A stretch of 42,962 nt of DNA from IMG/VR virus record IMGVR_UViG_3300020717_000188, positions 1 to 42,962 of that record; one strand, 5' to 3'. The DNA is from a virus. This document shows, piece by piece, positions 1-42,962 of the stretch (within the stretch, counting starts at the first letter, position 1; every line of letters begins with the position of its first letter). The notes beneath the pieces were generated by a model. The model was not told the DNA's origin and did not search any database. It saw only the letters and a program-made list of their open reading frames with translations. The translations under genes and the position numbers were made by a program.

Positions 1-14
1 GTATAGATAACGAA

Positions 15-368
15 ATGTATGATTATAACTTTGTACCGTTAAATCTAGATATATCTAAAGATAAACTATGGAAAAGTGAATTTGAAAGGGAATACGCAAA
101 ATGGGGATATTCTTTTATCGGTGATAGCGATATAGAATGGAAGAATGATATAGTTTCTTTTAGAGATGTCTCTACGTTATGTAACGAGATAAGAGATGAA
201 GCGTTCAAACATATTAAGATAGCAGCCTGGTATCTTTGTGCGTTTACCGGATTAGGATATACATTTGAGGAATTACAACATAAGCGTAGATGTGATATAG
301 AATATGGCGATCTTTTAAGAAGAACTAACGAAAAGATCAGAAATTATATGGAATATCAACTTAGATAA
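15..368 (+). CDS. hypothetical protein, 117 aa
   Basis: Soluble protein of unknown function. I do not recognise a family. The sequence is rich in charged and aromatic residues, with no signal peptide or membrane segment; the C-terminal half (about residues 60-115) looks helical. The ATG at 15 is the first start visible and the frame is open to the stop at 366-368. It lies at the window edge, directly upstream of a tRNA-Leu gene that has its own sigma70-like promoter, so it probably ends an operon that began outside the window. Reality as a gene rests on length and on the absence of a better frame. Confidence 0.6.
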   Translation: MYDYNFVPLNLDISKDKLWKSEFEREYAKWGYSFIGDSDIEWKNDIVSFRDVSTLCNEIRDEAFKHIKIAAWYLCAFTGLGYTFEELQHKRRCDIEYGDLLRRTNEKIRNYMEYQLR

Positions 369-370
369 GA

Positions 371-399
371 TTGTATAAGTAAATGAGATAAAGTATAAT
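371..399 (+). promoter_or_regulatory. sigma70-like promoter for tRNA-Leu
   Basis: TTGTAT at 371-376, a 17-base spacer and TATAAT at 394-399, ten bases before the tRNA-Leu 5' end. The -10 is perfect and the -35 is partial. Confidence 0.55.
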
Positions 400-408
400 T
401 ACATAATT

Positions 409-492
409 GCCCCGGTGGTGGAATGGTATACACTCTGGTCTTAGAAGCCAGCGCCGAAAGGATTGGGAGTTCGAGTCTCCCCCGGGGCACCA
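409..492 (+). tRNA. tRNA-Leu (anticodon UAG)
   Basis: Complete cloverleaf. Acceptor GCCCCGG pairs with CCGGGGC, discriminator A, and CCA is encoded. Anticodon loop CTTAGAA gives UAG, reading CUA. The extended variable arm fits leucine, and the T-loop is TTCGAGT. Confidence 0.95.
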
Positions 493-503
493 AATAAAAT
501 AAT

Positions 504-683
504 ATGTTTAAAGATACACGAGATATGTATAATACAATGCGAGGAGACGGTATTACCGTTTTCGGTAGTGTATTAATTGCCGGCGCTTATTTCATTCTGT
601 GGCCATTATTTTGGTTAGCAGAGAAGTCAGTACCAGAGCGTAAAGATTTCGGACCCTTTAAAGGTCGTAAAGATTTAGAGTGA
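504..683 (+). CDS. small single-pass membrane protein, 59 aa
   Basis: Short ORF of 59 codons. Residues 18-40 form one strongly hydrophobic segment (FGSVLIAGAYFILWPLFWLA), flanked by a charged N-terminus and a Lys/Arg-rich C-terminal tail (residues 44-59), as in a single-pass inner-membrane protein with a cytoplasmic basic tail. The ATG at 504 lies 11 bases after the tRNA-Leu CCA end and no clear Shine-Dalgarno is visible, so the internal ATGs at residues 8 and 12 remain possible starts. Function unknown. The gene is flanked by tRNA-Leu upstream and a non-coding, hairpin-rich stretch downstream. Confidence 0.5.
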   Translation: MFKDTRDMYNTMRGDGITVFGSVLIAGAYFILWPLFWLAEKSVPERKDFGPFKGRKDLE

Positions 684-685
684 CC

Positions 686-925
686 CCTACGGCGGGGCTG
701 ATACCAAGAACGTTTTAAGATTTTTCGCCCAAACTAATATCGGTAATCGACCGAGGTGTTTATCTTGAAGTGACCAGTTGATCTATTCTTCTCTGTGCAA
801 TAGGGTAGATGATTGGAGTGAGGGAATAATTGGCCCTTAAGTTGTAGGTAGATGTCGGGCGTACATCTCGAGATTCTAAGAGGCCTGCAGGAATGTCGAT
901 TTGGTGAAGAAGCAGCATAGTCATT
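686..925 (+). ncRNA. candidate structured RNA
   Basis: About 240 bases with no credible ORF. Local hairpins: CCCC/GGGG at 684-696, CGGT/ACCG near 741-755, and AGATGT/ACATCT near 850-870. A possible closing helix pairs GCTG (697-700) with CAGC (913-916) and ACCAA (703-707) with TTGGT (901-905). It lies just upstream of a sigma70 promoter, so it would be transcribed from upstream. No known RNA family recognised. Confidence 0.35.
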
Positions 926-930
926 CTAAT

Positions 931-959
931 TTGACACGGGATAAATAGTTAGCTATAAT
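931..959 (+). promoter_or_regulatory. composite sigma70 promoter with embedded late box
   Basis: TTGACA at 931-936, 17-base spacer, TATAAT at 954-959: a perfect sigma70 promoter, ten bases before tRNA-Val. The late octamer GATAAATA (940-947) sits inside the spacer, so the same tRNA could be read by both early and late transcription machinery. Confidence 0.75.
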
Positions 960-968
960 AGTGTAAAT

Positions 969-1044
969 GCATCGTTAGCTCAGTTGGTAGAGCGTCTGCC
1001 CTACACGCAGAATGTCGCCTGTTCGAATCGGGCACGATGTACCA
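969..1044 (+). tRNA. tRNA-Val (anticodon UAC)
   Basis: Acceptor GCATCGT pairs with ACGATGT (one G-U), discriminator A, CCA encoded. Anticodon stem TCTGC/GCAGA with loop CCTACAC gives UAC (Val, GUA). Position 33 is C instead of the near-universal U. Confidence 0.9.
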
Positions 1045-1061
1045 GTTAAGAAGGGGATTAT

Positions 1062-1346
1062 ATGAAAAGTATTCTTATTGTAAGTATTTTAGCAGCAACT
1101 CTTTCGGGTTGTGCGGTCGGCCGACACGGACAATTATATGTCCCACCAGTTGTTGTAGGTGCAGCAATTGGCGCAGCAGCGGTATTGGTATATGAACAGA
1201 ATGTGACATATCCGTATCGTGAACAAGAATATTTCTATGATCGGGGATACGGAGGTTATTTCTTCTTTGATAATAGAAGTCAACGACATTATATGCCACG
1301 TGGTTGGGGATATCATACTCATGGTGTCCCTGGTTATAGGCACTAA
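1062..1346 (+). CDS. predicted lipoprotein, 94 aa
   Basis: Small exported lipoprotein. Residues 1-16 form a signal peptide (Lys2, then a hydrophobic run ILIVSILAATLSG) ending in the lipobox LSGC with Cys17 as the lipidation site. A second hydrophobic, Ala/Gly-rich segment (about residues 29-46) may be a membrane-associated glycine-zipper-like helix. The C-terminal half is Tyr/Gly/His rich (YFYDRGYGGYFFF). The start is set by AAGGGGAT 7 bases upstream of the ATG. Phage lipoproteins of this kind often act in superinfection exclusion or lysis, but nothing here proves either. It follows tRNA-Val and is probably read from the 931 promoter. Confidence 0.8.
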   Translation: MKSILIVSILAATLSGCAVGRHGQLYVPPVVVGAAIGAAAVLVYEQNVTYPYREQEYFYDRGYGGYFFFDNRSQRHYMPRGWGYHTHGVPGYRH

Positions 1347-1378
1347 TATCATAATAAACGGGTATTGCGCCCGCTTTG

Positions 1379-1386
1379 TATAAATA
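1379..1386 (+). promoter_or_regulatory. late promoter box TATAAATA
   Basis: Exact T4 late octamer, four bases before the ATG of the homing endonuclease at 1391; transcription would begin at or next to the start codon. Confidence 0.65.
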
Positions 1387-1390
1387 CTGC

Positions 1391-2014
1391 ATGAGCAGGT
1401 TTATATGTAAATTTTGTAGTAATCCGAGTAAGAAGCAGAATGTAAATAGCCTTCGAAATCATGAACGGTTGTGCAGTCAGAATCCGAATAAGCAATTTTC
1501 TAATTTATTATTAGAAAAACGAGATCCGTGGAATAAAGGACTATCTGTAAAGAATAATCCAGAATTGAAAGATAGTTTGGTGGCGGGCGGTATTAGTCTT
1601 GCTAATAAAATTAAAGATGGGTGGATACCACTATGGGCCACCCCCGGTTTTTGGACAGAAGAACGTAGGACAGAAAAATCTGAATGGAGAAAGCAACTTC
1701 ATATAGATCACCCCGAAACTCATCCAAATAGAAGATTAGCAGGTAATAGAAATAAGATGACATATCCGGAAAAGGTAGCATTTGATTTCTTAACCAATAA
1801 TCGAATAGTATTTGAACATCAATTTCCGATTGATAAATATTTTGTAGATTTTTGTATAGATAAGATTGTTATAGAGATAGATGGTGCCAGATGGCATAAT
1901 AAAGAGAAAGATTTGATTAGAGATACTATTATTGAAAGTTATGGATATAAGGTATTTAGAATCGATTCTAAAGAAAGAATAGAAGATAGAATAAGAGAGA
2001 TAATCCGAGTATAG
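1391..2014 (+). CDS. homing endonuclease, Vsr/DUF559-like (EDxHD) fold
   Basis: Free-standing homing endonuclease of about 207 residues. The N-terminus carries a Cys/His zinc-binding segment (CKFC ... H ... C). A NUMOD-like motif (DPWNKGL) follows, and the C-terminal 85 residues are a Vsr/DUF559-type nuclease: PEKVAFDFL, then VDFCIDKIVIEIDGARWH and a terminal YGYKVFRI strand, matching the E, D, D and H positions of the very-short-patch-repair/EDxHD fold. A TTG at 1376 extends the frame, but the ATG at 1391 directly after the late box TATAAATA is the better start. The last codons and stop lie inside tRNA-Pro (10-base overlap), so the gene appears inserted against that tRNA, which is probably its target region. 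Confidence 0.8.
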   Translation: MSRFICKFCSNPSKKQNVNSLRNHERLCSQNPNKQFSNLLLEKRDPWNKGLSVKNNPELKDSLVAGGISLANKIKDGWIPLWATPGFWTEERRTEKSEWRKQLHIDHPETHPNRRLAGNRNKMTYPEKVAFDFLTNNRIVFEHQFPIDKYFVDFCIDKIVIEIDGARWHNKEKDLIRDTIIESYGYKVFRIDSKERIEDRIREIIRV

Positions 2015-2082
2015 GCTAGTCTGATTAAGTCGTCTGGTTTGGGACCAGAAAATCCGAGGTTCGAATCCTCGTACTCGGACCA
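2005..2082 (+). tRNA. tRNA-Pro (anticodon UGG)
   Basis: Acceptor CCGAGTA pairs perfectly with TACTCGG, discriminator A, CCA encoded. Anticodon loop TTTGGGA gives UGG (CCA). T-arm CGAGG-TTCGAAT-CCTCG. Its first ten bases encode the end of the upstream endonuclease. Confidence 0.93.
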
Positions 2083-2100
2083 TTTTAAGAAAGATAATAA

Positions 2101-2370
2101 ATGAAAATAAATGTAGCACATATTTTAGTACCTTCGATTGAAGCTGCTCAGTTCTTGCGTAAGCAAATTATTGAGGGCGCAGATTTCGGACAAGTGGCTA
2201 TGGCAAATAGTTCGTGCCCGAGTAAGCAGAATGGTGGCAATTTAGGATTCTTCGGTGAAGGCCAAATGGTTAAACCATTTGAAGATGCAGCCTATGCAAC
2301 GCCAGTTGGTGAAGTAAGCGAACCAGTAAAAACACAATTTGGATATCATCTTATTAAGAGATTATACTAA
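2101..2370 (+). CDS. parvulin-type peptidyl-prolyl cis-trans isomerase
   Basis: Single-domain rotamase that would catalyse cis-trans isomerisation of peptidyl-prolyl bonds in the cytoplasm (no signal peptide). The whole 89-residue protein is one parvulin domain: AHILVP at 6-11 (first strand with the active-site His), [20 protein letters not shown] around 27-46, the signature [20 protein letters not shown] at about 46-65, and the closing [12 protein letters not shown]. Length matches E. coli PpiC (about 93 aa). It starts 18 bases after the tRNA-Pro CCA end. Parvulins are uncommon in phages; a role in folding a virion or host-takeover protein is plausible but not shown. Confidence 0.9.
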
Positions 2371-2600
2371 GATCTTGAGGAGGTACACTGAAAAGTGCCT
2401 CAATCCTTGGCTCAAGGTATAGAGTCGTTGATTACTTTCGAAAAAGTGATTGTGTCCGGCCGCAAGAGGGTTCCCGGTGGTTACGCTTTTAACCGATAAC
2501 ATTATATCAGTTCCAATTGCAGGTACCTGTTTGTATTGGTCGTCTTTTGGGGAGACGTAAAACGATATAAGATATGGACTTACCATCCGTAGCACTAATT
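2371..2600 (+). ncRNA. candidate structured RNA or leader of the QueC-like gene
   Basis: About 230 non-coding bases. Visible helices: GAGG-CACT/AGTG-CCTC near 2378-2402, with GAAA in the loop; CTTGAG (about 2374) with CTCAAG (about 2412); GATTACTTT/AAAGTGATT near 2429-2452; and TTATATC (about 2501) with GATATAA (about 2564). The last pair encloses CCAAT/ATTGG and a CGTCT/AGACG hairpin. It ends about ten bases before the next gene, so it may be a cis-acting leader or an independent RNA. No known riboswitch recognised. Confidence 0.45.
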
Positions 2601-2610
2601 TATAAACTGT

Positions 2611-3219
2611 ATGCATGATAAAATTATTTCAGATTTAGAGTCGGTATTATTGCAGTATAAAACTGTAGGTCTTCTTGTTTCTGGGGGATTTGATAGTACA
2701 CTACTCACGTATCTTGTGCATGAATTACGCGAAAAGAATCAAACTGATAATACATTTGAATTCTTTACTGTGCCGAGATATGATGATTCATTAGTTCATG
2801 CTAAACGAATTATCGATTATATTGATACTAAATTTAATAAGATGCCTACAGTATGGCATATGGTAGGCAATCCAGATCTACATTTTACTCAACAGGTTAG
2901 TAGCGGCATAGGCGAAGCATTAAGAAATTTTAAGTTTGATATATTGCTAACCGGCGATAATATAGTTCCTCCTATAGATGAAGTGCCCGGCGGACCTCCA
3001 CGTAAGAGAGGCGATCATCCTAGACTGTATAAGCCTTTCTTTGACTATACAAAAGATGTTATGTTACAATTATGTATAGATCGTGGACTAACCGATATTA
3101 TGGAAATAACACATACTTGCACAGAATCGAAAACATTAAGGTGCAATGTATGCTGGCAATGTAGAGAACGTGCTTGGGCATTTAAGAAATGTGGATATAT
3201 CGATCCAGGTACAATGTAA
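2611..3219 (+). CDS. QueC-like PP-loop ATPase
   Basis: Member of the adenine-nucleotide alpha hydrolase (PP-loop) superfamily, closest by motif to QueC, which makes 7-cyano-7-deazaguanine (preQ0) from carboxy-deazaguanine using ATP and ammonia. The PP-loop SGGFDST lies at residues 24-30. The C-terminus holds a four-Cys zinc site (C170, C178, C181, C184) followed by RERAWAFKKCGYIDPGTM, the same arrangement as the QueC tail. At 202 residues it is slightly shorter than cellular QueC. In phages such proteins feed 7-deazaguanine into tRNA or into genomic DNA as protection against restriction. No QueD, QueE, FolE or DNA transglycosylase is visible here, so partners must lie elsewhere or it acts on another substrate. 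Confidence 0.75.
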   Translation: MHDKIISDLESVLLQYKTVGLLVSGGFDSTLLTYLVHELREKNQTDNTFEFFTVPRYDDSLVHAKRIIDYIDTKFNKMPTVWHMVGNPDLHFTQQVSSGIGEALRNFKFDILLTGDNIVPPIDEVPGGPPRKRGDHPRLYKPFFDYTKDVMLQLCIDRGLTDIMEITHTCTESKTLRCNVCWQCRERAWAFKKCGYIDPGTM

Positions 3220-3225
3220 AGGATA

Positions 3226-3420
3226 TTAGGTAAAGGGCTCGTAGAAAGAGATATGCCGGTGGATATGCAGCAGCAGGTTGATAAACTGTCATGGCCGCTT
3301 TCCTGTCTTAAGGTATCTCCTCCCGGGTGTCGGGAAAATGCGTCACAATGAGACTTAGGATTGGCAATCTGTTGAAGTCCGATAGTAGCTAGATTACCGG
3401 TTAGCAAGACACTCACCTAA
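3226..3420 (+). ncRNA. candidate structured RNA with closing helix
   Basis: Non-coding stretch of 195 bases bounded by a perfect terminal helix, TTAGGT (3226-3231) with ACCTAA (3415-3420). Inside: CCGGT near 3254 with ACCGG near 3396, a CCCG/CGGG hairpin near 3325-3335, and GACTT/AAGTC enclosing GATT-GGC-AATC near 3352-3378. Nested and closed, as expected for a real RNA fold. It ends seven bases before the next ATG, so it could be a 5' leader. No Rho-independent terminator follows. Confidence 0.45.
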
Positions 3421-3427
3421 ATTTATT

Positions 3428-4132
3428 ATGAAACAATCGATTGTAAAATACTGTGTTGGTACACCATTCTATATAGAATGTTTTACTATAGAGAATCAGC
3501 CCGGCGAATGGAATTCAACTAAGGTTGCTATCTTTAGAGATGAAATACTTATTGGTGAATATATCCGCAACTATGCGAATTATGCTACGACAACATTTTC
3601 TCCGTTCTCGATCGGTGAAGATTGGTATGCACTTTATAGTGCTGATTATACTGCTACTCGTGTAATGAAATTACATAAAGATAGCATAGAAGATTGGTGT
3701 GGAGAAGAAAGATCATCTGTCGGATTCTGTCCTGTTGAAACATATGTTCCTCGATACAGGATGGTAAAAGGTTCTTTTGAATCAGACGGTAAGACACACG
3801 AGTTTGAAACATACGCCGTAGATTGTGATTATAAAACAGAAGGCGAATTCCTAAAAGATATGCCCGAATTTGATTTTGAACATCATACTGATTTTGGATT
3901 TCTATGTGGATGCGTGTGGGGTGATGATACAAGTTGGAAATTATTGTATATCGACTTATCAAAAGTCCCTAATAAAGAACTTAGTATTACAGATAAATTC
4001 GGATATTGGCAATTACCTAATAAATTGAAGTTAAAAGAATGTATCAATATGTCTAATTGGGAACCAGATCACAATTGGATTGAACTTACCCGAATGGAAC
4101 ATATTAATCTTACGACAGGCGAACGCTGCTAA
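3428..4132 (+). CDS. hypothetical protein, 234 aa
   Basis: Soluble protein I do not recognise. It is acidic and rich in Trp, Tyr and Cys, with beta-like stretches (FYIECFTI, KVAIFRDEILIGEY, WYALYSADYTATRVMKL, SWKLLYIDLSKV) suggesting a mainly beta fold. No signal peptide or membrane segment. The ATG at 3428 lies only seven bases after the closing helix of the preceding structured RNA and lacks an obvious Shine-Dalgarno, so the RNA may influence its translation. It is followed closely by two further small genes in the same direction, suggesting one transcription unit. Confidence 0.65.
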   Translation: MKQSIVKYCVGTPFYIECFTIENQPGEWNSTKVAIFRDEILIGEYIRNYANYATTTFSPFSIGEDWYALYSADYTATRVMKLHKDSIEDWCGEERSSVGFCPVETYVPRYRMVKGSFESDGKTHEFETYAVDCDYKTEGEFLKDMPEFDFEHHTDFGFLCGCVWGDDTSWKLLYIDLSKVPNKELSITDKFGYWQLPNKLKLKECINMSNWEPDHNWIELTRMEHINLTTGERC

Positions 4133-4139
4133 ATACGAT

Positions 4140-4496
4140 ATGCAAATAATTTATCAAGACGAATATGGCGAAGGTGTATATTGGGGACAGAGTTCCCATC
4201 CTGCTTCTATTGGCGACACAATCATAGTAGATGACGAAGAATATCGTGTTAAGTCTCGCATATTTTATCCTCAAGATGATAAGATTGTTATTACTGTTAC
4301 ACAGGGCATGATGAGATCAGCACAGACAGAAAGCACAGATTCCGGTAGACTTAATGAAGTTAAGAATGCTATACTTGCTATTAATAAACGGCAAGATGCA
4401 AGTGAGAAGAAGGGTAGAGCCCTAAACGAGCAGATTGGTTCGATTAGAAAGCATATTAATCAACGTATTCAACAAGAAAAGAAAGATACACAATGA
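4140..4496 (+). CDS. hypothetical protein with C-terminal coiled coil
   Basis: About 118 residues from the ATG at 4140 (an upstream in-frame start at 4080 would overlap the previous gene by 53 bases and is less likely). The first 55 residues look like a small beta domain (GEGVYWGQ, IGDTIIVDDEEYRVKSRIF, KIVITVTQG), similar in feel to a KOW or tudor-like barrel. Residues 70-118 are a charged, Ala/Leu/Lys/Glu-rich helix likely to form a coiled coil. Function unknown. Its stop codon overlaps the ATG of the next gene (ATGA), so the two are translationally coupled. Confidence 0.65.
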   Translation: MQIIYQDEYGEGVYWGQSSHPASIGDTIIVDDEEYRVKSRIFYPQDDKIVITVTQGMMRSAQTESTDSGRLNEVKNAILAINKRQDASEKKGRALNEQIGSIRKHINQRIQQEKKDTQ

Positions 4497-4708
4497 CACC
4501 AGATAAGAATTTCAAAATGAAGCAATCAACAAAGATTATGGTTGCCTCGTTTCCTGGCACAACTGAGTCTCGCAACGGATTCAAGCGAGCAATGATCGAA
4601 GCGCAACTCTGCGAAGAAGCTGCTCGTCGTGCATCATTGAAGTCTAATGACAACAAAGATAAATCTCCACGTGGAGTAAGTCGTGGTGCTGTTGCACCCG
4701 AAGCATAA
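4493..4708 (+). CDS. hypothetical basic protein, 71 aa
   Basis: Small basic protein, unknown function. The start codon overlaps the stop of the upstream gene (ATGA), which supports its reality. The central part (residues 28-48, FKRAMIEAQLCEEAARRASL) looks like one amphipathic helix and the C-terminus is disordered and Ser/Asp/Lys rich. Codon use shifts toward GC relative to its neighbours. It ends ten bases before tRNA-Thr. Confidence 0.55.
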   Translation: MTPDKNFKMKQSTKIMVASFPGTTESRNGFKRAMIEAQLCEEAARRASLKSNDNKDKSPRGVSRGAVAPEA

Positions 4709-4711
4709 ATA
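4704..4711 (+). promoter_or_regulatory. possible late box CATAAATA
   Basis: Variant of the late octamer seven bases before tRNA-Thr, the same spacing as the box before tRNA-Gly(GCC). It overlaps the stop of the preceding gene. Confidence 0.35.
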
Positions 4712-4718
4712 CAATATC

Positions 4719-4792
4719 GCCCTTATAGTACATTGGTAGTACAATACATTGGTAATGTATAGAACAAAGTTCGATTCTTTGTTAGGGCACCA
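4719..4792 (+). tRNA. tRNA-Thr (anticodon GGU)
   Basis: Acceptor GCCCTTA pairs with TTAGGGC except for a T-T mismatch at 6-67; discriminator A and CCA encoded. Anticodon arm ATACA-TTGGTAA-TGTAT gives GGU (ACC). T-arm CAAAG-TTCGATT-CTTTG. Confidence 0.9.
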
Positions 4793-4799
4793 AATTTGA

Positions 4800-4877
<78 letters not shown>

Positions 4878-4908
4878 AATATACAGAGTAAATCAATCCA
4901 GTTTTCCA

Positions 4909-4916
4909 TATAAATA
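4909..4916 (+). promoter_or_regulatory. late promoter box TATAAATA
   Basis: Exact T4 late octamer 18 bases before the membrane-protein ATG at 4935, leaving room for the Shine-Dalgarno GGAAGGA. Confidence 0.55.
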
Positions 4917-4934
4917 TATGTTTGGAAGGAATAT

Positions 4935-5336
4935 ATGTTTTGGAGAAAATTAGCAATAAATATACATTTAACAGCTCAATTGTTATTTATATTAGGAACT
5001 ATCAACGATTTTTTCCTAATGATATTAGCTCATTCGGCCAGGTCGCATATATTTGACTTAGTACCGTCGTTTGCTATTTTTATTATATCGCCGTGGATTC
5101 TTGTTATATTTGTACTTTCTGTGTCACTTGTGATATCTATATTAACGGAAGATAAAGTTGTTGTAAAACGAGACATATTTGGGTATATAGTGATGGCAAT
5201 TATATATGCAATATTACTTACATTATCATTGTTCAATCCTGTAATAGTGTGGCCTGTTATGCTTAGTTATATCGTTTATATGAGCTGGGCCGTATCATTA
5301 GCATACTTTAAATTAGCAATAATTAAGGGTAAATAA
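4935..5336 (+). CDS. multi-pass membrane protein, 133 aa
   Basis: Integral membrane protein with about four hydrophobic segments: residues 12-32 (LTAQLLFILGTINDFFLMIL), 43-68 (LVPSFAIFIISPWILVIFVL onward), 81-103 (IFGYIVMAIIYAILLTLSLF) and 105-127 (VIVWPVMLSYIVYMSWAVSL). A Lys-rich cytoplasmic loop (EDKVVVKRD) lies between the second and third, and the protein ends in a basic tail. The ATG at 4935 follows GGAAGGAATAT, a good ribosome-binding site. I recognise no family; holin and superinfection-exclusion roles are possible for a small polytopic phage protein but unsupported. Confidence 0.7.
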   Translation: MFWRKLAINIHLTAQLLFILGTINDFFLMILAHSARSHIFDLVPSFAIFIISPWILVIFVLSVSLVISILTEDKVVVKRDIFGYIVMAIIYAILLTLSLFNPVIVWPVMLSYIVYMSWAVSLAYFKLAIIKGK

Positions 5337-5342
5337 GATTAA

Positions 5343-5419
5343 GCGGATGTGGCGAAATTGGTAAACGCAGCGGTCTAAGAAGCCGTCAGCTGGGGGTTCG
5401 AGTCCCTTCGTCCGCACCA
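5343..5419 (+). tRNA. tRNA-Leu-like (anticodon AAG) with short variable arm
   Basis: Acceptor GCGGATG/CGTCCGC, discriminator A and CCA encoded. The D-arm (GGCGAAATTGGTAAACGC) is typical of leucine tRNAs. Anticodon loop CTAAGAA gives AAG (CUU). The region between anticodon and T-stems is only about five bases (CAGCT), whereas leucine tRNAs normally have a long variable arm. A34 is also rare in bacterial leucine tRNAs. Confidence 0.8.
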
Positions 5420-5455
5420 ATGATAAAACCCTGTACAGTAAATTCCATATCCTGC

Positions 5456-5463
5456 GATAAATA
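5456..5463 (+). promoter_or_regulatory. late promoter box GATAAATA
   Basis: Late octamer 44 bases upstream of the ATG at 5508, with a normal leader and Shine-Dalgarno (CAGGAGA). Confidence 0.6.
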
Positions 5464-5507
5464 TTGTTAGAAAGATTGCATTCTTTCGGTATTTCTCAGG
5501 AGAAAGA

Positions 5508-6176
5508 ATGTCAAATTTTGCAGATAAAGTACAAGATGCTCAGAAATTTTTAAATGTGCTGACATGGAGAAAATTAGTTCAACTAATAGTGTTTCTATTT
5601 GTTATCGGCCTAACTTGGGCCACATATGAAAATAGAGATGTGATATATGGATTTGCAAGTCAGAAACGTATTGATCCATCGACACCACACATTCGAGAGT
5701 TATCTAAACCGACAATAAATGAAATTGTCACACTCACAGAAAAGTCGGAACTTATTGTAGCAATAGAGATAGTCTTAGCAGATTTCCAGAAGAATCAACG
5801 AGTTATTATATATTCATATATAGATGATGACAATATTGAATTAAGAAAAATTTATTCGAAATATTCTAATACTTCAATCGGTAATCTACCTCTATTCACC
5901 GATAATGTCGAAGATAATAAACATCTAGTGGAACTTATAAATGGTGAATTCAGTTGCCGTCCGTTTGTCGAAACATTGAGTGGAAGAATAGCTCCAGATG
6001 CACAGGCATATGTTAAAATTTCATGTTCAAATAGTATTCCAGCATCATATGGTAGATTTACAGGACTAATAGTAGTATACTTAAAGCGTCAACCGACACC
6101 TAACGAGTATGATCAGGTTAGGTCAGCTGCTAGAACACTAGCAACAACAATATTTGAGAGAGATTTAAGTAAATAG
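5508..6176 (+). CDS. single-pass membrane protein with extracytoplasmic domain, 222 aa
   Basis: A short cytoplasmic N-terminus (residues 1-24) is followed by one membrane helix (about 25-42, VQLIVFLFVIGLTWATY) and a domain of about 175 residues that probably faces the periplasm. That domain contains alternating strands and helices (SELIVAIEIVLADF, QRVIIYSYIDD, RFTGLIVVYLKR) and two Cys (in SCRPFV and KISCSN) that could form a disulfide. The pattern suggests a GAF/PAS-like sensor fold, which is inference only. RBS AGGAGA lies eight bases before the ATG. T4-type phages use N-anchored periplasmic proteins such as RI to control lysis timing, but similarity to RI was not recognised. Confidence 0.7.
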   Translation: MSNFADKVQDAQKFLNVLTWRKLVQLIVFLFVIGLTWATYENRDVIYGFASQKRIDPSTPHIRELSKPTINEIVTLTEKSELIVAIEIVLADFQKNQRVIIYSYIDDDNIELRKIYSKYSNTSIGNLPLFTDNVEDNKHLVELINGEFSCRPFVETLSGRIAPDAQAYVKISCSNSIPASYGRFTGLIVVYLKRQPTPNEYDQVRSAARTLATTIFERDLSK

Positions 6177-6180
6177 TAAC

Positions 6181-6429
6181 ATGATTAAAACGAGTCTAGA
6201 TTGGTCGAAATATGAAACCAATCTCTTACGCAAGACACATAAACTTGCACATGGTAAAGAGGTTCGTAAAATGGTTGAAAATATTCGTACAGAGGTAACT
6301 AAGTTATCAAAGGCAGAAGTTGAATTACGTCACGGTAAAAAACATGCCACAGATGATATATTAGTTAGGATAAACGAAGATATAGAATTAGTTGAAGAAT
6401 ACCTATTGGTGGCAGCATTAATAGGTTAA
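6181..6429 (+). CDS. hypothetical helical protein, 82 aa
   Basis: Small, almost wholly helical and charged protein (KLAHGKEVRKMVENIRTEVTK, residues 21-41) with a hydrophobic C-terminal end (LVEEYLLVAALIG). It begins four bases after the stop of the membrane protein upstream and is probably in the same operon, ending just before a strong sigma70 promoter. No family recognised. Confidence 0.6.
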   Translation: MIKTSLDWSKYETNLLRKTHKLAHGKEVRKMVENIRTEVTKLSKAEVELRHGKKHATDDILVRINEDIELVEEYLLVAALIG

Positions 6430-6431
6430 GG

Positions 6432-6460
6432 TTGACACTAGTATAGCAATCGCGTATACT
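6432..6460 (+). promoter_or_regulatory. sigma70 promoter for tRNA-Ser(GGA)
   Basis: TTGACA (6432-6437), 17-base spacer, TATACT (6455-6460), eight bases before the tRNA 5' end; near-consensus. Confidence 0.75.
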
Positions 6461-6468
6461 ATCAAAAC

Positions 6469-6558
6469 GGAAGAATGTTACGCTGGGCGTTGACCACTTT
6501 GGAAAAGTGGACTGTCGTTGAATAAACGGCAAGAGTTCGATTCTCTATTCTTCCTCCA
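6469..6558 (+). tRNA. tRNA-Ser (anticodon GGA)
   Basis: Acceptor GGAAGAA/TTCTTCC, CCA encoded. Anticodon arm CCACT-TTGGAAA-AGTGG gives GGA (UCC). Long class II variable arm and T-loop TTCGATT. The discriminator is U rather than the usual G of bacterial serine tRNAs; the UGA serine tRNA here shares this. Confidence 0.92.
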
Positions 6559-6602
6559 ATATTATAGAAAGAAATAATATGCAGAATATAAAAAGGAACG
6601 TT

Positions 6603-6962
6603 ATGAACGCAATCAAGATGAAACGGCTCGATCTTTTAGATATCGTACGTGCTAACAAGGAAAAACACATTGCTGACTTCAATGAAGCAGTAACTGACTA
6701 TGTTGCACTCGTATTAACAAATGCCGACTTTAACCTAAAATTAGCCAGAACAGCTGAATTGAAAGAGTTTAGGAAAATGAAATTACCTGTTCAGCCACCG
6801 ACTTCATATGAAGATAGCTATAAACGTGCTATTCGCATGTTGGAACTAAGTGTTGATAATATTATCGAAGTAGAAGAGGATGTGTTTAATCAACTGGTGC
6901 TAGACGAATGGAGTTGGAAGCACTCGTTCGTCACATCTTCATCGATGTATAAGGGCGGTTGA
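6603..6962 (+). CDS. hypothetical protein, 119 aa
   Basis: Soluble, helical protein with no family recognised. The ATG at 6603 is chosen because AAAAGGA (6591-6597) sits at proper distance from it; an in-frame ATG at 6579 would add eight residues but has no Shine-Dalgarno. The central part (LKEFRKMKLPVQPPTSYEDS) includes a proline-rich hinge between two helical halves. It follows tRNA-Ser and ends directly against the stop codon of the convergent homing endonuclease gene. Confidence 0.65.
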   Translation: MNAIKMKRLDLLDIVRANKEKHIADFNEAVTDYVALVLTNADFNLKLARTAELKEFRKMKLPVQPPTSYEDSYKRAIRMLELSVDNIIEVEEDVFNQLVLDEWSWKHSFVTSSSMYKGG

Positions 6963-7733
6963 TTACTGGCACTTTGATCTACAATTGTCGAAGTGCCACC
7001 TTAACATAGAACTACCTCTACCTTCCTTTTTACAATGGGGGCAGGTATGAGGTTTCTGTTGTTTACCTTTATGTATCTTACTAAGTTTTTCTCGTGTCTC
7101 TTGGGATGTAATTTTTCCGATATTAGCAAGTGAAAGATTTTTCTTATGCTCAGCTGATTTAGGTTTTCCTTTCGACGATTGGCTCATTTTTTCTTTGGTT
7201 TCTTCCGAGAATGATTTTCCGGCATTTGGACCCAGTCTACCGATAAGTTTATTAGCTCCCGACATTACCGATGTATCGGTTTCTTTTGTTTTACCCTTAT
7301 TCCACGGATCTTTTCCGAATCTATGATTTTTCTCTCCCATCTTTTGCTCGCTGAACCTTTTCTTTGTCTCATCGCTATGAGTTTTTCCGTAGAATGAACT
7401 ATTTTCTCCCGAACAATATAAGGACATTAATTTTTTAGATATTTCGAAATATCGGGAATTGATTATTCTTTTCTGGTTAGGATTACATTGGCACATTTTA
7501 GCAAAGGCAAATACCATTTTTGCTTTATCTTTACCGGTATAGATTTTAGTCAATAATAGATGTGCGATAAAATGTTCTCTCGGAATAAGATATACAAGAT
7601 TACTTTTGTCATTTGTTCCACCTAGCGATTTAGGTAGTATATGATGTCTTTCCAGCATACCGTCATTTTTGGATTTACGATTCAGTAATATTCTGCTTGA
7701 CATCAGTCTGGTATATATGTTATTATAATTCAT
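6963..7733 (-). CDS. HNH homing endonuclease with NUMOD3 repeats
   Basis: Free-standing HNH homing endonuclease. The HNH core is near the N-terminus: LERHHILPKSLGGTNDKSNL (residues 27-46), with the paired His and the downstream Asn/His (REHFIAHLLL). The middle carries several NUMOD3-type DNA-binding repeats (SFYGKTHSDETKKR, HRFGKDPWNKGK, NAGKSFSEETKEKM, GKPKSAEHKKNLS and later copies). The C-terminus is a CxxC-H-C zinc finger (CPHCKKEGR ... HFDNC). It is antisense to its neighbours, has its own minus-strand late box at 7763-7770, and its stop abuts the stop of the upstream gene with no gap, as expected for an inserted mobile gene. Confidence 0.88.
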   Translation of the reverse strand: MNYNNIYTRLMSSRILLNRKSKNDGMLERHHILPKSLGGTNDKSNLVYLIPREHFIAHLLLTKIYTGKDKAKMVFAFAKMCQCNPNQKRIINSRYFEISKKLMSLYCSGENSSFYGKTHSDETKKRFSEQKMGEKNHRFGKDPWNKGKTKETDTSVMSGANKLIGRLGPNAGKSFSEETKEKMSQSSKGKPKSAEHKKNLSLANIGKITSQETREKLSKIHKGKQQKPHTCPHCKKEGRGSSMLRWHFDNCRSKCQ

Positions 7734-7762
7734 AATTGAGCACTTTATTTAGTTGTTCGTAT

Positions 7763-7770
7763 TATTTATC
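7763..7770 (-). promoter_or_regulatory. late promoter box GATAAATA (minus strand)
   Basis: Late octamer reading toward the HNH endonuclease; 29 bases separate it from the ATG at 7733. Confidence 0.6.
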
Positions 7771-7784
7771 ATTTTGGAGTTATA

Positions 7785-8171
7785 ATGGGTAGCAAACAAG
7801 TTTTAGTAATGAGGAAATTCGATAAAGGCATGCGTCATGGCAAGTATATTTCACAAGGAAGCCACGCCGCAGTAGGTGCCCTATTTTCGATCGGATCTAC
7901 GGTAGGTGATAAGTTTGTTATACCATTATCTGATCCATTTGTGAAAGAATGGGTAATAGGTAACTTTAAGAAAGTTGCTGTTTATGTAGAAGATGATCAC
8001 GCACTGATCGAAATATACAAAGCAGCACATAAGGCAGGATTGCCTTGTTCCTTAATCAGAGATGCTGGATTAACTGAGTTTGATGGTGTCCCGACTTTGA
8101 CTGCGGTAGGTATTGGACCCGGCAATGAAGTTGAGATTGACAAGATTACTGGACATTTGAAACTATTCTGA
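7785..8171 (+). CDS. PTH2-family peptidyl-tRNA hydrolase
   Basis: Releases tRNA from peptidyl-tRNA that drops off the ribosome. The fold is the archaeal/eukaryotic PTH2 type, not bacterial Pth. Motifs in order: LVMRKFDKGMRHGKYISQGSH at residues 7-27 (the KxxxGKxxxQxxHAA signature, here GKYISQGSHAAVGA), KVAVYVEDDHAL (about 63-74), and the hallmark LIRDAGLTEFDGVPTLTAVG (about 90-109) ending in GIGP. At 128 residues it covers the entire family length. ATG follows TTGGAGTT. Its stop overlaps the next ATG (TGATG). With some eighteen tRNAs in the window, a phage-supplied hydrolase could recycle tRNAs during infection. Confidence 0.9.
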   Translation: MGSKQVLVMRKFDKGMRHGKYISQGSHAAVGALFSIGSTVGDKFVIPLSDPFVKEWVIGNFKKVAVYVEDDHALIEIYKAAHKAGLPCSLIRDAGLTEFDGVPTLTAVGIGPGNEVEIDKITGHLKLF

Positions 8172-8569
8172 TGGGCACTCTGGTTACACGGGAAGATATT
8201 CAATCGAGAGCAAATTGGTATTTTTCTGACGCATATTGGTGTAATGATAGCAGAGGTTTTTATCGATATGATTGGCCTAGTAAGAATTTTCCGTATTGTA
8301 TCAGTATTCATGATGATGACTTAACTTCAATAAACAAGGTTGAAATAAGGCGCTGGATAGAACAGCGTATATTAGAAACAGTGATATACACAATTACTGA
8401 TAAATCTTATAGACATTACTGGGAAGAAAAGACCGATCACTACTCTGAAGTAAAAAATAAATGGTGCTCATTTTATTTTGAATCAGAAGAAAGCACGGTA
8501 GCATTCAAGCTACGATTTTTAGATATAGTTAAAGAAATTACAGACGAACACCCGACCTGGAATAAATGA
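8171..8569 (+). CDS. hypothetical protein, 132 aa
   Basis: Soluble protein with many Trp, Tyr, Asp and Glu residues; no family recognised. Translationally coupled to the PTH2 gene (shared TGATG) and followed one base later by the RNA ligase ATG, so it sits in a three-gene operon with two tRNA/RNA-related proteins. Secondary-structure pattern suggests an alpha/beta fold (VEIRRWIEQRILETVIYTIT, then CSFYFESEESTVAFKLRFLD). A role near RNA metabolism is suggested only by position. Confidence 0.65.
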   Translation: MGTLVTREDIQSRANWYFSDAYWCNDSRGFYRYDWPSKNFPYCISIHDDDLTSINKVEIRRWIEQRILETVIYTITDKSYRHYWEEKTDHYSEVKNKWCSFYFESEESTVAFKLRFLDIVKEITDEHPTWNK

Positions 8570-8570
8570 T

Positions 8571-9626
8571 ATGACAGAACGTAAAATGGCTACAATTAGG
8601 AAAATTGCTGAAATACAAGCAATTCCTGAGGCTGACAAAATTTGTGCCTATCGAGTCGATGGTTGGTGGGTAGTCGAAGTAGTTGGAAAGTATGTAGTTG
8701 GTGATTTAGTAGTTTATGCCGAACCCGACAGTTGGATTCCTCATGAGTTAGCACCTTTCTTGTCTAAAGGTCACGAGCCAAGAACATTCAATAGTATAGC
8801 AGGTGAAAAGTTAAAGACTGTTCGTTTGCGTGGTCAATTATCTCAGGGTTTATTAATGCCACTCGAACCCACTTGTGCCAATATAGAATCTATGTTGTTT
8901 GAAGGACTTGATGTTTCTTTCCCTCTTAATATTCAGAAATGGGAAGCTGTTATTCCCTCTGAACTTGCTGGCCAGGCTGCAGGGAACTTTCCTAGATTTA
9001 TCCCAAAGACTGATCAGGAACGTTGCCAGAACTTATATGAAGATATTTTCATTAAGAATGCTGACGCATACTATGAAATTACAACAAAGTTAGATGGCAC
9101 ATCTTTCACTGCATTTTATGCAGACAAGGAAGAAGGTGTCTGTAGCCGTAATTGGGAATTAAAGTTAGACGGTGCTAATGAAAACAATAGCATGGTCCGT
9201 ATGTTTATAGATAGCGGACTACAGTCCGTATTTCGCCAATTAAACCGCAATCTAGCAATACAAGGCGAGTTATGCGGGCCAAATATACAGGCCAACAAAG
9301 AACAGCTTAAATCTGTAAAATTATTTGTATTTGATATATTTGACATTGATAATAATTGTTATCTAATACCTTCTGAGCGTCATAAACTTATGGAAGAACT
9401 TTGGTTATTCGGTGTAGATAGAGATATGGTACAACATGTCCCTGTTATTGCCTACAGTGCAAATTTATATGATACATTAGGTATTACCACAATGGATCAA
9501 TTATTAAAATTTGCCGATGGTCCATCACTTAACGCTGCGATAAGAGAAGGAGTCGTATTTAAACGAATAGATGGGAAATTTAGTTTTAAGGCAATTAATA
9601 ATCGTTGGCTTCTGAAAAACGAATAG
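8571..9626 (+). CDS. RNA ligase, DRB0094/Rnl5-like
   Basis: ATP-dependent RNA ligase that would seal 3'-OH/5'-phosphate ends through ligase-adenylate and RNA-adenylate steps. The N-terminal 100 residues form the OB-like domain typical of the Deinococcus DRB0094 family (ATIRKI, VDGWWVVEVVGKYVVGDLVVY, EPDSWIP, TVRLRGQLSQGLLMPL). The nucleotidyltransferase domain follows: motif I KLDGTS with Lys173 as AMP-accepting residue, GVCSRNWEL, AIQGELCGP (motif III/IIIa region), EGVVFKR (motif IV) and SFKAINNRWLLK (motif V). All catalytic motifs are intact. It is the last gene of the PTH2 operon. Its last 32 bases overlap the 3' end of a convergent homing endonuclease gene without loss of motif V. Confidence 0.9.
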   Translation: MTERKMATIRKIAEIQAIPEADKICAYRVDGWWVVEVVGKYVVGDLVVYAEPDSWIPHELAPFLSKGHEPRTFNSIAGEKLKTVRLRGQLSQGLLMPLEPTCANIESMLFEGLDVSFPLNIQKWEAVIPSELAGQAAGNFPRFIPKTDQERCQNLYEDIFIKNADAYYEITTKLDGTSFTAFYADKEEGVCSRNWELKLDGANENNSMVRMFIDSGLQSVFRQLNRNLAIQGELCGPNIQANKEQLKSVKLFVFDIFDIDNNCYLIPSERHKLMEELWLFGVDRDMVQHVPVIAYSANLYDTLGITTMDQLLKFADGPSLNAAIREGVVFKRIDGKFSFKAINNRWLLKNE

Positions 9627-10410
9627 CACGCTTAATGGCATCATCAGAAATTTTTAATTCTTTCTGTAGGTGCCATTTTTTACGGCCATTAATTTGTATT
9701 TCTGAATATAAATAATCGCATAATTCTTTATAATTATTAAAAGGTAAATCTGGATTATTTTTTCTTAGTTTTGTCCAGGATTGATCGATTATAGGAATAG
9801 ATCCGGTTTTAAATTTAATGGCAAGTTTTATAGTTGTCATATCGACACTAGCACATTTTGAAATTTCTGTGATAGATTTTCCTAATATAAATTCATTATT
9901 ACAGAATTCTGAAAATAATTCATATGTGCTGAATGTAAAATTCGGATTATTTTTTACAATTTGATCCATTCTATTTTTTACAATTTGATCCATCGATCTT
10001 ATATAGTCCCCTGTTTTCCAATATCTATCTTTTCTGGTAGCAGACATTGTTTTTGACATTTTATTTAATCGTTTGTCAGTTTCTTTAGTTAATCCGGTAT
10101 TCCATGATGAGTCGGTAGCAGCAAATGAATAATTATTTGACGTATTAATCCATTTTGGATTATCCCTTACATTCATTCTAGCTAATACTTTATCTTCCCA
10201 TATTTTAGCAACTTTGGGTAGATCGAATACTCTTCGTATTTGTTTTATATCTGGCTCACCCAATTTTTCTCTATATTCTTTAACTTTTTTAGAACTAGTG
10301 AAATATGTGATCCATAAATCGGCTGGGTCACAATCTTTGGCATAACGGACACCATAATACCAGAGATTATGATTAGACCAACCGATTAGATAGGTATAGG
10401 GTATTGACAT
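9595..10410 (-). CDS. GIY-YIG-like homing endonuclease
   Basis: Free-standing homing endonuclease of a phage family that starts with a divergent GIY-YIG module: YTYLIG ... WYYGVRYAKDC at residues 3-26 of the chosen start, the conserved PADLWITYFTSSKKV, and IWEDKVL with the probable catalytic Glu. The C-terminal half holds repeated helix-turn-helix-like segments (KSITEISKCASVDMTTIKLA, QKELKISDDAIKRAI). The start MSIPYTY at 10410 is preferred over 10425, because the late box lies at 10416-10423 and the paralogue at 30502 starts at the equivalent MTTPYTY. Residues in the middle contain an exact 8-residue duplication (MDQIVKNR). Its 3' end overlaps the RNA ligase gene. Confidence 0.8.
   Translation of the reverse strand: MSIPYTYLIGWSNHNLWYYGVRYAKDCDPADLWITYFTSSKKVKEYREKLGEPDIKQIRRVFDLPKVAKIWEDKVLARMNVRDNPKWINTSNNYSFAATDSSWNTGLTKETDKRLNKMSKTMSATRKDRYWKTGDYIRSMDQIVKNRMDQIVKNNPNFTFSTYELFSEFCNNEFILGKSITEISKCASVDMTTIKLAIKFKTGSIPIIDQSWTKLRKNNPDLPFNNYKELCDYLYSEIQINGRKKWHLQKELKISDDAIKRAIRFSEANDY
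9949..9993 (-). repeat. 24-base tandem duplication in endonuclease gene
   Basis: A 21-base unit (ATTTTTTACAATTTGATCCA plus T) at 9949-9969 is repeated exactly at 9973-9993, period 24. It encodes a duplicated eight-residue block and keeps the frame, pointing to recent slippage. Confidence 0.85.
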
Positions 10411-10415
10411 ATACA

Positions 10416-10423
10416 TATTTATC
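10416..10423 (-). promoter_or_regulatory. late promoter box GATAAATA (minus strand)
   Basis: Late octamer five bases upstream of the endonuclease ATG at 10410; implies a leaderless transcript. Confidence 0.6.
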
Positions 10424-10468
10424 ATCTTAATGACTTATTGGCCCTGATATACAAAAAATTAAGATTAA

Positions 10469-10476
10469 GATAAATA
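10469..10476 (+). promoter_or_regulatory. late promoter box GATAAATA
   Basis: Late octamer four bases before the metalloprotease ATG (10481); transcription would begin at the start codon. Confidence 0.65.
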
Positions 10477-10480
10477 GTGT

Positions 10481-11275
10481 ATGAGATTACAGGAACTTTT
10501 CGAAACGACAGAAGAAGACAGAGCATTAATTTCCCTGTCTTCCGCCATTTATGCAAAGCTACAACCTTATATCGGCACCGATATTGACTATGATGATGAA
10601 GATCAGGAATTAGTTAGTATTGGTAGAATTGGCGAACTCTTTGATACATCAATAGCAGGATTAGACCCAATCGGTATCGAAATACAGGGTGGAGAACCGT
10701 TCCTAAGAAGAGCAGATAATGTTGCATCATCTGACAAAATCAAAATATCTAAGAATATATTAGCATTCTGGGAAGACCGAACTAAGTCTATAGTATTAAA
10801 TGCTGATTACTTGGGTACAGATCGTATGCGTACTACAATTACACACGAACTGCGCCATGCATTGGATGAACTCAAATCAGATTCATTTCCGCCAAGTCCA
10901 ATGAATAAAGATCCCGAAAATATACACAAATATTTTACACCAAAGAAAAAAGAGCATCGCAGAGATGATCCTTACAGCACAGTGCAGTATCGCGCACAAC
11001 CAGCAGAAATAAACGCAAGGTTTGTGGAGATATTAGATGTATTATCAACGAGGATTATTCCTAGAGCAATTAAATCATCACCAGACCAAGTCCGACCAAA
11101 AGTTTTGAACGATCTTAAACATCTTCTTGTGAAATATGAGATAGAAGATTTATTTCCAGAAAGAACACAATCAAGAGATTATAAAAGACTTATTAAACGT
11201 GCTATAGACTTCATAGATAAAGAATTAGCACATAATGGCGTTTTTTACCCCAAATCCACACCTAAATTAGGTTGA
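10481..11275 (+). CDS. zincin-like metalloprotease with capsid-targeting-like N-terminus
   Basis: Predicted zinc metallopeptidase of 264 residues. The zinc motif HELRH lies at residues 122-126 in THELRHALDE, and a likely third ligand Glu176 lies in PAEINARFVE, the arrangement of minigluzincin-type proteases; catalytic Glu123 is present. The N-terminus MRLQELFE followed by TTEED matches other proteins in this window (MRLFELFE, MRLYELIDFE) and resembles the T4 capsid-targeting sequence cut after (I/L)xE by the prohead protease. This suggests packaging in the head and delivery into the cell. The late box directly abuts the ATG, fitting late expression. No signal peptide. The substrate is unknown; it could also act in head maturation. 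Confidence 0.8.
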   Translation: MRLQELFETTEEDRALISLSSAIYAKLQPYIGTDIDYDDEDQELVSIGRIGELFDTSIAGLDPIGIEIQGGEPFLRRADNVASSDKIKISKNILAFWEDRTKSIVLNADYLGTDRMRTTITHELRHALDELKSDSFPPSPMNKDPENIHKYFTPKKKEHRRDDPYSTVQYRAQPAEINARFVEILDVLSTRIIPRAIKSSPDQVRPKVLNDLKHLLVKYEIEDLFPERTQSRDYKRLIKRAIDFIDKELAHNGVFYPKSTPKLG

Positions 11276-11300
11276 CTGTATAACTAAAACACTATACAAT
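11272..11300 (+). promoter_or_regulatory. sigma70 promoter for the structured RNA / Ro60-like locus
   Basis: TTGACT (11272-11277), 17-base spacer, TACAAT (11295-11300). A perfect TATAAT also lies at 11309-11314 as a possible alternative -10. The -35 overlaps the stop codon of the metalloprotease gene. Confidence 0.6.
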
Positions 11301-11309
11301 ACAACTTGT

Positions 11310-11580
11310 ATAATTACAAAGAGTGAATACAGCAAACAAACCTAGCTCGAAAGAGCATCTACGGTGTTGCTTAAAATATACATAATGGAGGGGAAACCCG
11401 TTGAAGTTGTGTATTAACGCACTTAGTGGAGCTATCTCGAATGAGTAGCGTTGAAGCTAAGTGGGTGTGCAACGAACATCCTAGGACGATGTAAAAGGTT
11501 CGAACGAGGGGTAAGGCTCTCTTGCAATAGAGTACCGAAAGGTATAAACTATTGTCCCTTACATCACTCTGTTTTCAATT
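11310..11580 (+). ncRNA. large structured RNA upstream of Ro60-like gene
   Basis: About 270 non-coding bases packed with helices: GCTC-GAAA-GAGC (about 11346-11357); AATATACA with TGTGTATT enclosing a GGG/CCC hairpin (about 11377-11416); CACTTAG with CTAAGTG enclosing GCTA-CTC/GAG-TAGC (about 11421-11463); ACATC with GATGT (about 11477-11493); and GTAAGG with CCTTAC enclosing CAATAG/CTATTG and TACC-GAAA-GGTA (about 11511-11565). Several GAAA tetraloops and nested stems are hallmarks of a large ornate RNA. No ORF of substance. Could be a Ro60 ligand or a phage-type giant RNA of the ROOL/GOLLD kind; neither identity is established. Confidence 0.6.
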
Positions 11581-11589
11581 AAGTTCTGG

Positions 11590-11623
11590 TTTAGTTGACA
11601 AAGATAATTTGTTCAACTAAACT
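11590..11623. repeat. inverted repeat with embedded promoter-like elements
   Basis: GTTTAGTTGA (11590-11599) faces TCAACTAAAC (11613-11622), a perfect 10-bp stem extended by CAAA/TTTG across one bulge. It contains TTGACA (11595-11600) and, 17 bases on, TAAACT (11618-11623). It could therefore be an operator-bearing promoter or an RNA stem; no U-run follows, so a terminator is unlikely. Confidence 0.5.
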
Positions 11624-11649
11624 AGCACACTTGTAGACATTTAAAGATT

Positions 11650-11890
11650 AGTTACAGCAACAAAATAAAATATGCACAGGTAACGAAAGTTATCGAACCT
11701 TTCCGGAGGGGAAAGCAAAAACTCGCCAAAAGCTAGTCTGTTTTTATTTAATTTTAAAAGATCCATGCAGCATTTAAAATCCAACCAGCGAGACAGGGTG
11801 CGATTCCCTGCTAGTAGTGTAACAGCAGCACAGCCGGCAATAAAAGTGATCTTGATTTAAAGAATTTGAACAGCAATCACGTAAATTAAC
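11650..11890 (+). ncRNA. second structured RNA / leader with T-arm-like hairpin
   Basis: Non-coding leader directly upstream of the Ro60-like gene. Helices: GGTAAC-GAAA-GTTATC (about 11679-11694), CTTTCC/GGGAAAG (about 11699-11714), AAGATC (11758-11763) with GATCTT (11848-11853). Inside the last is a tRNA T-arm-like hairpin CAGGG-TGCGATT-CCCTG (11794-11810), followed by a D-arm-like GTGT-AACAGCA-GCAC (11817-11831). The order T-arm then D-arm mirrors the permuted tRNA-like RNA at 16.3 kb, but no acceptor-like stem separates the arms and the D-loop lacks GG. A Shine-Dalgarno (GAAGGAGA) follows at about 11896. Confidence 0.45.
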
Positions 11891-11911
11891 AATTCTGAAG
11901 GAGAAAGTAAA

Positions 11912-13348
11912 ATGACATCATTATTCGAAGCGGTAAACGCAACAGCAGTAACAGCCAATGGCGCAGTTACAAACGCATCCTCGTTGAACAAGAACGTGGA
12001 CCTATTTTTCTTAGCCGGTGCAAGCCGTGGTAAGGATATCACACCTACCTTTGTTGGTGCAATGGTAGAAGACTCCGAAGTTGCAATCCGTGTCCTTGAA
12101 TGGGCACGTGATGCACGTGGTGGTGCTGGTGAACGTGAAACTTTCCGTAAGTTGTTCGCCTATGTTCTGAAGAATGAACCAGCGTTGGCCTCTCGCCTGT
12201 TGGTGAAGGTTCCAGAACTTGGTCGTTGGGATGACTTGTTCGTTGTATTCGGATCTCCGTTAGAGCGTGAAGCTCTGCGCTTAATTGCCGCAGGATTGAA
12301 GGATGCATCGCAGTCCGGCCTATGTGCTAAGTGGATGCCGCGCCAAGGTTCGGAAGCGAACAAGATTCGCTCGTACTTGAAGCTAACTCCAAAGGAGTAT
12401 CGTAAGTTACTTGTTGGTCTGTCCAACACTGTTGAACAGAAGATGTGTGCTCGCGAGTGGGATGGTATTGTGTACCCACACATTCCGTCTGTTGCAGCTG
12501 GTCGTTACCAGAAGGCTTTCTTAAAGCACGACCCGAAGGGTTATGCTGATTATAAGGCTAAGTTGGTTACTGGTGAAGCCAAGATCAACGCAGGTGCGGT
12601 TTACCCGTATGATGTTATCCGTTCGTTAAACAATGGTGACAAGGTTGTTGCCAACGCACAGTGGGTGGCTCTGCCGAACTACTTGGAAGGTTCCGACGAA
12701 AACATCATGCCAGTTGTTGACGTATCAGGTTCCATGGGATCTGTTGCAGCCGGTAGCGTAACTGCGTTGGATGTTGCAATCTCCTTGGGATTGTATGTGT
12801 CAGAACGCATGGGTGGCGTGTTCAAGGACCAGTTCATTACCTTCTCTGGTGCACCAGAAATGTTGCACTTGAAGGGTAACCTACAACAGCGTTATGACCA
12901 GATGGCTCGTTCCAACTGGTCTATGAACACTGACTTGGGTGCAGTATTCAAGTTAATCTTGAATGCAGCAGTTAAGAGCAAGGTTGACCAGAAGGAAATG
13001 CCGACAAAGATCTTGATCTTGTCAGACATGGAGTTCGATGCTTGTGTAACAACAGGTGGTTCTGGTGTACGTCGTAGTTACAACTCGACAGGTGGATCTG
13101 CAGTGAGCGTAAGCGCAATGGAGTTCATCGAAGCAGAATATGCGGCAGCTGGTTACAAGGTTCCGCAGGTTGTGTTCTGGAACTTAAATGGTCGTGCTGG
13201 TAACAGCCCGGTTACATACAACAAGACTGGTACAGCTCTTGTGTCTGGATTCTCGCCAAGCATTGTTAAGTCAGTGTTGGGTGGTGAAGAAATGACACCG
13301 ATCAGTATCATGCTTAAGACTGTAATGGTACAGCGTTACGATTTCTAA
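11912..13348 (+). CDS. Ro60-like RNA-binding protein (DUF2828, TROVE-like repeats plus vWA)
   Basis: Protein of 478 residues built like the Ro60/Rsr ring protein: an N-terminal helical-repeat domain (about residues 25-255) and a C-terminal von Willebrand A domain (about 265-475). The repeat domain has ARDARGGAGERETFRKLF and VPELGRWDDLF, signatures of the DUF2828 family, which I regard as TROVE-related (inference). The vWA domain carries an intact MIDAS: DVSGSMGS (about 271-278), a Thr region near NTDLGAVF and the Asp of LILSDMEFD. Ro60 rings bind Y RNAs and the 3' ends of misfolded RNAs and can tether an exoribonuclease. RBS AAGGAGA. The gene follows 600 bases of structured RNA, ends at a UUCG terminator, and uses more GC-rich codons than its neighbours. 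Confidence 0.8.
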   Translation: MTSLFEAVNATAVTANGAVTNASSLNKNVDLFFLAGASRGKDITPTFVGAMVEDSEVAIRVLEWARDARGGAGERETFRKLFAYVLKNEPALASRLLVKVPELGRWDDLFVVFGSPLEREALRLIAAGLKDASQSGLCAKWMPRQGSEANKIRSYLKLTPKEYRKLLVGLSNTVEQKMCAREWDGIVYPHIPSVAAGRYQKAFLKHDPKGYADYKAKLVTGEAKINAGAVYPYDVIRSLNNGDKVVANAQWVALPNYLEGSDENIMPVVDVSGSMGSVAAGSVTALDVAISLGLYVSERMGGVFKDQFITFSGAPEMLHLKGNLQQRYDQMARSNWSMNTDLGAVFKLILNAAVKSKVDQKEMPTKILILSDMEFDACVTTGGSGVRRSYNSTGGSAVSVSAMEFIEAEYAAAGYKVPQVVFWNLNGRAGNSPVTYNKTGTALVSGFSPSIVKSVLGGEEMTPISIMLKTVMVQRYDF

Positions 13349-13360
13349 GGAATCGTAAAA

Positions 13361-19013: not shown

Positions 19014-19025
19014 CTAGAGAGAAGC

Positions 19026-19238
19026 ATGGCATCATTTTTTAAAGAAGGTAGTACACTCACGTTTGAAGGTTTCAAAGGTACTGTTATTAAGATAACAGAG
19101 ACATATAGAAAGAATGTGCTTGTATTGAAAGTTTCGCAAATTCCTAGACATAAGGCATTTGCAGGCAAGAAGATAGAGACGATTGGGCTGTTTGAATACC
19201 CCGACGGAACACTTGAATTCATGTCAATTATAGATTGA
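19026..19238 (+). CDS. hypothetical small beta-rich protein, 70 aa
   Basis: Start taken at ATG 19026, after AGAGAG and 13 bases beyond the tRNA-Arg end; a longer frame from 18999 would begin inside the tRNA and is rejected. The protein is beta-rich (STLTFEGFKGTVIKITETY, NVLVLKVSQIP, IETIGLFEYPDGTLEFMSI) and looks like a small barrel such as an Sm-, Hfq- or KOW-type fold; this is a guess from pattern only. It is followed by a perfect sigma70 promoter that starts within its last codons. Confidence 0.6.
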   Translation: MASFFKEGSTLTFEGFKGTVIKITETYRKNVLVLKVSQIPRHKAFAGKKIETIGLFEYPDGTLEFMSIID

Positions 19239-19263
19239 CATTTAGTAATAATATCTATATAAT
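19235..19263 (+). promoter_or_regulatory. consensus sigma70 promoter for glutaredoxin unit
   Basis: TTGACA (19235-19240), 17-base spacer, TATAAT (19258-19263): full consensus. Confidence 0.85.
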
Positions 19264-19307
19264 TCCGCTATGGTACTAGATAAGTAATACCTACAGGAGA
19301 TATTATT

Positions 19308-19541
19308 ATGAAGGTTGAAATTTATGGTACCAGGACGTGTGGATATTGCAAACGAGCTGTTTCACTTTGTGAAGAAAATTCAGTAGAATATAATTATATT
19401 GATGTAGGTACTGAGGTAGTTTTGCAGACATTAACTGAGAGAATGGGTGTCAGGCCGCGTACTGTTCCACAAATTTTTCTAGATGGAGCATATTTGCCTG
19501 GCGGATTTGATGGACTTAAACAGGAACTAGCCAAAAGCTAA
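19308..19541 (+). CDS. glutaredoxin
   Basis: Small thiol-disulfide oxidoreductase of 77 residues. The active site CGYC lies at residues 11-14 after VEIYGTRT. The cis-Pro region TVPQIFLDG (about 52-60) and the glutathione-binding GGFDGL follow, as in glutaredoxin 1/NrdH-type proteins. It likely reduces phage or host ribonucleotide reductase during infection. Start supported by CAGGAGAT. Driven by the consensus promoter 45 bases upstream, so probably an early or middle gene. It is followed nine bases later by a small charged protein. Confidence 0.95.
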   Translation: MKVEIYGTRTCGYCKRAVSLCEENSVEYNYIDVGTEVVLQTLTERMGVRPRTVPQIFLDGAYLPGGFDGLKQELAKS

Positions 19542-19550
19542 GAAACGGAT

Positions 19551-19724
19551 ATGCCGAGAAAGTCACCGTACGAGGACGAATACGAATACGATGAGGATGA
19601 TGAATACGATACAAGACATCGTGTCCATCGCCACAAGAAAGAAGATAACGAGCCCGAGAAGAAACGTCGCTGGGATCGTGAAAGTAATTATGATCGTGAT
19701 CGAGACCACAATGATCATAGGTAA
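19551..19724 (+). CDS. charged low-complexity protein, 57 aa
   Basis: Short ORF with extreme composition: an acidic, Tyr-rich N-terminal third (YEDEYEYDEDDEYD, residues 7-20), then a His/Arg/Lys stretch (RHRVHRHKK), then Arg-Asp repeats (YDRDRDHNDHR) at the C-terminus. Almost surely disordered; could bind nucleic acid, metal or a partner protein. It starts nine bases after the glutaredoxin stop and shares its promoter. The upstream spacing lacks a strong Shine-Dalgarno, which lowers confidence. Ends ten bases before tRNA-Ser(CGA). Confidence 0.55.
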   Translation: MPRKSPYEDEYEYDEDDEYDTRHRVHRHKKEDNEPEKKRRWDRESNYDRDRDHNDHR

Positions 19725-19734
19725 ATAGTTTATT

Positions 19735-19825
19735 GGAAGATTAATTGTCCAGGGTGACAAGCCTGCCTCGAAAACAGGTCGTGTTTGAAATACAGCATGG
19801 GGATCGAGACCTCATTCTTCCGCCA
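19735..19825 (+). tRNA. tRNA-Ser (anticodon CGA)
   Basis: Acceptor GGAAGAT/TTCTTCC (pair 7-66 is T-T), discriminator G and CCA encoded, unlike the U discriminator of the other two serine tRNAs. Anticodon loop CTCGAAA gives CGA (UCG). Long variable arm; T-loop ATCGAGA has A at position 54. Confidence 0.88.
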
Positions 19826-19832
19826 GAATATT

Positions 19833-20060
19833 ATGAATTTAAATGAAATAGATCTAATTGGAAAGCCTACACCTTCTTTTGACCAGATTCGAAAGAAGCA
19901 CGGTGTCTCCTATCGAGATCTGAAAATACAACTCTCAAAAGGCATTAAGGTAGAATTAGAACACATTGATGATCTTGCAGTCGCAAGAGAAATTGCATTA
20001 GATCATTTAAATGAGTTTCCAGATTATTATGATAGACTTGAGAAGGTTGAAAAGAAATAA
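19833..20060 (+). CDS. DUF5661-like protein, 75 aa
   Basis: Start taken at ATG 19833, since the longer frame from 19785 would begin inside tRNA-Ser. The protein matches the pattern of DUF5661: KHGVSYRDLKIQLSKGIKVE (about 22-41), LEHIDDLAVAREIALDHLNE (about 42-61) and FPDYYDRLEKVEK. Members are small helical proteins of unknown function found widely in phages. It lies between two tRNAs, with the stop directly adjoining tRNA-Arg(CCU). Confidence 0.7.
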   Translation: MNLNEIDLIGKPTPSFDQIRKKHGVSYRDLKIQLSKGIKVELEHIDDLAVAREIALDHLNEFPDYYDRLEKVEKK

Positions 20061-20135
20061 CTCGCTATAGTTCAATGGATAGAATAGGAGTTTCCTAAAC
20101 TTTAGATGTAGGTTCGATTCCTACTAGCGGGACCA
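20061..20135 (+). tRNA. tRNA-Arg (anticodon CCU)
   Basis: Acceptor CTCGCTA/TAGCGGG, discriminator A, CCA encoded. Anticodon arm GGAGT-TTCCTAA-ACTTT gives CCU (AGG). T-arm GTAGG-TTCGATT-CCTAC. Last tRNA of the cluster. Confidence 0.92.
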
Positions 20136-20141
20136 TAATTG

Positions 20142-20168
20142 AAAAAGCCCACATACTGTGGGCTTTTT
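20142..20168. terminator. bidirectional terminator closing the tRNA cluster
   Basis: AAAAAGCCCACA-TAC-TGTGGGCTTTTT: 12-bp perfect stem with A- and T-runs. It serves the tRNA units from the left and the minus-strand structural gene from the right. Confidence 0.93.
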
Positions 20169-20183
20169 ATTGAGCATAATTTC

Positions 20184-20609
20184 TTATGCTAGGTTAAGAT
20201 CAGCTTGGCCAGCAGCGGCAGCAGGTTGTGTCGACCAACTGTAACTAGTTGCACCAGCGACAGCAGGATCACCAACCACTCTTGGCACTGTATTAGGTGT
20301 GTCATAAAGATCTACACGATACTGTGCAATCTTTTCACACGGTAATGCCGTACCACCAAATGGTGTTGCTGTAATATAGCATTGTCCCGGCATTAAGGCA
20401 GCAGTAGCATTGGCATTTACCATAAACACGATTTCTGGATCATGTGTCATGCCTGTATCTTGTACAACATATGCTGCTGAACCAGTTTGCTTAACAATAT
20501 AAGCACCTGAAAAGACTGCTCCATCTGCAAACTTAACACCATCTACTACAATTTGATTACCAGCAAGCGATGCCAATCCGAACCACTTTTTCTGAATAGG
20601 TTTTCCCAT
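20184..20609 (-). CDS. probable virion structural protein, 141 aa
   Basis: Begins MGKPIQKKWFG and has an Ala/Gly/Thr-rich, beta-strand composition (NQIVVDGVKFADGAVFSGAY, SAAYVVQDTG, EIVFMVNANATAALMPGQCY) typical of capsid decoration or head-fibre proteins; I recall similar MGRPxNKxxFG proteins in large marine phages but cannot name the function. It has its own minus-strand late box and a strong Shine-Dalgarno (AAGGAGAA), and ends at a bidirectional terminator, so it is an isolated, highly expressed late unit. Confidence 0.65.
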   Translation of the reverse strand: MGKPIQKKWFGLASLAGNQIVVDGVKFADGAVFSGAYIVKQTGSAAYVVQDTGMTHDPEIVFMVNANATAALMPGQCYITATPFGGTALPCEKIAQYRVDLYDTPNTVPRVVGDPAVAGATSYSWSTQPAAAAGQADLNLA

Positions 20610-20687
20610 TTTAATTCTCCTTAAGAATAGTTACTCCCTTTCGGGGATCTACGTTATTCAACAAGGACAAATTTCCTTATTGCTATC

Positions 20688-20695
20688 TATTTATC
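20688..20695 (-). promoter_or_regulatory. late promoter box GATAAATA (minus strand)
   Basis: Late octamer 78 bases upstream of the structural gene ATG (20609). The leader contains a CTCCCTTTCGGGG-type hairpin. Confidence 0.6.
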
Positions 20696-20700
20696 ACCAC

Positions 20701-20729
20701 TTGACCTAAAATGTAGTCTGTAGCATAAT
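20701..20729 (+). promoter_or_regulatory. sigma70-like promoter for rIIA-rIIB
   Basis: TTGACC (20701-20706), 17-base spacer, CATAAT (20724-20729), divergent from the late box at 20688. Confidence 0.65.
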
Positions 20730-20763
20730 AGAAGGACGTTGTTAACAAAGAAAGAACACACAA

Positions 20764-22902
20764 ATGAAGCTTGACGTAGCAGTTAATGAAGTAGTCCTCT
20801 CAAATGTCGGTACTACTGGTGAATTTAGGATCCGTAATTCAGCTAAGGCATTCGCCATTCTGTCCAGCGGTTTATATAGTAACAAAATTAAGGCAATCAT
20901 TCGTGAACTTAGCTGTAACGCAGTTGATAGTCACGTAGGTGCAGGAAAAGCAGATGTACCGTTTGAAGTGCATCTTCCTACTTTCCTTGAGCCGTGGTTT
21001 GCTGTGCGTGACTTTGGTATGGGTCTTGACGGAGATCAAGTCGTTAATATCTATACCACTTATTTCGAATCTACAAAGACCGACTCTAATGCGTTTATTG
21101 GTGCATTAGGACTTGGTTCAAAATCCCCATTCAGTTATACAGAGAATTTTACTGTAACTGCAATCAAGGATGGCATCCAACGCATTTATAGTGCATTCAT
21201 TAACGAAGTGGGTGTTCCATCTATTGCTGAGATGAGTAAGGAACTTACCGATGAGTGCAATGGTGTTGAAGTAAAGTTTAGTGTTACTGATCGTTATGAT
21301 TACAATAGTTTCGCCAACGAAGCACACAATGTATTTTATTGGTTTGAACATAAACCTAAAATCACTGGTAATAATACCTTTTCGCATCGTACGGTGCAAT
21401 ATAAAGAGAAAGACATTGTTCCTGGCGTACACGTTCGCAGTGATAATGACCGTGAATGTATTGCAATAATGGGCAATATTGCATATCCATTAAACAATGT
21501 TCCAGAGGCAGATAAACACTTCGGTGAACTATCTGCACTTTTAGAATGCGGATTAGTTCTGGAGTTTGGGATCGGCGATCTGGATTTTGCAGCATCGCGT
21601 GAACAACTTAGTTATATTCCACTTACAATCAGCAGTATTCGTACTAAACTTGAGCAATTGAATGCTAATTTAGCAAGTCACCTTGCGGTTAAGGCCAATG
21701 CAATTACCGATGAATGGACTCGTGCTGAATTCTTGTATAACGAATATCAGACACGGTTGTATAAGGCAGCAGTAAAGAAATATGCTGTAGATACTAAGTT
21801 TGCATTGTTCGATCCGGATTCTTATCATGGTAAGAAGGAGTTTAAATTCCAAGTCCCAGAACTGGCCACGCGCAAGCTGGAAATCAGAGCATTTCGTGTA
21901 CGCAGCGGCCAAAGTAATAAGATCGGCGAAAGTAGTTCTTATATTGGTGGTAATCATGTTAGAATAATGGAAATTCCGGTTGATAAGGAAGTTGTCATTG
22001 TCCTAAACGACTTGAAGACCGGTTGTGTAGCACGAGCACGCTATCATTATGTAAATAGTGGTACTAGCTATAATAAGATGGTTTATTGTGTATCCCATTC
22101 AGATGTAGATTTGGCAATTCGTCAACTTGAATATAATAAGTTGATACAAGAATTGCACAATCCTCCGACCATTGTGAAAGCAAGTGAGTTGACAATGAGA
22201 GAACGGACAAAACCGATGTCGACAAGTGGTATTGCGATACTTGGACTTAAATCGAGTAAGAGAGCGGGGTACGAAGATTCATACACATGGTCTCAATATA
22301 CGCAGGAGATTGATGAGAACGAAACATATTACTATGTATGTTTATGTAATCATGAACCCATTGATGTCAATGGTAATGCATTCGGGATATGCAAGATTAA
22401 GGCATTGATGGACGAATGCGGCATTGCTGATATCTCTGGTATCAAAGTTTTTGGTGTACGTAAGAATCGCATTAAGGAAATTCAGAAATTAGATAATTGG
22501 GTGTGGATTGAAGACATTCTTAAGGAAGAAACAGCAAAGGTAGCTGATTCGCACATTGCATCGCTGGTAGCGACAGAGATGCTTGACACTTACTACAACA
22601 GAGTTTATACTAACACAACCGTTGCAAAACACGTTGGTCCAGATTCTGATTATGCCAAGTATGTAAAAGAAGTTGGTAGTATTAAGAGAGCCACTGGTAA
22701 TGTAACTCAACTTGTGCAATTATGCAACCTGTATGGTAAGCAGATTCAGGTCGAGACAGTTAAGAAGAAAATTCAGGATGCAAAAGATGCATTGTATAAG
22801 AAGTATCCGTTGATAAAGTATTTCAAGGATAGCACTGATAAGTCAGTAGAGAAAGAAGCGACAGAGTATATTAAATTGGTAGACAAACAGGAGAAAATCT
22901 AA
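20764..22902 (+). CDS. rIIA: rIIA-like GHKL-fold protein
   Basis: Homologue of T4 rIIA (712 residues). The N-terminal part carries the Bergerat ATP-binding fold of GHKL ATPases: RELSCNAVDSHVGAG (about 48-62; the E-N box), VRDFGMGLDGDQV (about 80-92; the DxGxG box) and GALGLGSKSPFSYT (about 113-126; the glycine-rich lid). The remainder is a long transducer-like and C-terminal region. T4 rIIA and rIIB act at the membrane early in infection and allow growth on lambda lysogens by countering Rex exclusion; the biochemical role is still unclear. Its TAA shares its last base with the rIIB ATG, so the two are translationally coupled. Confidence 0.92.
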   Translation: MKLDVAVNEVVLSNVGTTGEFRIRNSAKAFAILSSGLYSNKIKAIIRELSCNAVDSHVGAGKADVPFEVHLPTFLEPWFAVRDFGMGLDGDQVVNIYTTYFESTKTDSNAFIGALGLGSKSPFSYTENFTVTAIKDGIQRIYSAFINEVGVPSIAEMSKELTDECNGVEVKFSVTDRYDYNSFANEAHNVFYWFEHKPKITGNNTFSHRTVQYKEKDIVPGVHVRSDNDRECIAIMGNIAYPLNNVPEADKHFGELSALLECGLVLEFGIGDLDFAASREQLSYIPLTISSIRTKLEQLNANLASHLAVKANAITDEWTRAEFLYNEYQTRLYKAAVKKYAVDTKFALFDPDSYHGKKEFKFQVPELATRKLEIRAFRVRSGQSNKIGESSSYIGGNHVRIMEIPVDKEVVIVLNDLKTGCVARARYHYVNSGTSYNKMVYCVSHSDVDLAIRQLEYNKLIQELHNPPTIVKASELTMRERTKPMSTSGIAILGLKSSKRAGYEDSYTWSQYTQEIDENETYYYVCLCNHEPIDVNGNAFGICKIKALMDECGIADISGIKVFGVRKNRIKEIQKLDNWVWIEDILKEETAKVADSHIASLVATEMLDTYYNRVYTNTTVAKHVGPDSDYAKYVKEVGSIKRATGNVTQLVQLCNLYGKQIQVETVKKKIQDAKDALYKKYPLIKYFKDSTDKSVEKEATEYIKLVDKQEKI

Positions 22903-23921
22903 TGAGTAACGCAGTTCCATATCTAATTCAAGGTAAGAATATTATCCTTGTAATCGATGGCAAGAGCCATACAATCAGCAAAGACACACACATTGCCTAT
23001 GGCAAGATTGTTGATGCTCTAAAAGCCCAAGACTGGGACGCATTACGCGACTGTGTCGAACCGAAGAAGGCAATTGTCAACTTCGGTAAGGGTTATGTTT
23101 CTATCAACGGTGGTAATGTATCCTGGAAGGGTCAGCCTTTCCATAATGCACTTGCAACACGTATGATTGAAATGTATCAGGATGGTTTCCCGATCGATCC
23201 AATGGTTCGGTTCATGGAAAATTTGATGAAGAATCCTTCAAAGCGTTCTGTGGATCAGGTTTACGGTTTCTTGGAAAAGAACAAATTGCCAATCACTGAA
23301 GATGGTTACTTTCTTGCTTACAAGCGTGTAAACAATGATTATACTGATTGCCATACAAGCAAGATTGATAACAGTATTGGTTGTATAGTTGAAATGGATC
23401 GTAATCTTGTTGATGACAATCCAGATTCACATTGTTCCACTGGTCTGCACTTTTGCAGCGAAACCTACCTAGGTAGTTTCGGTCATGCCAGCCAACCAGT
23501 GATGATCTTGAAGATTAATCCAGCAGATGTGGTTAGCATTCCGACTGATTATGATGGTGCTAAAGGCCGTTGCATGAAGTATGAAGTTGTTGCCGAAGTT
23601 GATGGTGATCCAAAGGATGCATTTGCTCAAATTGTAGATAAGAAGTATGCACCAACAAAGACTAAGTTGAGTCCAATGAGTGCATGGCCTTTCGCTACAG
23701 AATCAACATCAACTTGGCCAACACCTGGTTGTGACAATTCTTGTGCCGGTTGCACCTGTGAAGACGAAGATCAGTTGTATGATTTGCAGCGTGTGCATGG
23801 TGGTTGGACTGAGCAATATGACTTGACGCTCGAGGAAGCTCGTGCTAAGGTTGCTCGGAATGCTTCCCAGAAGAAAGCAATGCTGAAGATCGTTAAGGCA
23901 GGAACGGACGAAGAAGTCTAA
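22902..23921 (+). CDS. rIIB: rIIB-like protein
   Basis: Homologue of T4 rIIB (339 residues). Typical features: an N-terminal half with IVNFGKGYVSINGGNVSWKG and NLMKNPSKRSVDQVYGFLEK, then ITEDGYFLAYKRV, HCSTGLHFCSETYLGSF (about 176-192), and RCMKYEVVAEVDGDP. The C-terminal region has a Cys cluster (CDNSCAGCTCEDED, about 276-289) that could bind metal and is not a hallmark of T4 rIIB. It partners rIIA at the membrane to protect the infection from exclusion systems. The ATG overlaps the rIIA stop. A terminator hairpin follows within ten bases. Confidence 0.92.
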   Translation: MSNAVPYLIQGKNIILVIDGKSHTISKDTHIAYGKIVDALKAQDWDALRDCVEPKKAIVNFGKGYVSINGGNVSWKGQPFHNALATRMIEMYQDGFPIDPMVRFMENLMKNPSKRSVDQVYGFLEKNKLPITEDGYFLAYKRVNNDYTDCHTSKIDNSIGCIVEMDRNLVDDNPDSHCSTGLHFCSETYLGSFGHASQPVMILKINPADVVSIPTDYDGAKGRCMKYEVVAEVDGDPKDAFAQIVDKKYAPTKTKLSPMSAWPFATESTSTWPTPGCDNSCAGCTCEDEDQLYDLQRVHGGWTEQYDLTLEEARAKVARNASQKKAMLKIVKAGTDEEV

Positions 23922-23923
23922 TA

Positions 23924-23950
23924 AGGCAAAGGGGCTTTATGCCCCTTCCT
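23924..23950 (+). terminator. weak terminator after rIIB
   Basis: AAGGGGC-TTTAT-GCCCCTT (23929-23947) followed by CCTT; good stem, poor U-run. Partial read-through into the next gene is likely. Confidence 0.6.
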
Positions 23951-23956
23951 TACATA

Positions 23957-24352
23957 ATGAGAAGAATAATATTTTCTCTTCTGCTAATCTATTCTTCAAA
24001 TTTGCTTGCAAAGGGCGATGACCTACCTGCAGAAGTGTTAGCAATAACACCGTATCAGGTAAGTCAATTATTTGAAGAACAGTACAAGGAAGATATTAAA
24101 GATCTCGTTGATTTGGTAGATAAAGAGGAAAAGGTTGCATTGTGTATGGAAGAATACATAAAGAAGCAATCGAAGTCGTACTCGAAAATTGTGCAGAATA
24201 ATCTATATGATTTAATACATAATTTCGATCGTATAGCTTCTAGGATCTATGGAAAGAAGCAAACGGTTGATGAAATACCGTATGAGGATAAGATAGAAGC
24301 ACTTGCCAGAGTACAATGCGAAGCGTACTATACAATGGGTGCTCTGAAGTAG
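23957..24352 (+). CDS. exported protein with signal peptide, about 131 aa
   Basis: Start at ATG 23957 (MRRIIFSLLLIYSSNLLAKG) is preferred: an upstream ATG at 23939 lies inside the terminator hairpin. Residues 1-18 form a Sec signal peptide with two Arg and a hydrophobic core, with likely cleavage after Ala18 (LLA-KGDD). The mature part is acidic and helical, with two Cys (CMEEYI, QCEAYY) that may form a disulfide. Function in the periplasm unknown. It ends just upstream of a structured non-coding RNA with its own terminator. Confidence 0.65.
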   Translation: MRRIIFSLLLIYSSNLLAKGDDLPAEVLAITPYQVSQLFEEQYKEDIKDLVDLVDKEEKVALCMEEYIKKQSKSYSKIVQNNLYDLIHNFDRIASRIYGKKQTVDEIPYEDKIEALARVQCEAYYTMGALK

Positions 24353-24580
24353 TTGAGTATGTGGCTTTGTTGGGCCGGTTGTGTACCTATAGTCAATAAG
24401 TAGCGCCTATGTGAAAAATGCCGTGCATGGCATACATGCGTCTATTAAGGATGGTGCGGCACTTTCTTCTACAAGAGAAATGTAACCGCGGGGGTTCCGT
24501 GATATAGGACGGGGAACTTAGGTGGGGAACCTGAGTACATACTTGAATAGGGCGGAACTAAACCTCCGCCCTATTTTTTT
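24353..24580 (+). ncRNA. structured RNA closed by a terminal helix and terminator
   Basis: Non-coding, about 190 bases plus terminator. GAGTATGT (24355-24362) pairs with ACATACTT (24537-24544) to close the structure. Inside: TGCC-GTGCAT-GGCA near 24419-24433, GTTCC/GGAAC near 24494-24516, CTTAGGT/ACCTGAG near 24517-24535. A strong Rho-independent terminator follows within two bases. Closed fold plus intrinsic terminator argues for a genuine small RNA, or a 3' UTR element of the exported-protein transcript. No known family recognised. Confidence 0.6.
24546..24580 (+). terminator. strong Rho-independent terminator
   Basis: AATAGGGCGGA (24546-24556) pairs with TCCGCCCTATT (24565-24575), eight-base loop, seven-T run. 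Confidence 0.95.
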
Positions 24581-24582
24581 GG

Positions 24583-24590
24583 GATAAATA
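24583..24590 (+). promoter_or_regulatory. late promoter box GATAAATA
   Basis: Late octamer 22 bases before the dehydrogenase ATG at 24613, immediately after the terminator T-run. Confidence 0.6.
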
Positions 24591-24612
24591 TACTATTATA
24601 ATGGAGTATTGA

Positions 24613-25467
24613 ATGTTGAAAAGTATCGCATTTATTGGATATGGATTTGTCGGAAAAGCTTGTCACAAGGCATTCGAACATAATGTAGAGGCGATTATTA
24701 TTGATCCCGCATATTCTACAACTGTGATAAGTGATTTGCAAATAAAGCCACCGCCATTGATCTTTGTAGCAATCAATGCACCTACACTAGATGATAGAAC
24801 AGTAGATGCATCTGTAATTTATAACATTTTTGAGCAATTAAGCCTTATAAAGTATGCAGGGCTTGTCGTGTTAAAGAGTACATTGCCACCAGCTATAGTT
24901 CATGATTTATATGTGAAATATGGACTAGATCCTATCTTAAAACATAATGGTACCAATGGACATCTACGTTATGTCTACTCTCCAGAGTTCTTAAGAGAAA
25001 GTTCCTGGGAAAAGGATGCGGTAGATCCAGATATGATAGTTATGGCTGGAAATTTTCATGATTGTAAAGAACTAGAAGATATCTATAGAAAACATTCTCA
25101 TATTAAACATACGAGATATTTTGTATTAGATTATAAAGAGGCGGCCTTGCTAAAGTACACAATAAATTCGTTCCTTGCTAGTAAGGTAGTTTTCATGAAT
25201 CAGATTTATCAATTATATTCTGATATGTATGAATCTCCGACTCATCCCGAAACATGGAAATCATTTACTGATGCATTAGCTGGAGATGCACGATTTGGAT
25301 TCTCTCATCTTATAGTTCCGGGAAATGGTGGACAGTTTGGTTATGGCGGAACATGCTTTCCTAAAGATATGAAGGCAATGATTGGTTTTGATAAACATGG
25401 ACGATTAAGTGTAATAAGAGAAGCTGAAGTAGTTAATACAAAGATTAGACTTGCTGGAAAAACATGA
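24613..25467 (+). CDS. UDP-glucose/GDP-mannose dehydrogenase-family protein
   Basis: NAD-dependent nucleotide-sugar dehydrogenase family, which oxidises a sugar C6 alcohol to a carboxylate in two steps. N-terminal Rossmann motif IAFIGYGFVGKA (residues 5-16), VLKSTLPPAIVHDLY (about 94-108), SPEFLRESSWEKDAVDPDMI (about 122-141), the central helix LLKYTINSFLASKVVFMNQI (about 179-198), and the catalytic block GNGGQFGYGGTCFPKDMKAM (about 237-256) with the nucleophilic Cys. At 284 residues it is shorter than cellular Ugd (about 390): the C-terminal UDP-binding domain is truncated. Phage versions may build capsule-like or DNA-modifying sugars; the glycosyltransferase-like gene at 14.1 kb is a possible partner. 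Confidence 0.88.
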   Translation: MLKSIAFIGYGFVGKACHKAFEHNVEAIIIDPAYSTTVISDLQIKPPPLIFVAINAPTLDDRTVDASVIYNIFEQLSLIKYAGLVVLKSTLPPAIVHDLYVKYGLDPILKHNGTNGHLRYVYSPEFLRESSWEKDAVDPDMIVMAGNFHDCKELEDIYRKHSHIKHTRYFVLDYKEAALLKYTINSFLASKVVFMNQIYQLYSDMYESPTHPETWKSFTDALAGDARFGFSHLIVPGNGGQFGYGGTCFPKDMKAMIGFDKHGRLSVIREAEVVNTKIRLAGKT

Positions 25468-25838
25468 AATATCTTTTTCTTGATGATGAAAGAATGCCCA
25501 AGGATGTCACATGGCTCCTTATTGGTGGAGTTGGTTCATGGGGTGCAGATTGGCAAATCGTTCGATCTTGCGATGAAGCAATTAAGTGGGTTCGGGATAA
25601 TGGATTTCCTGATGTCATCTCGTTTGATCATGATTTAGGATTAATGCATTACGCAAATGATTATTCTGATGGAAAGACAGGGTACGATTTTGCAAAATGG
25701 TTAGTTGAATATGATATGGATACAAATACAATGCCGGAAAATTTTTCATTCACTGTGCATAGTAAGAACCCACAAGGAACTATAAATATAGAAAAGCTAT
25801 TAGACAACTATATTAGATATAAGGGAAATACAAAATGA
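25464..25838 (+). CDS. cyclic-phosphate processing receiver-domain (cREC) protein
   Basis: Stand-alone receiver-like domain, 124 residues. LFLDDERMPKDVTW (4-17) gives the acidic pair. DWQIVRSCDEAIKWVRDNGF (29-48), ISFDHDLG (about 52-59) with the modified phospho-acceptor region, GYDFAKWLVEYDMDTN, and FTVHSKNPQGTINIEK with the His/Ser/Asn typical of this clade. Such cREC domains are proposed to recognise or process cyclic-phosphate-ended nucleotides or RNA rather than act in two-component signalling. Together with the RNA ligase this would suit RNA repair. Coupled to its neighbours by ATGA overlaps on both sides. Confidence 0.75.
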   Translation: MKYLFLDDERMPKDVTWLLIGGVGSWGADWQIVRSCDEAIKWVRDNGFPDVISFDHDLGLMHYANDYSDGKTGYDFAKWLVEYDMDTNTMPENFSFTVHSKNPQGTINIEKLLDNYIRYKGNTK

Positions 25839-25987
25839 GCGCAGGAATGTTAAGAAGTTGGTATCTATCTAAGATATCTAAATCAACAACACCAATGGAA
25901 TATTTTATTGCATTACAAAATTACACATTCTATGAAATGAATGTTTTCGGCTTTAACGTGAAAGAATATTTTCAACGTTCTCTTTGA
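25835..25987 (+). CDS. small hypothetical protein, 50 aa
   Basis: Fifty-residue ORF whose ATG overlaps the cREC stop (ATGA), supporting translation as the last gene of the operon. Aromatic-rich (RSWYLSKIS, MEYFIALQNYTFYEMNVFGF). No signal peptide or membrane helix. Function unknown. Its stop codon overlaps a late octamer (GATAAATA at 25986-25993) that begins the next unit. Confidence 0.55.
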   Translation: MSAGMLRSWYLSKISKSTTPMEYFIALQNYTFYEMNVFGFNVKEYFQRSL

Positions 25988-25993
25988 TAAATA
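25986..25993 (+). promoter_or_regulatory. late promoter box GATAAATA
   Basis: Late octamer overlapping the upstream stop codon; would start a short RNA that meets a terminator at 26047-26085. Confidence 0.5.
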
Positions 25994-25998
25994 ATACT

Positions 25999-26085
25999 AA
26001 CAACTACCTTTAGGACCGTTGTGGCTACTGCCGTAATGCAGGCGTCGGGGACAAACAATTCGCTACTGTTTGTCCCCAATTTTTA
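25999..26085 (+). ncRNA. candidate small late RNA ending in a terminator
   Basis: About 85 bases between a late promoter box and a strong hairpin-plus-T-run; no ORF. GCCGTAATGCAGGC near 26029-26044 may form a small hairpin. Alternatively it is just the attenuated leader of the HNH gene that starts 12 bases after the T-run. Confidence 0.4.
26047..26085 (+). terminator. Rho-independent terminator or attenuator
   Basis: GGGGACAAACA (26047-26057) pairs with TGTTTGTCCCC (26067-26077), loop nine bases, then AATTTTT. It lies directly before the HNH gene. Confidence 0.88.
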
Positions 26086-26096
26086 TCAAGGAAATT

Positions 26097-26465
26097 ATGA
26101 GTATATTAACAACATTAGGCGATTTGGTCCGCGGCAAAACCGATCTATCATTCCCCGCCAGATCTTCACAGTGGCCATCAGCACGCGCAGCCTATCTAAA
26201 AACTCATAGTAATTGTGCTGTTTGTAACGGAACTAAGAATTTAGAAGTTCATCACAAACAACCGTTTCACGTTCATCCAGAATTAGAATTAGATCCAACT
26301 AATTTTATTACATTATGTGAAGCAGGAACAAATGGAATCAATTGTCATTTATTGGTGGGACACCTTGGCAATTTCAAAAGCGTAAATCTTAGTGTTGCAG
26401 AAGATGCAGCATCTTGGAACACAAAAATAACAGGCCGTCCTAGTGATGCCAGATTAGTAGAATAA
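26097..26465 (+). CDS. HNH endonuclease, 122 aa
   Basis: HNH nuclease. RSSQWPSARAAYLKTHSNCA (about 22-41) leads into CAVCNGTKNLEVHHKQPFHV (about 40-59), with the catalytic His pair, then LDPTNFITLCE (Asn) and GINCHLLVGHLGN (final His). The motifs are complete. This sub-type (LEVHHKxPFH ... NCHLLxGHLGN) is frequent in phage genomes and may be a homing endonuclease or an accessory nuclease. Start at ATG 26097 follows AAGGAAAT; an earlier in-frame start at 26070 lies in the terminator. One base separates its stop from the next ATG. Confidence 0.85.
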   Translation: MSILTTLGDLVRGKTDLSFPARSSQWPSARAAYLKTHSNCAVCNGTKNLEVHHKQPFHVHPELELDPTNFITLCEAGTNGINCHLLVGHLGNFKSVNLSVAEDAASWNTKITGRPSDARLVE

Positions 26466-26466
26466 C

Positions 26467-26637
26467 ATGAGACTCTTTGAACTCTTTGAAACAAAAACTG
26501 CTAAGAAAGCGGTAGTAAAATCGCCGCCGCCACGCAATTTCGTTGCTAAGAATGCACCCAAGACTGGTGCAGGATCTCATGCAGACAAAAAATATTCTCG
26601 CAAAGAGAAGCATAAAGAAGACCCACAAGAAGAGTAA
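26467..26637 (+). CDS. small basic protein with capsid-targeting-like N-terminus, 56 aa
   Basis: ORF of 56 residues beginning MRLFELFE and then TKTAKKAVVKSPPPRNFVAK: after the acidic residue at 8 the protein is strongly basic and disordered (KNAPKTGAGSHADKKYSRKE, residues 29-48). The N-terminus matches those of the metalloprotease (MRLQELFE) and kinase-like protein (MRLYELIDFE) and resembles T4 internal-protein targeting peptides cut after (I/L)xE. A basic DNA-binding peptide packaged with the genome would fit. It begins one base after the HNH stop and overlaps no other gene. Confidence 0.7.
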   Translation: MRLFELFETKTAKKAVVKSPPPRNFVAKNAPKTGAGSHADKKYSRKEKHKEDPQEE

Positions 26638-26751
26638 TTCTTCATTTTCTTCCTCCATTCAATAAATACCCTCTGAAAGCAGCTGATCAAGATTAGTTGC
26701 AATTCTGTTTTAGTCTCAGCTAAAATAGCTACGTATCAAAAGGATATTATA

Positions 26752-27918
26752 ATGGCAGGTAAGAAACAGTCAAGTGTATTTTCGATGTGGCCAAAACCCA
26801 TCTTTACAAACCTTGTAAAAACAAACAGAAACTTCAGATCGAATTATCAGGGTGCAATGCTCTATGCTCACTATGAGATGTCAGCCATTGAACTGAAAAA
26901 AGAAGTTGTTAAGTATCTGAAACATTTAGATGCTAACCATCCCTATCTTGATAAAATTAAGGATATGCACGAAAATAGATTTGCCACCGTGGGTAAATAT
27001 ATGTACATCCTCAATCATGGCGGTGACATTCCAGATGATGTTATGCCCAGTTTGATGCCAGCACTGGAGAAGGTTATAAATGAGGAAGACGCCAAAACGG
27101 CCGCGGCAACAAAAGAGTCTGAATATATCGCGAGCAAAGAAAAGGGCCCTAAGGACATTGACTCAACTCCTAAGGTGGCTATCACGATCCAAGATCGACT
27201 CCGAGACAAAGCACGGGAAATCGCGGGGGAGGTGGAAGGGTGGATAGATGACTTCTGTATGGACAAGAAAATTCCTGTCAAAACAGTAGAAGATTTTATC
27301 AATCTATTTAAATCTAATGACTTGAAGGCCCCTCATATGCGTCATATTAGAGAAATCTTTGCAAGACGTACAGCCGAAATTGCTGAAGCACTGGAAGGAA
27401 AAGATAAAGATTTGGTCGAGGCATATTCCAACTATACGAAACCCGAATTGAAAAAGTGCGATACATTCAATAAGAATTTACTTAAGGCATGCGATATGAT
27501 GCAAGAAGTAGCAAAGGTTGAGCGTGTACCACGTAAGAAAAAGCCCGTATCACAGGAAAAGGTTGTATCAAAACTCAAGTTTAAGAAGGATGATTCCGCA
27601 TTAGGTATTGTAAGTCTTAATCCTGTACATATCATTGGTTCAAAGGAAGTTTGGTGTTTCGACACAAAAACACGCAAATTAATCAAGTATGTAGCCGATG
27701 ACTTAGCGGGCCCTATATCGATTAAAGGGGCCTCGCTAATCGGCTATAATGAGGCTAAATCTTCGAGTAAGACACTACGCAAACCTGCCACTCAGTTAGC
27801 CGAATTTAAGAAATGTGGAAAAGTTCAATTAAGATCATTTATGGATGATATTGGAACTATAAGTATAACACCAAATGGTAGAATGAATGAGAATTGCGTT
27901 ATTCTAAAGATTTCCTAA
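26752..27918 (+). CDS. hypothetical protein, 388 aa
   Basis: Large soluble protein of unknown function. N-terminal helical region (MSAIELKKEVVKYLKHLDAN, about 43-62), a charged linker rich in Lys/Glu (about 105-140), a second helical domain (about 145-260) and a C-terminal beta-like domain (SLNPVHIIGSKEVWCFDTKT onward, about 280-388) ending in ILKIS. I recall similar proteins of this layout in T4-like marine phages without function. RBS AAAAGGA before the ATG. Its last 20 bases overlap a convergent GIY-YIG endonuclease gene. Confidence 0.75.
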   Translation: MAGKKQSSVFSMWPKPIFTNLVKTNRNFRSNYQGAMLYAHYEMSAIELKKEVVKYLKHLDANHPYLDKIKDMHENRFATVGKYMYILNHGGDIPDDVMPSLMPALEKVINEEDAKTAAATKESEYIASKEKGPKDIDSTPKVAITIQDRLRDKAREIAGEVEGWIDDFCMDKKIPVKTVEDFINLFKSNDLKAPHMRHIREIFARRTAEIAEALEGKDKDLVEAYSNYTKPELKKCDTFNKNLLKACDMMQEVAKVERVPRKKKPVSQEKVVSKLKFKKDDSALGIVSLNPVHIIGSKEVWCFDTKTRKLIKYVADDLAGPISIKGASLIGYNEAKSSSKTLRKPATQLAEFKKCGKVQLRSFMDDIGTISITPNGRMNENCVILKIS

Positions 27919-28600
27919 TACTCCATCCTTTATATTTTTCTTTTAACCCATTTACCAACAAAGACACATTTCCTTTATTTAGAGAAAATGTTTCTATAAA
28001 ATTTCGTTGCGTCATATAAACTTCGATTCCGGGTATAGAAAGACTGAAACAATAGATTCTATGATCATATCTATAATTATTAGAACCTGATATTTTTTCT
28101 ACCATCGTTGGATCCGACATAGGCTGAAACATATTTTTCTTATGTTGTTTAGATTTAGGTACTCCTAAAAGTTTTTCTGAAATTTTCTTTCTACTTTCTG
28201 GATCCCTCATAGGATTATTTTCTTTCATCCATAGTCTGTATTCGGGTTTACGCATATGACTATTATCGCCACTAAATCGGAGTCGGTGTTCGGGCAACCT
28301 CATATGGACGCCGAGATTAGGTCCGGTACCGCCATCGCCACATTCGGTCTTTAGATTAGCCCAATCTTTACTTTCGACAATATTCCATAGATCGCTATAA
28401 TATTGTCCCCAGAATTTTAATTCGTCGTTATCTTTACATTCTTTTATAATTTCTGTAGTCACATCATATCCGTGTTTAGTGATATGATTACGCCAATATA
28501 GGCCAGATCCTTTATATTTTATTGGATCTTTAGAAATTGTTTTTCCTAAATATTTTAGACCAGTTTTATTATGAGTTTTTACATACAGATAAATAGGCAT
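27899..28600 (-). CDS. GIY-YIG homing endonuclease
   Basis: Free-standing GIY-YIG endonuclease, 233 residues. The module opens with YLYVKTHNKTGLKYLGKTIS (4-23; GIY and YIG equivalents YLYVK and YLGKT), then YKGSGLYWRNHITKHGYDV (29-47) and a Glu in KFWGQYYSDLW. The middle contains NUMOD3-like repeats (MRLPEHRLRFSG, MRKPEYRLWMKENNPMRDPE, SRKKISEKLLG) and the C-terminus a NUMOD1/HTH-like part (SLNKGNVSLLVNGLKEKYKG). Own minus-strand late box and Shine-Dalgarno AAGGAGC. Its stop overlaps the end of the upstream convergent gene by 20 bases, a pattern shared by other endonuclease genes here. Confidence 0.88.
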   Translation of the reverse strand: MPIYLYVKTHNKTGLKYLGKTISKDPIKYKGSGLYWRNHITKHGYDVTTEIIKECKDNDELKFWGQYYSDLWNIVESKDWANLKTECGDGGTGPNLGVHMRLPEHRLRFSGDNSHMRKPEYRLWMKENNPMRDPESRKKISEKLLGVPKSKQHKKNMFQPMSDPTMVEKISGSNNYRYDHRIYCFSLSIPGIEVYMTQRNFIETFSLNKGNVSLLVNGLKEKYKGWSIRKSLE

Positions 28601-28659
28601 TGCTGATGCTCCTTAAAAGCGTTAGAGTAGTTGGAGACGGGAATCTCGCGAACTACACT

Positions 28660-28667
28660 TATTTATC
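28660..28667 (-). promoter_or_regulatory. late promoter box GATAAATA (minus strand)
   Basis: Late octamer 59 bases upstream of the GIY-YIG ATG (28600). Confidence 0.6.
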
Positions 28668-28676
28668 AGATTTTCT

Positions 28677-28705
28677 TTGACAATATGTCATTTTTATGTT
28701 AGAAT
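28677..28705 (+). promoter_or_regulatory. sigma70 promoter with near-leaderless spacing
   Basis: TTGACA (28677-28682), 17-base spacer, TAGAAT (28700-28705). The next gene's ATG is at 28712, where transcription should begin. Confidence 0.75.
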
Positions 28706-28711
28706 AACACT

Positions 28712-28939
28712 ATGAATACTGAAGAAGATACAATTAGAGTTCTAACACGTATTCCGTTTTATGACATGATGAAAATATATCGTTCTGGCAAAGGACCCAA
28801 ATATCCAAATAACAGTCATGTGCAATGGGAAGAGTTTATGTTACAATATGGTTGGAATTGGAAAGAATTTAGTAAAGAATGGAAAGAATGGAACGGTGGC
28901 ACTGGCACATATTCCGATTTTGAAAAGAGTAAAAAATGA
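28712..28939 (+). CDS. hypothetical protein, 75 aa
   Basis: Small Trp/Lys/Glu-rich protein (YGWNWKEFSKEWKEWNGGTG, about 46-65), probably helical; no family recognised. The ATG is six bases after the sigma70 -10, with no room for a Shine-Dalgarno, so translation is probably leaderless. The stop overlaps the exoribonuclease ATG (ATGA), so the two form an early operon. Confidence 0.65.
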   Translation: MNTEEDTIRVLTRIPFYDMMKIYRSGKGPKYPNNSHVQWEEFMLQYGWNWKEFSKEWKEWNGGTGTYSDFEKSKK

Positions 28940-29400
28940 TTTTATTCATCGACACAGAGTTCACCGATCTTGTTCCCGGCAACAAACTTATCAGTATTGC
29001 CTTGGTAGATGAAAACGAAGATTTCTTCTATGCTGAATTAACTGATACATATGAATTAAAAGATTGTTCAGATTTTGTTAAAAGTTTCGTTCTACCATTC
29101 CTAAAAGGTGGCGATTATCGTATGTCATCTTATGATTGCGCTTTGAAACTCGGAAACTGGATTGAAGATAGAAATGTTGAATGTATTTTAGGCTGTGATA
29201 ATCCCGGATGGGATACACCACACTTGCATCGTTTGCTTGATCCACTATGGCCGGCCAATCTGCATAAGAATCAGTATCAGCCCATATATGTTCCTGCAGA
29301 AGTAGAAGAGGCACTGGTACTTCAGTTCGATTATGATATACATAATGCTTTGGATGATGCAATGGTTATGAAGAAGGCTAGAGACTTGCAGAAGAAATAG
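28936..29400 (+). CDS. DEDD-type 3'-5' exoribonuclease
   Basis: RNase H-fold exonuclease of 154 residues. The first acidic pair is DTE at residues 6-8 (FIDTEFTD), followed by LISIALVDENEDFFYAEL as in Rv2179c-like exoribonucleases. The second Asp lies in SSYDCALKLGNWIED or GCDNPGWDTP. The last motif HNALDDA (136-142) supplies the catalytic His and Asp of the DEDDh class. It likely trims RNA 3' ends in a metal-dependent manner. Coupled by ATGA to the small protein upstream. Its stop codon shares its G with a late box. A conceivable partner for the Ro60-like RNP, which in bacteria tethers an exoribonuclease. Confidence 0.8.
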   Translation: MILFIDTEFTDLVPGNKLISIALVDENEDFFYAELTDTYELKDCSDFVKSFVLPFLKGGDYRMSSYDCALKLGNWIEDRNVECILGCDNPGWDTPHLHRLLDPLWPANLHKNQYQPIYVPAEVEEALVLQFDYDIHNALDDAMVMKKARDLQKK

Positions 29401-29407
29401 ATAAATA
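29400..29407 (+). promoter_or_regulatory. late promoter box GATAAATA
   Basis: Late octamer 25 bases before the neck-protein ATG, followed by CACTGGAG; the first late promoter of the virion module. Confidence 0.65.
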
Positions 29408-29432
29408 GTGTATCACTGGAGTTGGTACACAT

Positions 29433-30185
29433 ATGTCCTCACAAATTACGCCGAGAGTTTTGTTAATGAAGCAAATCGAGCTACAGCTCGGTTCGCAAAT
29501 GGTTGATGTTGAATTAGACGTCGAGCACTTTAATCTTGCAATTACAATTGGTATTCAAAAATTGCGTCAGCAATCTGATGGAGCCAATCTTGAGAAGGAT
29601 ATTTTTATACACATTACACGGGACATAACAGAGTACACTCTTCCAGATGAAGTGCAAGAAGTAAGACGTCTATACCGCCGTGGTGTTGGTGCATACACTA
29701 ATGGTGGAATAAATTTTGACCCGGTTGATGCTGCATTTTATAATATCTATATGTTACAACCAAATAGATCAGGTGGATTAGCAACATGGGACATATATAA
29801 TCAGTTCTTAGAAACTACAGAAAGATTATTTGCAAGTCAGTATAACTTTACGTGGGATGTCAACTCACACACATTAAAAATTATACGCCGCCCGACAGCA
29901 GACGAAGAAGTTGCGGTGCGAGTGTATGTAAAGAAATCAGAAGATGACATCATTAATGACCCTTATACAGGTCCTTGGTTGCGCTCCTATTCAGTCGCAT
30001 ATTCGAAATATATGTTAGGTGAAGCGAGAGATAAGTTTCCCGGTGGATTTCCAGGACCAAATGGAAATGTCACATTAAATGGTGCTAGTCTTAAACAAGA
30101 AGCACAGGTAGAATTGGATAAACTAGAAGTACAGTTACTGAATCTAGTAACATCATCGGATGGATATGCGTTTGTAATAGGTTAA
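29433..30185 (+). CDS. neck protein, gp13-like
   Basis: T4 gp13-type neck protein, which with gp14 closes the filled head and provides the tail-joining site. The N-terminal QIELQLGSQMVDVELDVEHF (14-33) corresponds to the LGAPIINVEL...ALELY region of T4 gp13. The C-terminal part matches strongly in pattern: WLRSYSVAYSKYMLGEARDK, then FPGPNGNVTLNGASLKQEAQ and a final YAFVIG, compared with T4's KDYATALAKELNGQILARH...TIDGQRLIEEA...GILVG. 250 residues versus 309 in T4. The late promoter box and position before sheath and tube genes agree. Confidence 0.75.
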   Translation: MSSQITPRVLLMKQIELQLGSQMVDVELDVEHFNLAITIGIQKLRQQSDGANLEKDIFIHITRDITEYTLPDEVQEVRRLYRRGVGAYTNGGINFDPVDAAFYNIYMLQPNRSGGLATWDIYNQFLETTERLFASQYNFTWDVNSHTLKIIRRPTADEEVAVRVYVKKSEDDIINDPYTGPWLRSYSVAYSKYMLGEARDKFPGGFPGPNGNVTLNGASLKQEAQVELDKLEVQLLNLVTSSDGYAFVIG

Positions 30186-30217
30186 ATCCTATTACAAACT
30201 ATTTGTAATTGGTTAAC

Positions 30218-30376
30218 ATGAAAAATAAAGAGTATCCTACAGATTTAAGGCATTTGCCTATTGAGGAACAGCGCAGAATTGCCCACGAAATGTTTGATAA
30301 TATAAAGAGAAAATACGACCAACTTTTGGAAGATTTTCCCGAAATACAAGAAATATTGAGTAAAGAGAAACATTAA
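30218..30376 (+). CDS. small hypothetical protein, 52 aa
   Basis: Fifty-two-residue charged protein (RHLPIEEQRRIAHEMFDNIK, residues 11-30) likely to be a helical hairpin. It lies 32 bases after the neck gene and before a terminator. No family recognised and no strong Shine-Dalgarno, so translation is only probable. Confidence 0.5.
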   Translation: MKNKEYPTDLRHLPIEEQRRIAHEMFDNIKRKYDQLLEDFPEIQEILSKEKH

Positions 30377-30397
30377 AATTCCCTAACAAAATCATTT

Positions 30398-30450
30398 AAT
30401 CTCTAAGCTGTCTCTGTATAACTACATAGACTTTAACTTAGGGATTTTTT
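30398..30450 (+). terminator. Rho-independent terminator with long loop
   Basis: AATCTCTAAG (30398-30407) pairs with CTTAGGGATT (30437-30446), one T-G pair, loop 29 bases, T-run after. A competing pairing CCCTAA/TTAGGG also exists upstream. Confidence 0.65.
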
Positions 30451-30489
30451 ATTATTGTTTCGTGATTATAGGATTAATCGGTAGTTATA

Positions 30490-30497
30490 GATAAATA
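30490..30497 (+). promoter_or_regulatory. late promoter box GATAAATA
   Basis: Late octamer four bases before the endonuclease ATG at 30502; leaderless arrangement. Confidence 0.6.
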
Positions 30498-30501
30498 TAA
30501 G

Positions 30502-31218
30502 ATGACAACTCCGTATACATATCGTGTTTTTTGTAAGATAACAAATCAGTACTATTATGGTGTAAGATTCGCTAAAAACTGCACACCGACAGATCTTTTT
30601 GTTTCATATTTTACATCGTCTAAATCTATAAAGAAACTTATTGATATGTACGGCAAAGAAAGTTTCATTATAGAAATTAGAAAAACTTTTACTACAAAAG
30701 ATCAGGCTATAGATTGGGAAAGGCGTGTAAATCGCTGGACTATGAAATGGCATAATTATCTAAATAAACATTCAAACGGTAATTTCATATTAACTGATGC
30801 AGAGCGTAGAGAAATAGGCATTAGATCGGGTAATAAATGTAAAGAGTTAAAACTAGGATTTCATTCAATGTCTCCTGCCAAAAAAATATCAGCAGGTCAA
30901 AAAGCAAACGAAACAAATAGAAAAAATCAGACAGGTATTTATTCTATACCTTTAGCAGATAGAGTATCTACCGGAATAAGATGTCGAGATTTAAAGATCG
31001 GATTTCATTCCGATAATGCAAAGATAAGGCAGAGAGAAAGTGCTAAAAAATTGTGGTGGAATAATGGATTAATTGTAGTTAAGTCCGACCAAAGTCCGGG
31101 AGATGGCTGGGCTCGGGGTCGATTAACAAAGGGAAAGAAGTGGTGGAATAATGGAGATATAGAAGTTATGTCCATTATTCCACCCGATAATAACTGGATG
31201 AAAGGTAGATTAAAATGA
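30502..31218 (+). CDS. GIY-YIG-like homing endonuclease (paralogue of the 9.6 kb gene)
   Basis: Same family as the minus-strand gene at 9595-10410. It starts MTTPYTYRVFCK, then YYYGVRFAKNCTPTDLFVSY (16-35), FTSSKSIKKL and a conserved IDWERRVNRW with the probable catalytic Glu. The C-terminal half has repeats of WWNNG...W..GR (KLWWNNGLIVVK, GDGWARGRL, KKWWNNGDIEVM, NNWMKGRLK), typical of phage endonuclease tails. Leaderless start directly after a late box. Inserted between the neck region and the dNMP kinase gene, whose ATG it overlaps by four bases (ATGA). Confidence 0.8.
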   Translation: MTTPYTYRVFCKITNQYYYGVRFAKNCTPTDLFVSYFTSSKSIKKLIDMYGKESFIIEIRKTFTTKDQAIDWERRVNRWTMKWHNYLNKHSNGNFILTDAERREIGIRSGNKCKELKLGFHSMSPAKKISAGQKANETNRKNQTGIYSIPLADRVSTGIRCRDLKIGFHSDNAKIRQRESAKKLWWNNGLIVVKSDQSPGDGWARGRLTKGKKWWNNGDIEVMSIIPPDNNWMKGRLK

Positions 31219-31853
31219 GTAAAATAATCGGTCTATTAGGGTTTATTAATAGCGGAAAAGGCACTGTTGCTTCGCAACTTGTTAATGGATATAATTTCAG
31301 ACAAGATAGCTTTGCAGCAGGTTTAAAAGATGCTTGCGCGGTAATGTTTGATTGGCCGCGTCATATGCTAGAAGGCGATACAAAAGAATCTCGAGAGTGG
31401 CGCGAAATTGTTGATCCATGGTGGGCAGAACAACTCGGCATGCCTAATTTCAGTCCACGCCTTGCTTTGCAGGTAGTCGGCACCGATGTCATGCGTAATA
31501 ATTTCCATCAAGATATGTGGTTCTTAACTCTACGAAATAGAATCCGTAAGAATCCAGATCAGAATGTTGTTATCAGTGATGTTAGATTTCCCAATGAAAT
31601 AAAGTTCATACAGGAACAAGGCGGCACATTAATTAGAGTTAATCGTGGCCCAGCACCTGTCTGGTATGAGACTGCCATCCTGGCAAATAAGGGTAATTCT
31701 ATAGCTAAAGATGTAATGGCCAAGACGTATGCCGGTGCACATCTAAGCGAATGGGCGTGGGTGGGGTCTAAAATCGATTATGAGCTAAATAACGATAGCA
31801 CTCTTGATTTCCTAGAAGGACAAGTAAAGGAAATTCTAACCGATATATTATAA
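31215..31853 (+). CDS. deoxynucleoside monophosphate kinase, T4 gp1-like
   Basis: Transfers phosphate from ATP to deoxynucleoside monophosphates for phage DNA synthesis. P-loop GFINSGKGTV at residues 9-18. Substrate and lid regions follow, including DSFAAGLKDACAVMFDW (31-47), FSPRLALQVVGTDVMR (about 78-93) and the Walker B-like VVISDVRFPNEIKFIQEQGG (about 117-136), all as in T4 gp1. At 212 residues it is somewhat shorter than T4 gp1 (241). It follows the endonuclease with an ATGA overlap and precedes the sheath gene, which has its own late promoter. Confidence 0.88.
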   Translation: MSKIIGLLGFINSGKGTVASQLVNGYNFRQDSFAAGLKDACAVMFDWPRHMLEGDTKESREWREIVDPWWAEQLGMPNFSPRLALQVVGTDVMRNNFHQDMWFLTLRNRIRKNPDQNVVISDVRFPNEIKFIQEQGGTLIRVNRGPAPVWYETAILANKGNSIAKDVMAKTYAGAHLSEWAWVGSKIDYELNNDSTLDFLEGQVKEILTDIL

Positions 31854-31892
31854 TACTGGTGCTTCATTTGCCGTATGTTTAATGTCCTTCTT

Positions 31893-31900
31893 GATAAATA
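31893..31900 (+). promoter_or_regulatory. late promoter box GATAAATA for tail sheath
   Basis: Late octamer 41 bases before the sheath ATG, with leader and AATAGGAGT ribosome site. Confidence 0.7.
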
Positions 31901-31941
31901 CTAGCAACAAGAAGTATCATCTTCAATAGGAGTTAAATTAT

Positions 31942-34494
31942 ATGGCAGTTTTAGTATCCCCAGGCGTAAGCGTATCAGTTATCGATCAAAGCATTAATGT
32001 TGGTGCCGGTCCAGGAACAGTTCCGCTTATTTTTATCGCTACACAGCAAGACAAACTAGATCCTACAGGAACTAATGTTATTGCACCAGGAACAACAAAA
32101 GCGACTGCAGGTCAAGTATGGTCTATCACTTCTCAACGAGATTTGGTATCCACATTTGGTGATCCAGTCTTCTATTCGGTCAGTGGTACATCCTTAAATG
32201 GTTATCCTTTAAACGAATACGGTTTGCTTGCATCCTACTCATATTTAGGTATTTCTAACCTATGCCGTGTTGTACGTGCAGACGTTGACACGAAACAATT
32301 GGAAGCAACACCAATTGAGCCAACAAGTCCAGCAGCAATTGGAACATATTGGTTAGATGAATCTGCTACAGGTTCGACATACGGTTTATTCACTCATCCA
32401 GGTCTGGTAGTAGGCGAAAGCTGGGCTCCGGTGACTATTGACTTAGTATTCAATGACATTGTACCATTTGGTGGTGCAAATGGAAATCATGCTGTATCAT
32501 TTGATTCGGTCAATGGTATCTTATCTTACTATGTTAAGGCAGCTGGTGTTTGGACACAATTAAGTGGTGCTACAGGCGCAGATAGTATTGTTATTCAATC
32601 TGTATGGCCAGATTTAAGTACCGTAACAGATCCAAGATATTGGGTTAAGACCGGTTCAGCAGCTCAGGGTGCAAATCTTGTTCTACGTAAGATGGATGCT
32701 ACAACATCTTCATTCTTGCAAGTCGAAGCTCCAATTTTAGCAGATGATACAGCAGCCAATTTATATTACAGAACAAATCCATTAGGATCAACTGGTCAGA
32801 TTTATATTCAGGCTGCATCAGGTTCAAATATATTGAGGTTCTATACATCAACTGGCGCAACTGGCCCATGGGCACCGATGGCAGGTATTGTTGGATCACA
32901 AACAGTTCCTACACAAGGTCCTGCAAATGGTCAATTATGGTTTAATGCATTATTGGGATTAGACAGCAATGGTTTGTCAGTAGTCGACGTATTAGTTTCA
33001 GATGGCATCGATCACTGGGAAAATTGCAGCTTACCAGGAATGAATGCAACTTCAACACCACCACTACCTGGCACTGTAGGTAATCCTACATTGTATGCTC
33101 AACCAGCTGATCCACGTAGTGATCTTGTAGTACCAGTATTAGTTGCCGGCGACCTTTGGGTCCAAACTGATGTTTCTCCTTATCCAGTTATATTCCGTTG
33201 GAGTGGCTCTGCTTGGACATTAGTAAATAATTCAGATCAGACAACACCAAATGGTATCATATTCCAGGACGCTCGTCCAAACCCATTCTATAAATTAGGT
33301 GGTGTAATTGGTACAGGCGCTAACAATGGTGGCGGTAATTATCCAGACTTAGATGCAGATGCCCCACAACCAGCATTGTATCCAAAGGGATTTATTTTGT
33401 GGAATACACGTTATTCAACAAATGTTGTTAAGGATTGGCAGTCTCCATATGTGTTTGATACAGTGACAGCATCTCCAGATAATACAAACGGTGGTTCCAC
33501 CGGTCGTTGGGTTAACAGATCCGGTAATAATGCAGGTGGTGTACCTTACATGGGTGCAGCAGCGCAACAAATTGTTATTGTACAGGCAATCCAGGGTGTA
33601 ATTAATTCGGATGAAGATATTCGTGCAGAAGATCTATACTTCAACTTAATTGCTGCTCCGGGATTCGTTGAAGCTATTGATGAAATGCTTGTATTGAATG
33701 ATGATCGTAAGGATACAGCATTCGTTGTAGGCGACACACCATTTACATTGAATCCATCGGGAACAACACTTCAGAGCTGGTCAACGAATGCATCTATTGC
33801 ATATGACAATGGTACATCTGGTCTTGTTTCTGCAAGCAAGTATTTTGGTGCATGGTATCCAAGTGGATTGACATCAAATGTTGATGGAACTGATGTAGTT
33901 GTTCCACCATCACACATGGCTCTTCGCACAATTGCATATAATGACCAAGTTGCTTATCCATGGTTCGCTCCAGCAGGTTTACAGCGCGGTATTGTTAACA
34001 ATGCATCAGCAGTAGGTTATGTCAACTCGGCAGGACAATTTATTACAGTTAAGTTGAATGAAGGCCAACGCGATATCTTATATCAAAATGGTATTAATCC
34101 AATTCGTGTAATGCCACAGGGCGGTATTGTTGTATTTGGACAGAAGACACGTCAGCCATATTCAAGTGCAACAGATCGTATCAACGTAGTTCGTCTAGAA
34201 AACTACTTGCGCTACCAGTTAAACAATCTTGCACAACCGTTCTTATTTGAACCAAATGATACAATAACACGTAAATCCGTGTTAGATGCATTCAATAGAT
34301 TCTTGTCAGAACTTATTACATTGCGTGGTTTATACGACTTCTTGGTTGTTTGCGATTTAAGCAACAACACACCGGCTCGTATCGACAGAAACGAACTATG
34401 GATTGATATTGCAATTCAGCCAGTTAAGGCAATTGAATTTATTTACATTCCAATTAGAATTAAGAATACTGGTTCTAGCTTATCAGCACCTTAA
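31942..34494 (+). CDS. tail sheath protein, gp18-like
   Basis: Contractile tail sheath subunit, 850 residues (T4 gp18: 659). The N-terminus VLVSPGVSVSVIDQSI (3-18) is the usual sheath opening. The C-terminal conserved domain includes VNVVRLENYLRYQLNNLAQP-type helix (about 752-772), ITRKSVLDAFNRFLSELITL and NELWIDIAIQPVKAIEFIYI (about 818-837), matching the sheath core that contacts the tube. The large central insertion (about residues 110-520), rich in Gly/Ser/Thr with WxxxxG repeats, probably forms outer decoration domains. Own late promoter, strong RBS, terminator 18 bases after the stop. Confidence 0.95.
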   Translation: MAVLVSPGVSVSVIDQSINVGAGPGTVPLIFIATQQDKLDPTGTNVIAPGTTKATAGQVWSITSQRDLVSTFGDPVFYSVSGTSLNGYPLNEYGLLASYSYLGISNLCRVVRADVDTKQLEATPIEPTSPAAIGTYWLDESATGSTYGLFTHPGLVVGESWAPVTIDLVFNDIVPFGGANGNHAVSFDSVNGILSYYVKAAGVWTQLSGATGADSIVIQSVWPDLSTVTDPRYWVKTGSAAQGANLVLRKMDATTSSFLQVEAPILADDTAANLYYRTNPLGSTGQIYIQAASGSNILRFYTSTGATGPWAPMAGIVGSQTVPTQGPANGQLWFNALLGLDSNGLSVVDVLVSDGIDHWENCSLPGMNATSTPPLPGTVGNPTLYAQPADPRSDLVVPVLVAGDLWVQTDVSPYPVIFRWSGSAWTLVNNSDQTTPNGIIFQDARPNPFYKLGGVIGTGANNGGGNYPDLDADAPQPALYPKGFILWNTRYSTNVVKDWQSPYVFDTVTASPDNTNGGSTGRWVNRSGNNAGGVPYMGAAAQQIVIVQAIQGVINSDEDIRAEDLYFNLIAAPGFVEAIDEMLVLNDDRKDTAFVVGDTPFTLNPSGTTLQSWSTNASIAYDNGTSGLVSASKYFGAWYPSGLTSNVDGTDVVVPPSHMALRTIAYNDQVAYPWFAPAGLQRGIVNNASAVGYVNSAGQFITVKLNEGQRDILYQNGINPIRVMPQGGIVVFGQKTRQPYSSATDRINVVRLENYLRYQLNNLAQPFLFEPNDTITRKSVLDAFNRFLSELITLRGLYDFLVVCDLSNNTPARIDRNELWIDIAIQPVKAIEFIYIPIRIKNTGSSLSAP

Positions 34495-34512
34495 GTAGAT
34501 AATTAACTTAAT

Positions 34513-34540
34513 AGAAACCTGCTCCGGCAGGTTTCTTTTT
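34513..34540 (+). terminator. Rho-independent terminator after sheath gene
   Basis: AGAAACCTGC-TCCG-GCAGGTTTCT followed by TTTT: 10-bp stem with tetraloop. Confidence 0.95.
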
Positions 34541-34543
34541 GCC

Positions 34544-34551
34544 GATAAATA
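34544..34551 (+). promoter_or_regulatory. late promoter box GATAAATA
   Basis: Late octamer five bases before the ATG of the cysteine peptidase (34557), right behind the sheath terminator; leaderless arrangement. Confidence 0.6.
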
Positions 34552-34556
34552 TTTGC

Positions 34557-35252
34557 ATGGATCAGGCTGTTTCTTTAAGACGATATATAAATTATATTCA
34601 ACCTCAACAAAATATAGATTGTTGTACGGCATGCGCTACTCTTCTTGCCGCCGAAATAATTATGGCAACAACAGGAAATAGAATGAACTTTTCTCGTCTA
34701 TATCTTTATTACATGACTCGAAAAATGCAAGATAGATTAGGATTGAAAGGGGTTGATTTAAAAGAAACACTAAATACATTAATGAGATATGGAGTTCCAC
34801 CAGAGAGATATTGGCCTTTCTCGTTTAATAGAGTAAACCGGGAGCCACATCTAGAAGCAACCGAAGCCGCCGCTTATTACAGATTATTATCTTATAAAGA
34901 AGTAATTCCTAGTGAATATAAAGAATATTTGAATCAAGGTATTCCTGTAATTATCGGATTAAGAACAGGTAAGTTATTCTGGGAAATAAAAGGATCACTA
35001 GACGAGCAAACATATATGCCGATTAATAGATTAGATAATAGACAACAATCAAACGGACATGCAGTGACTATTATAGGATATGATGATAACATACGTGGTG
35101 GATCATGGATTATTGCAAATTCATCTGGCCCTAGTTGGGGTTATCAGGGATATGCAGCTATACCATATATCTGCAATATTGATATAGGTGAATCGTATGT
35201 TATCACTAACTTCGCAGGAATAAACGCCGGAAAAAAAATTCCGGAGATTTGA
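34557..35252 (+). CDS. papain-like (C1-type) cysteine peptidase
   Basis: Predicted cysteine protease of 231 residues (start at 34557; a TTG at 34539 upstream is inside the promoter box). The oxyanion Gln and nucleophile lie in QPQQNIDCCTACATLLA, with Gln17 and Cys23 six residues apart as in papain. The catalytic His is in SNGHAVTIIGYDD and the Asn in IIANSSGPSWGYQGYAAIPY, the normal Cys-His-Asn order. No signal peptide or propeptide is evident. Its place between tail sheath and tail tube genes, under a late promoter, is unusual: it could process a virion protein or act on the host. Confidence 0.85.
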   Translation: MDQAVSLRRYINYIQPQQNIDCCTACATLLAAEIIMATTGNRMNFSRLYLYYMTRKMQDRLGLKGVDLKETLNTLMRYGVPPERYWPFSFNRVNREPHLEATEAAAYYRLLSYKEVIPSEYKEYLNQGIPVIIGLRTGKLFWEIKGSLDEQTYMPINRLDNRQQSNGHAVTIIGYDDNIRGGSWIIANSSGPSWGYQGYAAIPYICNIDIGESYVITNFAGINAGKKIPEI

Positions 35253-35258
35253 TAAATA
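35251..35258 (+). promoter_or_regulatory. late promoter box GATAAATA for tail tube
   Basis: Late octamer overlapping the peptidase stop; 28 bases before the tube ATG, followed by CAGGAGAA. Confidence 0.65.
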
Positions 35259-35286
35259 GTATTAGCTTTTACAGCAGGAGAAAAAT

Positions 35287-42962: not shown

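What the first reader, a model, noticed from the sequence alone, without database searches (positions are those of the whole stretch)
11272..13348. Ro60-like DUF2828 protein encoded behind 600 bases of ornate non-coding RNA
A sigma70 promoter drives about 600 bases without ORFs but with many nested stems and several GAAA tetraloops, then a helical-repeat plus vWA protein with intact MIDAS (DVSGSM). Ro60 proteins sit beside their Y RNAs in bacteria. Here the leader RNA is far larger than a Y RNA, so the locus may encode a new RNA-protein particle, or a giant phage RNA (ROOL/GOLLD-like) with a protein partner.
Basis: partly seen in the sequence, partly recalled or inferred. Interest (0 to 1): 0.85.

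Follow-up and report, generated by a model that had tools for sequence, protein, structure and literature searches.

The report
Phage Ro60-like protein with Y-RNA array
A large bacterial virus carries its own version of the RNA-handling protein Ro60, preceded by several small RNA modules that look like its binding partners (Y RNAs), one of them a tiny copy placed where it could switch the protein's own production off.

Summary
The protein at 11912-13348 has the Ro60 fold: a predicted helical ring plus vWA domain, aligned to solved Ro60 over 408 residues at Z 22.6. The 635 bases before it hold no ORF of 60 aa or more. They are not one giant ornate RNA, and they match neither ROOL, GOLLD nor OLE.

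They form a tandem array. Each module has a closing stem whose two arms change together between phages, CAGCAA on the 5' strand and usually an A-rich 3' strand. Modules lie at 11320-11570 (251 nt), 11645-11739 and 11758-11853, with a 36-nt mini-module at 11861-11896 touching the Shine-Dalgarno of the protein's own gene. A fifth, tRNA-mimicking module lies at 16278-16391.

The same modules accompany this protein family in Listeria, Salmonella, Mycobacterium, Campylobacter and Bacillus phages. The mini-module occurs before 49 of 74 distinct homologous genes, against 0.8 expected. Best reading: a phage Ro/Y-RNA particle with built-in autoregulation.

Phage Y RNAs were already proposed. The array, the 251-nt module, the operator-like mini-module and, in T4-like relatives, tRNAs whose anticodon arm is replaced by the same stem appear new. 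Expression, binding and regulation are predicted, not measured.

The parts
11272..11300 (+). promoter P1 (TTGACT-17-TACAAT), overlapping the stop codon of the preceding gene
   Evidence: consensus scan; kept in eight homologous loci; activity not tested
11320..11570 (+). module M1, 251 nt, closing stem AGAGTGA/TCACTCT, 5' motif CAGCAA, interior of nested hairpins
   Evidence: MFE z -3.72 with closing stem; 21 consensus pairs, 98.7% of cells paired, 10 pairs with compensatory changes in 11 orthologues
11595..11623 (+). possible second promoter P2 (TTGACA-17-TAAACT) lying in an inverted repeat between M1 and M2
   Evidence: consensus scan; similar sequence in L004, L005
11645..11739 (+). module M2, 95 nt, closing stem AGATTAG/CTAGTCT, motif CAGCAA, two hairpins, no tRNA-like domain
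   Evidence: MFE z -2.78; 10 orthologues, 3 pairs with compensatory changes
11758..11853 (+). module M3, 96 nt, Y-RNA-like with T-arm-like CAGGG/CCCTG and D-arm-like hairpin; closing stem AAGATC/GATCTT
   Evidence: 16 pairs, 95.6% of cells paired, 12 with compensatory changes in 17 sequences; covariance model R1 hit 78.1 bits (this sequence is in the model)
11861..11896 (+). mini-module (AGAATT...GAACAGCAA...AATTCT), proposed operator for translational autoregulation
   Evidence: equivalent element before 49 of 74 distinct homologous genes against 0.8 in shuffles; covariation
11898..11903 (+). Shine-Dalgarno AAGGAG, one base after the mini-module
   Evidence: sequence
11912..13348 (+). Ro60-like protein, 478 aa (DUF2828/DUF7788, phrog_850)
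13361..13385 (+). hairpin AGAAAGGGGC-TTCG-GCCCCTTTCTT after the gene, possible terminator
   Evidence: sequence; the scan reports the minus-strand version
16278..16391 (+). further Y-RNA-like module, 114 nt, intact T-arm (CAGGGTTCGATTCCCTG), acceptor-like stem and closing stem AGTATAG/CTATACT, inside the tRNA cluster
   Evidence: covariance model R1 45.4 bits, E 1.1e-6, not in the training set; fold z -2.21
8571..9626 (+). RNA ligase (RNA_ligase + PHA02142 OB fold; close to DraRnl TIGR02306), two genes upstream; possible functional neighbour
   Evidence: also within the stretch fetched around the Ro-like gene in 15 loci

Best explanation
This is a phage-encoded Ro60/Y-RNA system. The protein is a Ro60-type ring. 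The leader, and a second site in the tRNA cluster, encode an array of Y-RNA-like modules that the ring binds through a variable closing stem flanked by CAGCAA on one strand and usually A-rich sequence on the other. Three modules (M1, M2, M3) are made from one or two promoters ahead of the gene and probably act in trans as the protein's RNA partners. M3 and the 16278 module mimic a circularly permuted tRNA. M1 and M2 carry other hairpin domains. The 36-nt mini-module beside the ribosome-binding site is a stripped-down copy of the same site: when free protein exceeds Y RNA it would bind there and block translation, keeping protein and RNA in balance. Shown here by sequence and structure comparison: the protein fold, the modules, their covariation, their linkage to the gene and the position of the mini-module. 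Inferred: transcription and processing, binding, autoregulation, and a role in handling structured or damaged RNA during infection (possibly with the nearby RNA ligase and tRNAs).
For: Protein: all 11 Foldseek PDB hits below E 0.001 are Ro60, Rsr or TROVE. VIA Z is 22.6 to Ro60 over 408 residues, 15.6 to the Ro60 of Thermus phage phiLo and 13.7 to Deinococcus Rsr; the best non-Ro chain is about 10.5. Modules: TACAGCA is the most enriched 7-mer upstream of 79 homologous genes after the T-loop word GGTTCGA (112 against 8.3 in shuffles). Sites with a closing stem number 135, against 15.1 in shuffles; gene bodies hold 10 closed among 48 motif sites. A stricter scan finds 164 distinct modules on the gene's strand and 20 on the other. 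Covariation scores against shuffles: mini-modules 0.729 vs 0.164, M3 0.608 vs 0.217, M1 0.530 vs 0.204; paired cells fall to 24-48% when partners are slid by 1-3 columns. A model built from M3-type modules finds modules beside the protein gene in FelixO1, Krypton555, S13, Ci1 and FADO; all 63 hits are on the gene's strand. L031, L061 and L086 modules resemble Rfam YrlA at 38-39 bits. Mini-module: 49 of 74 against 0.8, ending 9-35 nt before the ATG.
Against: No expression or binding data for this phage. All YrlA similarities are below Rfam's gathering score (69 bits), and none is found in the window. The CAGCAA motif is not the YrlA basal-stem sequence. M1 and M2 lack a tRNA-like domain, and M3's T-loop and D-loop have lost usual contact bases. 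25 of 74 upstream regions, including those of S13, Ci1, GAP32 and P100, show no mini-module by the scan. The mini-hairpin is weak alone (-1.7 kcal/mol), so blocking would depend on protein. RNAalifold structures were derived from the same alignments on which pairs were counted.
Confidence: 0.8

Rival explanations
1. The modules are only cis-acting operators: several binding sites in the leader for autoregulation of the protein gene, never released as separate Y RNAs.
For: In this window three modules and the mini-module lie directly in the mRNA leader; many loci have the mini-module next to the Shine-Dalgarno.
Against: In FelixO1 and Krypton555 modules lie downstream of the gene. In L016 and L017 the larger modules lie 1.1-2 kb upstream with other ORFs between. 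The window has one at 16278, 3 kb downstream. Several mimic tRNA, which a plain operator would not need.
Confidence: 0.12
2. A giant ornate phage RNA of the ROOL or GOLLD type with a protein partner.
For: About 600 nt, tRNA cluster, phage context; a ROOL match does occur about 1 kb upstream of the Ro-like gene in Listeria phage P100plus.
Against: No match in the window at E 10 with permissive filters; the leader splits into separately closed modules that occur singly or in other numbers elsewhere.
Confidence: 0.03
3. Remnants of tRNA genes and conserved leader structure without any link to the Ro-like protein.
For: M3 and the 16278 module contain T-arm and D-arm sequences; relatives are annotated as pseudo-tRNAs.
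Against: Closing stems co-vary instead of decaying, modules without tRNA parts share the same ends, and the ends recur beside this protein family in unrelated phages.
Confidence: 0.04

Closest known systems
Bacterial Ro60/Rsr with YrlA Y RNA (Salmonella, Deinococcus; RYPER)
   Same: Ro60 fold with intact MIDAS residues; RNA with basal stem and tRNA-like domain encoded beside the protein gene; RNA-repair enzyme nearby (PMC8394870 describes the bacterial system)
   Different: Protein matches DUF2828/DUF7788, not TROVE, in Pfam; different basal-stem motif (CAGCAA); tandem modules of three kinds; mini-module at the gene's own ribosome-binding site
Phage Ro60 and Y RNAs already reported: mycobacteriophage Y RNAs (Chen 2014, cited in PMC12282133), Listeria phage CKA15_055 (PMC12282133), Thermus phage phiLo Ro60 (PDB 9l5y)
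   Same: Phage-encoded Ro60-type protein with proposed Y RNAs close by; CKA15 gene is the same protein family
   Different: No module definition, array or autoregulatory element appears in the passages read. The most abundant CKA15 transcripts (CKA15_059-061) map into a ROOL RNA match, not onto the Y-like modules
ROOL / GOLLD giant phage RNAs
   Same: Large structured RNA among phage tRNA genes
   Different: No sequence or structure match; leader is modular

Membership tests
Ro60 fold (Ro60/Rsr/TROVE proteins) | helical-repeat ring plus C-terminal vWA domain | tested here: met
   AF2 pLDDT 84.1, pTM 0.83; VIA Z 22.6 over 408 residues
Ro60 fold (Ro60/Rsr/TROVE proteins) | MIDAS motif DxSxS | tested here: met
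   DVSGSM; D270, S272, S274 invariant in 41 sequences
TROVE (Pfam domain) | match to the Pfam TROVE profile | tested here: not met
   only DUF7788 and DUF2828 reported at E 0.001; not filed as a TROVE-family member
Ro60 fold (Ro60/Rsr/TROVE proteins) | binds Y RNA | not testable with these tools
   needs EMSA or CLIP
Bacterial Y RNA (YrlA, RF02553) | encoded next to a Ro60 gene | tested here: met
Bacterial Y RNA (YrlA, RF02553) | basal stem pairing the two ends | tested here: met
   covarying closing stems
Bacterial Y RNA (YrlA, RF02553) | tRNA-like domain (T-arm, acceptor-like stem, D-arm) | tested here: inconclusive
   present at 16278-16391 and in relatives; M3 has T and D arms without acceptor-like stem; M1 and M2 lack it
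Bacterial Y RNA (YrlA, RF02553) | Rfam RF02553 gathering score | tested here: not met
   no hit in the window; 38-39 bits in L031, L061, L086 against 69 required
ROOL / GOLLD | match to the Rfam models | tested here: not met
   no hit at E 10; the tool finds ROOL in L082 at 86 bits

The most novel reading that the evidence does not exclude
Large phages carry a self-regulating Ro/Y-RNA system. One recognition stem is used three ways: in trans-acting Y RNAs (including a 251-nt kind), in an operator on the protein's own mRNA, and, in T4-like relatives, grafted into full tRNAs in place of the anticodon arm, giving non-permuted Y RNAs with an acceptor stem and usually a CCA end.
Probability: 0.5. 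Interest if true: 0.85.

Novelty: new variant of a known kind. Interest (0 to 1): 0.72.

Why it matters
What Ro60 and Y RNAs do in bacteria is still debated. A compact, phage-borne version with many covarying binding sites defines what this branch of Ro proteins appears to recognise, predicts autoregulation that can be tested with a reporter, and gives a search rule (stem + CAGCAA, stem + A-rich) for Y RNAs that Rfam misses. The non-permuted tRNA-Y chimeras would place the Ro-binding stem directly where a tRNA's anticodon arm was, a clue to how Y RNAs arose.

Tried and rejected
ROOL, GOLLD, OLE and any other Rfam family for the leader: none. Group I intron or homing element: the leader is intergenic, no Rfam intron match; the homing-type ORF in relative L006 lies between modules, not inside them. 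blastn of the leader against 50,697 phage records: no match, so homologues came from IMG/VR. The first whole-window fold-energy scan timed out and was not repeated; z-scores are given for the leader and modules only. NCBIfam has no model for the protein. Several early motif hits in the window outside the leader lie in coding sequence or lack the AG..CT stem ends and were treated as chance. Model R1 hits above about E 0.05 include pairs of ordinary tRNAs and were ignored. A check for a wider regulon in the window found no other mini-module-like site at a gene start by the strict scan, but that scan also misses this gene's own 6-bp element.

Full report
The window is a 42,962-base IMG/VR virus record, probably a fragment of a large contractile-tailed phage: it has rIIA/rIIB, tail sheath and tail tube genes and 15 predicted tRNA genes. 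The finding lies in the tRNA-rich region, a few genes after an RNA ligase close to DraRnl.

The protein. The 478-aa product matches DUF2828 and DUF7788 in Pfam and phrog_850, 'RNA-binding protein'. Relatives occur in 681 of the phage records searched. An AlphaFold2 model from 41 homologues (pLDDT 84.1, pTM 0.83) matches only Ro60, Rsr and TROVE structures below E 0.001. VIA-align gives Z 22.6 to Ro60 over 408 residues at 11% identity, 15.6 to the Ro60 of Thermus phage phiLo and 13.7 to Deinococcus Rsr; unrelated vWA chains stand at 10.5 or less. A profile search by sequence finds TROVE/Ro60 chains only weakly, around the MIDAS. It is a Ro60-fold protein but not a member of Pfam's TROVE family by the test made.

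The leader. Rfam gives nothing for 11150-12050 even at E 10 beyond six low-scoring chance hits, mostly microRNA-type. Homologues of the leader were found upstream of the same gene in IMG/VR loci among L002-L018, often with extra sequence near leader position 300-363. In the more distant locus L061 two tandem sub-threshold matches to YrlA, the bacterial Y RNA family, lie upstream of the same gene. Comparing the two showed the rule: stem arm, about three bases, CAGCAA, interior, usually A-rich strand, other stem arm.

In the window the rule gives M1 11320-11570 (AGAGTGA/TCACTCT), M2 11645-11739 (AGATTAG/CTAGTCT) and M3 11758-11853 (AAGATC/GATCTT). A 36-nt element at 11861-11896 (AGAATT/AATTCT) ends one base before the Shine-Dalgarno. 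M1 and M2 form their closing stems in free folding with z of -3.72 and -2.78. M3 does not fold better than shuffles (z 0.17) and the mini-module is weak (-1.7 kcal/mol), so those two rest on comparison, not on energy.

Is it more than chance? Upstream of 79 homologous genes TACAGCA occurs 112 times against 8.3 in dinucleotide shuffles. 135 motif sites have a closing stem against 15.1 in shuffles; inside the gene bodies there are 10 among 48. A stricter scan over all loci finds 164 distinct modules on the gene's strand and 20 on the other. Before the start codon, 49 of 74 distinct 130-base upstream regions hold an element ending within 45 nt of the ATG (observed 9-35), against 0.8 expected.

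Covariation. In 38 mini-modules with joined ends, 97.4% of stem cells pair against 69% when shuffled and 24-42% when slid; 77 cells have both sides changed against 22.7. M3-type modules: 12 of 16 pairs with compensatory changes, in the closing stem, the T-arm and the D-arm. M1: 10 of 21. M2: 3 of 16, since it is more conserved. Related sequences can inflate shuffle tests, but the slid controls keep relatedness and fall away. The mini-modules were picked by requiring a closing stem, so the pairing percentage is partly built in; the independent evidence there is the count against shuffles and the variety of pair types.

Breadth. The same ends occur beside this protein family in P100plus (three modules directly before the gene), FelixO1 and Krypton555 (downstream, among tRNAs in FelixO1), Campylobacter NCTC12673 and Bacillus FADO. 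A covariance model from M3-type modules hits FelixO1, Krypton555, S13, Ci1 and FADO, with all 63 hits on the gene's strand. It also finds a second module in the window, 16278-16391, with intact T-arm, acceptor-like stem and closing stem.

Non-permuted chimeras. Bacterial Y RNA superposes on tRNA as a circular permutation (PMC11472068). In S13, Ci1, KVP40 and Vibrio phage 1.081 there are 116-124-nt genes, annotated where at all as tRNA-Ser, tRNA-Asn, tRNA-OTHER or pseudo-tRNA. These are ordinary tRNAs in order: a 7-bp acceptor stem, D-arm, T-arm and in most a CCA-like end. The anticodon arm is replaced by a hairpin such as GCAAACT-GACA-AGTTTGT followed by ATTCAGCA. In 1.081 the stem reads GCAAGCT/AGCTTGT, a compensatory change. 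For one unit the script's slice was off by one base; read directly, its acceptor stem also pairs 7 of 7. These lie outside the window but show the same recognition stem grafted on a tRNA.

Expression in a relative. In Listeria phage CKA15 the homologous protein was detected in purified virions, and three highly transcribed non-coding loci lie within 2 kb upstream; the authors suggest Y RNAs (PMC12282133). The most abundant transcripts, CKA15_059 and 060, with 061 beside them, fall inside the region that matches ROOL in the 97% identical P100plus (L082 2393-2944, 86 bits, gathering 99.1). The Y-like modules lie closer to the gene. So that RNA-seq does not yet show expression of the modules.

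How it most likely works. Ring binding to the closing stem with CAGCAA is inferred from conservation. The larger modules would be the protein's RNA partners, as YrlA is for Rsr, where the tRNA-like part tethers PNPase (PMC8394870). The mini-module would give translational feedback: a weak hairpin that only a bound protein could hold over the Shine-Dalgarno. The neighbouring RNA ligase and tRNAs suggest RNA repair or surveillance during infection; jumbo phages with ROT/TROVE proteins and RNA ligases were noted before (PMC7824862). This last step is the least certain.

Novelty. Phage Ro60 and phage Y RNAs are not new in themselves. In the papers I could search I found no report of the CAGCAA module rule, the arrays, the 251-nt module, the operator-like mini-module or the non-permuted chimeras. 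The key reviews and the 2014 Y-RNA paper were not held, so novelty is provisional.

Noticed in passing
L082 2393-2944 (P100plus); L095 442-752 (CKA15_059-061): A ROOL RNA match lies about 1 kb upstream of the Ro-like gene in Pecentumvirus phages; the extremely abundant CKA15 transcripts (up to about 67% of phage transcripts) map inside it, so they are probably ROOL rather than Y RNA.
   Followed up: partly
L085 4896-5141, L090 4892-5128, L092 1382-1631, L093 237-724: Genes annotated as tRNAs or pseudo-tRNAs whose anticodon arm is replaced by the Ro-type stem with CAGCA or CTGCA: non-permuted tRNA-Y chimeras in T4-like phages.
   Followed up: partly
window 11758-11853: M3 of this phage has TGCGATT in the T-loop and lost the GG of the D-loop, while L002 is intact: the tRNA-elbow contacts look lost on both sides.
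   Followed up: no
window 11595-11623; also upstream of the gene in L009, L015, L016, FelixO1, S13, Ci1, KVP40: Sigma70-like promoters whose spacer forms an inverted repeat of changing sequence; in KVP40 it resembles a tRNA T-arm.
   Followed up: no
L006 809-1381 (minus strand): A homing-endonuclease-like ORF is inserted between modules M1 and M2.
   Followed up: no
window 10481-11275: A putative metallopeptidase-like gene (weak DUF6782 match) directly precedes the array; homologues lie upstream of the Ro-like gene in 18 loci.
   Followed up: partly
window 6963-7733: NUMOD3/HNH homing endonuclease gene on the minus strand in the tRNA region.
   Followed up: no
window 18827-18921: A weak further module-like hit (17.3 bits, E 0.51) with CCGCAA and AGAAT/GATTCT ends, overlapping a tRNA-Thr gene.
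   Followed up: no
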